From Pectobacterium sp. A5351 (GTDB lineage: Bacteria > Pseudomonadota > Gammaproteobacteria > Enterobacterales > Enterobacteriaceae), in assembly GCF_028335745.1 (NCBI RefSeq), contig NZ_CP116477.1:2728001-2792000 (forward strand): a stretch of DNA of 64,000 nt, given 5' to 3'. Within the stretch, counting starts at the first letter, position 1. Each line of letters starts with the position of its first letter. Made by a program: the position numbers and the translations under genes. The notes under the pieces are model-generated. The model did not search any database and was not told the DNA's origin. It saw only the letters and a program-made list of their open reading frames with translations. Shown here piece by piece: positions 1 through 64,000 of this stretch.

Positions 1-1068
1 CCGCGACTGTTGCTGCACCAGCGACAGCAGCGATCGCCCCAGCTGTGGACTGACGCCATCGCTATTCAGCCAACCGGGAGGGACGTTCTGCCCTTCCACG
101 TCGTGACCAGCGATAAATATCGAATAACCGGGATCGTCATGCTCCTGCTGCGCCATCAGCGCTTCGAGATCCGCGCGCTGATCGCTGCATGCTTTCTCAG
201 CAGCCGCAATACGGGTACGGCAGCGCTGCATCAGCGTCTGTTCCAACTCATCTTCCATCTGCTTCATTTCATCGATGCGCCGCGTGGCAATCGAAAACCA
301 GTGCAGGCTATCGGCTTCCGGCAGCTTTTCTATCGGGCTGCGGGTGCACACAATGCGGCGCAGGCGCTCAAATTCGCTGTCTACCGCGATAGCACGCCAG
401 CGCTGCTGGTTTTCTTCATCGCTAAAACTCAGAAAGGTATCGAAACAGCGCTCCTGCCGCTCAATCAAATCCAGCAACTTTTGCCGGGTTTCCTCATCGA
501 CGCAGCCCGCCGCATAGGCCGCCGCGCCAATAGCCCGCTCCTGCCCTGCCAACTCTTTCCCCTGCATAAAGCTGAACATGGCAATCAACGCGCGGGAAAT
601 CCCCGGATCGGCCGCCGTATCCGACACCTCAAAAACCAGCGCCAGCAGGTTGCGGACAATATCGTTGAAAAACGTCATCGCCTGCGGCTGAGGCAACAAA
701 CGCTGGCGAATCTGCTGGCGCAACGCGGGCAGCAGGCTCAGCGCATAGACCACGCTGGCGACACGGCTGAATAGACGGCTCGCCTGCGGCAATTCCGCCG
801 TCATTTTTTCCAATCCGGCCAGATGCGTCATCAAGTGCGCCTGCGCCGCCTGCACGTCTTTCTCACGTAGCACCAGTTCGTCGGCAAAAAATCGGCCGTC
901 GGAGCACAGAAACAGGTTGGCCGTTCCTCGTTCGCGCTGCAATAGATGCACGAGCTGGCTGATTTTCCCCACCAGTTCACCGCTTTGCAGCAGGTAGCGC
1001 AGGCTGTTCAGCTCACACTGGCGCGAGGCAAGTAAAAATCGAATTGTCGTTGAAGGCTCCGCCACCAT
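1..1068 (-). CDS. nasR: NasR-type nitrate/nitrite-sensing antiterminator, partial (3' end outside window)
   Basis: The minus-strand frame is open from an ATG at 1068 to the window edge, about 356 codons. An AGGAG ribosome site lies just upstream. The N-terminal region resembles the NIT nitrate/nitrite sensor domain, with the signature LQRERGTANLFL at residues 43-54 (Arg47 is the likely ligand arginine) and a later ATRRIDEMK helix. In Klebsiella NasR (about 390 residues) this domain is followed by an RNA-binding ANTAR domain, which relieves attenuation in the leader of the nasF operon. Here the ANTAR part would lie beyond position 1. By known synteny the nas assimilatory operon should follow to the left, which is inference. 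No alternative family fits the NIT motif as well. Confidence 0.82.
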   Translation of the reverse strand, partial: MVAEPSTTIRFLLASRQCELNSLRYLLQSGELVGKISQLVHLLQRERGTANLFLCSDGRFFADELVLREKDVQAAQAHLMTHLAGLEKMTAELPQASRLFSRVASVVYALSLLPALRQQIRQRLLPQPQAMTFFNDIVRNLLALVFEVSDTAADPGISRALIAMFSFMQGKELAGQERAIGAAAYAAGCVDEETRQKLLDLIERQERCFDTFLSFSDEENQQRWRAIAVDSEFERLRRIVCTRSPIEKLPEADSLHWFSIATRRIDEMKQMEDELEQTLMQRCRTRIAAAEKACSDQRADLEALMAQQEHDDPGYSIFIAGHDVEGQNVPPGWLNSDGVSPQLGRSLLSLVQQQSR

Positions 1069-1362
1069 CTTACTCTCTCCTGAAAAAACCACTTTCAGGA
1101 ATATGCAATTAACGCGCCATTCGCATCAGCTCACAGTGATCAGCAAGCAAAGACATGTTGTCCGCACAATGACTGCCGCTTGTGTGCACTTTCAACTTCA
1201 ATTTTTAAACTGCGTTACTAAACCCTCGCCATCGCAAAAGGTACTCTCATCATCGTTACTAAAACTGTTTTATAGCCATCGGCACGATGCTGACATCGGC
1301 GTAGAAACAGAAAAAAACACCGCAAAGTCGCATCGTAGCGCTATCATCACTCATAGGAACGC

Positions 1363-3498
1363 ATGAAAATGGCGAATTTATCTGAACAAGAAAGCTGGAT
1401 TGATGGAATTTATCAGCTTGAGACATCGGACCCGGTTGTAGCCGGCCCAGGGGGTATCTCTAACCGTCAGGCTGAGCAATTAGCCAGCCGCACGGCTTAT
1501 CTGAAAAAAATGCAGGAAACTACGGGTGAAAGTTTGCAGGCACATCTCGCCGCCAGCGATCCGCATTCACAATATGCCCCTAAAAATAGTCCGGCGCTGA
1601 CGGGAACGCCCACCGCGCCAACAACCGCGCAAACGGCAAACAACACGCAAATTGCCACCACGGCCTTTGTGAAATCGGCCCTTGCCGCATTGGTCAATGG
1701 TTCTCCGGCAGCACTGGACACGCTGCAAGAACTGGCGAACGCGTTGGGTAACGATCCGCACTTCAGCACAACCATATTGAATGCGATTGCTGATGTAAAA
1801 ACTGATGCGGCCAATAAGCTGAATGCCCATGCTTCGGTTCTTGATGCGCATCCGCAATATGCCCCAAAAGCCAACCCTGCATTCACGGGAACCCCCACAG
1901 CGCCGACCGCAGCATCCGGTTCTAATGACACACAGTTGGCGACAACGGCCTTTGTGAAAGCTGCCGTAGCCGCATTGGTTAATGGTTCTCCTGCGGCACT
2001 CGATACACTGCAAGAACTGGCTACCGCGTTGGGTAATGACCCGAACTTCAGCACCACGGTGTTGAATGCACTAGCGGGTAAGTTGGCAAAAGATCAGAAC
2101 GGTGCGGATATCCCCAATCCTGCATTGTTCCGTAAAAACATCGGGATAATTGAATCGGCATGGGGCGGAAAAGCCGTGCAATTAAGCGGCGTCAATATTC
2201 AGGACTATTTTAAAGCGAACCGCCCGTCAGACTTGTATCAATGCGATTCCGCTAACGTGACGGGGTTACCTGCTGGTTTTGGCCCGAGCATTATTGAATG
2301 GAAATCATCGGCTGACGGGTTCGGCGTACTGAGCATTGTCGATGTGACTAATCCGTCCCGAACTGCATGTGTTGTATTGAGTAATGGTAATTGGCAAGGC
2401 TGGGTAACGCCTGTCGTGTCTCATGCCAGCACAACTCGCATCCCGACTCGAATCATTGAAATCAATGAACCTAATGTTAATGGGGACTATGTAATCGAGT
2501 ACGGCGGGACGAACGGTAGTCCATCCTATTGCTATGTTGATTTTCACACAGATGGAAAACCGACAACTGACTACAACGCACGAATGGCTGTGATACCGCC
2601 GAAGGATGGAGAAACATTAACATCAGTTAATTTTCTGGCGAGCCAATTATTGGTTAATTATGCGCGAGTGTGGACTGAGAATAACTTTACGTTACCGCTG
2701 AGCAAAGAGCACGGCGGCAGCGGCATGGAAACGGGGGCGGTCGGAAACGCAATAGCCTCCAAATTCGCAACTATTGCTGACTGGCTCTATGTTTGCGACC
2801 GTTCAAATAACAATTTGTGCGGCTCAGTTGAAGTTGTAGCGGATGAACGCTGGAAGTGTTTTTTGTCTGCACGTCATCGCGCTGGGCAACACGATGGTGC
2901 AGATTGGGGATGGGTGCTATCAGATGAGCACATGACAGGATTTTCGTACGAAAACTTTGTTCTGCGCAAAAAAGTTTCAACGGGATGGTTAGACCCAGTA
3001 ACACTGTTTCATTCAGGAAATCTCACCCCGTCAACCATCGGCGCACTCCCCACATCTGAGTTGGTTGGAATGCCGCAGTTGTTCCCCGGCGCTGTAGCGC
3101 CAGCAGGGTGGCTGAAATGCAATGGTCAGCAGTTCGACAAAGCGCAATATCCTATTCTGACCTATCGCTATCCGTCCGGTTTCCTGCCCGATTTACGGGG
3201 AGAATTCGTGCGCGGTTGGGATGACGGGCGCGGGGTTGATGCAAGTCGGGCACTGCTTTCAGCGCAAGGTGATGCGATCAGAAACATAATCGGAACAATT
3301 GGGCAATTAAATGACCGCGTCAATACAACAGAAACTACCGGTGCTTTTGATGCTAATAGATATACCGGTTCATCAGCTGGCCTTACTGGAGGGCGGGGAG
3401 GCCGAATCGTCACATTTGACGCATCAACAGTCGTACCCACAGCTAACGAAAACCGTCCACGCAATATCGCCTTTAACTACATCGTGAGAGCAGCATAA
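1363..3498 (+). CDS. Phage tail fibre protein (side-tail-fibre/collar type)
   Basis: A 711-residue protein of the lambda Stf / P2-like tail fibre type. Residues about 60-145 and 155-245 are two copies of one module (PTAPT...IATTAFVK...NGSPAALDTLQELA.ALGNDP), the repeated shaft segment of such fibres. The C-terminus from about residue 565 is a phage tail-collar domain (PGAVAPAGWLKCNGQ, LPDLRGEFVRGWDDG) ending in FNYIVRAA. The start at 1363 has AGGA 5 nt upstream; an internal ATG at 1369 is possible. It overlaps the next gene as TAATG. No capsid, tail tube, integrase or lysis gene is near, so this is an isolated fibre cassette. It could be a prophage remnant or a fibre reservoir for a tailocin such as carotovoricin, which is inference. 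Confidence 0.9.
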   Translation: MKMANLSEQESWIDGIYQLETSDPVVAGPGGISNRQAEQLASRTAYLKKMQETTGESLQAHLAASDPHSQYAPKNSPALTGTPTAPTTAQTANNTQIATTAFVKSALAALVNGSPAALDTLQELANALGNDPHFSTTILNAIADVKTDAANKLNAHASVLDAHPQYAPKANPAFTGTPTAPTAASGSNDTQLATTAFVKAAVAALVNGSPAALDTLQELATALGNDPNFSTTVLNALAGKLAKDQNGADIPNPALFRKNIGIIESAWGGKAVQLSGVNIQDYFKANRPSDLYQCDSANVTGLPAGFGPSIIEWKSSADGFGVLSIVDVTNPSRTACVVLSNGNWQGWVTPVVSHASTTRIPTRIIEINEPNVNGDYVIEYGGTNGSPSYCYVDFHTDGKPTTDYNARMAVIPPKDGETLTSVNFLASQLLVNYARVWTENNFTLPLSKEHGGSGMETGAVGNAIASKFATIADWLYVCDRSNNNLCGSVEVVADERWKCFLSARHRAGQHDGADWGWVLSDEHMTGFSYENFVLRKKVSTGWLDPVTLFHSGNLTPSTIGALPTSELVGMPQLFPGAVAPAGWLKCNGQQFDKAQYPILTYRYPSGFLPDLRGEFVRGWDDGRGVDASRALLSAQGDAIRNIIGTIGQLNDRVNTTETTGAFDANRYTGSSAGLTGGRGGRIVTFDASTVVPTANENRPRNIAFNYIVRAA

Positions 3499-4115
3499 TG
3501 AGCCACTATTCAACACAAATTAAAAACGCAGAACTGAACGAGCACGGATTAGCCATCAATACCGGATGGATTACCGTTTATCACGTGAATCCGGCGACGC
3601 GGGAATACCAGAGCGCCAGCTATGAATATGTGATGCAGGGTGTCGGCTTGCCTGCCGACAGCTACGCAGACGAACCGCAATTGCCGCCAGTTGGTCAAGC
3701 CCTGCGCCGCCGTGCGGACGGTAAAGCGTGGGAGCAGGTGCCGGATTATCGCGGCCAGACGGTCTACAGCACGGAAACACGACAGACGCAGACGGTGATG
3801 CAATTGGGCGAATTGCCAGAAAATATGACCTCTCTGGCTCCAACCACCGAGTTCGACCAGTGGGATGGAACAGCCTGGGTGACAAACCTTGAGGCGCAGC
3901 AACTTGCCGCAACCCAAAACCTACAGCAAGAACTGGCGGCACGGCGTGCAACGGCAACAACCCACATTACCGAACTGAGCTACGCCGTGGACTTAACTAT
4001 TGCCACGGATGAAGAACAAGAACGGCTAACGCAATGGAAAATGTATCTGGTTGCGTTGAACCGTATTGATCTCACCGCTGCGTCAGTTGTGTGGCCAGTC
4101 GCGCCTTCTGCGTAA
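3498..4115 (+). CDS. Tail fibre assembly protein (chaperone)
   Basis: A 205-residue member of the Caudovirales tail fibre assembly (Tfa) family, which helps the fibre trimer fold. Its ATG overlaps the fibre stop codon by one base, so the two are translationally coupled. The N-terminus (ITVYHVNPATREYQSAS) and the C-terminal helical region ending QWKMYLVALNRIDLTAA are typical; the latter is the conserved 'W..Y..aLr.id' box of the family. Length matches full-size Tfa proteins and no damage is seen, so fibre and chaperone both look intact although no other phage genes flank them. Confidence 0.9.
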   Translation: MSHYSTQIKNAELNEHGLAINTGWITVYHVNPATREYQSASYEYVMQGVGLPADSYADEPQLPPVGQALRRRADGKAWEQVPDYRGQTVYSTETRQTQTVMQLGELPENMTSLAPTTEFDQWDGTAWVTNLEAQQLAATQNLQQELAARRATATTHITELSYAVDLTIATDEEQERLTQWKMYLVALNRIDLTAASVVWPVAPSA

Positions 4116-4144
4116 TAACCGGTACCAGTACTTCATTATATAAA

Positions 4145-4171
4145 GTGTGCCGTATTTAGCGTACGGCACAC
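4145..4171. terminator. Hairpin after the tail-fibre pair
   Basis: A perfect 10-bp inverted repeat, GTGTGCCGTA (4145-4154) and TACGGCACAC (4162-4171), with a 7-nt loop. It lies 30 nt after the assembly-protein stop. There is no T-run on the plus side, so it is a weak or Rho-assisted terminator at best. Confidence 0.5.
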
Positions 4172-4648
4172 GCACATCATCCCCGCCTCTTTAGTAAGGA
4201 TATTTTGATAATTCCCCATTATTTTTATCGCCAAATGTAAAATTAAATAAAAAATTAAACTGTTATATTTATACATCTCAAATCTGTACTATTTTAATTA
4301 AATTAAATTTTCCACACCAATAAATATAAAGAGTAAAAATCCAAAAATTGAAGATAAACAAAACAAAAAACCAATATAAAACATTAAATTAAAATATAAA
4401 ACCAAAACAATGACATTGAAGATAAAAAAACGAATCAATAAACTGTACTATTTATCCTTCAGTTTTTGCACGCTATAATCCCCGCACGTTTTATTCACTA
4501 TTCATTCTTATCTCACGTCAATCAGTGACGTTAATTTCCGACGGATGCAAATATCGTCGACGGTAATTATTCGCATTTTATTCATCACTATTTATTCCGG
4601 CAAGCATCGGAATAACAGCCTTTTCCTGCCTGACGCTAGGAGCCTAAC
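4172..4648. other. AT-rich intergenic region upstream of the bd oxidase operon
   Basis: No gene is visible. Positions 4200-4460 are strikingly A/T-rich compared with all neighbouring genes. A 12-bp direct repeat, ATTGAAGATAAA, occurs at 4347-4358 and 4415-4426. Nearer the oxidase gene is a palindrome, ACGTCA-ATCAG-TGACGT (4515-4531), that could be an operator. The composition suggests an H-NS-type silenced boundary of acquired DNA, which is inference. Confidence 0.5.
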
Positions 4649-6232
4649 ATGTTTGATGTCGTTGAGCTGTCGCGGCTACAATTTGCCCTGACTGCCATGT
4701 ATCACTTTCTTTTCGTCCCGCTGACGCTGGGATTGTCTTTCCTGCTCGTCATTATGAACACGACTTATGTGTTGACCGGCAAGCAAATCTATAAGGATAT
4801 GACCAAATTCTGGGGCAAGCTGTTCGCTATCAACTTTGCGTTGGGCGTGGCAACCGGTCTGACGCTGGAATTCCAGTTCGGCACCAACTGGTCTTACTAT
4901 TCTCACTACGTGGGCGATATTTTTGGCGCGCCGCTGGCGATGGAAGGACTCATGGCGTTCTTCCTCGAATCCACGCTGATCGGCCTGTTCTTTTTCGGCT
5001 GGGATCGTCTGACCAAAGTTCAACATATGCTGGTGACCTGGTTCGTCGCGCTAGGCTCCAACTTTTCCGCCCTGTGGATTCTGGTCGCCAACGGCTGGAT
5101 GCAAAACCCGATTGCCGCCGAATTCAATTATGAAACCATGCGCATGGAAATGCTGAGCTTCGCCGAGCTGGTGCTTAACCCAGTCGCGCAGGTGAAATTT
5201 GTGCACACCGTAGCCGCAGGTTACACCGCCGGCGCGATGTTTGTACTTGGGATCAGCTCTTACTATCTGCTGAGAGGCCGCGATATCGCCTTTGCCAAAC
5301 GCTCGTTCGCGATTGCCGCCAGTTTCGGCCTGGCCTCGGTGCTGTCTGTCATCGTGCTGGGTGATGAATCCGGCTATGTGATGGTGATGGGCGATGTGCA
5401 GAAAACCAAGCTGGCCGCGATTGAAGCCGAATGGGAAACGCAGCCCGCTCCGGCTTCTTTCACCCTGTTCGCCCTCCCCAATCAGGAAACGATGCAGAAT
5501 GACTACGCCATCCACGTTCCCTATCTGCTGGGGCTTATCGCCACACGTTCACTCGACAAACCCGTCGTTGGTATTAAAGACCTGATGGCGCAACATCAGA
5601 TTCGCATTCGTAACGGCATGACGGCCTATGGTCTGCTGGAGGAACTGCGTTCGGGTAACACCGATCCCGCCGTTCGCACACGCTTTGAAGCCACCAAACA
5701 CGATCTTGGCTACGGTCTGCTGCTTAAGCGCTATACCGATGATGTCGCCAATGCCAGCGAAAACCAGATTCAGCAGGCAACCAAAGACTCAATCCCGCGC
5801 GTCGCACCGCTGTATGTCGCTTTCCGTCTGATGGTGGGCTGCGGCGTATTGATGCTCGGCATTTTTGCGCTGTCGTTCTGGAGCGTCATACGCGGCCGCA
5901 TGGGACAGCGTAAATGGCTGCACCGCGCCGCGCTGTACGGGATTCCCCTGCCCTGGATCGCGATTGAATCCGGCTGGTTCGTCGCCGAGTACGGCCGTCA
6001 GCCGTGGGCAGTCGGCGAGGTTCTGCCTACCGCCATTGCCAATTCGTCTCTGGAAGCGCATGACATCCTGCTGTCGATGGGGCTGATTTGCGGGCTGTAT
6101 ACGCTGTTTCTGATCGCAGAAATGTATCTGATGTTCAAGTTTGCCCGACTGGGGCCAAGCAGCCTGAAAACGGGCCGTTACCACTTTGAGCAACCGACGA
6201 CACAATCCCTCGCGACACCTGCAAAACCTTAA
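4649..6232 (+). CDS. cydA: Cytochrome bd ubiquinol oxidase subunit I (CydA/AppC-like)
   Basis: A 527-residue multi-spanning inner-membrane protein that would oxidise ubiquinol and carry hemes b558, b595 and d. Conserved pieces are visible: [12 protein letters not shown] with the b595 His near residue 19, [15 protein letters not shown] before the quinol loop, KFVHT with the b558 His near 186, RLMVGCG with the axial Met near 393, and [25 protein letters not shown] precedes the ATG. It heads an operon with a subunit II gene 14 nt downstream and cydX. The later flank is a DUF202 pair rather than ybgE/tol, so this is probably a second (AppCB-like) bd operon, not the tol-linked cydAB. The protein itself looks intact, but its partner is broken. 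Confidence 0.9.
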
Positions 6233-6246
6233 CGGGAGCCATAATA

Positions 6247-7048
6247 ATGCTGGATTATGAAACATTACGTCTGACTTGGTGGGGATTGATTGGCCTGTTA
6301 TTCATCGGCTTCGCCATCACTGACGGCTTTGACATGGGCGTGGGCATTCTGCTGCGCCTGCTGGGCAAAAACGATACCGAGCGGCGGGTTCTTTGGCCTG
6401 TTGAACCCGTTCGGGCTGCTGGCAGGCGTCGTGAGTGTCGCGATGATCGTCGCACACGGCGCCATTTACCTGCAAATGCGCACCACAGACGTCCTTCAGC
6501 GCCGCGCGCAAAAAACGGTCCTGATCGCCAGCGTGCTGATGAGCCTCACCTTCTTACTGGCAGGCTTCTGGGTACAGACAGGCATCGACGGCTACATGAT
6601 TACCTCCACCATGGATAAAGCCGCCCCGTCTAATCCGCTGAATAAAAACGTGGTCCAGCAGGCCGGTGCCTGGTTAACCAACTTTAATGCGCATCCGTCG
6701 CTGTGGGCGATCCCCGCACTGGGCGTGATTTTACCGTGGTTCACCTGTCTCTTCTCGCGCGTGAATCGCTGCGGCTGGGGTTTTCTGACCTCATCATTAA
6801 CGATTGTCTGCGTGATTCTGACGGCAGGAATTACGCTGTTCCCGTTCGTGATGCCTTCCAGCGTCGATCCCAACGTCAGCCTGACCCTCTGGGATGCGAC
6901 GTCCAGCCAGCTTACGCTTCAGGTGATGACCATTCTGGCCTGCATTTTTGTTCCCACCATCCTGCTTTATACCAGTTGGTGTTATTACAAAATGTTTGGC
7001 CGGATCGATGCCCGCTACATCGAAGCGAATAAGCATTCCGTTTACTGA
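6247..7048 (+). pseudogene. cydB: Cytochrome bd oxidase subunit II, broken by internal deletion and frameshift
   Basis: The first frame encodes a normal CydB N-terminus (MLDYETLRLTWW to GKNDTERR, 47 residues, to about 6387) and then turns to nonsense, stopping at 6618. The CydB sequence resumes in the +1 frame at about 6386 with GFFGLLNPFGLLAGVVS and runs to a normal C-terminus at 7048. Compared with the E. coli CydB I recall (379 residues), about 113 codons (roughly 340 bp) are missing at the join. The lost part includes the PHWDGNQVW segment and several membrane helices. Only about 267 codons remain, in two frames, so a functional subunit cannot be made. Flanking sequence is well kept, so the lesion looks recent; an assembly error is the main alternative. 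Confidence 0.9.
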
Positions 7049-7067
7049 CGACTTGAGGAGAAAGAAT

Positions 7068-7172
7068 ATGTGGTATTTCGCCTGGATACTCGGCACGCTG
7101 CTGGCCTGCGCATTCGCACTGGTCACTGCGTTAGCGGTAGAGAACCATGAAGCGGGCAAAGATGCCCCTTGA
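7068..7172 (+). CDS. cydX: CydX, small subunit of cytochrome bd oxidase
   Basis: A 34-codon gene with a strong GAGGAG site (7055-7060), 19 nt after the cydB remnant. The product, starting MWYFAWILGTLLACAFA, is a single transmembrane helix beginning with the MWYFxWxLG signature of CydX/YbgT. CydX binds subunit I and stabilises the hemes of bd oxidase. It ends in a short charged tail (ENHEAGKDAP). It completes the cydA-B-X operon order and is intact despite the damage in cydB. Confidence 0.9.
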   Translation: MWYFAWILGTLLACAFALVTALAVENHEAGKDAP

Positions 7173-7178
7173 GAGAAC

Positions 7179-7201
7179 GAAGCGCCACCATCGGGCGCTT
7201 C
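7179..7201 (+). terminator. Hairpin after cydX
   Basis: Inverted repeat GAAGCGCC (7179-7186) and GGCGCTTC (7194-7201), followed by ATCATTT. It lies 7 nt after the cydX stop and probably ends the oxidase transcript. The T-run is poor. Confidence 0.6.
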
Positions 7202-7313
7202 ATCATTTCGTACTGAGACAGTCATCAGGGCAGACGAAACCCGCCAAGGGCGCTAGAATGCAGACGCTGTGCCCAATCGGATGCCCTCTTTTAACTTGAA
7301 ATCAGACGACGAC

Positions 7314-7679
7314 ATGACAACACCCAGACAGGACAAAACACCGTGGTGGCGTCAGGGGAAAACCCCAGACTACCGTTTTTCATTAGCGAATGAGCGCACC
7401 TTTCTGGCGTGGATTCGCACCGCGCTAGCGTTTCTTGCGGGTGCCGTGGGTATCGATCAATTTACCGTCCATATCGACCCGCTGGTGCGTCAGGGGCTGG
7501 CTCTGCTACTGGTCGTCTGCGCCGCGCTGCTTGGCGCTCTGGCCTATCGTCGCTGGGTCAACAATGAGAAAGCGATGCGGCAGGAAAGCGATATGCCGTA
7601 TACGCCGATGCTGCTGATCGTGACGCTGTTTATCACCCTCATTGCCCTCGCGCTTGCCGCCATGATCCTGTTCGGGTAG
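7314..7679 (+). CDS. yidH: DUF202 inner-membrane protein, YidH-like
   Basis: A 121-residue DUF202 protein. PDYRFSLANERTFLAWIRTAL is the family signature, followed by three predicted membrane helices. It closely resembles E. coli YidH (115 residues). In-frame upstream starts exist (GTG 7269, ATG 7281); I chose the ATG at 7314 because it gives the family length, although no start has a good ribosome site. Its function is unknown. It forms a pair with the next gene, 3 nt away. The location behind a bd oxidase operon suggests membrane or respiratory relevance, but that is only context. Confidence 0.8.
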   Translation: MTTPRQDKTPWWRQGKTPDYRFSLANERTFLAWIRTALAFLAGAVGIDQFTVHIDPLVRQGLALLLVVCAALLGALAYRRWVNNEKAMRQESDMPYTPMLLIVTLFITLIALALAAMILFG

Positions 7680-7682
7680 CGC

Positions 7683-8009
7683 ATGGAAACCACTCGCGAT
7701 CCGGGGCTACAGCCGCAGCGAACCGGCATGGCCTGGACACGTACCCTGTTTGTGATGTTAATCAACAGCCTGCTGTGTTTTCGCCTGAGTATGGTAGACG
7801 GCAGTCGTGCCATTTTTGCCTGCGCCATTCTGCTTCTGTGCGTTTCTGCCCTAATGTCGGTGCTGGCGATTCTGCGCTATCGCTTTAACGCTTGCTGTCA
7901 GCCCAGGCTATCACGCGCCAGCCACGGCCTGATCGCACTCACATCCGCATCAATAGTGATTACTGCACTGGTGTTATTACTGCATTTTAGCGGCGTGTGG
8001 CAGGGGTAA
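7683..8009 (+). CDS. yidG: DUF202 inner-membrane protein, YidG-like
   Basis: A 108-residue second DUF202 protein. It carries DPGLQPQRTGMAWTRTLF (compare DPGLQPERTSLAWFRT in E. coli YidG) and about three hydrophobic helices. The start codon is 3 nt after the yidH stop, so the two are surely co-translated. Two dissimilar DUF202 subunits in tandem is the arrangement of E. coli yidH-yidG, suggesting a heteromeric membrane complex (inference). Role unknown. Confidence 0.8.
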   Translation: METTRDPGLQPQRTGMAWTRTLFVMLINSLLCFRLSMVDGSRAIFACAILLLCVSALMSVLAILRYRFNACCQPRLSRASHGLIALTSASIVITALVLLLHFSGVWQG

Positions 8010-8063
8010 GTTTTCAGAAAGGAAAGGCGGTGAAGCACAAACGCGCCTCACCGATTAGACTAG

Positions 8064-8993
8064 CTATTCGATCGAACTTTCCGGGAACAGGAAAGGATTG
8101 ATGCTGCTGCGAGAAAAACCTTCTTCCTCCATTTTCACATCCAGCACCAGCGAAGCCAAATCGTCGGCGACCGCTTCCACTCGGTGATCTTTTTCCTGAT
8201 AGAGCAATTTCAGATACGTGCCGCAGTGGCCGCAGCTTTCTGCTTTAATCGCGGAATTTTCGCTATCCAGCGACCAATAATTCAGCTCGCTCGACTCTTC
8301 ACAGTTGCTGCATTTCACCCGCACCATGTGCCATTCGCTCTCGCACAGATTACAGTGCAGATAACGCAGCCCGCTGGAGGTGCCTAATTGCACCACGCCA
8401 GAGACAGGAATACTGCCGCACACGGGGCAAAATTGGCGATGTTCGCCGGGTACGGCGCGCGCTTTACCGGGTAACAAACTTGCCATCTGTGCCCAGAACA
8501 GCGACAGCGCCGCCCAGATGAACGGGGCTTTATCATTATTTTCAGCACGAAATTCATGTTGCAGCAGCGCGGTCGCGTATTCTTCCAGCTCCTGCTCTGA
8601 GGCTTTTTCCAGATTCTCCAGCGTGGATAACACCTGTCCGCTGGCATCCGGTTTCAATTCTTCAATCAGTGCACGCAGCAGCGTATGCCAGTGTGCATCA
8701 CGCGGGAACACCGCGATATCGAGCGGCGGACGTTCTCCGGACTGTTGCAGCACATCATTCAGGTCAAGCTTCAACGGATGATCGTGCAATACCTTCTGCT
8801 GAGCTTCCACCACGCCTGCGGCGAAGGTGAGATAATCCCCCAGCGGGTGATCTTCTGCCAACTGACGCAAACGCTCTGCACGGCTGCTGTACAGGCTTTT
8901 CAGGTTGGCAAAAAGCAGCGGAGGGATATGCCCTTCCGGCATTGATTTCTCGTTTTTTTCTAACTGTTCCTGAGGAACAATGCGAATACTCAT
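8064..8993 (-). CDS. fdhE: FdhE, formate dehydrogenase accessory protein
   Basis: A 309-residue cytoplasmic protein needed to mature Tat-exported respiratory formate dehydrogenases in E. coli. The C-terminal half has four CxxC pairs (C189/C192, C214/C217, C228/C231, C254/C257) in the expected rubredoxin-like zinc/iron arrangement (CPVCGS, CNLCE, CSNCE, CGHCGT). Length equals that of E. coli FdhE (309). No fdo/fdn genes are in the window, so the gene stands alone, convergent with yidHG. The sequence is intact. Confidence 0.95.
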
Positions 8994-9354
8994 CAGGGTG
9001 GTTTTTCCTGTTATTGATGTTATCTATCCGATAGATTTCGGGGTGCAGGAAGGCCGCCAGCACGGTCCGGGTATAATAGCTAACGCCAATCGCTTAAAGA
9101 TCGAGATGCACGGTGCGACCACAGGGGTGAGGCCTCCCTGCGGGAACCGTCCCCTGTGTTTCCCCTAAAAACGGGCTTAAATGATCAGCATTCGGGTATC
9201 GCTCACCTTAGCGGGGATTATACGCATCCAGCCTGGCGACTTCCTGATTTCCGGCAAGGTTATCGCTGTTTTTAACCATCAGCGCGACCCTCTTCCGCCA
9301 TGACGGCAACAGTAGCAGAAAAGCGGCAAACATCTCCACACCCCAAAAGGGTGA
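8994..9354. other. Intergenic region between fdhE and ydcR
   Basis: No convincing gene. It holds the fdhE upstream region and a structured GC-rich element at 9110-9158 (listed separately). A short plus-strand frame across it (8980-9168) has no ribosome site and looks accidental. Confidence 0.5.
9110..9158. repeat. Structured palindromic element
   Basis: An outer 8-bp inverted repeat, CACAGGGG (9120-9127) and CCCCTGTG (9151-9158), encloses an inner CCC-TGC-GGG hairpin (9136-9144). An alternative pairing joins ACGGT (9110-9114) with ACCGT (9146-9150). It looks like a dispersed intergenic repeat or an RNA element; I recall similar sequences between Pectobacterium genes but cannot verify this. 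No second copy was found in the window. Confidence 0.4.
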
Positions 9355-10794
9355 TTAGGCCAAACGCTCGACGATCTGCGCCCGAATCAGCGCCGCTAAT
9401 GCAATCACACTTTTTTCGCAGCGATCGTCCCATTCATAGGAGGCGTTGAAGCGAAAGTAGCGATCGTATTTATCACCAGTAGTGAACATCTTTCCCGGCG
9501 CAATACTGATACCCCGCTCCAGCGCACGGCGATAGAGTTCCGTGCTGCTGACGCCTTCTGGCAATTCCAGCCAGAGAAAATAGCCGCCTTGCGAATGATT
9601 AATGCGGACTTCACCCGGAAAGTGTCGGCGTAGCGATTGTAATGCGGTATGTTTACGCTGCTCCAGCGCCCGCCGCAGGCGGCGCAGATGGCTGTCATAG
9701 CTGCTGGTTGCCAGATAGTCCGCAATCGCCAGTTGCATCGGGGCGCTGGTTGATAATGTGCTCATCAGCTGTAAACGCTGAATATTTCCCGCATAACGTC
9801 CTGCCGCCACCCAGCCGATGCGGAACCCTGCCACCAGATTTTTAGAAAACGAGGAACAGTGTAAGACCGTGCCTTTTTTATCCAGCGCCTTCGCGGGCCG
9901 CGGACGTTGCAGACCCGTGTAAAGCTCGCTGTAGACATCATCTTCTACCAGCCCGACACCGTGTGTTTCCAGCATCGCCACCAGCCTCTGCTTTTTCTCC
10001 CAGGACAATGTGCAGCCGAGCGGATTATGGAAATTGGTCATCAGCCAGCAGGCTTTGATCGGATAGTCGTTCAGCGCCTGCTGCAATGCCTCAAGATCGA
10101 TGCCCTGCTGCGGATCGGTTGCAATCGCAATCGCCTTGAGCTTCAGGCGTTCAATCGCCTGTAGCGCACCGTAAAACGCCGGGGATTCGATCACCACATA
10201 ATCGCCCGGCTCCGTCAGCACCTGAAGACTGAGATTAAGGGACTCCATCGCCCCCGCTGTAATCACAATCTCATCGGGCGAGACAGCAATCCCCTGCAAC
10301 GCATAGCGCTGGGCGATATTCTTCCTTAAGCTCTCATTACCCGGCGGTAAATTATCCAGCGCGCTGTGTGGCTGCATATGACGCGCTACCGAGGCCAGCG
10401 AGCGCGTTAACTGGCGCTGTGGAAAGAGCTGTGGATCGGGAAATGCCGATCCAAACGGCATTACTGCCGGATCTTTGCTGGCCTGAAGTACGTCAAAAAT
10501 AAATGCGTTAACGTCAACGTCTTCGGTCAGTTGAACGCGCGCCTGCCCCACGGGCGAATGCAGGCTGTCTGCGGGGAGTGTGGACAGCTGTGGTGCCGCG
10601 TAATACCCCGACTGTGGACGCGACACAATCAATCCCTGACTTTCCAGCAGCTGATACGCGTGCAACACGGTCATCAGACTCATACCCGAATGCAGTGATT
10701 TCTCCCGCAGCGAGGGCAATTTGTCGCCCGGCTGCCAAATCCCTTCCTGAAGCTGCTCACGGATCTGGTGAGCGAGCTGTTCAAACTTTGCCAT
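9355..10794 (-). CDS. ydcR: MocR/GntR-family regulator with aminotransferase-like domain (YdcR-like)
   Basis: A 479-residue fusion. Residues 1-70 are a GntR winged helix-turn-helix (GDKLPSLREKSLHSGMSLMTV...YQLLESQGLI). Residues about 110-475 are a fold-type I aminotransferase domain with the PLP lysine at 318 (CSSFSKNLVAGFRIGW) and the Asp of LVEDDVYSELY. MocR proteins use PLP as an effector to control genes of vitamin B6 or amino-acid metabolism. Sequence and length fit E. coli YdcR (468 residues), whose target is unclear to me. It is monocistronic; the amidotransferase gene upstream reads the same way, 120 nt away. Confidence 0.88.
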   Translation of the reverse strand: MAKFEQLAHQIREQLQEGIWQPGDKLPSLREKSLHSGMSLMTVLHAYQLLESQGLIVSRPQSGYYAAPQLSTLPADSLHSPVGQARVQLTEDVDVNAFIFDVLQASKDPAVMPFGSAFPDPQLFPQRQLTRSLASVARHMQPHSALDNLPPGNESLRKNIAQRYALQGIAVSPDEIVITAGAMESLNLSLQVLTEPGDYVVIESPAFYGALQAIERLKLKAIAIATDPQQGIDLEALQQALNDYPIKACWLMTNFHNPLGCTLSWEKKQRLVAMLETHGVGLVEDDVYSELYTGLQRPRPAKALDKKGTVLHCSSFSKNLVAGFRIGWVAAGRYAGNIQRLQLMSTLSTSAPMQLAIADYLATSSYDSHLRRLRRALEQRKHTALQSLRRHFPGEVRINHSQGGYFLWLELPEGVSSTELYRRALERGISIAPGKMFTTGDKYDRYFRFNASYEWDDRCEKSVIALAALIRAQIVERLA

Positions 10795-10894
10795 AGCGCT
10801 ACAATTTCGGTGGGTGAAGCGGTCATGATTCTTGGCTCTATCGTCACCAATGAGTAACGATAGAGAAGGACGTTTTCTCGCGTATAACGCGTTG

Positions 10895-10922
10895 TTCGAG
10901 GGCTAGTTCGAGGGCTAGTTCG
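10895..10922. repeat. 12-bp tandem repeat at the end of the amidotransferase gene
   Basis: TTCGAGGGCTAG is present twice (10895-10906, 10907-10918) plus a partial copy TTCG (10919-10922). The repeat contains the amidotransferase stop codon (minus-strand TAG at 10915-10917), so the duplication added a second in-register TAG downstream. Confidence 0.75.
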
Positions 10923-11637
10923 CCGCGTAGCGTTGTACAAAATCCAGCAGGATCTTGCGCGCCCAGACAGGCTCCTGCGGGATGTCCATCATCCGATCGA
11001 CATCCCAGCCGCCCTGTCGCAGCGCCGCCTCATTATGCCGCAAGCACGTCAGCATGATGTCCGCGCTGAATTCCGGGTGGAATTGCACGGTCAACACTTT
11101 ATCGCTATAGCGGATAATCTGGCAGCCATCCATCTCTGAGCGCGCCAGCACCTGTGCACCTTCGGGCGGTTCCAGCACGGACTGCTGGTGAGTCAGATAA
11201 GCGCCAAACTGCGGTGGATAATCACGCAGTAATGGGTCTTGTGCTGCGGCTTCATTCGTTGTCACAATCTGGACGCCAACTTCCTTACCGTTGGGGTTAT
11301 CCCCCACTTTGCCGCCCAGCGCATCGGCAAGCAGTTGGTGCCCATAGCACACGCCCAGCAGCGGGATATCGGCGTAATACGCTTCACGCAACCAGCCAGC
11401 GGTATATTCGCTCCAGTCCAGTCGATCTGTGACCATTGACCACGAGCCGGAGATCACCACCGCCGCCAGCGTATCAAACGGCGGCAGCGGTTCCCCGAGA
11501 TCGGGACGAACTACCTGTATCGGCTGCGTGTTACCCTGTACCGCATCGGAAAACCACTTCCCTTGTTGCCCAACCTGAGACGCAATGCCTTCCGGCGGTT
11601 GGCCCAACTGAATCACCAGCAATACCTTTTCGCTCAT
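10915..11637 (-). CDS. Class I glutamine amidotransferase-like protein
   Basis: A 240-residue stand-alone GATase1 domain of the GuaA-like type. The catalytic triad is visible: Cys97 in GVCYGHQL, His187 and Glu189 in QFHPEFS. Such proteins release ammonia from glutamine or act on gamma-glutamyl compounds; the acceptor cannot be told here. The gene sits alone between ydcR and gcd, all on the minus strand. A 17-bp tandem repeat array lies directly upstream of its start. No partner synthase is adjacent. Confidence 0.85.
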   Translation of the reverse strand: MSEKVLLVIQLGQPPEGIASQVGQQGKWFSDAVQGNTQPIQVVRPDLGEPLPPFDTLAAVVISGSWSMVTDRLDWSEYTAGWLREAYYADIPLLGVCYGHQLLADALGGKVGDNPNGKEVGVQIVTTNEAAAQDPLLRDYPPQFGAYLTHQQSVLEPPEGAQVLARSEMDGCQIIRYSDKVLTVQFHPEFSADIMLTCLRHNEAALRQGGWDVDRMMDIPQEPVWARKILLDFVQRYAAN

Positions 11638-11672
11638 CGTCCTGTTCTGCCCGTCTATTTGAAAATCACACG

Positions 11673-11770
11673 TTTGAAAAACTATTCATCTTGAAAAACT
11701 ATTCATCTTGAAAAGCCATTCATCGTGAAAAACGCTTCATCTTGAAAAGCCATTCGGTTGAAAAATCACA
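11673..11770. repeat. 17-bp tandem repeat array upstream of the amidotransferase gene
   Basis: About five and a half units of TTGAAAAACTATTCATC and close variants, beginning at 11674, 11691, 11708, 11725, 11742 and 11758. Units differ by substitutions (AACTA / AGCCA / AACGC), so the array has begun to decay. It starts 36 nt upstream of the amidotransferase start codon, in its leader or promoter. Confidence 0.85.
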
Positions 11771-11881
11771 AGCCTGTAACGCTCTGTGCCTGCAATGAAC
11801 GTAGCACTAACGTCATACGATTCCTACCCATGTCATGTGCTGGATAGTGCGTATGCTGGATATGTACATACGCTAGATAGT

Positions 11882-11911
11882 AAAAGGCCACCTTAACAAC
11901 AGGCGGCCTTT
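11882..11911 (-). terminator. gcd terminator
   Basis: Read on the minus strand, AAAGGCCGCC (11911-11902) pairs with GGTGGCCTTT (11892-11883) with one mismatch and a 9-nt loop, ending in TTTT. It lies 43 nt after the gcd stop. Confidence 0.75.
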
Positions 11912-11953
11912 CATCAACGATTATCGCTTCAGAAGCAACACGTCATGCTTCGA

Positions 11954-14383
11954 TCACGGCAGCCGGTAGGCCACAACGTAATCCCCGCGATCCGGTGAGT
12001 TACGCGCGCCGCCTGCCGAGATAACGACATACTGCTTACCATCAACCGGAGACTTGTAGCTGATTGGCGTACTCTGGCTTCCCACTGGCAGTCGAGCTTT
12101 CCATACCTCTTTACCCGTTGAACTATCAAAGGCGCGCAGATAGTAATCCTGCGTAGAGGCGATAAATACCAGACCGCCCTGAGTAGCGAGTGTGCCGCCA
12201 ATCGTCGGCATACCGATCGGAATTGGCAGCCCCATCTTAATGCCGAATGGCCCCGTATCTTTGACCGTTCCCACTGGAACCTGCCAGGCGATTTTCTGCG
12301 TTTTTAAATCCACCGCCGTCAGCGTGCCAAATGGCGGTTTCTGGCAAGGAATTTCAATAGGCGACATGAAACGCACTTTCGCATTCACCGAATACGGCGT
12401 GCCATCCAGCGGTACCGGACGATCAATGCTGGCAGCTTCGTTACCATCACTTTTCTTACCTTTATCCTCCGCCGACGTCGGTACGAGCTGAACTTCAAGT
12501 CCCACTCTCATATCATTGACAAACAGGTAGTTATTCACCGGATCCGTAGAAAGCCCGCCCCAGTTCATGCCACCTAAAGAGCCTGGCAGGTTGAGTGACG
12601 GATCGTGTCCCGGCGGGGTAAACAGCCCATTGTAACGTTTAGATTTGAAATGGACGCGGCAGAGCAGTTGATCAAACGGCGTGGCTCCCCACATATCGGA
12701 CTCTTTAAGAACATCCGCACCAATCTGCGGCATACCGACAGAAACAGGCTGAGTCGGTGAATACACCTCGTTCGGGATCTCCCCCTGTTCAACCTTTCTG
12801 TCTTCAACTTTCGTCAGCGGTTTACCCGTCTCGCGATCGAGAACAAACAGTTGACCTGCTTTGGTACCGAACACTAACGCGGGTACGTTTTTGCCATTCT
12901 CGCCCGGGAAATTAACGAAAGAAGGCTGCATCGGCACATCAAAGTCCCACAGGTCATCGTGAACCGTCTGGTAGACCCATTTGACCTGCCCGGTGGAAGC
13001 ATCAACCGCCACCATTGAGGCACCGAATTTACGATCCAGATCGCTACGCTTAACGCCCCACAAGTCGATCGCAGCACTTCCCGTCGGCATGAATACGGTA
13101 TTTGACTGCGGATCATAGGACATCGGTGCCCATACGTTGGGCGTCGAGCGCGTATAATCCTGACCCTGTGCCGGCTCGGTCGTCTTCTGTGGATTGCCGG
13201 GGTCAAATGCCCAACGCAGTTTACCGGTAATCACGTCAAACCCACGCACAACGCCGCCAGGCATATCAATACTGACGTTATCCGCAACCCTGCCACCAAT
13301 GACGATGGTCGTCCCTGCCAATGTGGGCGCTGATGTCGGATAATATTGCCCCTTATCGCTGCCTTTACCCATGTGATCGCTGAGGTCAACCCGGCCATTG
13401 GTGCCAAAATCCTGACAAAATGCCCCGGTATCCGCATCAACGGCAATCAGTTCCGGCGTTACGCTGTTCATCAGGATGCGACGCTGGCAAACCGCACCTG
13501 CCGGTACTGAAACCTGTGCTACTGGTGTAGATCCCGGCAGATCGGGCTGCACCAGCGGTTGTGTGGCATCAAAATAAGCCAGACCACGACAGCGCATCCA
13601 CTTTTTCTGATGAGCACCAATTTCGGTTTTCCATAGCTGTTCACCGCTTGTGGCATCCACCGCGATAATGTTGTTATGCGGCGTACACAGGAATAAACGG
13701 TTACCCACTTGCAGCGGTGTCTGCTGATCTTCCGCGCCACCGCCGCCCGGACTTTGCGGCACATCACCCGTGCGGTATGTCCAGGCAACCTGGAGATCTT
13801 TCACGTTATCACGCGTGACCTGATCCAAGGCGACAAAACGCGATGCACCGGAAGTGTTACCGTAGTTGCTCCAGTTTTGCTGCTCTTCACCGGGTTTAAC
13901 AGGCACTAACGGTAGTTGAGCACCGGAAGAAGGCACCGGTGCATGGGGAACAAACATCCCGGCGACAGTGGCAACAAAAGCCAGCGCCAGTACACCAGCA
14001 GACAGCCCTGCGGCACGCCAACTCGTCTGCTTGCCCGCTGAATTACGCAAGAGAGGCAATGACAATGCAACCAGAATGGCAATCCCTGCCAGCGTAAGCA
14101 AACGTGATACCAGAGGCCAGAAATCCAGCCCCACGTCCCACAGTGCCCAAATAACGGTTCCCAACAAAACGGCACCGTACAAATAAGCGCCGAAGACGTT
14201 TTTACGCCAGAGTAATACCCCGGAAATCAGGAGTGCCAAACCGGATACCAGAAAATAAGGGCTGCCCCCCAAACCGATCAGTTTGGTGCCATAATAGGCA
14301 AAAAAAGCGCCTATTGCCGTTACGATTAAGCCCAAGATCAGCAGCCAGATACCCTGCAACCTGGACACAAGTGGTTTTGCCAT
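11954..14383 (-). CDS. gcd: Membrane-bound PQQ-dependent glucose dehydrogenase
   Basis: About 809 residues. The N-terminus has five membrane helices (approximate residues 10-33, 43-60, 64-86, 95-112, 124-145). The rest is a periplasmic eight-bladed PQQ propeller with tryptophan-docking repeats (for example IDLWGVKRSD, VYQTVHDDLWDFDVPMQP, GMNWGGLSTDP). It oxidises glucose to gluconolactone in the periplasm and passes electrons to ubiquinone. I chose the ATG at 14383 (GGA 7-9 nt upstream) over ATG 14395 and TTG 14407, which lack ribosome sites. The enzyme needs PQQ; no pqq genes are in the window, so cofactor supply must come from elsewhere. In plant-associated enterobacteria Gcd causes gluconate secretion and phosphate solubilisation (family knowledge). 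Confidence 0.95.
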   Translation of the reverse strand: MAKPLVSRLQGIWLLILGLIVTAIGAFFAYYGTKLIGLGGSPYFLVSGLALLISGVLLWRKNVFGAYLYGAVLLGTVIWALWDVGLDFWPLVSRLLTLAGIAILVALSLPLLRNSAGKQTSWRAAGLSAGVLALAFVATVAGMFVPHAPVPSSGAQLPLVPVKPGEEQQNWSNYGNTSGASRFVALDQVTRDNVKDLQVAWTYRTGDVPQSPGGGGAEDQQTPLQVGNRLFLCTPHNNIIAVDATSGEQLWKTEIGAHQKKWMRCRGLAYFDATQPLVQPDLPGSTPVAQVSVPAGAVCQRRILMNSVTPELIAVDADTGAFCQDFGTNGRVDLSDHMGKGSDKGQYYPTSAPTLAGTTIVIGGRVADNVSIDMPGGVVRGFDVITGKLRWAFDPGNPQKTTEPAQGQDYTRSTPNVWAPMSYDPQSNTVFMPTGSAAIDLWGVKRSDLDRKFGASMVAVDASTGQVKWVYQTVHDDLWDFDVPMQPSFVNFPGENGKNVPALVFGTKAGQLFVLDRETGKPLTKVEDRKVEQGEIPNEVYSPTQPVSVGMPQIGADVLKESDMWGATPFDQLLCRVHFKSKRYNGLFTPPGHDPSLNLPGSLGGMNWGGLSTDPVNNYLFVNDMRVGLEVQLVPTSAEDKGKKSDGNEAASIDRPVPLDGTPYSVNAKVRFMSPIEIPCQKPPFGTLTAVDLKTQKIAWQVPVGTVKDTGPFGIKMGLPIPIGMPTIGGTLATQGGLVFIASTQDYYLRAFDSSTGKEVWKARLPVGSQSTPISYKSPVDGKQYVVISAGGARNSPDRGDYVVAYRLP

Positions 14384-14779
14384 AGAAAATTCCATCAAGA
14401 TGAGCAAACCCTATCTTCACATCATTTGCCCCACATCTAACACACTGATGAAGAAAGGAATGCATTACGTTAGTGTTTTAGAGAAGCGAGAACGTGGATC
14501 GAGAAACCGCATAAATATGCTGGATATATCGTTTCCGCCCCCACTTACATAGCGTAGATGTTTTTTAAAGGGTCACAATCATATTGCATTTTCTTAATAA
14601 GAAAATAAAGTTTCTATAACATTTGATTTAATAAGGATTTAACCTTGTTCGGATGAGATATCCGCAAGAAAAATCGAATAATAAAAATTTCTTATAGTGA
14701 TGATAAATAGAGGGAATATAAATAGCCGTTATTTTATATAAGCGTTCTTTTATATAAAAAGCAGGCTGTTTTATCACAT
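14384..14779. other. AT-rich intergenic region between ylaC and gcd
   Basis: No gene is visible. The part nearest ylaC (14580-14775) is AT-rich, with two copies of TTTTATATAA about 10 nt apart and a small CGGAT-GAGAT-ATCCG hairpin. The part nearest gcd should hold its promoter, but I cannot place it. Confidence 0.4.
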
Positions 14780-15256
14780 TCAGGCAGAAGGCTGTTGGCG
14801 ATAGGCCAATGAGAAAACGTCATAGAAATCTACATCGCCTTTCGTACGCTGAATTTTTTCTATCCCTGCTTTCACCGTGGACGGTACCTGCTCATTGCGT
14901 AGCAGCTTATCCAGCGTGTCCTGCGATACGTGGCGGATCGTAAACCACTCGCCGTTATAGCACACGCGTAAATCCAGCGTATCGATGTCTTCAAAACGAT
15001 AGGTCGGGTTAATGTCCATCGACAGTGCCAGCGTCATCACCAGCAGGAATATGGTAAAGCCGATCAGGTACGGCAAACCAAAATAAGAGGCATAAAAGAG
15101 GATAATCGCGACCGGCACATAGCTCACCAGCATCGCGGCAAACAGATAGGGGTGAGACTGCATGAATTTGCGACTAAAACGTATTTTATTGTCGCGTTTT
15201 TCTTCCCGATTAATCCGTTCGATCTCTTCGGTCAGAAGGCGTTTTACTTCGTCCAT
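14780..15256 (-). CDS. ylaC: YlaC-family inner-membrane protein
   Basis: 158 residues from the chosen ATG; upstream in-frame ATGs at 15271 and 15289 are possible. Two hydrophobic helices (LFAAMLVSYVPVAIILFYAS and LIGFTIFLLVMTLALS) are followed by YRFEDIDTLDLRVCYNGEW, which matches E. coli YlaC (YRYEDIDVLDFRVCYNGEW). The start was chosen to agree with the E. coli protein (MTEIQRLL...). Function unknown. Transcribed alone. Confidence 0.85.
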   Translation of the reverse strand: MDEVKRLLTEEIERINREEKRDNKIRFSRKFMQSHPYLFAAMLVSYVPVAIILFYASYFGLPYLIGFTIFLLVMTLALSMDINPTYRFEDIDTLDLRVCYNGEWFTIRHVSQDTLDKLLRNEQVPSTVKAGIEKIQRTKGDVDFYDVFSLAYRQQPSA

Positions 15257-15416
15257 CGTCGTCACCATCATGCTTAAGGAATACAACACTGCTGGCGTCG
15301 ATTAGAACATAGCCACATAAGAGATAACAGATACAGTTTTCGACAGATTGACTATAACAGTTTGCCTGTTACCGGGAGAGATTATCCCGGCAACAGCGAT
15401 GACATAAGAACGGGGA

Positions 15417-16046
15417 TTACGGAATGGCAGGCAGGGTGAGATCGGGATCGATCAGATTATAGATCTGATTGCCAAACACCGGTTGTTGCAGCAGTTGATC
15501 AACCGCCAGCGCCACATCCCAGCGTGACACCAGCCCCAGCGTCGCAGTGCCTTGTGTCAGTTTCGCATTGTGCGTCGCGACCACGTCCAGCAGGCCGCCG
15601 GGACGCACAATACAGTGATCCAACGAGCTGCTCTGCAACCAGCTTTCCGCCAGCGACTTCTCACGTACTGCAAAACCAAACGCGGCTCTGGCGCGGGGCG
15701 ACAACAGCGGCCAGCTATCACCGCAGCCCAGTGACGTCACCAGCAGCATACGCTTGATGCCGGCCTGCTCTGCGCCATCGATCACCGTTCGGTGACCCTG
15801 ATAATTTACCGTACCTCCACCCATCGTCGATACCACAATAGCAGCGGGGCCCGCCACACGACAGGCTTCCGCTACCGTTTCCGGATCGCAGGCATCGCCT
15901 TCCACCACAGTTATTCCCTGCTCACGCCAGTGTTTGGCCTGTTCAGGATTACGCAAGACGAGTACGACCGCCTGCTCGCACTCAATAGCCCGCTGTAATA
16001 AGCAGGCGCCGACCCCATTGCCCGCGCCAAAAAGTAACCACGTCAT
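15417..16046 (-). CDS. chuY: ChuY-like NAD(P)-binding protein, probable anaerobilin reductase
   Basis: A 209-residue Rossmann-fold protein of the NAD(P)-binding, atypical SDR type (LLFGAGNGVGACLLQ at the N-terminus, then VVSTMGGGTVNY and LLVTSLGCGDSW). It is the third gene of hutW-hutX-(this), overlapping hutX by 4 nt. That order equals chuW-chuX-chuY of pathogenic E. coli, where ChuY reduces anaerobilin, the linear tetrapyrrole made from heme by ChuW. The function is inferred from operon position and fold. Confidence 0.8.
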   Translation of the reverse strand: MTWLLFGAGNGVGACLLQRAIECEQAVVLVLRNPEQAKHWREQGITVVEGDACDPETVAEACRVAGPAAIVVSTMGGGTVNYQGHRTVIDGAEQAGIKRMLLVTSLGCGDSWPLLSPRARAAFGFAVREKSLAESWLQSSSLDHCIVRPGGLLDVVATHNAKLTQGTATLGLVSRWDVALAVDQLLQQPVFGNQIYNLIDPDLTLPAIP

Positions 16047-16537
16047 ACCCGCTCCGGTTGTAATTCACTCGCCAGCGCGCGGAACGCCTCAACCTGAGCG
16101 CTCAGCAGCTGGCGGTGGCTGTCTCGTCCAAGGAAGATTTTAAACATCGCCGCACCGCTGGCATTAAAGAACACCACGGACGCCGTGTCCATCCCCATGA
16201 ACTTACGCTCAATAAACGCAATGTGCTGACAGCTCGTTGCACGGATATGCCCACTCAGGCCATTTTTACCGCGCAGGTTAAAGTAACCGTGGCGGTGCGT
16301 ACCGGTTGGCAGCTCGCTCTTGAATTCCAGAATCGCGTCCGCCGTGTGGCTGATGAGCGTCACTTCCCCCCAGGTCGCAATCGTATCCCACACCTGATCG
16401 AAGCGATCGCCCGTCGCCAAGGTACGCTGTGCCGCAGGCAAAGCCTCAACCACGGCAAACAGCGAGGTATTGTACTTTCCGGCGATCTCTTCCAGTGTGC
16501 CATCAGGGTTGGTTGCCAGTAATTCATTCAACGTCAT
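16043..16537 (-). CDS. hutX: HutX/ChuX heme-utilisation carrier protein
   Basis: A 164-residue cytosolic protein of the HutX/ChuX family, which binds heme and is thought to pass it to enzymes such as ChuW. The signature region GTHRHGYFNLRGKNGLSGHIRA and the C-terminal MFKIFLGRDSHRQL match the family. It starts 14 nt after the hutW stop and overlaps chuY. Length is typical (about 165). Confidence 0.9.
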   Translation of the reverse strand: MTLNELLATNPDGTLEEIAGKYNTSLFAVVEALPAAQRTLATGDRFDQVWDTIATWGEVTLISHTADAILEFKSELPTGTHRHGYFNLRGKNGLSGHIRATSCQHIAFIERKFMGMDTASVVFFNASGAAMFKIFLGRDSHRQLLSAQVEAFRALASELQPERV

Positions 16538-16551
16538 GGTTGCGTCTCCGG

Positions 16552-17865
16552 TTAGTGCGCATGCTCTTCGGCATCAAGCTGAGGGATAATTTGTTGTAAT
16601 GCCTGCATCAGGTTGTTCGCCCAGAAGCGGCCATCGTTGGTCAGGCGCAGGCAGGTGGAATCGTCACAGGTCAATCCGGCCTGATGCCACTGGCTAAGCA
16701 GCGGCTGAAGTTCACGGGCATGCCGAGTCAGTTGAGGCAACGTAATACGACCCACTTCAATCCCCGCCTGAAGCTGATGCTGCCACGGCCCGGTCGGGCT
16801 GGCGGGCGTCATCATCATGATCGGTTTTTGCCCCTGGTCGATCTGCTGGTAATAGCGTTCCAGGCTGCGTTCCATCATATAAGCTTGCCCGTTTATATTG
16901 CCGCCCGCGCCACTCCCCATCGCCAGACAGTCCGCGCCTTGTTTAATCAGCAGATTGTACAGATTGCGTTCGCGCGTGGTGCGCGCCCAGTGGCTGTTGC
17001 TAAGCTGATGCCAGCCGGCGTCAGCCAGAAATGCCGCGCCAGTCCGATAAAAATCACGGCGGGCAACCACATCGGGCAATGCAACACGCTGGTTTTCGGC
17101 AGCTTTCGCCAGCGGTGTGGTCGGTAACAGGTTCAGTGCATACAGATCGACGCCATCTAATGGTAAATCACTGACGATAGCCAGATCTTCGCGCCAGATT
17201 TCCGGCGTTTGTTCCGGCAGGCCGAACATCAGATCGCATACTACGGCGGCTCTGTCGCGCTCGCACAGGCGTTCAAGGAAGCGGATTGACTGCTGTTTAT
17301 CCGACGTACGCGCCATACGCTGACGGATGCGGGTATCAAACGTCTGAATCCCGATGGAGAAGCGGTTCGCTCCCGCATCCAGACAGGCATCGATCCGCTC
17401 ATCGTCAAAATCCATTGCCCGCCCTTCTACCGTGATCTCACAGTCAGGAGCCAGCGGCAGAGAGGTACGGATCGCACGAATGATCTGCGACAGCTCATCG
17501 GCTGCCAGCGCCGTTGGCGTGCCGCCACCAAAATACACCGCATGAATGGGCGCAGACTGATGCAGCGAGCTGTCCGCCTCCATCGCCAATTCCTGCAACA
17601 GATAACGGGTGTAAGTCGCCGTACTGTCATCACGCAGTTTGTTCTGGTAAAAACCGCAGAACGTGCAGTGCGTGGCGCAGAAAGGGATATGCAGATAGAG
17701 CAGTCGCTTACGCGCAGGCACGATTTGCTGTTTCAGCGCCTGCCAACCGGCAGGAATCTGTTCTGGTGAAAGCGGCACAGGGTTGCGCCAAGGCATTGCC
17801 ATACGTCGGGCGCTAAAAGGCTGCTCACCGGGCTCGGCATAATACGGCGTCAAATCGATGTTCAT
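16552..17865 (-). CDS. hutW: HutW/ChuW radical SAM heme-degrading methyltransferase
   Basis: A 437-residue radical SAM protein of the HemN-like ChuW/HutW group. The 4Fe-4S motif CATHCTFC is at residues 63-70 (CxxxCxxC). YFGGGTPTAL and VDLYALNLLP are shared with coproporphyrinogen dehydrogenases. ChuW opens heme anaerobically to anaerobilin, releasing iron without oxygen. The ATG at 17865 was preferred over the upstream in-frame start at 17886 because the protein N-terminus MNIDLTPYYA matches the family. A Fur-like site lies about 36 nt upstream, consistent with iron repression. No heme receptor gene is near. Confidence 0.9.
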   Translation of the reverse strand: MNIDLTPYYAEPGEQPFSARRMAMPWRNPVPLSPEQIPAGWQALKQQIVPARKRLLYLHIPFCATHCTFCGFYQNKLRDDSTATYTRYLLQELAMEADSSLHQSAPIHAVYFGGGTPTALAADELSQIIRAIRTSLPLAPDCEITVEGRAMDFDDERIDACLDAGANRFSIGIQTFDTRIRQRMARTSDKQQSIRFLERLCERDRAAVVCDLMFGLPEQTPEIWREDLAIVSDLPLDGVDLYALNLLPTTPLAKAAENQRVALPDVVARRDFYRTGAAFLADAGWHQLSNSHWARTTRERNLYNLLIKQGADCLAMGSGAGGNINGQAYMMERSLERYYQQIDQGQKPIMMMTPASPTGPWQHQLQAGIEVGRITLPQLTRHARELQPLLSQWHQAGLTCDDSTCLRLTNDGRFWANNLMQALQQIIPQLDAEEHAH

Positions 17866-18252
17866 TAACGGCCCCCAAATAATCAATAAAATAAATTAAA
17901 TGATAATTATTTTTATTTGGCAACGTTGTAACAGCGTAAATGAATGTGCTGAATTTGAGTGCAGCGAAATAACGAGATGGATTAACAAATTGTTTTCTTT
18001 TACGCAAACTGAAAACCGTACGAATAAACCACACTACTATTTTATTTCAGACAGTTACGATGCAGCCTTCTTTCTTTTTTTAACAAGTAAGAAAAAAACA
18101 TAGCGTTTATTAAAGTTCGTTAATTTGAATAATAAACAGGCAGGATAAGTGAGTATTTTCGTCCGATGGCATCGGTGAGAAGAGATAAAGGAAGAGGTAA
18201 AAACCGAGAATAACCGTCCTCCCCCCCTAAAAAATGGTCAGTAGGACGGAAA
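17866..18252. other. Intergenic region between hutW and the ybiT terminator
   Basis: No gene with a ribosome site. It contains the hutW promoter and Fur-like site (17901-17915). Positions 17960-18150 are AT-rich with nothing recognisable. Confidence 0.5.
17901..17915 (-). promoter_or_regulatory. Fur-box-like site upstream of hutW
   Basis: TGATAATTATTTTTA fits the 7-1-7 Fur core (TGATAATnATTATCA) at 13 of 15 positions, within a very AT-rich stretch 36-50 nt before the hutW start. Confidence 0.6.
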
Positions 18253-18280
18253 TTAACGGCCTCGTGATCGAGGCCGTTAA
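18253..18280 (-). terminator. ybiT terminator
   Basis: A perfect 12-bp stem, TTAACGGCCTCG (18253-18264) and CGAGGCCGTTAA (18269-18280), with a 4-nt loop, 7 nt after the ybiT stop. The minus strand continues TTTCC. Confidence 0.8.
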
Positions 18281-18287
18281 TACACGC

Positions 18288-19880
18288 TTATTGAATACCC
18301 TGGCTGCGCAGGTAATCTTCATAGTTACCGGTGAAATCAATCACTTTATTCGGCGTAATTTCCAGAACACGGGTCGCCAGTGAGCTAACGAACTCACGGT
18401 CATGAGAAACGAACAGCAGCGTCCCTTCGTACATTTCCAGCGCCATATTCAGCGATTCAATGGATTCCATATCAAGGTGGTTGGTCGGTTCATCCATCAC
18501 CAGAATATTCGGACGCTGCATCATCAGCTTGCCGAACAGCATGCGGCCTTTTTCACCACCAGATAACACCTTCACTTTCTTCTTAATGTCATCCTGGCTG
18601 AACAGCAAACGACCCAGTATGCTGCGTACGGCTTGTTCGTCGTCTTTTTCCTGTTTCCACTGGCTCATCCAGTCAAAAACGGTCAGCGTCTCGTCGAATT
18701 CGTACTCATGATCCTGCGCGTAGTAGCCGATTTTTGCATTTTCAGACCACTTCACCGTACCGCTGTCTGGCTGAAGATCGCCGACCAGCGTTTTTAACAG
18801 CGTCGTTTTACCGATACCGTTGGTACCCAGAATAGCGACTTTCTCACCGACTTCGACCATCAGGTTCAGCTTGTTGAAGAGCGGACCATTGTCAAAACCT
18901 TTGCTCAACGCTTCCACTTCCAGCGCATTACGGAACAGTTTCTTATCCTGATCGAAACGGATAAACGGGTTTTGACGGCTGGATGCTTTCACTTCATCCA
19001 GTTGGATTTTATCGATCTGGCGCGCACGCGATGTCGCCTGCTTGGATTTAGAGGCGTTGGCGCTAAAGCGGCTGACGAACGATTGCAGTTCGGAAATTTG
19101 CGCTTTCTTCTTGGCGTTATCGGCCAGTAGGCGCTCACGAGCCTGCGTCGCGGCCGTCATGTATTCGTCATAGTTGCCAGGATAAATACGCAGCTCGCCG
19201 TAGTCCAGATCCGCCATGTGCGTACAGACCATGTTCAGGAAGTGACGGTCATGCGAGATGATGATCATGGTGCTGTTACGCTCATTCAGCACCTGCTCCA
19301 GCCAACGGATCGTATCGATATCCAGGTTGTTGGTCGGTTCGTCGAGCAGCAGGATATCAGGATCGGCAAACAGCGCCTGCGCCAACAGGACACGCAGTTT
19401 CCAACCGGGAGCAATCTCACTCATCAAGCCATAGTGCTGCTCAACGGGAATCCCCACGCCCAGCAACAGTTCGCCCGCGCGTGACTCTGCGCTGTAGCCA
19501 TCCATCTCACCGTATTGCACTTCCAGATCGGCAACTTTATAGCCGTCGGCTTCGCTCATTTCAGCCAATGAGTAGATACGATCGCGCTCTTCTTTTACCG
19601 CCCACAGCTCACCGTGGCCCATGATGACGGTATCCAGCACGCTGTATTTTTCAAAAGCGAACTGATCCTGACGCAGTTTACCCAGACGCTCATTAGGATC
19701 GAGGAAGACGTTACCGGCGCTCGGCACCAGGTCGCCACCGAGAATCTTCATGAATGTGGATTTACCGCAACCATTCGCGCCAATCAAACCGTAACGGTTA
19801 CCGCCGCCAAATTTAACGGAAATGTTTTCAAACAACGGCTTGCTGCCGAACTGCATGGTGATATTGTTGGTACTTAACAC
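18288..19880 (-). CDS. ybiT: ABC-F family ATPase YbiT
   Basis: 530 residues from a GTG start at 19880, the same length as E. coli YbiT; an ATG at 19919 would add 13 unsupported residues. It has two ABC ATPase domains without membrane helices: Walker [10 protein letters not shown] and GTNGIGKTT, Walker [12 protein letters not shown] and [11 protein letters not shown], and signature LSGGEKGRM in the second domain. The linker ([16 protein letters not shown]) is the P-site tRNA interaction motif of ABC-F translation factors. Such proteins act on ribosomes. Monocistronic with its own terminator. Confidence 0.95.
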
Positions 19881-19997
19881 AGCACTTATACTCGAGTCGG
19901 AATGTGATTTGGCGCGCATTATGCCACAAGCGCGCGATAGGATCGCGGTTAGTTTTGAGTAATATTTAAGCGATAGCGCATACAGGAGAGAAATGCG

Positions 19998-20894
19998 ATG
20001 CCTACACTACGTCGTTTCAAGCAGGTCGACGTTTTCACCCAACAGCCTTTCAAGGGCAATCCGCTTGCCGTCATTCTGGAAGCAAATGGGCTAACCGATG
20101 CGCAAATGCAGGATATCGCGCGGTGGACAAACCTGTCAGAAACCACGTTTGTCCTGCCAGCCACCGATCCTTTAGCGGATTATCACGTCCGCATTTTTAC
20201 GCCAGAATCGGAGCTGCCCTTTGCCGGACACCCTACGCTAGGCACAGCACATGCCCTGCTGGAAGAAGGATTGCGCCCTAAATCTCCAGGTCAGTTAGTG
20301 CAACAGTGCGACGTTGGCTTAGTTCCGATCAATATTAATGACGATGGCAGTCTGACTTTTCACGCACCGCAGGCCACTATGGTTCCGCTGGGTAATGCGC
20401 ACATCCCATTGCTGGAAAAAACGCTTGGCATTAGCGACGCTGATCGTGCCGTTATCGATAACCGCTACCCGCCCACCGCGGTACACATGGGCATTCGCTG
20501 GCTTGTGATTCGTGTCGATAGCGCCGACACCTGCCTGAGCATCGTACCTGACGCAGACGCGCTCTACGCCGTGCAAAACCTCAGCCAGACTAACGGCATC
20601 GCCATCTATGGCCCGCACGATAACGCGATACCAACCGATTATGAAGTTCGCACATTCTATATTGAGCAGGGTCATCTCAAAGAAGATCCGGTTACCGGCA
20701 GCGCCAACGCCTGTCTGGCCGCACTGCTTCGTCAGCAACACGCCACTAATAACATCAGCGCTCCACTCAACTACCTTGCACGACAGGGCACAATGCTGCA
20801 CTGTGATGGTCGCATTACCGTGACGTACCTGAACGATGAACCCTGGATCGGCGGACATAGCGTCACAATCGTTGACGGGACGTTGCAGTGTTAA
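19998..20894 (+). CDS. PhzF-family epimerase/isomerase
   Basis: A 298-residue member of the PhzF/DAP-epimerase fold. It shows [19 protein letters not shown], the catalytic Glu in NLSETTFV (about residue 48), [16 protein letters not shown], and [16 protein letters not shown] near the C-terminus. CAGGAGAG precedes the ATG. Known members isomerise phenazine precursors, but most enterobacterial ones (YddE-like) have unknown substrates, and no phenazine genes are present. The following acetyltransferase starts 14 nt after its stop, so the two are likely an operon. Confidence 0.88.
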
Positions 20895-20908
20895 AAGGGA
20901 GAAGTTTT

Positions 20909-21469
20909 ATGGAAGCATCATTGGTAGATACGTTATTTACAGATAAATTGTATGAATTACATCATCACCCCCATCTACACCTAACAATACAGGAAGAGCG
21001 CGATGCCGATGCGATCTTTACCCTGATCCAACAGGAAAAAGCGCGTCTGCGGCGAACGTTGCCATGGCCGGATTCCGTCAAGACCGTTGATGACACGCGT
21101 GAAACCATTCGCGGCAATAGAAAAGCGTTCTTTGCTAAAACAGCCGCCGTATATGTTATCCGCTGGGACAACATGCTAGCTGGCATCGTCTCCTTCAATA
21201 CGATTCAGAATAAAGAAGGCGTCATCGGCTACTGGATTGCAGAAGAATTCGAAGGTAAAGGCATCGTTTCTCAGGCCGTCAGCACACTGATAGCCGCCTA
21301 TACCGATGCAGGCCTCGTCGAGCGTAGCATCATCAAAGCCTCAACCGCCAACACGCGCAGCAACGCTGTTGCTCAACGACTCGGCTTCCACTTTCATCAC
21401 ATAGAGAAAGACGCCGAACGGGTTGGCGAGCAGTGGTTCGATCACAATATTTATCGCTATCCCGTCTGA
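20909..21469 (+). CDS. GNAT-family N-acetyltransferase (RimL-like)
   Basis: 186 residues from the ATG at 20909, which has GGGAG upstream; an upstream GTG at 20888 is less likely. It fits the RimJ/RimL group of GNAT enzymes: KTVDDTRETIRGN, IGYWIAEEFEGKGIVSQAV (acetyl-CoA loop) and KASTANTRSNAVAQRLGFHF. The substrate is unknown; relatives acetylate ribosomal proteins or small molecules. Translated just after the PhzF gene. Confidence 0.88.
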   Translation: MEASLVDTLFTDKLYELHHHPHLHLTIQEERDADAIFTLIQQEKARLRRTLPWPDSVKTVDDTRETIRGNRKAFFAKTAAVYVIRWDNMLAGIVSFNTIQNKEGVIGYWIAEEFEGKGIVSQAVSTLIAAYTDAGLVERSIIKASTANTRSNAVAQRLGFHFHHIEKDAERVGEQWFDHNIYRYPV

Positions 21470-21494
21470 TATCACGTCTCATGACATGCCATCA

Positions 21495-21527
21495 CCTGCT
21501 CCGCTAGCTTGCCAGTTGCGGAGCAGG
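21495..21527 (+). terminator. Hairpin after the acetyltransferase gene
   Basis: CCTGCTCCGC (21495-21504) pairs perfectly with GCGGAGCAGG (21518-21527), followed by CTCTTTCG. It probably terminates the PhzF-acetyltransferase transcript. Confidence 0.6.
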
Positions 21528-21572
21528 CTCTTTCGCTCCCGTCGTACTGCCTTTGCCACGTCGTTATATTTT

Positions 21573-21588
21573 TGTGATTAAAGTCACA
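21573..21588. promoter_or_regulatory. CRP-type binding site 1
   Basis: TGTGA-TTAAAG-TCACA is a perfect TGTGA-N6-TCACA CRP core, flanked by further symmetry (TTTT...AAAA). Confidence 0.8.
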
Positions 21589-21594
21589 AAAATG

Positions 21595-21623
21595 TTGAAA
21601 TCCGATTTCATCTTCGCTACCAT
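21595..21623 (+). promoter_or_regulatory. Candidate sigma-70 promoter of the small-protein gene
   Basis: -35 TTGAAA (21595-21600), a 17-bp spacer, and -10 TACCAT (21618-21623). The start site would be near 21630, inside the second CRP-type site. Confidence 0.55.
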
Positions 21624-21629
21624 TAAAAA

Positions 21630-21645
21630 CGTGATGAACATCACA
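21630..21645. promoter_or_regulatory. CRP-type binding site 2
   Basis: CGTGA-TGAACA-TCACA matches the CRP core at 9 of 10 positions. Its centre is 57 bp downstream of site 1 and it overlaps the predicted transcription start, a position that would normally repress. Confidence 0.6.
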
Positions 21646-21674
21646 TTTAACTAACCCGTTAGAGGAGTCTGATA

Positions 21675-21773
21675 ATGAAAACGTTTCGTAAAATCAGCAA
21701 ATTCTTTAAAAGAATGGGAGATGTTTATGTCAGTTATTGTGAACGTATTGGGTCAATCATCAGCCCGTTCTGA
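21675..21773 (+). CDS. Predicted 32-residue basic small protein
   Basis: A short frame with a strong ribosome site (AGAGGAG, 21661-21667, 7 nt before the ATG). The product begins MKTFRKISKFFKRMGD and ends CERIGSIISPF. The N-terminal half is lysine/arginine-rich and could form an amphipathic helix; there is no clear signal peptide or long membrane helix. It has its own promoter-like elements, two CRP-type palindromes and an 11-bp perfect terminator 19 nt after the stop, so a transcript of about 200 nt is expected. I do not recognise the family; it could also be a dual-function small RNA of the kind that encodes a short peptide. treB follows 200 bp later but is separated by the terminator. Confidence 0.65.
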   Translation: MKTFRKISKFFKRMGDVYVSYCERIGSIISPF

Positions 21774-21791
21774 TTGTGATATAAACAATCT

Positions 21792-21826
21792 CTAAAGCCG
21801 CCTCCTTACAGGCGGCTTTAGTTTTT
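21792..21826 (+). terminator. Terminator of the small-protein transcript
   Basis: A perfect 11-bp stem, CTAAAGCCGCC (21792-21802) and GGCGGCTTTAG (21811-21821), with an 8-nt loop, followed by TTTTT: a textbook intrinsic terminator. Confidence 0.92.
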
Positions 21827-22043
21827 CTCCCGCTGACACGTCCCATTCATCCCTCTTCCTTTTTTGTCTACCTGCTTGTTGCAGATTTGTGCGGCACACC
21901 GCATGCCTGAGCATTCTCGTTTAAAAACAGCCCAATGCGTTTTTCTTTCACGGCACAATCATCGTTAACAGACTATGCTTTTCTGTAGCTGTACTTGCTT
22001 CGCGTCCCCGACGTCTGCGCTAAAAGATAAAAAGGACATGACT

Positions 22044-23462
22044 ATGAGTAAAGTTAAACAACAGGATATTGACCGTCTGATCGAACTGGTTGGCGGACGT
22101 GAGAATATCGCGGCAGTCACGCACTGCATCACCCGTCTCCGCTTCGTCTTGCACGATGCATCCAAAGCCCATCCCAAAAACATTGAAGAGCTGCGAATTG
22201 TCAAAGGGTGCTTCACGAATGCCGGGCAATTTCAGGTCGTGATCGGCACCGATGTGGATGAGTATTACAAAGCACTGCTCGCCACGACGGGAAAAGGTGA
22301 AATAAATAAAGAAGAGGCCAAAGTCGCCGCTCGTCAAAATATGAGCTGGTTCGAGCGCAGCATTTCACATTTTGCCGAAATCTTCTTTCCACTGCTTCCC
22401 GCGCTCATCAGCGGGGGGCTGATCCTCGGCGCACGTAACGTTATCGGCGATATCCCGATGCGCGACGGGCAAACGCTGGTACAGATCTACCCGACCTGGC
22501 AAACCGTCTACGATTTCCTCTGGCTGTTGGGCGAAGCGATCTTCTTCTATCTCCCCGTTGCAGTCTGCTGGTCAACCGTACGCAAAATGGGCGGCACGCC
22601 TATTCTCGGCATCGTACTCGGTATCACACTGGTATCGCCGCAGCTAATGAACGCCTACCTCATCGGACAGCAAACGCCTGAGGTCTGGAATTTTGGCTGG
22701 TTCACGATTGAGAAGATAGGCTATCAGGCACAGGTTATCCCCTCCGTCTTAGCGGGGATGGCGCTGGCACTGATCGAAACGCGGCTGAAAAAAATCGTGC
22801 CGGATTACCTCTATTTGGTGGTCGTGCCTGTAACGTCACTCATTCTGGCTGTTTTCCTGGCACATACCTTGATTGGTCCATTTGGTCGTATGATTGGTGA
22901 TGGCGTCGCCTGGGCCGTTAAAGCCGTAATGACGGGAAGTTTTGCCCCCATTGGTGCCGCGCTGTTTGGGTTCCTGTATGCGCCGCTGGTCATCACCGGC
23001 GTGCACCAAACAACGTTAGCAATTGATATGCAGATGATTCAGAGTATGGGCGGCACGCCAGTCTGGCCACTCATCGCGCTATCCAATATTGCTCAGGCGG
23101 CCGCGGTCGTTGGGGTGATTCTTGTCAGCCGGAAAGCCAATGAGCGTGAAATTTCTGTTCCCGCTGCCATTTCCGCCTTTCTGGGCGTGACCGAGCCGGC
23201 CATGTACGGCATCAACCTGAAATACCGCTTTCCGATGTTGTGCGCCATGATCGGCTCCGCCGCCGCCGCGCTCATTTGCGGCCTGTACGGTGTGACAGCA
23301 AATGGCATCGGTGTCGGTGGATTGCCGGGCATTCTCTCCATCAAGCCACAATTTTGGGGGATTTTCGCTATCGCCATGCTGGTTGCCGCCGTCATTCCGA
23401 TGGTACTCACACCTCTAGTCTATAAACGTAAGCTCCGCAACGGCACGTTGAATCCAGCATAA
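22044..23462 (+). CDS. treB: Trehalose-specific PTS enzyme IIBC
   Basis: 472 residues (E. coli TreB 473). The N-terminal EIIB domain carries the phosphorylated Cys28 in AAVTHCITRLRF. The EIIC domain from about residue 100 has many membrane helices and conserved segments (FAEIFFPLLPALISGGLILG, PLVITGVHQTTLAIDMQ, FLGVTEPAMYGINL). It imports trehalose and delivers trehalose-6-phosphate; EIIA is supplied by another PTS protein. The ATG at 22044 is chosen because AAGGA sits 8 nt upstream. The upstream in-frame extension to 21975 has no ribosome site. Operon with treC; no treR is in the window. Confidence 0.95.
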   Translation: MSKVKQQDIDRLIELVGGRENIAAVTHCITRLRFVLHDASKAHPKNIEELRIVKGCFTNAGQFQVVIGTDVDEYYKALLATTGKGEINKEEAKVAARQNMSWFERSISHFAEIFFPLLPALISGGLILGARNVIGDIPMRDGQTLVQIYPTWQTVYDFLWLLGEAIFFYLPVAVCWSTVRKMGGTPILGIVLGITLVSPQLMNAYLIGQQTPEVWNFGWFTIEKIGYQAQVIPSVLAGMALALIETRLKKIVPDYLYLVVVPVTSLILAVFLAHTLIGPFGRMIGDGVAWAVKAVMTGSFAPIGAALFGFLYAPLVITGVHQTTLAIDMQMIQSMGGTPVWPLIALSNIAQAAAVVGVILVSRKANEREISVPAAISAFLGVTEPAMYGINLKYRFPMLCAMIGSAAAALICGLYGVTANGIGVGGLPGILSIKPQFWGIFAIAMLVAAVIPMVLTPLVYKRKLRNGTLNPA

Positions 23463-23524
23463 CCGTTCCGACATCAATTCAGTCGTGCTGCTGAGGCACG
23501 GCTTATCGTTATAGGAGGATTTTT

Positions 23525-25216
23525 ATGAATGCATCACTCCCCTGGTGGCAAAACGGCGTAATTTATCAAATCTACACGAAGAGCTTTCAGGACAGTACCG
23601 GAAATGGCATTGGCGACATCGCAGGCATCACCGCCCGACTCGATTACCTGCAACAGTTGGGCGTTGATGCGATCTGGCTGACGCCGGTTTATCTTTCCCC
23701 TCAGGTAGACAACGGTTATGACGTGGCCGACTACTGCGCCATCGACCCAACCTACGGCACAATGGCCGATATGGAAACGTTGATCGCAGAAGCGCATCGA
23801 CGCCGCATTCGTATCGTCATGGATATGGTGTTCAACCACACGTCTACGCAGCACCACTGGTTCCTGAACGCACAAGATCGCCGTAGCCCCTATCGACATT
23901 TTTATATCTGGCGTGATGGCAATGACGGTGCACTACCCAATAATTGGCATTCAAAATTTGGCGGCCCCGCCTGGCAGTGGCACGAAGCAAGCAAACAGTA
24001 TTATCTGCACCTTTTCGCCACGGAACAGGCCGACCTCAATTGGGAGCACCCGCGCGTGCGGGATGAATTAAAGCAGGTCTGTGAGTTTTGGGCAGATAAA
24101 GGCGTGGACGGACTGCGGCTGGATGTGGTCAATCTGGTCTCCAAGCAGCAGGATTTCCCGTCAGATGTTCAGGGCGATGGACGCCGCTTCTATACTGATG
24201 GCCCCCTTATTCATGATTACTTGCAGGAATTCAGCCGCGATGTTTTTCAGCCCCGCGGTTTAATGACCGTCGGCGAGATGTCTTCGACCTCATTGGAGCA
24301 CTGCCGTCGCTACGCCTCACTGGACGGTAGCGAATTGTCCATGACGTTCAATTTCCACCATCTGAAAGTCGATTATCCAAATGGGGAAAAATGGACGCTG
24401 GCAGAACCTGACTTTATCCAACTCAAGCAGCTTTTTACTCACTGGCAACAGGGTATGCACAACCATGCCTGGAATGCACTGTTTTGGTGTAATCACGATC
24501 AGCCGCGCATCGTGTCGCGTTTTGGAGATGAAGGCGAATTTCGGGTGCAATCCGCCAAGATGCTGGCGATGGTGCTGCACGGCATGCAAGGCACACCTTA
24601 TATCTATCAGGGCGAAGAACTGGGCATGACCAATTCTGGCTATACGCAGATTGAACAATACCGGGATATTGAAAGCCTGAATCAGTTTGCTGAACAGCGT
24701 GAACAAGGCCAACCCGCCGAACAAATCTTAGCGATTCTCGCCAGCAAATCACGCGATAACAGCCGCACGCCAATGCAGTGGGATGATAGCAATCATGCCG
24801 GATTCACGACAGGCACACCGTGGATCTCACCATGTCAAAACTTTGCCCACATCAACGCGAGGCAGGCATTGGCGGATAAAGCGTCCGTTTTCTACACCTA
24901 CCAGCAGCTTATCGCTATGCGTAAAGCGCTGCCGCTGCTGACGCACGGAGACTATCAGGATTTGCTGCCAGATCATCCCAGTATCTGGTGTTATCAGCGT
25001 ACCTGGGAAGGCCAACGGCTTTTGGTTTTGGCAAACCTCAGCAAGCACTCCCTTCGCTGGCAACCTCCTACTGACCTCCACGATCGTCGCTGGCGACTGC
25101 TATTCAGTAATTACTCTGATGCACAGCCTCAGCCCGCAATATTGGAACTACGTCCGTTTGAAGCCATATATTGGGTACAAGGCATGTCTGAGAAAGAGGA
25201 TAAGATTCAGGAATAG
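23525..25216 (+). CDS. treC: Trehalose-6-phosphate hydrolase
   Basis: A 563-residue GH13 enzyme that splits trehalose-6-phosphate into glucose and glucose-6-phosphate. All four GH13 regions are visible: DMVFNH (100-105), GLRLDVVN with nucleophile Asp200, VGEMSS with acid/base Glu251, and NHDQ with Asp325. The N-terminus WWQNGVIYQIYTKSFQDSTGNGIGD is typical of the TreC/oligo-1,6-glucosidase group. TAGGAGG precedes the ATG, 62 nt after treB. Slightly longer than E. coli TreC (551). Confidence 0.95.
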   Translation: MNASLPWWQNGVIYQIYTKSFQDSTGNGIGDIAGITARLDYLQQLGVDAIWLTPVYLSPQVDNGYDVADYCAIDPTYGTMADMETLIAEAHRRRIRIVMDMVFNHTSTQHHWFLNAQDRRSPYRHFYIWRDGNDGALPNNWHSKFGGPAWQWHEASKQYYLHLFATEQADLNWEHPRVRDELKQVCEFWADKGVDGLRLDVVNLVSKQQDFPSDVQGDGRRFYTDGPLIHDYLQEFSRDVFQPRGLMTVGEMSSTSLEHCRRYASLDGSELSMTFNFHHLKVDYPNGEKWTLAEPDFIQLKQLFTHWQQGMHNHAWNALFWCNHDQPRIVSRFGDEGEFRVQSAKMLAMVLHGMQGTPYIYQGEELGMTNSGYTQIEQYRDIESLNQFAEQREQGQPAEQILAILASKSRDNSRTPMQWDDSNHAGFTTGTPWISPCQNFAHINARQALADKASVFYTYQQLIAMRKALPLLTHGDYQDLLPDHPSIWCYQRTWEGQRLLVLANLSKHSLRWQPPTDLHDRRWRLLFSNYSDAQPQPAILELRPFEAIYWVQGMSEKEDKIQE

Positions 25217-25230
25217 AGAATATTGGAGGA

Positions 25231-25252
25231 TGTAGCGGGGAATCCCGCTACA
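25231..25252. terminator. Hairpin between convergent treC and elaB
   Basis: TGTAGCGGG (25231-25239) pairs perfectly with CCCGCTACA (25244-25252), with a GAAT loop. There is no T-run on either side, so it is probably a weak bidirectional stop. Confidence 0.5.
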
Positions 25253-25265
25253 TGATTGGCAGAAA

Positions 25266-25577
25266 TTAGCGCTTAGCCAGCAGTAATCCCAACACCAGAC
25301 CGACGGTGGCGCCGATACCGATACCGTGCCAGGGTTTGTCATGCACATACACATCAGCTTTGTCGGCCACCTGTTTTGCACGCGCATAATAGCTGTCTGT
25401 TACGCCAATGCGGGCTTTCACTTCCAGCAGCGCTTTTTCTGCTCCTTTTTTCAAATCAAGGTAGGCCTGATCGGCCTGATCGCCCGTATAGCGCAGTACC
25501 TCATCCAGCGTTTCAGACAGAAGTTTTAAATCATCATCGACACGAATTTCTTCAGGCTGTTTTTTGGTTGTCGCCAT
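25266..25577 (-). CDS. elaB: ElaB, DUF883 ribosome-associated membrane-anchored protein
   Basis: 103 residues. The acidic coiled N-terminus (IRVDDDLKLLSETLDEVLR) and the C-terminal membrane anchor (GIGIGATVGLVLGLLLAKR) match E. coli ElaB/YqjD/YgaM; conserved DSYYARAK...VHDKPW fits ElaB best. elaB also lies near nuoN in E. coli. The ATG at 25577 has GAAGGAAG upstream, so the longer frame to 25607 was rejected. Family proteins tether stationary-phase ribosomes to the membrane. A 17-bp tandem repeat lies just upstream. Confidence 0.88.
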   Translation of the reverse strand: MATTKKQPEEIRVDDDLKLLSETLDEVLRYTGDQADQAYLDLKKGAEKALLEVKARIGVTDSYYARAKQVADKADVYVHDKPWHGIGIGATVGLVLGLLLAKR

Positions 25578-25845
25578 AAAGTGCTTCCTTCTGTTATCAA
25601 AAGTCATTGGTTATGAAAAACCATTGGTTATGAAAAGTCATGAGTTATAAATCGTTGCCTTCTTAACTATAGACAATTTTTCCTGACTTCTATGGTTTCA
25701 GCAGACCAGATCATTCCTAAAACGTACCTTGCTTGCTCTTACTCCCGTTCAAGAACGTGGTGATTTTGCTGATAAAAAAACGCAGGGAGCGTTTTTCAAC
25801 GTCGCTTGCGACGGCCAGAAGGGTGGCAAGCAGGAAGCTCGCCAT
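25578..25845. other. Intergenic region between elaB and the nuo terminator
   Basis: No gene. It holds the elaB leader repeats and an AAAAACGC-AGGGA-GCGTTTTT hairpin (25776-25796) that could terminate in either direction. The rest shows nothing recognisable. Confidence 0.5.
25604..25654. repeat. 17-bp tandem repeats upstream of elaB
   Basis: Three units of 17 bp: TCATTGGTTATGAAAAA (25604-25620), CCATTGGTTATGAAAAG (25621-25637) and a diverged TCATGAGTTATAAATCG (25638-25654). They start 27 nt upstream of the elaB start codon, in the leader or core promoter. Confidence 0.8.
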
Positions 25846-25879
25846 AAAAAAACGCCGTTGATTCTCATCAACGGCGTTT
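25846..25879 (-). terminator. nuo operon terminator
   Basis: On the minus strand AAACGCCGTTGAT (25879-25867) pairs perfectly with ATCAACGGCGTTT (25862-25850) across a 4-nt loop and runs into TTTT. It lies 28 nt after the nuoN stop and ends the 13-gene operon. Confidence 0.92.
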
Positions 25880-25907
25880 CATGGCTCAACCCGACTCTCG
25901 GCGATGG

Positions 25908-27365
25908 TTACAGCATTGGCTGCGCCAATTGCACCAGAGAGATAAGCGGCTGTGGATACAAACCGAAGAATAGAACTGCGATGGAGGAGATCAGTACGAC
26001 TACACCACCTGCGGTTAAGGCCCAGTTATTTGGCGTATCACGCTGTAGCTGTTGAGGAGCCGTCAGGTACAGGCTCACCATCACGCGCAGGTAGTAGTAC
26101 AAACCAATGGCGCTACCCAGCACAACGGCACCAGTCAACCACCACAACTCCGCATTCACACCGACAGCCAGCACGTAGAATTTACCGAAGAAGCCCAGCG
26201 TCATCGGGATACCCGCCAGCGACAGCATCATCACCGTCATCACCGCAGACAGGATCGGTTTATGCCAGAACAAGCCACGATAAGAGAACAGTGAATCGGC
26301 ATCCGGACCACGGTACGGGCTGGACATCAGACTAACCACGCCGAACGCACCCAGGCTGCTGAACAGGTAACCCACCAGATAAACGCCGACGGTTTCCAGC
26401 GCCAACTGATGGCTCTGCACCGCAATCAGGGCAACCAGTAAATAACCCAGATGCGCGATGGAGGAGTAACCGAGCAGGCGTTTGATGTTGGTTTGCGATA
26501 CCGCCATCACGTTACCGAACAGAATCGACGCGAACGCGATGATGCCCAGCACGATTCTGACAGACTCGCTGTCAGCCATCGGCGCGTAAAGGAACAAACG
26601 CATTACCGCACCGAAAACCGCAATCTTACCCGCCGTGGCCAGAAACGTAGACACAGGCGCAGGCGCCCCCTGATACACATCAGGTGTCCACAGTTGGAAC
26701 GGTACCAGAGACAGCTTGAAGCCCAGACCGACAATCATCATCCCCAGACCAGCCAGCAGCAGCGGTTCATGGATTTGGTGATCGCTCAGGCTCTTACCAA
26801 GGCTGGCAAAGCTCATATCGCCCGATTCAGCATAGATCAGCGCCATACCAAACAGCAGGAAGGAAGACGCCGCCGCCGACAGCAGCATGTATTTAATACT
26901 GGCTTCCAGCGAGCGTTTCTGGCGGAAGGCATACCCCACCAGACCAAACAGCGGAAGGGAAAGCAGTTCAATCCCGATGAACAACGATGCCAAATGGTTG
27001 GCACTCGACAGCAGGATTCCACCCAGCGCAGCAATCAGCACCAGCAGGTAGAACTCATCACGGTTGTCTGGGTAACCTTGCAGCCACGGATAGGCAAACG
27101 TACTGGTAGCCAGGCTGGCAAGCAGAACCAGCGCGGTATAGAACATCGAGAAGCCATCAACACGCAGCAGCGGCGTCACGTCCGTTGGACCAACCTGGCC
27201 GACGAAGTACAGTGACAGCAACGCAATATTCAGGCCGATAACCGTCATGGTTGCGTTGACAAAATGGTTGCGTCGCCACGCAATGCACAGCATCACAACC
27301 ACTACCGTCAATCCGACGATCAACAGCGGCGATAGCGCAATTAGTTGTTGAAGAGTTATTGTCAT
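25908..27365 (-). CDS. nuoN: NADH-quinone oxidoreductase subunit N
   Basis: A 485-residue antiporter-like membrane subunit of complex I, the same length as in E. coli. About 14 hydrophobic helices, with conserved [29 protein letters not shown] (Glu and Lys of the proton path), [21 protein letters not shown] and the late [11 protein letters not shown] segment. Last gene of the operon, 6 nt after nuoM. Confidence 0.97.
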
Positions 27366-27371
27366 GGCGAA

Positions 27372-28907
27372 TTACGGCCTTGTTGTTGAAATAATTGAAT
27401 CTGGAGCAGACGACATAAACCACTGCTGGATATTTGACATCGCGGCACTGGAGGTATCCAGAATCGGTTGCGGGTACACCCCTAACAACACCAGTAATAC
27501 CACCAACAGCATCACGATAGACAATTCGCGGATCGACATACTCTTCAATGGCTCATCAGATTTAGGCGCACCGTAGTAAGCACGCTGCATCATGATCAGT
27601 GAGTAGACTGACGCAAATACCAGACCGAAGGTTGAGATCACCGTAATCACCGGCACAACCTGATAGCTGCCGAACAGAATCATGAATTCGCCGACAAAGT
27701 TACCCGTACCCGGCATCCCCAAGGTTGCCACAGCAAAGAACAGAGACAGCGCAGGCAGGAACTTCAAGCGCGCCCACAGGCCACCCATTTCACGCATGTC
27801 ACGGGTATGCAGACGTTCGTACAGCTGACCACACAGAATGAACAGACCGGCAGCGGACAAACCGTGAGCAATCATCTGAATCACCGCGCCCTGATAAGCC
27901 AGTTGATTACCGGAATAGATGGCAATCATCACGAAGCCCATGTGGGACACCGAGGTGTAAGCAATCAGACGTTTGATATCCGTCTGTTTGAACGCCAACC
28001 AGGCACCGTAGAAGATACCAATCACACCCAGCCACATAGCGATCGGTGCAAAAGCATGGGAGGCGTTCGGGAACAGCGGCAGACTGAAACGCAGCAGGCC
28101 ATAGGCCGCCGTTTTCAACAGGATCCCTGCCAGGTCAACAGAACCCGCAGTTGGTGCCTGACTGTGTGCATCTGGCAGCCAACCGTGCAACGGCACGACA
28201 GGCATTTTTACAGCAAACGCGATGAAGAAGCCCAGCATCAACAGATATTCAACACCGTATGACATCGGCGTCTTCAGCAGGTCTTCATAGTTGAACGTCC
28301 AAACGCCAGTGGCATTGTGATGTACAAAGACCAGCGCCAGAATCGCGATCAACATGATCAGGCCGCTTGACTGGGTATAGATGAAGAACTTGGTCGCCGC
28401 CGTAATTCTGGTTTTACCGTCGGAGCCTTTATGCCCCCACAGCGCAATCAGGAAGTACATCGGTACCAGCATCATTTCCCAGAAGAAGAAGAACAGGAAC
28501 ATGTCGATGGCAAGGAACACGCCGATAACGCCGCCCAGAATCCACAGCAGGTTCAGGTGGAAGAAGCCCTGATAGCGCTGAATTTCATTCCAGGAACAGA
28601 GGATTGCCAACACACCCAGCAACCCCGTCAGCACCACCATCAGCAGTGACAGGCCGTCCAGCGCAAGATGAATACCGATGCCGAAGCGCGGGATCCATGG
28701 CACATAAAACTCAGATTGCCATTGTGGCACGCCTGTCGGTGCGATCAGCGAATAACCGCCTTGCAACCACAGTTGCAGAGACAGTGCGAGTGTCAGCCCC
28801 ATTGCAATCAACGCTATCCAGCGCGGTACTTTCGTACCAAAACGCTCTAACTGCCAGCACAGCAGACCGCCGATAAAGGGGAGAAGAATTAGCCAAGGTA
28901 GTAGCAT
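27372..28907 (-). CDS. nuoM: NADH-quinone oxidoreductase subunit M
   Basis: A 511-residue proton-pumping antiporter-like subunit of complex I (E. coli 509). FFFFFWEMMLVPMYFLI holds the key Glu near residue 144. PLHGWLPDAHSQAPTAGSVDLAGILLKTAAYG and IKRLIAYTSVSHMGFVM carry the conserved Lys and His. It follows nuoL with a 100-nt spacer that contains no gene. Confidence 0.97.
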   Translation of the reverse strand: MLLPWLILLPFIGGLLCWQLERFGTKVPRWIALIAMGLTLALSLQLWLQGGYSLIAPTGVPQWQSEFYVPWIPRFGIGIHLALDGLSLLMVVLTGLLGVLAILCSWNEIQRYQGFFHLNLLWILGGVIGVFLAIDMFLFFFFWEMMLVPMYFLIALWGHKGSDGKTRITAATKFFIYTQSSGLIMLIAILALVFVHHNATGVWTFNYEDLLKTPMSYGVEYLLMLGFFIAFAVKMPVVPLHGWLPDAHSQAPTAGSVDLAGILLKTAAYGLLRFSLPLFPNASHAFAPIAMWLGVIGIFYGAWLAFKQTDIKRLIAYTSVSHMGFVMIAIYSGNQLAYQGAVIQMIAHGLSAAGLFILCGQLYERLHTRDMREMGGLWARLKFLPALSLFFAVATLGMPGTGNFVGEFMILFGSYQVVPVITVISTFGLVFASVYSLIMMQRAYYGAPKSDEPLKSMSIRELSIVMLLVVLLVLLGVYPQPILDTSSAAMSNIQQWFMSSAPDSIISTTRP

Positions 28908-29007
28908 GGCGTTTTGTGTCCCTAAATTAAAGAAATCTGAAAACTTGCCGTGGCGGGCATCCCTGTCTGCGGAATGCCCTACCTTTTATACGTTACCGGA
29001 TACTGCC

Positions 29008-30855
29008 TTAGACCAGCAGTAACAAGGCCAGCACCAGCACGGCACCAAAGCCCATTGAAGCAACGTACCAGCGCAATTGACCATTCGCACTTAGCGCCAG
29101 CCCACGGTTACCCCAGCGGGTAATCGTAGCCGGAAGCGTCATCAATGCATTTAACGGATCACGCTGCAACAGCTTCGCGATAGCCAGATACGGTTTAACA
29201 AAGACATGGTCGTACAACCAGTCGAAGCCCCACGCGTGGAACCACCAGGTCGAGAAGAAACGACCCGGAGCACTCTTCGCGATGCTGCTCACCGCCTGAC
29301 GTTTACCCAGCCACAGCACAGCAGCAAGCAGAATACCGGCAATCGCCACCACGCCAGAGGTAATTTCCAGCGTCATCAACTGGCCGTGTTCAAGCTCAGT
29401 CGTCGCCGGCAACACACCGTGCAACGGCGGAACAATCATCGCACCAATAAAGGTGGACAGAACCATCAGCACAACCAGCGGTAAGTGGTGAGAAATGCCT
29501 TTTCCTGCATGCGCTTTGGTTTTCTCTTCACCGTGGAACACGATGAAAATCATACGGAACGTATACAGCGAGGTCATGAAGGCACCAGCTAATCCAGCCA
29601 CCATCAGATTGATGTGACCATTTGCCCATGCGCCAGCCAGAATCTCGTCTTTACTGAAGAAGCCAGCGGTAACCAGCGGCAGTGCAGCCAGCGCCGCCCC
29701 CCCAACCAGGAAGCAGACATAAACCAGCGGAATCGTTTTACGCAGGCCGCCCATCTTGAAGATGTTCTGCTCATGGTGGCAGGCCAGAATGACCGAACCA
29801 GAAGAGAGGAACAGCAGCGCTTTAAAGAACGCGTGCGTCATCAGGTGGAAAATTGCGGCATCCCATGCCTGAACGCCCAGCGCCAGGAACATATAACCAA
29901 TCTGGCTCATGGTGGAATAGGCCAGCACGCGCTTGATGTCGGTTTGTACCAGCGCGGCAAAACCTGCCAGCACCAGCGTTACCGCACCCACAATACCCAC
30001 CAGATGCAGGACATCCGGTGCCATCAGGAACAGGCCATTGGTACGTGCAATCAGGTAGACACCTGCGGTAACCATCGTCGCGGCGTGGATCAATGCAGAG
30101 ACTGGCGTTGGACCCGCCATCGCATCCGCCAGCCAGGTTTGCAGCGGCAACTGTGCAGATTTACCGACCGCACCACCCAGCAGCATCAGCGTCGCCCAAG
30201 TGATTTCCGGTGAGCCTTCAGCCAGTTTCTGCGGCGCTAATACCATCAGCTCGCGGAAGTTGAGCGTACCCAACTCTTTGTAAAGGATGAACAGCGCAAA
30301 GGCCAGAAAGACGTCACCCACACGGGTAACGATGAAGGCCTTCATTGCCGCCGCACCGTTCTTCGGATTGGTATAGTAGAAACCGATCAGCAGGTAACTG
30401 CACAGCCCTACCCCTTCCCAACCGAGATACATCAGCAACAGGTTATCGGCCAGTACCAGAACGACCATACTCGCGATAAACAGGTTGGTGTAGGCGAAGA
30501 AGCGGGAATATCCCTCTTCCCCACGCATGTACCAGGAGGCAAACAGGTGAATAAAGAAACCAACACCCGTTACAACGGACAGCATCGTCACCGAAAGGCC
30601 ATCAAGCGTCAGCGTGACGCTGATGTCGAAGTTGCCAACGGCCATCCATGTCCACAAATGCTGATTAAAGAAGGTGACGCCACCGTGCTGTTGGCCCATG
30701 AAATCGACCACAACCCAAGCGGTAACCAACGCTGCCAGACCAATCGAGCCAACACCGACGGTCGCGGACGTATTTTCCGACCAGCGACCGCGGGAAAATG
30801 CCAGCAACAGAAAGCCGAGCAGCGGGAAGAGTATTGTTAAATAGAGTAAGTTCAT
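29008..30855 (-). CDS. nuoL: NADH-quinone oxidoreductase subunit L
   Basis: A 615-residue distal proton-pumping subunit (E. coli 613). It shows the antiporter core ([76 protein letters not shown]) and the C-terminal extension that supplies the long lateral helix and final anchor. The start overlaps the nuoK stop by 4 nt. Confidence 0.97.
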
Positions 30856-31154
30856 CCGCGCATCTCACTGACTGTATCAATATTCAGGGTCTGACGACGA
30901 CGATACATCTGCAACAACAGCGCCAGACCAATACTGGCCTCAGCCGCTGCCAGCGTAATCGCCAGAATGTACATCACCTGACCATCCGGCTGCTGCCAGT
31001 AACTGCCTGCGACGACAAATGCCAGCGCGGCAGCGTTGATCATAATTTCGAGACTGATCAACATAAACAGCAGGTTACGACGAATTAACAGACCAGTCAG
31101 CCCCAGAACAAACAGGATAGCGGCTAAAATCAATCCATGTTGTAACGGAATCAT
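30852..31154 (-). CDS. nuoK: NADH-quinone oxidoreductase subunit K
   Basis: A 100-residue three-helix membrane subunit of complex I, the same length as in E. coli. The conserved Glu residues of the E-channel appear in [19 protein letters not shown] and [19 protein letters not shown]. Four-nt overlaps with both nuoJ and nuoL indicate coupled translation. Confidence 0.97.
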
Positions 31155-31711
31155 GCGCGTTCCCCCGTTATTTTCTTCTCAGCGTCCTGATTCGCGCTTT
31201 CTTTATTCACAACGTCACCGCGTTTATCTTCACGACCAATGTGGAAAGCGACAACCAATCCCGCCAGCAGCAGCATTGACGCTAATTCAACGGCCAGAAC
31301 ATAAGGACCAAACAGGCTGATACCTACGGCTTTCGCCTCAACAGGCGTGCCCGTGATTCCCTGCTCTTTCAGGCTGAGGATCGCATTGACGACAATCACC
31401 AGTAACGCCAGAGAAAGAATACCTGGCCCTACCCAAGCGCTCGGTTTCAGCCAATTCCGCTCTTGTTCTTCCACGGAGTTGCCGAGGTTGAGCATCATGA
31501 CGACGAATACGAACAGCACCATGATGGCACCCGCATAAACGATGATGCTCAGCGCGCCAGCAAAATTAGCCCCCAGCGAGAAAAAGACGCCCGCAATCGC
31601 CATAAGCGAAGTGACCATGTACAACAATGCATGCACAGGATTGGTATGCGTAATGACGCGCAATGTCGCCAGTATCGCAATCAAGCCTGTGGTATAAAAA
31701 GCGAATTCCAT
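31151..31711 (-). CDS. nuoJ: NADH-quinone oxidoreductase subunit J
   Basis: A 186-residue five-helix membrane subunit (E. coli 184). The third-helix region [24 protein letters not shown], with the pi-bulge glycine and conserved tyrosine, is clear. The hydrophilic C-terminal tail ([14 protein letters not shown]) is typical. It lies 9 nt after nuoI. Confidence 0.97.
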
Positions 31712-31720
31712 GCTAGCTCC

Positions 31721-32263
31721 TTAGGGCAACAGGCCTTTGACATCAATAGGTTTGGCTTCGTTTTCCGCTTCGCCCTTATCTTTCCCATCGATTGCCATAC
31801 CGGCCATCCGGTAGAAATTGTATTCCGGATATTTACCCGGCCCCGATATCAGCAGATCTTCTTTCTCGTACACCAGATCCTGACGTTTGTAATCGCCCAT
31901 CTCGAAATCCGGCGTCAGCTGGATAGCGGTTGTCGGGCACGCTTCTTCGCAGAAGCCACAGAAAATGCAGCGTGAGAAGTTGACGCGGAAGAACTCGGGA
32001 TACCAGCGACCATCTTTGGTTTCCGCTTTCTGCAATGAGATACAGCCGACCGGACAGGCCACCGCACACAGGTTGCAGGCAACGCAACGCTCTTCACCAT
32101 CAGGATCGCGCGTCAGCACGATACGACCACGGTAGCGCGGCGGTGGATTCACAGGCTCTTCGGGATACATTCTGGTTTCGCGCTTCTTGAAAGCATTCGA
32201 ACCCACCATACAGATACTGCGTATCTGGGTGCCGAAACCAACCACTAAGTCTTTCAATGTCAT
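31721..32263 (-). CDS. nuoI: NADH-quinone oxidoreductase subunit I
   Basis: A 180-residue ferredoxin-like subunit of the peripheral arm, the same length as in E. coli. Two 4Fe-4S motifs bind clusters N6a and N6b: [15 protein letters not shown] and [15 protein letters not shown]. An amphipathic N-terminus attaches it to the membrane part. It is 17 nt after nuoH. Confidence 0.97.
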
Positions 32264-32280
32264 GGTTTATTCACCCCTTC

Positions 32281-33255
32281 TTAAGCGTTGTACAAAATGA
32301 CGGCCGCTGTCGCCAGCAGATTCAAAAGCGTTATCGGCAGACAGACTTTCCAACCGAAAGACATCACCTGGTCATAACGCGGACGGGGTAACGAAGCACG
32401 AATCAGGATGAACATCATCATGAAAAAGCCCGTTTTCAGCGCAAACCAGACAAATGGAGGCAGGATTGGACCATGCCAGCCGCCGAAGAACAGCGTCACC
32501 ATCAGCGCAGAAACCGTAACGATCCCGATATATTCCCCGACAAAGAACAGACCGAATTTCATACCGGAATATTCAATGTGGTAACCATCGGCAATTTCCT
32601 GCTCAGCTTCAGGCTGGTCAAACGGGTGACGGTGACACACCGCCACACCTGCGATGGCAAACGTAATAAAGCCGAAGAACTGCGGGATGACGTTCCACAG
32701 GTGTTCCTGAGAATCGACGATGTCACGCATGTTGAACGAGCCAGCCTGCGCGACTACACCCATCAGCGACAGGCCGATGAACACTTCATAACTCACGGTC
32801 TGCGCAGAAGCACGTACCGCCCCCAGCAGTGAGTATTTGTTGTTACTCGCCCAACCGGCAAACAGCACTGCGTAAACAGCTAAACCCGCCATCATCAGGA
32901 AGAACAGGATCCCGATGTTCAGATCGGCGACACCCCAGGTTGGCGTGATCGGCACAATCGCAAAGGCAATCAGCATTGACGTGAACGCGATCATCGGTGC
33001 CAGCGTGAAGATCACCTTATCGGTAAAGTTCGGCACCCAGTCTTCTTTGAAGAACATTTTGATCATGTCAGCGACGAGCTGTAATGAACCGCCCCAACCT
33101 ACCCGGTTTGGTCCATAACGTCCCTGGAAGAGGCCGAGCAGTCGGCGTTCACCCATACTCATGAACGCGCCACACGTCACCACAACCAGCAGAATCACGA
33201 TCGCTTTTCCGACGGTAATCAGGATCTCGGTTAATTCCGGTGTTAACCAACTCAT
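32281..33255 (-). CDS. nuoH: NADH-quinone oxidoreductase subunit H
   Basis: A 324-residue eight-helix membrane subunit that forms the quinone chamber with NuoB/NuoD. Conserved loops are present: [32 protein letters not shown], and [20 protein letters not shown] with the charged residues of the E-channel. It overlaps the nuoG stop by 4 nt. Confidence 0.97.
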
Positions 33256-35978
33256 TGTGCGGCCTCCCGCAGATTTTCAACGGTTGCACCCGCCAGCACC
33301 GGCGCAATACCCGGCAAGCCCAGCGGTAAACCAACCTGTCCCTGATTCAATTCCGCACTTAAACGCAGTGGCAGACGTAGCGTTTGTCCTGCACAGGTCA
33401 GCTCCAGCAACGTACCCGCATTCACACCTAACGTTGCCGCATCGGCCGGGTTCACCATCACGTAAGGTTCTGGCATACGCTGCTGAATCACATCAGAACG
33501 CTGTGACATTTCATCACTACCAAACAGGTGATAATACGGCGCAACACGCCATTGACCCGCTTGTGGGACGAACGCCGCAGGAATGTTGTCGAAATACGCC
33601 AGCGAACCTTCGCCAGCTTCGATCAGACGCACACCCGGATCGCCATGACGCAAATGTCCGCCCACTTCATCCTGAAATTTGTTCCAGGCTTGCGGTGAGT
33701 TCCAGCCTGGTGCCCAGGCAAACGGAATCTGCTGACGGTTGGCTGTCGGACTGTTGTTCCCTTCCATTGAGAAGGCAAACATCGTGTCTTTATCGACAGG
33801 CTGACGCGGTTCATGCACGCTGATATTGGCACGCATCGCGGTACGGCCACTGGAGCGAATCGGTGAACGCGACAGTTTCTGGCCACGAATACGGAACGAC
33901 GCGTCCGGCGCGGCGTCTTTGATCGCGGCAAGCTGCGGCAGTGCGGCAGCACACGCGTCAATCACGTTATCCAACTGCGTCCAGTCAACCTGACGGCTGT
34001 TGTAAGTGATGTACAGCGAGTGCAACCAGCGCCAGCTTTCCAGCATCACGACTTTGTCGTTGTAGTACGTTGGGTCATAAACCTGGAAGAAACGCTGAGC
34101 GCGGCCTTCCTGGTTAATCAGCGTACCGTCGCTTTCAGCAAAGCTGGCAGCGGACAGAATCATGCTGGCCTTGTCCATGATGCGAGTGCGCTGATGGTCG
34201 ACCACAATCAGGTTTTCCGCTTTTTCCAGCGCGGCATCAACGCGAGCGATTGGGGCATGCCGGTAGAGATCGTTCTCCAGCACCACCACGCTGTCGGCGT
34301 CACCGTTTTCCAACTGCGCCAGCGCGTCATCCAGCGAACCGCCGCCCATGATTGACAACCCGATGCTGTTGGCAGCAGGAGCAACAAAGGTAATTCCGAC
34401 GTCAGAACCGCGATTTTTCAGCGCTTTGGCAACGTTTGCCGCCGCAGAGATCACGTCTTCGCTGCCAGCATTGGTGCCGGAGATGATGAGTGGTTTTTTC
34501 GCACCGGCCAGCGCCTGTACGATGATATCGACTTTCTGGTCGAGGCCCGCAGCCAGATCGGCAACGGCCGGAGCGCTGCTATCCAGACCGTGTGCAATGG
34601 CAAAACCAAGGCGCGCCTGATCGGCAACCGGCGCACGGTAGTTCCATGCAGCGATGTCGTCCAGACGGGTGTTGTCGACATTGGTGACAAACAGCGGGTG
34701 CTTGGCATGCTGACCAATGTTCATGATCGCCGCGATCTGCCAGTCAGCCACTTTCTGCGCTGCCGCCATTTCACGAGCTTTGCCTTTAACGGCCTGACGA
34801 ACAGCCAGTGCGATACGCGCCCCTGTCTGCGTCAAGTCTTCACCCAGAATCAGAACCGCGTCGTAGCCTTCGATTTCACGCAGCGCCGGTGTTCTCACAC
34901 CGCTTTCGCGCAGCACTTTCAGGATCAGTTGCAGACGATTTTGTTCTTCCTGCGCGATACCCGTGTAGAAGTTCTCGGCACCCACCAACTCACGCAAGGC
35001 GAAGTTGCTTTCAATGCTAGCGCGTGGTGAACCGATACCGATCGTTTTCTTCGCCTGACGCAGCACATCCGCCGCACCTTGCAGTGCCTGATCGGCATTC
35101 AGCGCGATCCAGTCATTACCACGGCGTTGCAGCGGCTGATTTGGACGGTCTTTCTGATTAACATAGCCGTAACCAAAACGACCGCGGTCACACAGGAAAT
35201 AGTGGTTTACGCTACCGTTGAAACGGTTTTCGATACGGCGCAGTTCGCCATAGCGTTCACCGGGGCTGGTATTACAGCCGATGCTGCACTGCTGGCAAAC
35301 GCTCGGTGCAAACTGCATATCCCATTTACGATTATAGCGCTCGGAGTGCGTTTTATCGGTGAATACACCGGTCGGACACACTTCAACCAGGTTGCCGGAG
35401 AACTCGCTTTCCAGCGTGCCATCTTCCGGGCGACCGAAGTAGACGTTATCGTGTGCGCCGTAAACGCCGAGATCTTTGCCATCCGCGTAATCTTTGTAGT
35501 AACGCACGCAGCGATAGCACGCGATACAGCGGTTCATCTCATGAGAAATGAACGGCCCAAGATCCTGATTACGGTGGGTACGCTTGGTGAAGCGATAGCG
35601 ACGGAAGTTCTGCCCCGTCATGACCGTCATATCCTGCAAATGACAGTTACCGCCTTCCTCACACACCGGGCAATCGTGCGGGTGGTTGGTCATCAGAAAC
35701 TCAACTATCGTCTTACGGAATAGTTTCGCTTCTTCATCTTCAATGGCGATAAACGTACCCGGTGCTGCTGGTGTCATACAAGACATCACCAGACGACCGC
35801 GGGTGTCTTCCGCGTTTTGATACTGTTTTACCGCACAGAGGCGGCAGGATCCGACGCTCCCGAGCGCGGGGTGCCAGCAAAAGTAAGGAATATCAAGTCC
35901 CAGAGTCAGGCAAGCTTCCAGAAGGTTGTCTGCTCCGTTTACTTCATACTCTTTGCCGTCTACATGAATAGTAGCCAT
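33252..35978 (-). CDS. nuoG: NADH-quinone oxidoreductase subunit G
   Basis: 908 residues from the ATG at 35978, identical in length to E. coli NuoG; in-frame upstream starts at 35987 and 36026 were rejected. The N-terminal ferredoxin domain binds a 2Fe-2S cluster ([15 protein letters not shown]). It is followed by the His-coordinated N5 motif ([15 protein letters not shown]), two 4Fe-4S sets ([22 protein letters not shown]) and a molybdopterin oxidoreductase-like domain without a cofactor. An unusual 187-nt spacer separates it from nuoF. Confidence 0.97.
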
Positions 35979-36030
35979 AGTCAGCATGCTTCCATAATGG
36001 CCCGTGTTGCCACGAGCGCTAATCAAAAAT

Positions 36031-36123
36031 TCTGTATACCCTCATCTTTCAAATCGCAAATGCGTTGGCTACCTGCGCCTGAAATCTATTGGGTTTATAG
36101 AGGGTGGCTTATTTGCGCCACCC
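36031..36123. repeat. Palindromic element in the nuoF-nuoG spacer
   Basis: A 71-bp segment (36031-36101) has imperfect inverted ends, TCTGTATACCC and GGGTTTATAGA, and an internal TGCGTTGGCTAC. It is followed by a perfect 7-bp hairpin GGGTGGC / GCCACCC (36102-36123). The left half resembles the start of the 204-bp element at 53752 (shared TATAyCC, TCAT, CTTCAA or TTTCAA, CGTTGGCTAC), as does the right end (CCTGAAA, then ATT and a GG-TATAG-like end). It is probably a short copy of the same intergenic repeat family. Confidence 0.6.
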
Positions 36124-36165
36124 TGCGGATACATTCACTGCATCTCGCACATGTTGAGCGATAGC

Positions 36166-37515
36166 TTACCAGCGCTCTTTCAACAGGTTAGGCTGAATAC
36201 CGCCAATCGTTTTGACGTTGCCTAAATACTGTTTAGAGATACCCGCTTCGAATTCTTCCCGGAAATATTTGATGGCACTTTGCAGCGGCTCAACCGCACC
36301 CGGCGCATGCGCACAAAAGGTGTTCCCCGGTCCGAGGAAGCGGCAAAGCTGCTCCAGCGTTTCGATATCGCCGGGTTGGCCTTCCCCCTTCTCCAGCGCA
36401 CGCAGAATCTTCACGCTCCACGGCAGACCATCACGGCACGGCGTACACCAGCCGCAGGATTCACGGGCGAAGAACTCTTCCAGATTGCGCGTCAGCGAGA
36501 CCATATTGATCTCGTGATCGACGGCCATCGCCAGCGCCGTACCCATACGGCTACCTGCTTTCGCAATGTGCTCAAAATCCATTGGCAGATCGAGATGGCT
36601 TTCCGTCAGGAAATCCGTCCCTGCGCCGCCCGGCTGCCAGGCTTTCAGCTTCAGACCATCACGCATACCGCCCGCGTAGTCTTCCAGAATCTCACGCGCC
36701 GTGGTACCGAATGGCAGTTCCCACAGGCCCGGATTGTTTACGCGACCGGAGAAGCCCATCAGTTTCGTGCCTGCATCTTTACTTTTACCCGCAGACAGCC
36801 CCTGATACCACGCCGCACCGTGTTCGATAATCGCCGGTACGTTACACAGCGTTTCCACGTTGTTGACGCAGGTCGGTTTACCCCACACGCCCGCAGACGC
36901 CGGGAACGGCGGCTTGGAACGTGGGTTGGCACGACGGCCTTCCAGCGAGTTAATCAGTGCAGTTTCTTCACCGCAGATGTAACGCCCGGCGCCCGTATGC
37001 ACGAACAACTCGAAATCGAACCCGCTACCCAGAATATTTTTACCCAGCAGACCCGCCGCTTTCGCTTCTTCGATGGCACGACGCAGATGGACAGCCGCTT
37101 CGATGTATTCGCCGCGCAGGAAGATGTAGCCGCGGTAGGCTTTCAGCGCAAAGGCGCTAATCAGCATACCTTCAACCAGCAGATGGGGCTCTTGCTCCAT
37201 CAGCAGGCGGTCTTTGTAAGTACCTGGCTCCATCTCATCCGCGTTACACAGCAGATAGCGGATGTTCATGCTTTCGTCTTTCGGCATCAGGCTCCACTTC
37301 AAGCCCGTCGAAAAGCCTGCGCCGCCACGCCCTTTCAGGCCAGCGTCTTTAACCAGTGAGACCACTTCATCCTGCGCCATGCCGGTTAACGCTTTTTGCG
37401 CGGCGACATAGCCGTTTTTGCTGCGATACTCATCCAGCCATACCGGCTGTTTGTCTGCACGTAAACGCCAGGTCAGAGGATGCTGCTCAGCAGTCAGAAC
37501 AATGTCTTTACTCAT
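36166..37515 (-). CDS. nuoF: NADH-quinone oxidoreductase subunit F (NADH-binding)
   Basis: A 449-residue flavoprotein subunit (E. coli 445). [16 protein letters not shown] binds NADH/FMN and [17 protein letters not shown] is the flavin region. [10 protein letters not shown] plus a later Cys (GNTFCAH) bind 4Fe-4S cluster N3. The start overlaps the nuoE stop by 4 nt. Confidence 0.97.
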
Positions 37516-38057
37516 TGATACTGCTCCAATAACGATTCAATTCCTTCCGGCGTCACATGGCTGTGGGTATCGTCATCAATCATCATCGACGGCCCCTTGT
37601 CACAGTTCCCCAGGCAGCAGGTCGGCAACAGCGTGAAACGTCCATCGAACGTCGTCTGTCCCGGTTTGATGCTGAGCTTACGCTCAAGTGCAGCCTGAAC
37701 GCCCTGATAGCCATTGATATGGCACACGACGCTGTCGCAATAGCGAATAATGTGGCGCCCAACCGGCTGACGGTAAATCTGGCTATAGAACGTCGCTACA
37801 CCTTCCACGTCACTGGCAGGAATGCCCAGCACATCGGCAATTGCGTTGATCGCACCATCCGGTACCCAGCCGCGTTCTTTCTGCACAATTTTCAGTGCTT
37901 CGATCGACGCGGCGCGTGCATCTTCGTAGTGATGTTTTTCGTGCTCAATGGCGTCACGTTCGGCGTCGCTCAATACAAAAGCATTGTCTTTTGTCAGCGA
38001 GTCGGCAGCAGGTTGTCCCTGAGCATCAATATGATCGTGATTGTTATGATCATGCAT
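37512..38057 (-). CDS. nuoE: NADH-quinone oxidoreductase subunit E
   Basis: A 181-residue thioredoxin-like 2Fe-2S (N1a) subunit. The four cysteines are in YCDSVVCH and [13 protein letters not shown]. It is about 15 residues longer than E. coli NuoE (166) because of an N-terminal extension rich in His, Asp and Asn ([15 protein letters not shown]). The extension lies before the conserved FELS-like segment and could bind metal, which is speculative. It is 2 nt after nuoCD. Confidence 0.96.
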
Positions 38058-38059
38058 AA

Positions 38060-39859
38060 TTAGCGGTCCACATCTGACATTACGAAATCAATACTGCCGA
38101 GGTAAACGATCAAATCGGATACCAGACATCCGCGAATGACAGACGGAATCTGTTGCAGATGCGCATAGCTCGGCGTGCGAATACGGGTACGGTAGCTCAT
38201 CGTGCCGCCGTCACTGGTCAGGTAATAGCTGTTAATGCCCTTCGTTGCCTCAACCATCTGGAATGATTCATTGGCAGGCATAACCGGTCCCCAGGAAACC
38301 TGAAGGAAGTGGTTAATCAGCGTATCAATATGCTGCAATGTGCGCTCTTTTGGCGGCGGCGTCGTCAGCGGGTGATCCGCTTTAAACGGCCCTTCCGGCA
38401 TGTTCTTGAGGCACTGATCCAGAATACGCAAGCTCTGACGCAGCTCTTCAACCTTCAGCATCACGCGGCTATAGCAATCACTGATGCCGTCGCCAACAGG
38501 CACTTCAAAGTCGAAGTTTTCATAACCGGAATACGGACGCCATTTGCGCACGTCAAAACCGATACCTGTCGCACGCAGACCCGCACCGGTTACGCCCCAA
38601 TCCAACGCTTCTTTCGCATTGTAGGCAGCGACGCCCTGAGTACGGCCTTTCAGGATGGTGTTCTGCAGCGCGGCCTTAACATAGGTATCCAGGCGGCTCG
38701 GCATCCAATCGAGGAATTCACGCAGCAGACGTTCCCAGCCGCGTGGCAGATCGTGCGCCACACCGCCAATACGGAACCACGCCGGGTGCATACGGAAGCC
38801 GGTAATCGCTTCAACCAAATCGTAAATTTTCTGGCGGTCAGTAAACGCAAAGAACACCGGTGTCATCGCACCGACGTCCTGAATATAGGTACTGATATAC
38901 AGCAGGTGGCTATTAATGCGGAACAGCTCAGACAGCATCACGCGAATCGTTTTAACGCGATCCGGCACCTCAATACCCGCCAGTTTTTCTACGGCAAGCA
39001 CATACGGCATTTCGTTAACGCAGCCGCCAAGGTATTCAATACGGTCGGTATAAGGGATGTAGCTGTGCCAGGACTGGCGTTCGCCCATTTTCTCCGCGCC
39101 GCGATGGTGGTAACCCACGTCAGGCACGCAGTCGACGATTTCTTCGCCATCCAACTGCAGGATAATACGGAAGGCACCGTGTGAAGACGGGTGGTTTGGA
39201 CCGAGGTTGAGGAACATGAAGTCCTCATTTTCAGTACCGCGCTTCATTCCCCACTCTTCCGGTTTGAACGTCAGCGATTCCATTTCCAGATCTTCTTTCT
39301 GCTTGGTCAGCACGAAAGGATCGAATTCGGTCGCACGCGCCGGATAATCTTTACGCAACGGGTGCCCTTCCCACGTCTGCGGCATCATGATGCGCGTCAG
39401 GTGTGGGTGGCCGTTGAACGTAATACCAAACATTTCCCACGTTTCACGCTCATACCAGTTGGCATTCGGGAACAGTTTGGTCACGGTCGGTACGTGCAGA
39501 TCGCTCTCGGCCAACGCGACTTTCAGCATGATGTCGCGGTTACGCTCGATAGAAATGATGTGATAAAAGACGGAGTAGTCGGCGGCAGGCAAGCCTTCAC
39601 GGTGAGTGCGCAAGCGCTCATCCATACCGTGCAGGTCAAACAGCATGACATAAGGCTTCGGCTGTTTTTTCAGGAATGCGACAACGTCCAGTAATTGCTC
39701 ACGTTTGACCCACACAACGGGAATACCTGTGCGGGTAGCTTGTACAGTAAATGCATCTGGTCCAAAACGGTTACACAGCTCGCCAACGACCGGATCGTCA
39801 AGGTGATCGCGGGTTTGCCAGCCTGGCTGAGCGAGATCGTGTGTCGTTAAATCTGTCAT
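38060..39859 (-). CDS. nuoC: NADH-quinone oxidoreductase fused subunit C/D
   Basis: A 599-residue NuoCD fusion, as in E. coli. The NuoC 30-kDa domain (about 1-190) has [37 protein letters not shown]. The NuoD 49-kDa domain (about 210-599) has [22 protein letters not shown] with the quinone-site His, [17 protein letters not shown], and a C-terminus ending [11 protein letters not shown]. It forms the quinone site with NuoB. Confidence 0.97.
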
Positions 39860-39957
39860 AAATATGTCACCACATTAAATGTGCTATTTCTGTATCTGAT
39901 AATGACCGCACACTATTATCGGGGTATTACACGGTCACCGGGTTTATCATCTACAGG

Positions 39958-40632
39958 TCAAATCTCATCAGGCGAACGCAGGTTGGTCACCGCGATTCGC
40001 TCGCCGCGTTTGCGTTCACGCTCAGATTGCATATTGGCACGGTAAACGCCCTGTTCACCTACCACCCATGACAGAGGGCGGCGTTCTTTACCGATGGATT
40101 CTTTCAGCAGCAACAGCGCTTGCATGTAGGCTTCAGGACGCGGAGGGCAGCCTGGAATATACACATCAACAGGCAGGAATTTATCTACGCCCTGAACGAC
40201 GGAATAGATATCGTACATACCGCCGGAGTTAGCACAGGCCCCCATGGAGATAACCCATTTAGGCTCAAGCATTTGCTCGTACAGACGCTGAATAACGGGG
40301 GCCATTTTGGTAAAACAGGTTCCCGCAACGACCATGAAGTCGGCCTGACGTGGCGACGCACGCAGAACCTCAGCACCAAAACGCGCCACGTCATGAACGG
40401 CAGTAAATGACGTCACCATTTCTACGTAGCAACAGGAAAGGCCGAAGTTGTACGGCCACAGGGAGTTCTGACGCCCCCAGTTCACCGTATCGTGTAATGC
40501 ATGTTCCAGTTTGCCCATGTAGACACTACGGTGAACATGTTGCTCCAGAGGGTCGGAAACGATCTCCTGACGTTGCAGGGGATAACGGTCATTCTCACCG
40601 TCCGGCTCTATGCGGGTGAGCGTATAGTCCAT
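39958..40632 (-). CDS. nuoB: NADH-quinone oxidoreductase subunit B
   Basis: A 224-residue subunit carrying the terminal 4Fe-4S cluster N2. Cysteines appear as [18 protein letters not shown] and [14 protein letters not shown], the family pattern with the tandem CC. It is 17 nt after nuoA and followed by a 98-nt gap to nuoCD. Confidence 0.97.
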
Positions 40633-40649
40633 CTTAAAATGCCTCGCTG

Positions 40650-41090
40650 TTACTGCGGATGAATGTTGGTAGTGTTGATGATGTCTGATTTAACGACTTG
40701 TCTCTTGGAACGTACCGGGGTCCAGTCAAGTGCCCCAACGCGTACCAGATAAATCAAACCAGCCAACAGCACCAAAATGAAAATGGTTGCTTCAATGAAG
40801 CCAATCCAGCCGCTTTCTTTGATAGACACCGCCCAAGCATAGAGATAGAGGGCTTCAACGTCGAAGATAACGAAGAACATAGCGACAAGATAAAATTTAG
40901 CAGACAGACGTAACCGCGCTGAACCCACTGAGTCGATCCCGGATTCATAAGGTACGTTTTTGGCTCTGGCTCTGGCTCTCCCCCCTAGCAAGAATCCACC
41001 GGTCAGCATGAAGACGCAAAGGCCTACGGCAATGATAAGGAATAGCCCAAATGCCCAATGATGGGCGAGGATTTCAGTAGTTGTTGACAT
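40650..41090 (-). CDS. nuoA: NADH-quinone oxidoreductase subunit A
   Basis: A 146-residue three-helix membrane subunit (E. coli 147), first gene of the operon. The loop region [44 protein letters not shown] carries the conserved Glu/Asp residues near the quinone entry. A long non-coding stretch of 677 bp precedes it and should hold the operon promoters. Confidence 0.96.
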
Positions 41091-41767
41091 TCTCTTTGCT
41101 TACTCATCAAAAGTGGCGGGTAACATCCCTGCTCTATTATCGGCAGTTAATGCGCCACATCGATTAAAAGGAAGGATTAATAACCACAAAAAAGCATGGA
41201 AACGTATCAGGTAAGCCTTGCTTGGTATGGTTGAGCCCCTAAATTTGTAACCTTTTTTTCAACCTTACTAAAAATAACAGTACATTACTTTACATGCACG
41301 CTGTTTTGTTAACATTTTGTGTTCTCACCCGTAGCTAAATCGAGTCAGTCCTTTTGTCGGTTAACCTGCGTGCAGCTACACAGGAAGCAAGTTCACTGCG
41401 TCACTATACCATTTTCACAGAAAATGCCTGTTCCCCCATGGGGTTATTAGGGATATTTTTTGATCCAGCACACATTTTTACCAATTTAGTTAGTAAAAAA
41501 ACCACGATGGTGCTGGACAAGACTGGACGCCAATTTCCATAACATTATTTTAAAAAAATAGAACCGGCGTTTTATAAAACAAGGGTAACGATTAATCTCG
41601 CTGCGCCTAGCCTATTGATGTGAAATGGAAAACGCAAAGTGGCATAGGAGTGAAGAGATCAGAGTAATAAAACACTACCAATGAGGGTTTAACACCTTAG
41701 TCATAAATCATCATCATTCGGGGTGCATCCCTACCCTCCCCGAATGATAGCTAACTCCCCATTCCGA
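41091..41767. other. nuo promoter/leader region
   Basis: 677 bp without a convincing gene; a plus-strand frame at 41354-41542 lacks a ribosome site. It should hold the nuo promoters, which are distant from nuoA in E. coli and respond to ArcA, NarL and other regulators. I cannot assign individual sites. The hexA 3' hairpin lies at 41713-41748. Confidence 0.6.
41713..41748 (-). terminator. Hairpin after hexA
   Basis: ATCATTCGGGG (41713-41723) pairs perfectly with CCCCGAATGAT (41738-41748), with a 14-nt loop, 20 nt after the hexA stop. The T-run is weak (TGATTTATG), so termination may be partial, letting hexA transcripts run toward nuo. Confidence 0.65.
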
Positions 41768-42718
41768 TTAGATCGCGTCCTTCAGCGACGGATCGGAAGA
41801 GAACTTTTCATCCGTGCTATTTACTAACATGCTGACAGGCGTAATGTGAGAGGGCTTCCCTGATTCAATCACATTGAAAATTGCCGTCGCCAGCTCATTC
41901 TCCTGGTTAGGGTTCTGGCAGAGGAAATAACGTGTTTCAGGCAATCTCGGTAACCCTTCTTCTTCGCCCAACACCCGCAGTTCTGGGCTCATCATTTCTA
42001 CCGAACGCACGGTGATACCCATGCCGGCCTTCACCGCCGCTCGCACAGCAGAGAGCGTTGAAGCCACATAGGCGATTCTCCAGGGGATCCCTGCGGCCGT
42101 CAGTTGCTGCGTAGCCAGCGAACGGAAAGGGCTCGGCTCATCCAAAACAACCAAGGGTACAGGTTCCTGCGATCGGAACTGATAATCCGCAGCGCAATAC
42201 CATAGCGTAGGGGAACTACGCAATAATACATGAGGAAACACCACTCCATTCATTGTGGTAATAACCAGATCTATTTTCCCCTGATTCAGCATTTCCATCA
42301 TTTCAGCACTACGTTTTACGCTGACATTGACGGAGAGTTTCGGAAATACAGATGTCACCCGGTGTAAAATATAAGGAAGGATAGTGTCTGCAGTATCATC
42401 AGACGCTCCAATGGTCAGCGTCCCCTGAATATCGCTGTACATTAATGAAATACAGGCTTCATCATTGAATTGTAGTATTTTTCTGGCATACCCCAAAAAC
42501 TGGATACCATGTTCGGTCAGCAATTTATTACGCCCGTGCCGGGCAAAAAGTTCCTTTCCGATGAGTTGCTCAAGCCGCTGCATCTGCTGGCTGACAGCCG
42601 ATTGAGTCCGATTGACTGCGGTCGCCGCCGCTGCAAATGTATTTAAATCTGCAACGGCAACAAACGTCCTCAGTAAATCAAGATCGAGATTAAGTACTGG
42701 TCGATTTGCACTGGTCAT
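41768..42718 (-). CDS. hexA: LysR-family regulator HexA/LrhA/PecT
   Basis: 316 residues from the ATG at 42718; a GTG at 42730 is possible. The N-terminal LysR helix-turn-helix ([39 protein letters not shown]) and the following [19 protein letters not shown] are nearly those of E. coli LrhA, and the position between nuoA and alaA is also conserved. In soft-rot bacteria this orthologue (HexA, PecT) represses pectate lyases, cellulase, protease and motility and tunes quorum sensing (established for the family). The effector domain is intact. Probably autoregulated. Confidence 0.93.
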
Positions 42719-43219
42719 ACGATTTTTCACTTATCTATTTTAATTTTAACAAAATATTCCTGGTGTTTTATTACATGTACAGGTAATGACCGATACATTT
42801 AAAGACACTATCGCAGACGCACGATAAGGGCAAAAAAATACTTATATTTCGTTACCCCTATCGCCTTTCCATTGGTAAGACATCGCTAATTAAATGGCTC
42901 ACCAGTCTTAATCCTTCATTCAATAACAACGACACTTTCTCTTTATTTCACCCTGCGAAATAAATACATTTCACATTTAAATAAATGAGCCTTCCCTGTC
43001 ACCCTATTCTGGCGCATAAAAAATGCAGCCTGAATAGCCGTCCGCCCCCTTACCATATCGCACCATCCAACGAGTACACAACCATATAGTGCAGATGCGC
43101 AATCATTTGCAGCAAAAGCGATAATCATTCTTCAAAAGGTACTACAGGAGGAGTACATTAAGCAGGTTATGCTATTCCATATGGGAATATGCGCTCTCTG
43201 CAAAAGGTTCGTACTATTT
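42719..43219. promoter_or_regulatory. Divergent hexA-alaA control region
   Basis: 501 bp without a supported gene between divergently transcribed hexA and alaA; a minus-strand frame at 42943-43128 has no ribosome site. An inverted repeat ATTAC-N8-GTAAT (42770-42787) about 50 nt upstream of hexA is a candidate LysR-type operator. AT-rich overall. Confidence 0.45.
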
Positions 43220-44434
43220 ATGTCTCCGATTGAAAAATCTAAGAAACTGGAGAACGTATGCTATGACATCCGTGGCCCAGTCTTAAAGGAAGCCAAGCGG
43301 CTTGAAGAAGAAGGTAATAAAGTCCTTAAACTGAATATTGGCAACCCTGCCCCTTTCGGCTTCGAGGCACCGGACGAAATTCTGGTCGATGTCATCCGTA
43401 ACCTGCCCACGGCACAGGGCTACTGTGATTCCAAAGGCCTCTATTCGGCCCGTAAAGCCATCGTTCAACACTATCAGGCGCGGGATATGCGCGATATCAC
43501 GGTTGAAGACGTCTATATTGGCAACGGTGTGTCCGAACTCATTGTGCAGTCCATGCAGGCGCTGCTTAACCCAGGCGATGAAATGCTGGTTCCTGCACCG
43601 GACTACCCGCTCTGGACCGCAGCCGTCTCCCTGTCTAACGGCAATGCCGTTCACTACCTCTGCGATGAGTCCTCCGATTGGTTCCCCGATCTGGATGATA
43701 TCCGCAAAAAGATCACATCCAATACTCGCGGTATCGTGATCATTAACCCGAACAACCCAACAGGGGCCGTCTACAGCAAAGAACTGCTGTTAGATATCGT
43801 CGCGATTGCGCGCGAACATAACCTGATCATTTTCGCCGACGAAATTTACGACAAAATTCTGTATGACGATGCGCAGCACCACTCTATTGCCGCACTCGCA
43901 CCGGATCTGCTGACGGTCACGTTCAACGGCCTTTCCAAGACGTATCGTGTCGCGGGCTTCCGTCAAGGCTGGATGGTACTGAACGGCCCGAAAAAGCACG
44001 CCAAAGGGTATATTGAAGGGCTGGAAATGCTGGCTTCCATGCGTTTGTGTGCTAACGTGCCGATGCAGCATGCGATTCAGACCGCTCTGGGCGGCTATCA
44101 AAGCATCAGCGAATTTATTCAGCCCGGCGGACGCCTGTACGAACAACGCAACCGCTCCTGGGAACTGATCAATCAGATCCCTGGCGTATCGTGCGTAAAA
44201 CCACGCGGTGCGCTGTACATGTTCCCCCGCATTGATGCCAAACGCTTCAATATCCACGATGACCAAAAACTGGTGCTGGATCTCCTGTTACAGGAAAAAG
44301 TGTTACTGGTTCAGGGAACCGCATTTAACTGGCCTTATCCGGATCATGTCCGCATCGTCACGCTGCCGCGCATCGATGAACTGGACATGGCGATCCACAA
44401 ATTAGGGCGTTTCCTCGGACACTATCACCAATAG
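43220..44434 (+). CDS. alaA: AlaA, glutamate-pyruvate aminotransferase
   Basis: 404 residues from the ATG at 43220 (MSPIEKSKKLENVCYDIRGP), matching the E. coli AlaA (YfbQ) start and length; the longer frame from 43169 was rejected. A fold-type I aminotransferase with VIINPNNPTGAVYSKE, FADEIYDKILYDD and the PLP lysine in NGLSKTYRVAGFRQGWM. It makes alanine from pyruvate and glutamate. The ribosome site is poor (AAGG far upstream). Divergent from hexA, as in E. coli. Confidence 0.95.
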   Translation: MSPIEKSKKLENVCYDIRGPVLKEAKRLEEEGNKVLKLNIGNPAPFGFEAPDEILVDVIRNLPTAQGYCDSKGLYSARKAIVQHYQARDMRDITVEDVYIGNGVSELIVQSMQALLNPGDEMLVPAPDYPLWTAAVSLSNGNAVHYLCDESSDWFPDLDDIRKKITSNTRGIVIINPNNPTGAVYSKELLLDIVAIAREHNLIIFADEIYDKILYDDAQHHSIAALAPDLLTVTFNGLSKTYRVAGFRQGWMVLNGPKKHAKGYIEGLEMLASMRLCANVPMQHAIQTALGGYQSISEFIQPGGRLYEQRNRSWELINQIPGVSCVKPRGALYMFPRIDAKRFNIHDDQKLVLDLLLQEKVLLVQGTAFNWPYPDHVRIVTLPRIDELDMAIHKLGRFLGHYHQ

Positions 44435-44444
44435 CCCTGCTCCC

Positions 44445-44475
44445 TTTTCGCCGGGCAGTCATCGTCCGGCGAAAA
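44445..44475 (+). terminator. Hairpin after alaA
   Basis: TTTTCGCCGG (44445-44454) and CCGGCGAAAA (44466-44475) form a perfect 10-bp stem, 10 nt after the alaA stop. No T-run follows on the plus strand. Confidence 0.6.
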
Positions 44476-44566
44476 CGCGACCTTCGTTTGCATAATCCCC
44501 AGCAAGTGCCCACAATAGACGCCCACGATATCGCTAGTTCACCGTGCTGCTGTCTGAGAGAACACC

Positions 44567-45166
44567 ATGAATCAGAGCCATTTTTTCGCTCACTTATCCC
44601 GTCTAAAGCTCATCAGCCGTTGGCCGCTCATGCGCAATGTGCGCACGGAAAACGTCTCCGAGCACAGCCTTCAGGTCGCCTTTGTCGCACATGCGCTGGC
44701 AGTCATCAAAAACCGCAAGTTCGACGGTAATCTGAATGCAGAACGCATCGCACTTCTGGCAATGTATCATGATGCCAGCGAGGTACTGACCGGCGATATG
44801 CCGACGCCCATCAAATACTACAACGCGCAGATCGCGCACGAGTACAAGAAAATAGAGAAGATTGCACAGCTGAAACTGGTTGAGATGTTACCGGAGGAGC
44901 TACAGCAGGATTATCGGATGCTGCTGGATGACAACTACACCAGCGAAGAGGAACGTGCCATCGTTAAACAGGCAGACGCGCTCTGCGCCTACCTGAAGTG
45001 TCTGGAAGAGTTATCGGCGGGCAACGCGGAATTCATGCTTGCCAAAGCGCGGCTGGAAAAAACCTTGCAACAGCGCCACAGCCCGGAAATGGACTATTTT
45101 ATGACGGTCTTTGTTCCCAGTTTTAGCCTGTCACTTGACGAAATCAGCCAGGATTCTCCGTTATAG
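44567..45166 (+). CDS. yfbR: 5'-deoxynucleotidase YfbR
   Basis: A 199-residue HD-domain phosphohydrolase, the same length as E. coli YfbR. Metal-binding residues are visible in [14 protein letters not shown] (His) and [23 protein letters not shown] (HD). The C-terminus DEISQDSPL is identical to the E. coli protein. It dephosphorylates deoxynucleoside 5'-monophosphates in nucleotide salvage. Convergent with yfbS, 21 nt apart. Confidence 0.95.
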
Positions 45167-45187
45167 CGCACACCCGCTAGCACAGGG

Positions 45188-47020
45188 TCAGAACGGATAC
45201 AGCCACGGTACCATCACTACGCTGACCAGCATCACCAGAACGGTAAAGGGGACGCCAACGCGCACAAAGTCCCCGAATTTATAACCACCCGGTCCCAATA
45301 CCAGCGTATTCACCGGCGACGAGACGGGCGTCATAAACGCGGCGGATGCCGCAATCGCAATGATCATCGCAAACGGATACGGTGACACCCCCATCTGCTT
45401 CGCCGCAGCAATCGCAATGGGCACCATCAACACCGCTGTCGCCGTGTTGGAAATAAACAGGCCAATCGCAGCACACAACACAAACAAACACACCAGCATC
45501 ACATGTGGTCCGGCGTCCCCAGCAACATCCATCAGCCCTTTAACGATCAGCGCCACACCGCCGGTTTGCTGCAATGCCAGCGCAAACGGCATCATCCCGA
45601 CAATAAGAATAATGCTCGGCCAGTGAATCGCTCGGTAGGCGCTTTCCATGTCAATGCAGCGGAATTTACCCATTAGTAAACAGGCAATGAGCGCGGCGAT
45701 CGCATTCGGTATTTCATCCGTCAGCATCATCGCCACCATCAACGCCAGACAAAACAGCGCATGTGGAGCCTGACTTACCGCGGGTGCGACATCATCCACT
45801 TCAGCAGGAAGATTAAGCAACAGAAAGTCGTTTTTCTGCGTGTGCAACTGCCGGATCATACGCCAGTCGCCCATCACCAGCAGAATATCACCGAGCTGGA
45901 GTGGTTCATCGGCGAGGATACCCTCCATCGCCTCACCTGCCCGGCGGATCCCCACAACACTCAGACCATAACGGCTTCGGAAGCCGACATCGTACAGCGT
46001 TTTTCCCAGCAGCTCGGAATCAGGGATCAACGAGACTTCCGCCATCCCCACATCACGCGCCTGCTCAGAAAAATATTCGCCGCGCAGCACCATCGGTTCA
46101 AGCCGCTGCGCGGTACAAAATTCACGTAAATCCACTTCCGATGCTGACATATCGATCAGCAGAACATCGTTCAGGCGAAGTTCGGTATTGCCCGCTACGC
46201 TGATCATCACGCGACGAAACTTACGCCAGCGCTCAATCCCCACCACGTTCGCCCCAAAGCGCTGACGCAGACGTAAATCATCCAGCCGGTGGCCGATAAA
46301 AGGCGAACCCGGACGAATCGCCAGCCGGCGTGCCCTGCCCGTCAGACGGTAATCACGAATCAGATCGCGGAACGTTCTTCTCTTCCACATCTCTTTTGCC
46401 GTTGCTGTCTCCGCGCCGCCAAGCCAGTAACGTGCCACCATCATATACGCCACGCCCAGCAGCAATACCACTACCCCTATCGGCGTCACGCTAAAGAACC
46501 CAAAACCTGCCACCCCTTCGCGCATCAACTCGCTGCTCACCACCATATTCGGCGGCGTCGCTACCAGTGTCATCATGCCGCTAATCAGCCCGGCGAAACT
46601 CAATGGCATCATCAATCTTCCGGGGGAAATTTTCATCCGAGCGGAAACACTCAGCACCACAGGAATAAAAATCGCGACAACCCCAGTGGAACTCATAAAG
46701 GCCCCCAGCAGCGCAACGGTGACCATCAGTAAAACCAGCATCTTCATCTCACCGCTGCCCGCCACGCGAACCAGCCAATCACCGACCTGATAAGCGACGC
46801 CGGTACGAACCAACCCCTCACCAATCACAAACAGAGCCGCAATCAATATCACATTCGGATCGCTGAACCCGACCAACGCTTCAGATAGCGTCAGCGTGCC
46901 GCTCAGTACAAACGCGATAATGACCAACAGCGCGACGACGTCCATGCGTAATTTATTGGTGGTAAACAACACAATGGCGATCAGCAACAGGGATAAAACC
47001 CAGAGAAGTTCGCTATTCAA
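45188..47020 (-). CDS. yfbS: SLC13/DASS-family transporter YfbS
   Basis: 610 residues from a TTG start at 47020, identical in length to E. coli YfbS. AGGGG lies 8 nt upstream and the N-terminus ([18 protein letters not shown]) aligns with MNGELIWVLSLLAIAVVLF; the longer frame to 47161 is not supported. Two transport halves ([34 protein letters not shown] and [17 protein letters not shown]) flank two TrkA-C/RCK-C regulatory domains (about residues 210-370). Predicted inner-membrane anion or dicarboxylate transporter; substrate unknown. Confidence 0.92.
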
Positions 47021-47130
47021 AACGGTTCCCCTGACGGAAAAGTGCATATTGAGAGGTCTGAGTTCCGCATGCCCTAAAAAAGGAGCCAACGCGCATGCAG
47101 CTTGAAGTATGACAGGTACAGCATGCCATA

Positions 47131-47155
47131 AAAAAACCTCGCGGATGCGAGGTTT
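47131..47155 (-). terminator. Terminator downstream of hxpA
   Basis: On the minus strand AAACCTCGC (47155-47147) pairs with GCGAGGTTT (47142-47134) with a 4-nt loop and continues TTT. It lies 43 nt after hxpA and ends the yfbU-hxpA transcript. Confidence 0.85.
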
Positions 47156-47197
47156 GATCATATTTAGTCACAGTTTTGTCATTAGGTTACAGACGAC

Positions 47198-47872
47198 TTA
47201 CTGGCGCAGAAGCACCTTAGCGCCGTTCGGTAATTTCTCTATTTCTATCTGCTCCAGCGAATCCAGGACCAGATCGACCTGATCCAGTTTTGGCGTGTCC
47301 GCTGGTGCCTTCACTGCGATGACCTTGCAGCCCGCGGCCAGACCCGATAGCACGCCCGCTGGCGCATCCTCAACGACGACACACTCTTCCGGCTTCAGCC
47401 CTAACTGCTGCGCACCAAGTAAATAGGCATCGGGGTGAGGCTTACCTTTCGCAACCTGCTCCGCCGTAATAAAGGCACGAGGCGCTGGCAACGCTCCACG
47501 GTGATGACGCGCGCTGGCTATCGGCACCGTGCCAGACGTCACAATTGCCCAGGGAATATCCAGCGCATCCAAACGATCCAACAGCGCCTTCGCACCTGGC
47601 ATGGCGACAATCCCTTGCGTATCAGACGCTTCGGTTTTCTCCAGCGCATCGAACTCCTGTTGAATCGTTTCTTCGCTCTGCCCCTGAAGAAAATGGCGCA
47701 GGGATGTGATGGCCTGCTTGCCATGAATAAAATCCAGCACTTTCTGTGGTTCAATACCGTGATCTTTTGCCCAGTTAATCCACGCACGTTCTACTGCTGG
47801 CAGTGAATCGACCAGCGTACCATCGAGGTCGAACAGAAAACCTTTACACTCCACAGAAAGCCCCTTTTTCAT
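47198..47872 (-). CDS. hxpA: HAD-family hexitol/sugar phosphatase HxpA (YfbT)
   Basis: A 224-residue HAD phosphatase. Motif I is FLFDLDGTLVDS, motif II IVTSGT, and motif III/IV KGKPHPDAYLLGAQ and VVVEDAPAGVLSGLAAG. The DSLPAVERAWINWA cap matches E. coli YfbT/HxpA, which dephosphorylates sugar phosphates and hexitol phosphates. The N-terminus is a few residues longer than E. coli's (216). The ATG is 3 nt after the yfbU stop, so the pair is one operon. Confidence 0.92.
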   Translation of the reverse strand: MKKGLSVECKGFLFDLDGTLVDSLPAVERAWINWAKDHGIEPQKVLDFIHGKQAITSLRHFLQGQSEETIQQEFDALEKTEASDTQGIVAMPGAKALLDRLDALDIPWAIVTSGTVPIASARHHRGALPAPRAFITAEQVAKGKPHPDAYLLGAQQLGLKPEECVVVEDAPAGVLSGLAAGCKVIAVKAPADTPKLDQVDLVLDSLEQIEIEKLPNGAKVLLRQ

Positions 47873-47875
47873 TAA

Positions 47876-48370
47876 TCAGGCGTTGATGATCTGTGCGATC
47901 TCAACCGCACTCAAGTGATACTGACGCGGGCAGGATTGCCAGACAGCTAGCATTCTGTTGTATTTTTCCCACATCTTCGTCTGCGCGTTAAACCCATGCG
48001 TGCCCGCATCAAACTGGGGATAGCGCCCCTCGACATGTACCATAAAGCGTACAAAACCGAGGTAGCGCGCTTCCGTTGCGGCATCAAAGCCAAGGAAGGT
48101 CAGACGTCGTTCATCCACATCCTGCTTATCTTTCAGATTGGTCCACGACACCTGCAGCGCATGGTGCATTTCCATGATGTTAATAATGGTGCGGCAGACG
48201 TCTTCGGTTAGTTCACCAAACTCACGATCCAGTTCGCGCATCTGCAAACCGTAACCACGCTCAATGATCGTTTGTAGCCGGCGATAGCGCTCGGCGTTGT
48301 CAGGATCGAGCATCGTCATCATTTTGTATTGGTTTGAAAGGATCAATCTCTGGGCATTCGTCATTTCCAT
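47876..48370 (-). CDS. yfbU: YfbU family protein
   Basis: 164 residues, the same length as E. coli YfbU and very similar from [18 protein letters not shown] onward ([34 protein letters not shown]). A soluble helical protein of unknown function. A clear ribosome site (GGAGAGC) precedes the start. First gene of the yfbU-hxpA operon. Confidence 0.93.
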
Positions 48371-48535
48371 GTTGCTCTCCTGAACCCTCTTTGGTGTAAG
48401 CCAATGTCGCTAAATAGGTATTAACCGCAGAATCGCATACTGAATCGTGTCACGATAGCGGTAGCCACCGCTTCTTTGATTTGAAACAGGGGAAAGAACA
48501 AAATAGCCATCAACCCTCACACAGCCTGACGCCGA

Positions 48536-48997
48536 TCACAAATCATCAAGGAAGGTTTTATCAAGCTGGTTGAATGCCCGCTTCAGCACATCCGCCAACG
48601 TTTGGTACGTCGGCGCTTCTTCCAATGGGGCTAACGCCTGACCTGACTCCAGCAACTTATGACGAATCTCGTGAAACCACTGCGCCAGCGTCGGTGGTAA
48701 AGGCGTCACGGAACGGCGGCCAAGCCACCAAAGGCCCTGCAATGGCAGACTACAGGCAAAGAGTGCGGTGGCAATGGCCGGGCCGAGCTGGCCGACGAGC
48801 GCAATTTGCCACGTTAAGGTAAACACCGCCAGCGGCGGCATAATCCAGATGCCGAACCGCGTCGCTCGCGCCACGCGGTTTTCAGGAAAGACGGGTGCCA
48901 ACTGCTTTTCTGCCGGCCACGTCTTCATGTAATGCTGCCCACGTTGGAGTAGCTGTAGCCAACTGAGTCTACTGTCTGGTTTCGTCGCCATAGCCAC
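48536..48997 (-). CDS. yfbV: UPF0208 membrane protein YfbV
   Basis: 153 residues (E. coli 151). Two membrane helices lie about residues 50-90 ([20 protein letters not shown] and [19 protein letters not shown]). [17 protein letters not shown] is the conserved family segment. In E. coli YfbV is reported to limit spread of the Ter macrodomain; no mechanism can be seen here. Divergent from ackA, as expected from synteny. Confidence 0.93.
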
Positions 48998-49477
48998 ACC
49001 TCAACTTTACAGATAAAAAATAAAACTTTTGCACAAACCAACAACTCAAGTTGATAAGGTTAAAATATATTTTGTGTTTACCTTACGCTATCGGTATCCT
49101 AGACCGGCCTTTTGGCCGCTGTATACATACCTAAAGAGTATGACTACACGCAAGGAGTATAATTCCCTTCGCGACATAAGCGCAGCCAACGGCCATAACG
49201 CGGTTATCCATCGCTTTAAAACTGCGGTTTACATCAGGTCGACGTCACGTTGTTATAGAGACTAGTTATAAAGATTAGTTATAGAGATTCGTTGTAGCGG
49301 TTAACTGTTGTAACGATTACCCGATATAACATACGTCATCGTATCGACCCTATTTCATCATCGTGTCTGGTGTATCGCACCAAGGCATGATGTTAATCAT
49401 AAATGCCAGCGGCGGCATACGATACGCTATGCCCTGTATGACATTTTTTTAACCATGTATAACAAGTAGGTACTTCC
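48998..49477. promoter_or_regulatory. Divergent yfbV-ackA control region
   Basis: 480 bp with no supported gene; a frame at 49029-49265 has no ribosome site. It should hold the ackA promoter(s). A decaying 13-bp tandem repeat at 49251-49321 is listed separately. TAGGT at 49466-49470 is the ackA ribosome site. Confidence 0.55.
49251..49321. repeat. 13-bp tandem repeat upstream of ackA
   Basis: Successive units GTTATAGAGACTA, GTTATAAAGATTA, GTTATAGAGATTC, then longer diverged copies GTTGTAGCGGTTAACT and GTTGTAACGATTACC. The core is GTTRTA-N-(A/C)G-N-T repeating every 13 (then 16) bp. It ends about 155 bp before the ackA start. Confidence 0.75.
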
Positions 49478-50680
49478 ATGTCGAGTAAGTTAGTACTGGT
49501 TCTTAACTGCGGTAGTTCATCCCTGAAATTCGCCATCATTGATGCGATTAACGGAGAAGAGTACCTGTCTGGTTTAGCCGAGTGTTTCAACCTGCCTGAA
49601 GCCCGCATCAAATGGAAAATGGACGGCGGTAAACAAGACGCCGAACTGGGTGCCGGTGCTGCTCACAGCGAAGCGCTGAACTTCATCGTCAACACCATTC
49701 TGTCTCAGAAACCAGAGCTGTCAGCTCAACTGGTTGCTATCGGTCACCGTATCGTTCACGGTGGTGAAAAGTTCACCCAATCCGCGATCATCACTGATGA
49801 CGTTCTTCAGGGTATCAAAGATTCCGTACCTTTTGCACCTCTGCACAACCCAGCGCATTTGATCGGTATCGAAGAAGCACTGAAATCCTTCCCACACCTG
49901 GCTGATAAAAACGTCGCTGTCTTCGACACCGCGTTCCACCAGACCATGCCGGAAGAATCTTACCTTTATGCACTGCCGTACAAACTGTATAAAGAAAACC
50001 ACATCCGTCGCTACGGCTTCCACGGCACCAGCCACTACTTTGTTTCTCGCGAAGCCGCTAAAGTGCTGAACAAGCCGGTAGAAGAGCTGAACGTCATCAC
50101 TTGCCACCTGGGCAACGGTGGCTCCGTTACGGCAATCCGCAACGGCGAATGCGTTGACACCTCTATGGGTCTGACGCCGCTGGAAGGTCTGGTTATGGGT
50201 ACGCGCTGTGGCGATATCGACCCAGCTGTGATTTTCCACCTGCACGACGCACTGGGCATGGACATAGACAGCATCAACAAATTGCTGACTAAAGAATCCG
50301 GTCTGCAAGGTCTGACCGAAGTGACCAGCGACTGCCGTTACGTTGAAGATAACTACGAGACGAAAGCAGACGCGAAACGTGCAATGGACGTTTACTGCCA
50401 CCGTCTGGCTAAGTACATCGGCTCTTACAGTGCCCTGATGGAAGGCCGTCTGGATGCCGTCATCTTCACCGGTGGTATCGGTGAAAACGCAGCAATGGTT
50501 CGTGAACTGTCGCTGAAAAAACTGGGTCTGCTGGGCTTTGACGTCGACCACGAACGTAACCTGGCAGCACGCTTCGGTAAAGGTGGCAACATCGCTAAAG
50601 ATGGCACCCGTCCGGCACTGGTTATCCCGACCAATGAAGAATTGGTCATCGCTGAAGACGCTTACCGTCTGACTGCGTAA
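49478..50680 (+). CDS. ackA: Acetate kinase
   Basis: 400 residues, as in E. coli. ASKHA-fold kinase with [17 protein letters not shown] (N-terminal phosphate loop), [40 protein letters not shown] and [14 protein letters not shown]. It interconverts acetyl phosphate plus ADP with acetate plus ATP, working with Pta for overflow acetate. A strong hairpin lies between it and pta. Confidence 0.98.
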
Positions 50681-50694
50681 AACACGTAACTCCC

Positions 50695-50728
50695 AACACC
50701 GTCAGCCAAGGCTGACGGTGTTGTTTTT
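50695..50728 (+). terminator. Strong intercistronic terminator between ackA and pta
   Basis: AACACCGTCAGCC (50695-50707) is followed after AA by its perfect complement GGCTGACGGTGTT (50710-50722), then GTTTTT. It resembles a full intrinsic terminator and should reduce ackA read-through into pta. Confidence 0.88.
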
Positions 50729-50759
50729 GACTAACGAGCAACCGTAAAGAGGTTCGGCC

Positions 50760-52898
50760 GTGTCCCGTATAATCATGTTGATCCCAACTGGCACCAGCGT
50801 CGGTCTGACAAGCGTCAGCCTGGGTGTCATCCGTTCCATGGAACAGAAAGGCGTTCGCCTGAGCGTGTTCAAACCTATCGCCCAGCCGCGCAGTGGCGAC
50901 AATACGCCCGATCAAACGACCACCATTATTCGTGCGAATTCCGCCATCAACGCAGCCGAGCCGCTGGCGATGAGCCGTGTTGAAGCCCTGCTGAGCTCCA
51001 ACCAGCAAGACGTGCTGATGGAAGAAATCATCGCGCGCTATCACGAAAATACCAAAGACGCCGAAGTCGTTCTGGTTGAAGGTCTGGTTCCTACCCGTAA
51101 GCACCAGTTTGCTAACGCATTGAACTATGAAATCGCCAAAACGCTGAACGCAGAAATCGTCTTCGTACTGGCGCTGGGTAACGACTCCCCGGCACAGCTG
51201 AAAGACCGTATCGAACTGGCGCGTTCCAGCTTCGGCGGCAGCAAAAACAAAAACATCACTGGCGTGATCATCAACAAACTGAATGCGCCGGTAGATGAGC
51301 AAGGTCGTACTCGCCCTGACCTGTCTGAAATCTTTGATGACTCCACGAAAGCCAGCGTTGCCAACATCGATCCGAAGCAGCTGTTCGCTAACAGCCCACT
51401 GCCGGTGCTGGGTTGCATTCCATGGAGCTTTGACCTGATCGCAACACGCGCCATTGATATGGCGAAGCACCTGAATGCGCGTATCATCAACGAAGGTGAC
51501 ATTCAAACGCGTCGCGTTAAGTCTGTGACCTTCTGCGCACGCAGCATTCCTCATATGCTGGAGCACTTCCGCCCGGGTTCACTGCTGGTGACCTCCGCCG
51601 ATCGTCCTGATGTTCTGGTTGCCGCTTGTCTGGCTGCCATGAACGGCGTGGAAATCGGTGCCCTGCTGCTGACTGGCGGCTACGAAATGGATCCGAGCAT
51701 TGCCAAGCTGTGCGAGCGCGCCTTCCAGACTGGCCTGCCTGTATTTATGGTCAACACCAACACCTGGCAGACCTCACTCAGCCTGCAAAGTTTCAACCTT
51801 GAAGTGCCGGCTGATGACCGCCAACGCGTTGAGAAAGTACAGGAATACGTTGCACGCCACATCGACACCCAGTGGATCGATTCTCTGAGTGCCGAGTCTG
51901 GGCGTTCACGCCGTCTGTCTCCACCAGCGTTCCGCTACCAGCTTACCGAGCTGGCGCGTAAAGCAGGCAAACGCATCGTGCTACCAGAAGGTGATGAGCC
52001 GCGTACCGTTAAAGCCGCTGCTATCTGTGCTGAACGCGGTATTGCTCACTGTGTGCTGATCGGCAACCCGGAAGAGATTCAACGTGTTGCGGCTGCTCAG
52101 GGCGTAGAACTGGGCAAAGGCATCGAAATCGTCGATCCGATTGTTGTACGTGAGCGCTATGTTGCACGTCTGGTTGAACTGCGTAAGAGCAAGGGCATGA
52201 CCGAAGTGGTTGCGCGCGAACAGCTCGAAGACAACGTGGTTCTGGGTACGCTGATGCTGGAACAGGGTGAAGTTGACGGTCTGGTTTCTGGTGCCGTTCA
52301 CACCACTGCTAACACCATCCGTCCGCCGTTGCAGCTGATCAAAACGGCACCGGGCAGTTCTCTGGTATCTTCTGTCTTCTTCATGCTTCTGCCTGAGCAG
52401 GTTCTGGTTTACGGCGACTGCGCCATCAACCCAGATCCAACCGCAGAGCAGTTGGCTGAAATCGCTATCCAGTCTGCTGATTCCGCTACTGCATTCGGCA
52501 TCGACCCACGCGTTGCGATGATCTCTTACTCCACCGGTAACTCCGGCGCGGGTAGTGATGTAGAGAAAGTGCGTGAAGCAACCCGTCTGGCGCAGGAAAA
52601 ACGTCCTGACCTGGTCATCGATGGTCCTCTGCAGTACGACGCCGCTATCATGGCAGACGTTGCACAGTCTAAAGCACCGAACTCGCCAGTTGCGGGTAAA
52701 GCGACCGTGTTCATCTTCCCTGACCTGAACACCGGTAACACCACGTACAAAGCGGTACAGCGTTCAGCCGACCTGATCTCCATCGGGCCAATGCTGCAAG
52801 GCATGCGTAAACCGGTTAACGACCTGTCTCGTGGCGCACTGGTAGACGACATCGTTTACACCGTCGCCCTGACCGCCATTCAGGCTACACAGCTCTAA
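50760..52898 (+). CDS. pta: Phosphate acetyltransferase
   Basis: 712 residues (E. coli 714). The N-terminal P-loop/BioD-like domain ([20 protein letters not shown]) and middle DRTGG domain ([25 protein letters not shown]) precede the C-terminal catalytic PTA domain ([65 protein letters not shown]). It converts acetyl-CoA and phosphate to acetyl phosphate. The first codon is GTG at 50760. Confidence 0.97.
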
Positions 52899-52915
52899 TC
52901 TATTCAGATGACGTT

Positions 52916-52944
52916 AATGCCAGCCTTCGGGCTGGCATTTTTTT
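52916..52944 (+). terminator. pta terminator
   Basis: A 10-bp stem, AATGCCAGCC and GGCTGGCATT, with a TTCG loop followed by TTTTT: a classical intrinsic terminator 18 nt after the pta stop. Confidence 0.95.
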
Positions 52945-53004
52945 GGAAGGAGAGCAAGGAAAGATGCCGCAGCGGAGAAAAAGCCGCGGCGAGGCGGGCA
53001 CAAA

Positions 53005-53640
53005 TTATTTCTGCGAATCCGTTTCCGATGGAGCAACGCTGCTGTCGTTCTCATCATGAACGACAGATGTCTCAGCAGCCTCTACCACCTCATTCAGCTT
53101 GCGTGAAATCGGCTTGCCGTATTCCCGATCGCTATAGCGCGTCAGCCACAGCGACAGGGCTTTCAGTGAGTCTGGCGTAAATTCATCGCAGCGCGCGGTG
53201 ATCTCTTGCGGCGTCAGCCAGCTGACTTCATCCACTTCTTCTTCCTGTAACGCAAACGGTCCATGAGTAACGCAGCTGAACAGCCCGCCCCACACCCGGC
53301 AATTTTCGCCTTCGTAATAGAACAAGCCGTGTTCTGCGAATGGCACGCCAGCAATACCAAGTTCTTCTTCCGCTTCACGACGAGCGGATTCCAACATTTG
53401 CTCACCGCTTTGCACCACACCACCTGCGGTCGCGTCCAGCCAGCCTGGATAGAAGTCTTTGATTTTGGTCCGGCGTTGCACCAGAATTTTACCCATTCCA
53501 TCATGCACAACAATGTAAGTAGCACGATGACGAAGACTCTGCGCACGCATCTGCTGACGACTTGACTGAGCAATTACCTCGTTGTTTTCATTGACGATAT
53601 CAACCCACTCTGTGCCTGCTGCCTGACTTTGTTCCGCCAT
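53005..53640 (-). CDS. yfcD: Nudix hydrolase YfcD
   Basis: 211 residues. The Nudix box is [24 protein letters not shown] (GX5EX7REUXEEXGU pattern complete). The N-terminus [24 protein letters not shown] and [19 protein letters not shown] match E. coli YfcD (about 180 residues). The extra length is an acidic, low-complexity C-terminal tail ([20 protein letters not shown]). Substrate unknown. yfcC, present between pta and yfcD in E. coli, is absent here. Confidence 0.92.
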
Positions 53641-53751
53641 CCTCTGAAACCCTTTAGTATTGGCACGTTGCTACGCGCGTCTGTTTTAAATGATCGATCT
53701 TTGCTGTGAATCTTCCCTGCTACCTTGGCATTATTCAAGGTCAAAAGCAGG
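53641..53751. other. yfcD upstream region
   Basis: Non-coding; should hold the yfcD promoter. Together with the adjacent repeat element it makes a 320-bp gap between yfcD and yfcE with no gene. Confidence 0.4.
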
Positions 53752-53955
<204 letters not shown>

Positions 53956-53961
53956 GCTAAA

Positions 53962-54513
53962 TTAGTGTCTAATCGCGACCTGTGCAATAGGCTCGCCGCC
54001 GTGTAACGGCAGAACCCGCAGCGCGTCTTGTTCAAGCAAGCCATAGCTCGCGGGGAATCCCCCTTTCGGCAAGCTTACTGAGCCGGGGTTGAAGAAATAA
54101 TATTCTCCGCATCGCTCAGCAACCGGTATATGGGTATGACCATACACCAGCACATCCCCCGCGCGTAACGGCGGCAGATTATCTGGATGATAAAGATGAC
54201 CGTGCGTCAGGAAAAGACGGTTTTGAGGCAGTAGCACGTGTTGCCACGGTGCCGTGATCGGAAAGGTCAACAACATCTGATCAACCTCACTGTCGCAATT
54301 CCCCCGCACGGCGATGATACGTGACGCATAGGCATTCAGCCGGATAGCCACCTCTGCGGGCTGATAGTTCTCCGGCAGCGGGTTGCGCGGACCATGATTG
54401 AGAAAATCGCCCAATAAAATAAGCCAGTCGGCATGACTCTGCTCAAAGATCGCTAGCACGCGCTCAGTCGCGCTAAGAGAACCGTGTATATCAGACGCAA
54501 ACATCAATTTCAT
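53962..54513 (-). CDS. yfcE: Metallophosphoesterase YfcE
   Basis: 183 residues from the ATG at 54513, which has GGAG 6 nt upstream (E. coli 184); the longer frame to 54540 is rejected. A calcineurin-like phosphodiesterase with the full metal set: MFASDIHGS, LLGDFLNHGPRN, VRGNCDSEVD, LTHGHLY and VYGHTHIPV. E. coli YfcE hydrolyses artificial phosphodiesters; the natural substrate is unknown. Confidence 0.95.
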   Translation of the reverse strand: MKLMFASDIHGSLSATERVLAIFEQSHADWLILLGDFLNHGPRNPLPENYQPAEVAIRLNAYASRIIAVRGNCDSEVDQMLLTFPITAPWQHVLLPQNRLFLTHGHLYHPDNLPPLRAGDVLVYGHTHIPVAERCGEYYFFNPGSVSLPKGGFPASYGLLEQDALRVLPLHGGEPIAQVAIRH

Positions 54514-54775
54514 CGTTATCTCCACCGCGTTTATATCCACAATGCTATACCCACAACACCCGCATCCTTCATCAGACGTAGTCTACCAAAGTTGGCAAGG
54601 CGCTTCCGGTGAAGATCGCTCAACGACGTGCGTCATCACTTATTTTCCACCCGTAGAAGTGGTAGGGTAAGAGCCCGTTCCCCAATACGCTATTCTGACA
54701 GCGCATCGCTCTCTGAAGCGATCAACTGCCATACAGTCCATGATGTTTTTCTGAATTAAAATGGAGACGTGATTC

Positions 54776-55402
54776 ATGATTGACCTGTATTACGCACCAA
54801 CCCCTAACGGGCATAAGATCACCCTGTTTCTGGAAGAAGCGAATCTCCCCTACCAGCTCCACCGCGTAAATATCAGCAAAGGCGAACAGTTCAAACCGGA
54901 GTTTTTGGCTATCTCGCCTAACAACAAGATTCCCGCGATTGTCGATACACAGCCCGCGGAAGGTGACATGCCAATTAGCCTGTTTGAATCTGGTGCGATT
55001 CTGCTGTATCTGGCGGAAAAGCACGGCGTGCTATTGAACACGTCATTACGTGAGCGTACAGCCACACTACAGTGGCTGTTCTGGCAGGTCGCTGGTTTCG
55101 GGCCGATGCTGGGGCAGAATCACCATTTTAACCACTATGCGCCTCAGCCGGTGCCCTACGCCATTGAACGCTATCAGCAGGAGACGCAACGCCTGTACCG
55201 CGTGCTGGATAAACACCTGCAAGACAGTCCGTGGCTAGCGGGAGAGCATTACAGCATCGCCGATATCGCGACGTACCCGTGGGTGGTTTCTTATGCCCGC
55301 CAGCGCGTCGACCTTAATGATTATCCGGCGGTAAAAGCGTGGTATACGCGTATTAGCGAGCGCCCAGCAACGCAACGGGCCTATCAGCTCGCCGAGCAAT
55401 AA
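54776..55402 (+). CDS. yfcG: Glutathione-dependent disulfide-bond oxidoreductase YfcG
   Basis: A 208-residue GST-fold protein of the Nu class. IDLYYAPTPNGHKITLFLEEANLPY (with the Thr-Pro-Asn glutathione site), FLAISPNNKIPAIVD, LFESGAILLYLAEK and WLFWQVAGFGPMLGQNHHFNHYAP match E. coli YfcG (215 residues), which has disulfide reductase rather than transferase activity. GGAG precedes the ATG. Stands alone upstream of folX. Confidence 0.95.
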   Translation: MIDLYYAPTPNGHKITLFLEEANLPYQLHRVNISKGEQFKPEFLAISPNNKIPAIVDTQPAEGDMPISLFESGAILLYLAEKHGVLLNTSLRERTATLQWLFWQVAGFGPMLGQNHHFNHYAPQPVPYAIERYQQETQRLYRVLDKHLQDSPWLAGEHYSIADIATYPWVVSYARQRVDLNDYPAVKAWYTRISERPATQRAYQLAEQ

Positions 55403-55525
55403 AATTCTGGCATCATCTCGTTCGGCCTTTAGGTATCTTCTGCTATGGTAATCAACATATTGTCGTTAACGATACCCTGACGCTGCGGTGTCATCGCAGT
55501 CACAGAAGCAACCGAGGGCCGAACA

Positions 55526-55897
55526 ATGCCACATCACTATTCTGACGCCGTTATTCGTATAAAAAATCTGCGTTTGCGTACCTTCATCGGTATCAAAGAA
55601 GAGGAAATTACGAATAAGCAGGATGTGATCATCAACGTTGTGATTCACTACCCAGCAGAGCAGGCGCGCAACAGCGAGAATATCGCCGATGCGCTGAACT
55701 ACCGCACCATCACCAAAAGCATTATTCGCCACGTAGAAGATAACCGCTTCGCTTTGCTGGAAAAATTAACGCAGGATGTGCTCAACATCGCCAGCGATCA
55801 TGAATGGATCACCTATGCTGAAGTAGAAGTCGATAAACCGTTTGCTCTGCGATACGCCGATTCGGTTTCCATGACCCTGCGTTATCACAAGGCATAA
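55526..55897 (+). CDS. folX: Dihydroneopterin triphosphate 2'-epimerase
   Basis: A 123-residue member of the FolB/FolX tunnelling fold (E. coli FolX 120). It contains [46 protein letters not shown] and [12 protein letters not shown] with the catalytic Glu/Lys, ending [15 protein letters not shown]. It epimerises dihydroneopterin triphosphate to the monapterin form. yfcH follows 17 nt later, so they form an operon as in E. coli. Confidence 0.95.
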
Positions 55898-55914
55898 AGA
55901 TATGGGAGCGCGCG

Positions 55915-56820
55915 ATGCAACTACTCATAACAGGCGGAACCGGCCTTATTGGCCGCCATCTTATCCAACGATTACAGCTGCTTTCCCATCACATTACGGT
56001 ACTGACACGCGATCCTGAGCGCGCCCGAGGCATTCTCGGTAATCAGGTAGAGTATTGGTCAACGCTGAGTAATATCACCTCACTGAACGGCTTTGATGGC
56101 GTTATCAATCTGGCAGGCGAACCTATTGCCGATAAACGGTGGACGCCACAGCAAAAACAGCGTCTGGCAAAAAGCCGCTGGAACATCACCGAGCAGCTTG
56201 CCACGCTGATAAAAGCCAGCAGTGAACCACCTGCCGTTTTTATCTCAGGTTCTGCTGTCGGGTATTATGGCGATCAGGGAGAAGCGCTGGTTACGGAAGA
56301 TGAATCTCCGGTTGATGAATTCACGCATCACCTGTGCGCCCGCTGGGAAGCGCTGGCGCAGTCTGCCGAAAGCGATAAAACCCGCGTCTGCCTGCTGCGC
56401 ACTGGCATTGTTCTTGCGGCACAGGGCGGTGCACTGGCAAAAATGCTGCCGCTTTTCCGGCTCGGGCTTGGCGGGCCGATGGGTTCTGGCAAGCAATATA
56501 TGCCGTGGATTCATATTGATGACATGGTTAACGGTATTATTTACCTGCTGGACCAGCCGATATTGAGCGGCCCCTTCAACATGGTTGCGCCCTATCCGGT
56601 CCATAATGAGCAATTCTCCGCCACGCTGGCACACGTCCTGGATCGCCCCGGTTTTCTACGAGCACCCGCTTTTGCGATCAAATTGCTGATGGGAGAAGCC
56701 TCGACGCTGGTCTTGGGCGGACAACGCGCCATCCCGCAGCGGTTAGAAGCCGCAGGCTTTGGTTTCCGTTTCTTCGAGCTGGAAGAAGCCCTACAGGACG
56801 TCATCAAAAAACCGAGCTGA
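55915..56820 (+). CDS. yfcH: NAD-dependent epimerase/SDR-family protein YfcH
   Basis: A 301-residue atypical SDR of the SDR39U1 group (E. coli 297). The nucleotide loop is [52 protein letters not shown] and [22 protein letters not shown] are family hallmarks. The C-terminal DUF1731 segment ([25 protein letters not shown]) is present. Biochemical role unknown. GGGAG is upstream; co-transcribed with folX. Confidence 0.95.
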
Positions 56821-56876
56821 TAACTATCCATCTCAGGTTGCTGGTAGCCTTTTCGCAGAACGGGAACGATGATAAT

Positions 56877-56933
56877 GGGATAGAAGAGTAAAGCGTCCGC
56901 GCCAAGGACAAAAACGCTTTACTCTTCTATTCC
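56877..56933. terminator. Long hairpin between convergent yfcH and the DppA-like gene
   Basis: A perfect 16-bp inverted repeat, TAGAAGAGTAAAGCGT (56881-56896) and ACGCTTTACTCTTCTA (56914-56929), with a 17-nt loop. Pairing extends outwards to 56877/56933 with one G-U pair. It lies between two converging genes and probably stops both transcripts, although T-runs are missing. Confidence 0.65.
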
Positions 56934-57009
56934 GTTACTCCCGTTTTCGTTCGACGAATAAGTTTGTCAACGCTCTGGATCCGGCACGCAGTGCCGGACT
57001 CTCAGCGTC

Positions 57010-58605
57010 TTATTTCTTCACATCGACCTGATAGAAAATATGCTTCCCGAATGGATCGACTTCATAGCCGGTCACTTCCTTGCGGACTGGCTCAAAGATG
57101 GTGGAATGCGCAATCATGACGGCGGGTGCCTGATCGTGCATCATCTGCTGCGCCTGCTTGTACAGGGCAATACGCTGCTCGTGATCTTGTGAAGCGCGCG
57201 CTTCGGTAATGATTTTATCAAACGGTGCATAACACCATTTTGCCGAGTTGGAACCCCCGTTGGTCGCCGTGCAGGTAAAGAGCGGCCCGAAGAAGTTATC
57301 AGGATCGCCCGTCGCCGTTGTCCAGCCCATCAATGCCGCCTGATGCTCGCCGCTTTTCACCCTTTTCAGGTATTCCCCCCACTCGAAGGTGACAATCTTG
57401 GCCTGCACACCGACTTTCGCCCAATCGGCCTGAATCATCTCCGACATACGGCGGGCGTTCGGGTTATACGGACGCTGCACCGGCATCGCCCACAGTTCGA
57501 TCGTAGTGCCCTCCACCAGGCCCGCTTCTTTCAGTAACGCCTTCGCCTTCTCAGGATCGTAGTCATAGTCCTTCAGATCGCTGTCGGCACTCCAGACACC
57601 CGGCGGCAGCAGGTTTTTCGCCGCCGTGCCGGTTCCCTGAAAAACGGCTTCGATAATCGCCGGTTTGTTAATCGCCATCGTTAACGCCTGCCGCACTTTC
57701 ACATTATCAGTCGGCGCTTTTTGGGTGTTAAATGACAGGAAACCGGTATTCAATCCGGCCTTTTGCATCAGCACGATATCTTTGTTCTCTTTCATGCGCG
57801 GCAAGTCGGCAGGATTAGGGAACGGCATCACCTGACATTCATTCTTTTCCAGCTTGGCATAACGCACAGAAGCGTCCGGCGTGATGGTGAAAATCAGCCG
57901 ATCCAGTTTCGCTTTGCCTTCCCAATAAGCAGGAAACGCCTTAAACAGAATGCGGGAATCTTTTTGATACTGAGCCAATTCAAAAGGTCCGGTGCCAATT
58001 GGCTCCATATCCACGCGTTCCGGCGTCCCGGCTTTGAGCATCGCGTCGGCATATTCCGCAGAGAGAATAGACGCGAAGTACCAGGCTAAATCGGCCAGAA
58101 ACGGCGCTTCCGCATGGGAGAGCGTAAAGCGCACCGTATGGTCGTCCACTTTTTCGATGCTCTGAATCAGCGAACCAAAGGACAAACTTTCAAAATTGGC
58201 ATAAGTGCCTTTTGAGACGCTGTGGTAAGGGTGCTGCGGGTCTTTTTGCCGCATGAAGGAGAAAACCACATCGTCGGCGGTAAAATCACGCGAGGGTTTG
58301 AAAAATTTGTTGCTCTGGAACTTCACGCCTTTACGCAGATGAAAGGTATACACGCGTCCATCGGCACTGATGTCCCAACGCTCTGCCAGACTCGGCACCA
58401 GCTCCGTGGTGCCCACTTTGAAATCCACCAGACGGTTATAAATCGGCACCGCACTAGCATCCACGCTAGTGCCAGAGGTGTAAAGCTGCGGATTAAAATT
58501 TTCCGGCGATCCTTCAGAGCAATACACCAGTGTGTTAGCCGATGCCGCAGAAGCGACCGCCAGCGTCAACGCGGCTAATGTGAATCGTATTCCTGTTTTT
58601 TTCAT
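57010..58605 (-). CDS. DppA-like dipeptide ABC transporter substrate-binding protein
   Basis: 531 residues from the ATG at 58605 (GAGGA upstream); the frame extending to 58713 has no support. Signal peptide MKKTGIRFTLAALTLAVASAASA, then an SBP family 5 domain (NTLVYCSEGSPENFNPQLY, FHLRKGVKFQ, FNTQKAPTDNVKVRQALTMAINK, MPVQRPYNPNARRM). Very similar to E. coli DppA (535). No permease or ATPase genes are adjacent, so it is either a paralogue that feeds the dpp transporter or a displaced dppA. It is divergent from pepT, suggesting joint peptide use. Periplasmic. Confidence 0.92.
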   Translation of the reverse strand: MKKTGIRFTLAALTLAVASAASANTLVYCSEGSPENFNPQLYTSGTSVDASAVPIYNRLVDFKVGTTELVPSLAERWDISADGRVYTFHLRKGVKFQSNKFFKPSRDFTADDVVFSFMRQKDPQHPYHSVSKGTYANFESLSFGSLIQSIEKVDDHTVRFTLSHAEAPFLADLAWYFASILSAEYADAMLKAGTPERVDMEPIGTGPFELAQYQKDSRILFKAFPAYWEGKAKLDRLIFTITPDASVRYAKLEKNECQVMPFPNPADLPRMKENKDIVLMQKAGLNTGFLSFNTQKAPTDNVKVRQALTMAINKPAIIEAVFQGTGTAAKNLLPPGVWSADSDLKDYDYDPEKAKALLKEAGLVEGTTIELWAMPVQRPYNPNARRMSEMIQADWAKVGVQAKIVTFEWGEYLKRVKSGEHQAALMGWTTATGDPDNFFGPLFTCTATNGGSNSAKWCYAPFDKIITEARASQDHEQRIALYKQAQQMMHDQAPAVMIAHSTIFEPVRKEVTGYEVDPFGKHIFYQVDVKK

Positions 58606-58622
58606 TCCAGTCCTCGCTTGTA

Positions 58623-58664
58623 GTGTTATTCGTGTCCCATTTAGTGTTATTCGTGTCCCGTTTA
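58623..58664. repeat. 21-bp direct duplication upstream of the DppA-like gene
   Basis: TAGTGTTATTCGTGTCCCATT and TAGTGTTATTCGTGTCCCGTT are adjacent, differing at one position. They begin 17 nt upstream of the start codon, in the 5' leader or promoter. Confidence 0.85.
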
Positions 58665-58811
58665 CTGCATTTGCTTTCTGACTGCCGCTGTCTGAAATAG
58701 AAAAGCATGGCAATAAAATGACAAATAAAACCCTCGAATGAAATAATTTCTACGTTAGGATAATAATTAACGCTATCACTGAATAAACGTACTGAATAAA
58801 AAGGATTCGTT

Positions 58812-60041
58812 ATGACAGACAGTCTGGCTCATCAGCTCAGCACGCGTTTTTACCGTTACCTCGCCATTACCAGCCAAAGCGATGCCAGCTCGACAACGTT
58901 GCCCAGTACCCCGGAACAGCATGAGATGGCGCGAGTGCTGGCGGACGAACTGCGTGCGCTGGGTTTGCAAGATGTCGTGATTGATGAGCATGCCACCGTA
59001 ACAGCCGTGAAACCGGGCAACTGTCCGTCCGCGCCGCGCATCGGTTTTATTACCCATATCGATACGGTGGACGTCGGCCTGTCGCCGCATATTCACCCGC
59101 AGACGCTGCACTTTACCGGTGAAGACCTGTGCCTGAATGCCAAACAGGACATCTGGTTGCACACGGCGGAACACCCGGAAATTCTGCCGTATGTTGGGCA
59201 GGACATTATATTCAGCGATGGCACCAGCGTACTCGGCGCGGACAACAAGGCCGCCGTTACCGTGGTGATGACACTCATGGAGAATCTGAGCGACGCCACG
59301 CCGCACGGCGATATCGTGGTGGCCTTTGTGCCGGACGAAGAAATTGGGCTGCGCGGTGCGAAAGCGCTCGATCTCAAACGCTTCGATGTCGATTTTGCCT
59401 ACACCATCGACTGCTGCGAACTGGGTGAAGTAGTGTATGAGAACTTCAATGCGGCCTCGGCGGAAATTCGCTTTACCGGCGTGCCAGCGCACCCGATGTC
59501 GGCAAAAGGCGTGTTGGTCAATCCGCTGCTCATGGCGCACGATTTTATCAGCCAGTTTGATCGCCAGCAGACGCCGGAGCACACCGAGGGGCGTGAAGGC
59601 TATGTCTGGTTTAACGATCTGACGGCAAATGCCAATGAAGCGAAGCTCAAAGCGTCTATCCGCGATTTTGATTTAGCCACGTTTGAACAACGTAAGCGGC
59701 AGATCGGCGCAATTGCCGACAAGATTGCTGCCCAGTACCCGACGGGCAGCGTGACCTATACCCTCACCGATATCTACAGCAATATCAGCAACGCCATCAC
59801 CGACGATCGCCGGGCTATCGACCTGCTGTTTGCCGCACTGGACACACTGGGTATTGAACCCAAAGTGACGCCAATGCGTGGCGGCACGGACGGCGCTGCG
59901 CTGTCCGCCAAAGGGGTGCTGACGCCGAACTTCTTTACCGGCGCACACAATTTCCACTCGCGGTTTGAGTTTTTACCCGTGCCGTCATTTGTGAAATCGT
60001 ATGAAGTGGCATTGCATTTATGCCTGCTAGCAGCGAAATAA
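58812..60041 (+). CDS. pepT: Peptidase T (tripeptidase)
   Basis: A 409-residue M20-family zinc aminopeptidase (E. coli 408). Metal ligands are seen in GFITHIDTVD, SDGTSVLGADNKAAV, VPDEEIGLRGA (catalytic Glu) and the terminal TGAHNFHSRFEFLPVPS. It removes N-terminal residues from tripeptides in the cytoplasm. AAGGA precedes the ATG. In E. coli and Salmonella pepT is induced by anaerobiosis through FNR; I could not confirm an FNR site here. Confidence 0.96.
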   Translation: MTDSLAHQLSTRFYRYLAITSQSDASSTTLPSTPEQHEMARVLADELRALGLQDVVIDEHATVTAVKPGNCPSAPRIGFITHIDTVDVGLSPHIHPQTLHFTGEDLCLNAKQDIWLHTAEHPEILPYVGQDIIFSDGTSVLGADNKAAVTVVMTLMENLSDATPHGDIVVAFVPDEEIGLRGAKALDLKRFDVDFAYTIDCCELGEVVYENFNAASAEIRFTGVPAHPMSAKGVLVNPLLMAHDFISQFDRQQTPEHTEGREGYVWFNDLTANANEAKLKASIRDFDLATFEQRKRQIGAIADKIAAQYPTGSVTYTLTDIYSNISNAITDDRRAIDLLFAALDTLGIEPKVTPMRGGTDGAALSAKGVLTPNFFTGAHNFHSRFEFLPVPSFVKSYEVALHLCLLAAK

Positions 60042-60059
60042 TCGCCTAGTCTCTTGACG

Positions 60060-60092
60060 AAACGGGGCAAGAATACCCCGTTTTTATTTTAT
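60060..60092 (+). terminator. pepT terminator
   Basis: AAACGGGG (60060-60067) and CCCCGTTT (60076-60083) with an 8-nt loop, followed by TTATTTTATT; 18 nt after the pepT stop. Confidence 0.9.
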
Positions 60093-60424
60093 TCCGTTAG
60101 ATCGATGGTGGAGGCACCTGGTGCGTTCTTTTTCACCGACTCAATGCCATTTTCACGCGCCTGCACAGAACTGTAAGTTTCACTACGACCAATGACCTGA
60201 TGGTTCGCCGCTTTCAAGGTGAAGTAAGGGGAACCGTCTTTGGCCGTCAAACGCTCATAACGCGCGTCGTGTGGCGCATTATCTTTGACCGACTCAATGC
60301 CGTTTTTCACATTGGCTTTCGACGTATAACCTTCGCTCGCCAAAATCGGCTCACCATTTCCCGCCTTAAGGCGAAAATAAAACTGGCTATTCTTGCCACT
60401 AAAAATTTCGAATTTCGCACTCAT
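60089..60424 (-). CDS. yegP: YegP-family protein (DUF1508, tandem repeat)
   Basis: 111 residues from the ATG at 60424, preceded by a GGGGG stretch; the longer frame to 60553 is not supported. Two copies of the DUF1508 unit: FEIFSGKNSQFYFRLKAGNG...YTSKANVKNGIESVKDNAP and YERLTAKDGSPYFTLKAAN...YSSVQARENGIESVKKNAP. Small soluble alpha/beta protein of unknown function, matching E. coli YegP (110). Confidence 0.92.
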   Translation of the reverse strand: MSAKFEIFSGKNSQFYFRLKAGNGEPILASEGYTSKANVKNGIESVKDNAPHDARYERLTAKDGSPYFTLKAANHQVIGRSETYSSVQARENGIESVKKNAPGASTIDLTE

Positions 60425-60668
60425 CTTAACCCCCAAAGAATCATCTACAGGCGAAAGTGCCTGAGTAAAGCGTAGCGATGAATGACAAAGCGTCAACTTG
60501 CTGCAGGGGGGGTTATTATCTCGAGATACGGATTTGACCGCACAGTCGGCCACGGCAAAATAACGCGATAAAAAGGGAGCCGTCTGGTTAATACCGATCG
60601 TTTAAGGATCAGTTGAACGATCCAGCCGTTGGTGTAAAAAGGTTCATGACATGCATTGACCTTTTTTT

Positions 60669-61742
60669 ATGCAACTTTCTCAGGCTCTTGGCATTATCAG
60701 TCTTACTGCGCCGGAACAGATCCACACTCTGGCTGATCTCCTACCCGTTAGCATGATTGAACAGGCATTAACGCTCACTGATACCGTCACGCTGCGCAAA
60801 CGAAAACTCCCCCTTGAGTCCATGGTGTGGCTGGTGATTGGCATGGCCGTATTCAATCAGCGCCCTCTTTCCCATATCGTTAATCTCATGGATATCGCTG
60901 AGCGCTCCGGCACCCCGTTCATCGCCCCCAGTTCAGTCATACAACGGCGACAGACGCTCGGTGAGGCGGATGTCAACGAGGTGCGGCTGGCAGCAGAGCT
61001 GACCGGAAAAACACCAGATAACGGCATTACCCTGTTCGATAAAGGGTTTTACTCCGTCGGTTTACTGCATCACTGGCGAACAGCAGGGGAAAATCGGCAC
61101 TGGCTGCTGCCGTTGAAGAAAAATACGCAATACGAAGTGATAAGCAAGCTGGGCAGGCAAGACAGACTGGTACGGATAAAGACATCGCCACAGGCGCGTA
61201 AACAATGGGCGACGCTGCCGGAGAGCATCACAGCCCGGTTGTTAACGAAGACGATAGAGGGAAAAACGCGAGAGGTGCTTACGTCACTGACGGATCCGAT
61301 GCGTTATCCGGCGGCGGAGGTGAACGCACTTTACGCTCACCGATGGGAAATCGAGTTGGGATATCGCGAGACGAAACAAGGCTTGCTGGGTAACAGGTGG
61401 AATTTACGGAGCAGACTGCCGGAAATGGTGAGGCAGGAGTTGTGGGGCGTGCTGTTGACGTACAATCTGGTGCGTTATCAGATGGTGAAAATGGCGTTTA
61501 TGCTGAAAGGAGATTACCTGCCGTATCAGTTGAGCTTCAGCGGCACCCTGACGGAAATCTGGCGATTACTTATCGGTCTGCCGGGTTCATCGCCGGGTGC
61601 GATGCCGGGACATCTGAAGCATTTTTATGAGCAGGCAATCTATCTGGTATTGCCGTTACGAAGAGAGCGAAGTTACCCCCGAGAAATCAGGGGAAGACGA
61701 GCGAAATATCCGTTAAAAAACAATGCTGATCACCTTAAGTGA
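60669..61742 (+). pseudogene. IS4-family transposase with in-frame internal deletion
   Basis: A 357-residue open frame; IS4 transposase is about 442. The N-terminal part (TVTLRKRKLPLESMVWLVIGMA to IQRRQTLGEADV, residue 102) joins directly to NEVRLAAELTGKTPDNGITLFDKGF. This skips about 85 residues including the LLAIDGV segment with the first catalytic Asp. The second Asp (124, LFDKG) and the YREK box (Y222, R225, E229, K236) remain. Without the full DDE triad it cannot transpose by itself. The frame is otherwise uninterrupted, so the deletion was clean. Confidence 0.88.
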
Positions 61743-61750
61743 CCAGCATT
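61715..61750 (-). terminator. IS right-end hairpin acting as terminator for rhlE
   Basis: On the minus strand AATGCTGGTCAC (61750-61739) pairs with GTGATCAGCATT (61733-61722), one mismatch, 5-nt loop, followed by GTTTTTT. It lies 24 nt beyond the rhlE stop and replaces the original terminator split by the element. Confidence 0.75.
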
Positions 61751-61773
61751 AGCCGTCTGGCTCCCTATCGATT

Positions 61774-63207
61774 TTACTTGTCCGCTGGCTTACTGCGGTT
61801 TTGCGGACGTGGCGCGCGGCGTTGTCCTTCGCCACTGCCCTTCCCGCTGTGACCTTTATTCCCCCCCCAGGGGCTATCGCTATTGCCGCCTGCTTTACGC
61901 GGCTGGCGATTGCCATCGGCCGAGCGGCGTTCGCCCTGACCTTGACTACGCTCGGACTGCACGCGCGGCGCACCAGACGGCGCACGAGGAGACCCGTTAC
62001 GCGCCCCGCCACCACCACGGTTGCCCTGACGGCCATTCACAATCGGCTCGGCCTTGATAGACGGATCCGGCTCGTAGCCTTCGATGGCGATACGCGGAAT
62101 TTCGCGCTTCAGCAAGCGTTCGATATCACGTAGCAGTTTGTGCTCATCCACACACACCAGCGACAACGCTTCCCCCGTCGCTTCGGCACGACCGGTACGA
62201 CCGATACGGTGAACATAATCTTCCGGCACGTTTGGCAACTCATAGTTCACCACGTGCGGCAGTTGGTCGATATCCAGGCCGCGCGCGGCGATATCCGTTG
62301 CAACCAGCACGCGAATGCTGCCGTCTTTGAAGTTCGCCAACGCACGGGTTCGCGCCCCCTGACTTTTATTACCGTGGATAGCCGCAGCGGTAATCCCGTC
62401 TTTTTCCAGCAGTTCAGCCAGATGGTTAGCGCCGTGTTTGGTGCGGGTAAAGACCAACACCTGCTGCCAGTTATTTTCGCCAATCAGTTGCGACAGCAGT
62501 TCACGCTTACGGCGCTTATCGACAAAATGTACGTGCTGCGTAACCAGTTCAGACGGTGTATTACGACGCACTACTTCAACCGAGGCTGGGTTGGTCAGTA
62601 ACTTGTTCGCCAGCGCTTTGATCTCATCAGAGAAGGTCGCGGAGAACAACAGGTTTTGGCGTTTCGCAGGCAGCTTCGCCAGTACACGACGAATATCGTG
62701 GATGAAGCCCATATCCAGCATGCGGTCCGCTTCATCCAGCACCAGAATTTCAATCTGTGACAGGTCAACGGCGTTCTGGTGTTCAAGATCGAGCAGACGC
62801 CCCGGTGTCGCGACCAGAATATCCACACCGCCACGCAGTTTCATCATCTGCGGGTTAATGCTCACCCCACCGAATACGACCAGCGAACGCAGTCGCAGAT
62901 ATTTGCTGTACGCCTTCACATTCTCATCAATCTGCGCGGCCAGCTCACGGGTTGGCGTCAGAATCAGCGCCCGCACCGGACGGCGGCCTTTCCCTTTATT
63001 CTGCGCTTCACGGCTGGTCAACAGTTGCAATAACGGCAACGTAAAGCCCGCCGTTTTGCCCGTACCCGTTTGGGCGCTGGCCATTAAATCGCGCCCTTCC
63101 AGCACGACAGGAATCGCCTGACGCTGTACAGGGGTAGGATCGCGATAACCCTGCTCTTCAATCGCGCGCAGAATATCGGCACTCAAGCCGAGAGAATCAA
63201 ATGACAT
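61774..63207 (-). CDS. rhlE: ATP-dependent RNA helicase RhlE
   Basis: A 477-residue DEAD-box helicase (E. coli 454). Motifs: Q motif [14 protein letters not shown], Walker [18 protein letters not shown] in [18 protein letters not shown], and RGLDI / HRIGRTGRA in the second RecA domain. The C-terminus (about 385-477) is a basic, Gly/Arg/Ser-rich RNA-binding tail ([20 protein letters not shown]). It remodels RNA, including ribosome assembly intermediates. An IS element now lies 23 nt downstream of its stop. Confidence 0.96.
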
Positions 63208-63443
63208 AAAAAAAACGACTCCAGACCCGCTCTGACCGGACAGCAGCCGGTGTAGTTTTCAGAGGGTCAATAAGGCGGGTTTGACGGGCCACTATTAACG
63301 TAACAACTCATATAACCATTTACGTAAAACAACGACATACGCAACAACCACGATGAAAGGGCACAACTACGGTGCATGACTGCCGACGATTGTAGCAGAG
63401 ATTATGAGCACTAAGGGATTTTTATCTACGCCAGACCACTTTT

Positions 63444-64000
63444 TTAGCGTGACGCAGGAAGGGGCCGTTTTGGCAGTATTCCTGCGGCTGCGACGCCTTG
63501 TAATAAAAACAGTAGGTGCGCCGACAGCGTATTCAGGATCGGCAACAGGTGTTGAGTAAACCGCGTGTCGGATAGGCTATCACACCATGTATCCCGCTTG
63601 CCCCACGCCGGCTGGGACATCGTGAGCTCGTAAAGCGGCATAGTCGACGTCCACAGGCGATCGTGGCCGAATTCCAGCACGCTGTTATCCAGCGCCATAT
63701 TCAGCCCGTTGCTATACACCGACAGGGCGTACAGACTGGAGGCCGTGGTTAAGAACCCGATTCGCTTTGCCAGTAGCGAGGCAGTAATCTTGATCGATGA
63801 CGACAGTTGCGTCAGCGTTTCCAATAACCAGCGGCAATAGTCGGGAACTAACACTCCGCGGCTCAGGCAGCTATCCTGCCCTGCCCGCTGTGAGGCATCC
63901 ATTAATTGCAGCGTGCCGGAGAGCATCGCCCACTGCTGTTTGTGATAAGCAGTCTGTTTCTTGCCAACACGTTGGGCATGGGGTTGCTGATCTCCCTCCT
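63444..64000 (-). CDS. Partial protein, possibly FhuF-like (siderophore-iron reductase type)
   Basis: The minus-strand frame is open from the stop at 63444 to the right window edge (about 185 codons); the internal ATG at 63926 is not necessarily the start, because the frame continues upstream. The segment LLAKRIGFLTTASSLYALSVYSNGLNMALDN...LEFGHD loosely recalls the middle of FhuF-type ferric siderophore reductases. The C-terminal CC-xxxx-CxxC iron-sulfur motif of FhuF is not present; the protein ends LLQGVAAAGILPKRPLPASR. Either a different family or a truncated member. Low certainty. Confidence 0.45.
   Translation of the reverse strand, partial: EGDQQPHAQRVGKKQTAYHKQQWAMLSGTLQLMDASQRAGQDSCLSRGVLVPDYCRWLLETLTQLSSSIKITASLLAKRIGFLTTASSLYALSVYSNGLNMALDNSVLEFGHDRLWTSTMPLYELTMSQPAWGKRDTWCDSLSDTRFTQHLLPILNTLSAHLLFLLQGVAAAGILPKRPLPASR

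Follow-up and report, generated by a model that had tools for sequence, protein, structure and literature searches.

A conserved, so far unnamed microprotein gene with two CRP-like palindromes at its promoter in Pectobacterium and related bacteria

Closest described systems

CRP-controlled RNAs that also encode small proteins are represented by few described cases in the portions of the literature that were available, namely Spot 42/SpfP, AzuCR and VcdRP. The azuCR gene is reported to be repressed by CRP, its 28-residue product AzuC to up-regulate and partner GlpD, and the AzuCR RNA to pair with cadA and galE (PMC8672173, PMC10746267). For the vcdRP gene of Vibrio cholerae, CRP bound ahead of the -35 box is likewise reported to act as a repressor (PMC8672173).

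The small gene described here is located at positions 21573-21826 of the window, that is, the whole stretch of 64,000 nucleotides of Pectobacterium sp. A5351 DNA that was analysed. Its likeness to VcdRP, as far as the latter is reported (PMC8672173), is found in the similar size of the 29-residue VcdP, in a CRP site ahead of the -35 box and in a presumed carbon control. It differs in that no CCCC occurs in 21629-21826, whereas VcdR carries a conserved base-pairing seed of four cytosines in its 3' part, and in a predicted transcript of about 200 nt, compared to 306 nt for VcdRP. Spot 42 is reported to combine CRP repression with the coding of a small protein (SpfP, 15 residues) on a short transcript, but the locus of the small gene has no Rfam match at the gathering score and its peptide is twice the length of SpfP.

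The closest working model is AzuC: the gene is undescribed, while its functional kind is already known. Both azuCR and the small gene are stand-alone short genes with a terminator soon past the stop codon, a perfect palindrome exactly 6 nt ahead of the -35 box (in 38 of 39 loci of the small gene) and a second CRP-like site near the promoter. In E. coli azuCR, TGTGA-N6-TCACA is followed after 6 nt by TTGATT, with the palindrome centre 48.5 bp upstream of the annotated 5' end, and the second CRP-like site is found at -18.5, whereas the second palindrome of the small gene is centred at about +7.5. The window peptide is, like AzuC, basic, amphipathic and of similar size, but it lacks the KDVPPGAM end of AzuC.

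Organisation of the locus

The features of the locus, in window coordinates, are as follows.

21573-21588, no strand: CRP-like palindrome 1, TGTGA-TTAAAG-TCACA, a perfect TGTGA-N6-TCACA centred at about -49.5 from the predicted transcription start
21595-21600, plus strand: -35 box TTGAAA, starting 6 nt past palindrome 1
21618-21623, plus strand: -10 box TACCAT, spaced 17 bp from the -35 box
21630-21645, no strand: CRP-like palindrome 2, CGTGA-TGAACA-TCACA, 9/10 core bases, centred at about +7.5, over the predicted transcription start
21661-21667, plus strand: putative Shine-Dalgarno sequence AGAGGAG, read from the sequence
21675-21773, plus strand: 32-codon open reading frame MKTFRKISKFFKRMGDVYVSYCERIGSIISPF, from ATG at 21675 to TGA at 21771-21773, stop included
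21774-21791, plus strand: short 3'UTR of 18 nt between the stop codon and the terminator stem
21792-21826, plus strand: putative intrinsic terminator, with a stem at 21792-21821 (12 pairs, 6-nt loop) and T5 at 21822-21826

Direct reading located every element named in the original prediction: the perfect palindrome, the -35/-10 pair with its 17-bp spacing, AGAGGAG, the ATG, the 32 codons and the T5. Two details were corrected. The second CRP-like site is present, with 9 of 10 core bases, but covers the predicted transcription start and not the start codon; the terminator stem with its T5 is likewise present, with 12 pairs where 11 had been counted. The transcription start is placed at about 21630 from the position of the -10 box, which is itself weak.

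A second frame of 22 codons (21727-21795, plus strand), with GGGAG six bases 5' of its ATG, overlaps the main frame and extends into the conserved 3'UTR. It was set aside, its start codon being absent in Dickeya-type loci and its product being altered by synonymous changes in the main frame.

Taken singly, the promoter hexamers and the terminator stem are at chance level (2 promoter-like sites compared to a shuffle mean of 1.5, and 2 terminator-like sites compared to 1.1). The palindromes were considered in the same way. The window holds 3 sites with at most one mismatch to TGTGAN6TCACA where 2.03 are expected, and two of these three fall at the small-gene promoter, 57 bp apart; the perfect pattern occurs at only 9 places in the 4.41-Mb genome, compared to 2 for a reversed control pattern. 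When the 160-nt upstream stretch was shuffled by mononucleotides 5000 times, two sites scoring at least 9/10 never arose. Unlike the single elements, two palindromes around one promoter are thus above chance.

Conservation and distribution

The 254-bp stretch was present in all 25 genomes of the genus, with 90-100% identity. Across these genomes the mean major-allele frequency was 0.97 for palindrome 1, 1.00 for the -35 box (which is invariant), 0.97 for the -10 box, 0.98 around palindrome 2, 0.96 for the open reading frame, 0.99 for the 3'UTR and 0.96 for the terminator stem, with intermediate values for the 17-bp spacer (0.92) and the T tract (0.87). The flanks were less conserved, at 0.78 over the 91 upstream and 0.84 over the 132 downstream bases. 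This comparison, of conserved elements with less conserved flanks, supplies the decisive evidence that the elements form one unit.

A search of 392 genomes of the family with the peptide profile (A1) revealed matches in 21 at E<=0.01, of which 19 were convincing (E<=7.1e-11); these belong to eight genera, with five of the 19 in the own genus. The other two, in small genomes (E 0.002-0.003), were not convincing. Searches of the class (369 genomes) and of the order (295 genomes) yielded matches in the own genus only, besides four and three weak ones, respectively. These weak matches and the two from small genomes, all outside the eight genera, are attributed to chance, since they are fragmentary and some contain stops or fall within other frames. 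In at least one carrier genus the gene is not universal: in g41, to which G345 belongs, the genome G064 gave no match at E<=0.01. No similarity was found in E. coli genomes at E<=1e-5, nor in plasmids and phages at E<=1, and the own genome holds a single match.

In the protein database, 21 proteins were retrieved at E<=1, all of them at E<=2.1e-9. The named relatives are from Pectobacterium parmentieri, P. araliae, Dickeya solani, Musicola paradisiaca, Yersinia bercovieri, Y. massiliensis and Y. aleksiciae and, where named, they are annotated as hypothetical or uncharacterised proteins. From identical peptides, the genera g98, g15 and g41 are probably Dickeya, Musicola and Yersinia, respectively.

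In the literature searched, no description of the gene was found. The available part of a P. atrosepticum sRNA paper (PMC4710047) contains nothing recognisable at the small-gene locus, a term search of a Y. pestis sORF paper (PMC8563848) found no mention, and the small gene is not among the Pectobacterium microproteins named in the accessible portion of PMC11188072. The Dickeya dadantii map (PMC9239193) states, in the portion available, that its start-site libraries excluded small RNAs shorter than 200 nt. The locus is a real, so far unnamed, conserved microprotein gene of soft-rot bacteria and some Yersinia.

Coding capacity and predicted peptide

Among the 25 genus sequences, whose pairs are not independent, pN/pS (ratio of means) was 0.229 over the whole open reading frame, and it was unevenly distributed: 0.482 in codons 1-9 and 0.036 in codons 10-32. 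The corresponding values were 0.159 for the GNAT gene (25 sequences) and 0.025 for treB (19 sequences, the six others having been dropped because the frame finder did not return them). Codons 10-32 are therefore under strong purifying selection.

All 39 loci (25 of the genus and 14 from elsewhere, after removal of L026, L030 and L036-L039, which duplicate places already included) retain both palindromes and the frame, including its ATG and the constant spacing between cysteine and stop. The original prediction, which was to fall if relatives showed frameshifts or loss of the start and ribosome-binding site, survives this comparison, since frame and palindromes are kept at every locus. Inspection by eye of the same 39 loci showed an SD-like purine-rich run before the ATG and terminator-like hairpins in most of them; the hairpin was imperfect in L035 and was not seen in L044 and L045.

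The peptides of the family have 29-32 residues and a core of roughly FxKxGDxYxxxCxRIGSxxSPF, whose C-terminal part CxRIGSxxSPF, including its distance to the stop, is nearly fixed among relatives. AlphaFold2 (A3) predicted one helix over residues 2-29 (mean pLDDT 78.3, pTM 0.35), and the hydrophobic moment over residues 1-18 was 0.74 (shuffle p 0.003). The net charge of the window peptide is +5, and it is +1 in the Dickeya-type and L045 peptides. As the best 18-mer has a mean hydrophobicity of -0.23, no membrane-spanning stretch is apparent; in addition, the fast evolution of the first nine codons weakens the case for a precise membrane-binding helix.

Database comparisons agree with a stand-alone small-protein gene of no described family, as had been proposed. 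The peptide had no hit in NCBIfam and Pfam at E<=10 or in PHROGs at E<=1, and none of 15 family members (0/15) matched an NCBIfam model at E<=10. The search of solved structures yielded a single weak match (E 0.018, chain sc-apCC-6-DPH-NR).

Promoter geometry across relatives

The promoters of the 39 loci were compared by taking the two best palindrome sites within 160 nt of each ATG. One -35/-10 pair flanked by two CRP-like palindromes was found in every locus. Palindrome 1 scored 10/10 in 29 loci and 9/10 in 10; palindrome 2 scored 10/10 in 2, 9/10 in 36 and 8/10 in one. The distance between the palindromes was 57 bp in 35/39 loci and 56-58 bp in all 39, and the gap from palindrome 1 to the -35 box was 6 nt in all loci except one, where it was 7 nt. 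With a start at about 21630 and palindrome centres at about -49.5 and +7.5, the pair would bracket the polymerase, and a distance of 57 bp corresponds to about 5.4 helical turns, which would place the palindromes on roughly opposite faces of the DNA. The Crp HTH domain (PF00325) was found at three places in the Pectobacterium sp. A5351 genome.

Relationship to AzuC

Orthology with AzuC was the strongest lead and was rejected. The window peptide did not match the model NF033642 ('stress response protein AzuC', cut-off 30 bits), which in a positive control recognised 14/14 AzuC members, that of Pectobacterium with 57.4 bits. Because of this, and because the genome has a separate AzuC gene, the window peptide is not AzuC. 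The separate orthologue lies outside the window, on the minus strand (L087 1929-2006; G000:C2:3404428-3404505), with an apparent GTG start and the same 57.4 bits against NF033642.

BLASTP gave no alignment between the window peptide and AzuC, and hhalign a probability of 19.5%. In a first shuffle test the score was reached by 10 and 16 of 1000 shuffles, and the reversed control scored 18.8 compared to 20.3. In the profile alignment, the score was reached by 4/600 free shuffles but by 34/600 shuffles preserving the pattern, and the reversed AzuC profile scored 17.0 compared to 18.8. The likeness thus does not appear to exceed the shared amphipathic pattern; it is one of anatomy, and descent is unproven.

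AzuC was found in 24/25 genomes of the genus, with one match (G021) partial and containing a stop, and in 10/14 carriers outside the genus, a tally that becomes 11/14 with G395, whose only match is another, g23-type peptide. AzuC-like matches were obtained in 41/149 genomes of the family at E<=0.01, the weakest being uncertain and one having a stop. The small gene adds a separate family, one that is well conserved, occurs in soft-rot plant pathogens and some Yersinia, and coexists with AzuC in most of the carriers examined. With a peptide motif this sharp and a promoter geometry this rigid, a standing question can be put to the test: why proteins of about 30 residues are repeatedly recruited to carbon control.

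A further AzuC-like peptide of 27 residues, MKIRAFFKDILDxYIKLFENAPKGGFF, is encoded by an open reading frame at position 1501 of L121-L124, in genus g23. None of 600 shuffles of either kind equalled its likeness to AzuC. In four loci its gene was read together with a double-CRP promoter of the E. coli azuCR type, and the one copy tested did not match NF033642.

Proposed function and alternative explanations

The analysis establishes the gene, the purifying selection on its frame, the conserved two-palindrome promoter and a predicted amphipathic helix; CRP binding, the direction of control, translation, membrane contact and the docking on a partner are inferred. In the reading that we prefer, at even odds (a probability of about 0.5) and by analogy with AzuC, the gene encodes a CRP-repressed, and thus glucose-induced, short amphipathic protein that is AzuC-like in action and docks through its C-terminus CxRIGSxxSPF. 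A monocistronic transcript of about 200 nt would encode the microprotein of 29-32 residues, and CRP-cAMP would repress the TTGAAA/TACCAT promoter through two dimers, the first bound directly ahead of the -35 box and the second across the start point. The protein would accordingly be made when cAMP is low, as on glucose or other PTS sugars. Its basic, amphipathic N-terminal helix may rest on the membrane surface, and CxRIGSxxSPF-COOH may dock on a metabolic enzyme or transporter and alter its activity, as reported for AzuC on GlpD. The protein would probably adjust metabolism when sugar is plentiful. Points that weigh against this reading are the weak -10 box, a palindrome 1 centre that matches neither a usual activating nor a proven repressing position, the location of the two sites on roughly opposite DNA faces, the fast evolution of the N-terminal codons, the lower charge of the Dickeya-type and L045 peptides, and a similarity to AzuC that does not exceed the amphipathic pattern.

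A broader version of the preferred reading is put forward tentatively. The small gene may represent a new family of CRP-sandwiched microproteins, in which two dimers 57 bp apart (+/-1 bp, in eight genera) on roughly opposite faces clamp one promoter; its product might be a glucose-induced dual-function RNA-protein beside AzuC, so that two (in g23, three) parallel CRP-controlled amphipathic microproteins would act on different metabolic targets.

Somewhat doubtful, as an alternative, is a dual-function RNA whose transcript would encode the peptide and also base-pair with carbon-metabolism mRNAs via the open reading frame or 3'UTR, as reported for AzuCR and VcdRP; the closest described RNAs of this kind are indeed reported to be dual-function. 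The mean pS of the open reading frame is low (0.178, compared to 0.282-0.534 in 22 treB windows and 0.333-0.406 in six GNAT windows of 32 codons each), but codon usage, or high expression of a short gene, might lower it as well. In the genus, only the -35 box is more conserved than the 18-nt 3'UTR, of whose columns 94% are invariant in the 25 genomes; outside the genus, however, it is shared with the sister genus g106 only and is not conserved in other genera. A fold clearly better than that of shuffles depends on the terminator (z -5.5 when it is included); without it, z ranged across 19 loci from -2.2 (in the window) to +1.7, in a cut that also removed the last few bases of the 3'UTR. In the covariation set of 18 sequences (17 of the 25 genus loci and L027), a two-sided change was found in 1/50 consensus pairs, and Rfam returned weak sub-threshold matches only. 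An RNA role at the level of the genus is possible. A long hairpin between the open reading frame and the 3'UTR was dropped, being strong only with the terminator and showing hardly any covariation. The sole Rfam match at the gathering score in the window is a nuoG RNA (RF01748), at 35989-36032 on the minus strand.

Activation by CRP, in which palindrome 1 would recruit polymerase, or a true start elsewhere would put one of the sites at -41.5 or -61.5, is unlikely. A CRP site usually activates from -41.5 or -61.5, and a protein bound across the start point is placed to block initiation. In favour of activation are the perfect palindrome 1 of 29/39 loci, the weakness of the -10 box, a trait of activator-dependent promoters, and the fact that the start site is a predicted one. 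With the conserved -35/-10 pair, however, the centre at about -49.5 misses the usual activating positions, without being a proven repressing one, and palindrome 2 lies over the start. In azuCR and vcdRP, moreover, where a site also lies upstream of the -35 box, repression is what has been reported. The site geometry and the parallel with AzuCR point to repression, a direction on which the original prediction had not decided.

A small membrane-active toxin of a type I toxin-antitoxin pair would share the size, amphipathic helix and basic charge of the peptide, but it is very improbable in view of the low hydrophobicity of the best 18-mer, with no apparent membrane-spanning stretch, of the single match in the own genome, of the retention in 25/25 genomes of the genus and of the lack of matches in plasmids and phages at E<=1.

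Genomic context

In the own genus, the frame finder returned the GNAT gene upstream in 25/25 loci and treB downstream in 19/25. Ten larger loci from seven other genera showed treBC-like genes downstream in four (L056, L057, L063 and L065). In L058, L060 and L064 the small gene is flanked by PhzF and by nuo genes, with no treBC in the interval, and in L059, L061 and L062 it is found in unrelated places. As treBC-like genes accompany only 4/10 of these relocated loci, the small gene is not a trehalose gene, and the special tie to the trehalose operon suggested by the original prediction is not borne out. A leader peptide with an attenuator of the downstream trehalose operon, for which the short frame followed by a terminator ahead of treBC in the window and a weak sub-threshold match to a Phe leader (24.3 bits, cut-off 55) might speak, is hardly credible given the conservation of the peptide in relocated loci that mostly lack treBC-like genes downstream, the distance of about 200 nt from the terminator to treB and the lack of a run of regulatory codons.

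Two loci of genus g23 (L057 6328-8348 and L063 6320-9100) have two consecutive treB-like frames downstream of the small gene. In the window, just past treC, an elaB-like stress protein gene is found on the minus strand at 25266-25607 (NF007709, 165.5 bits).
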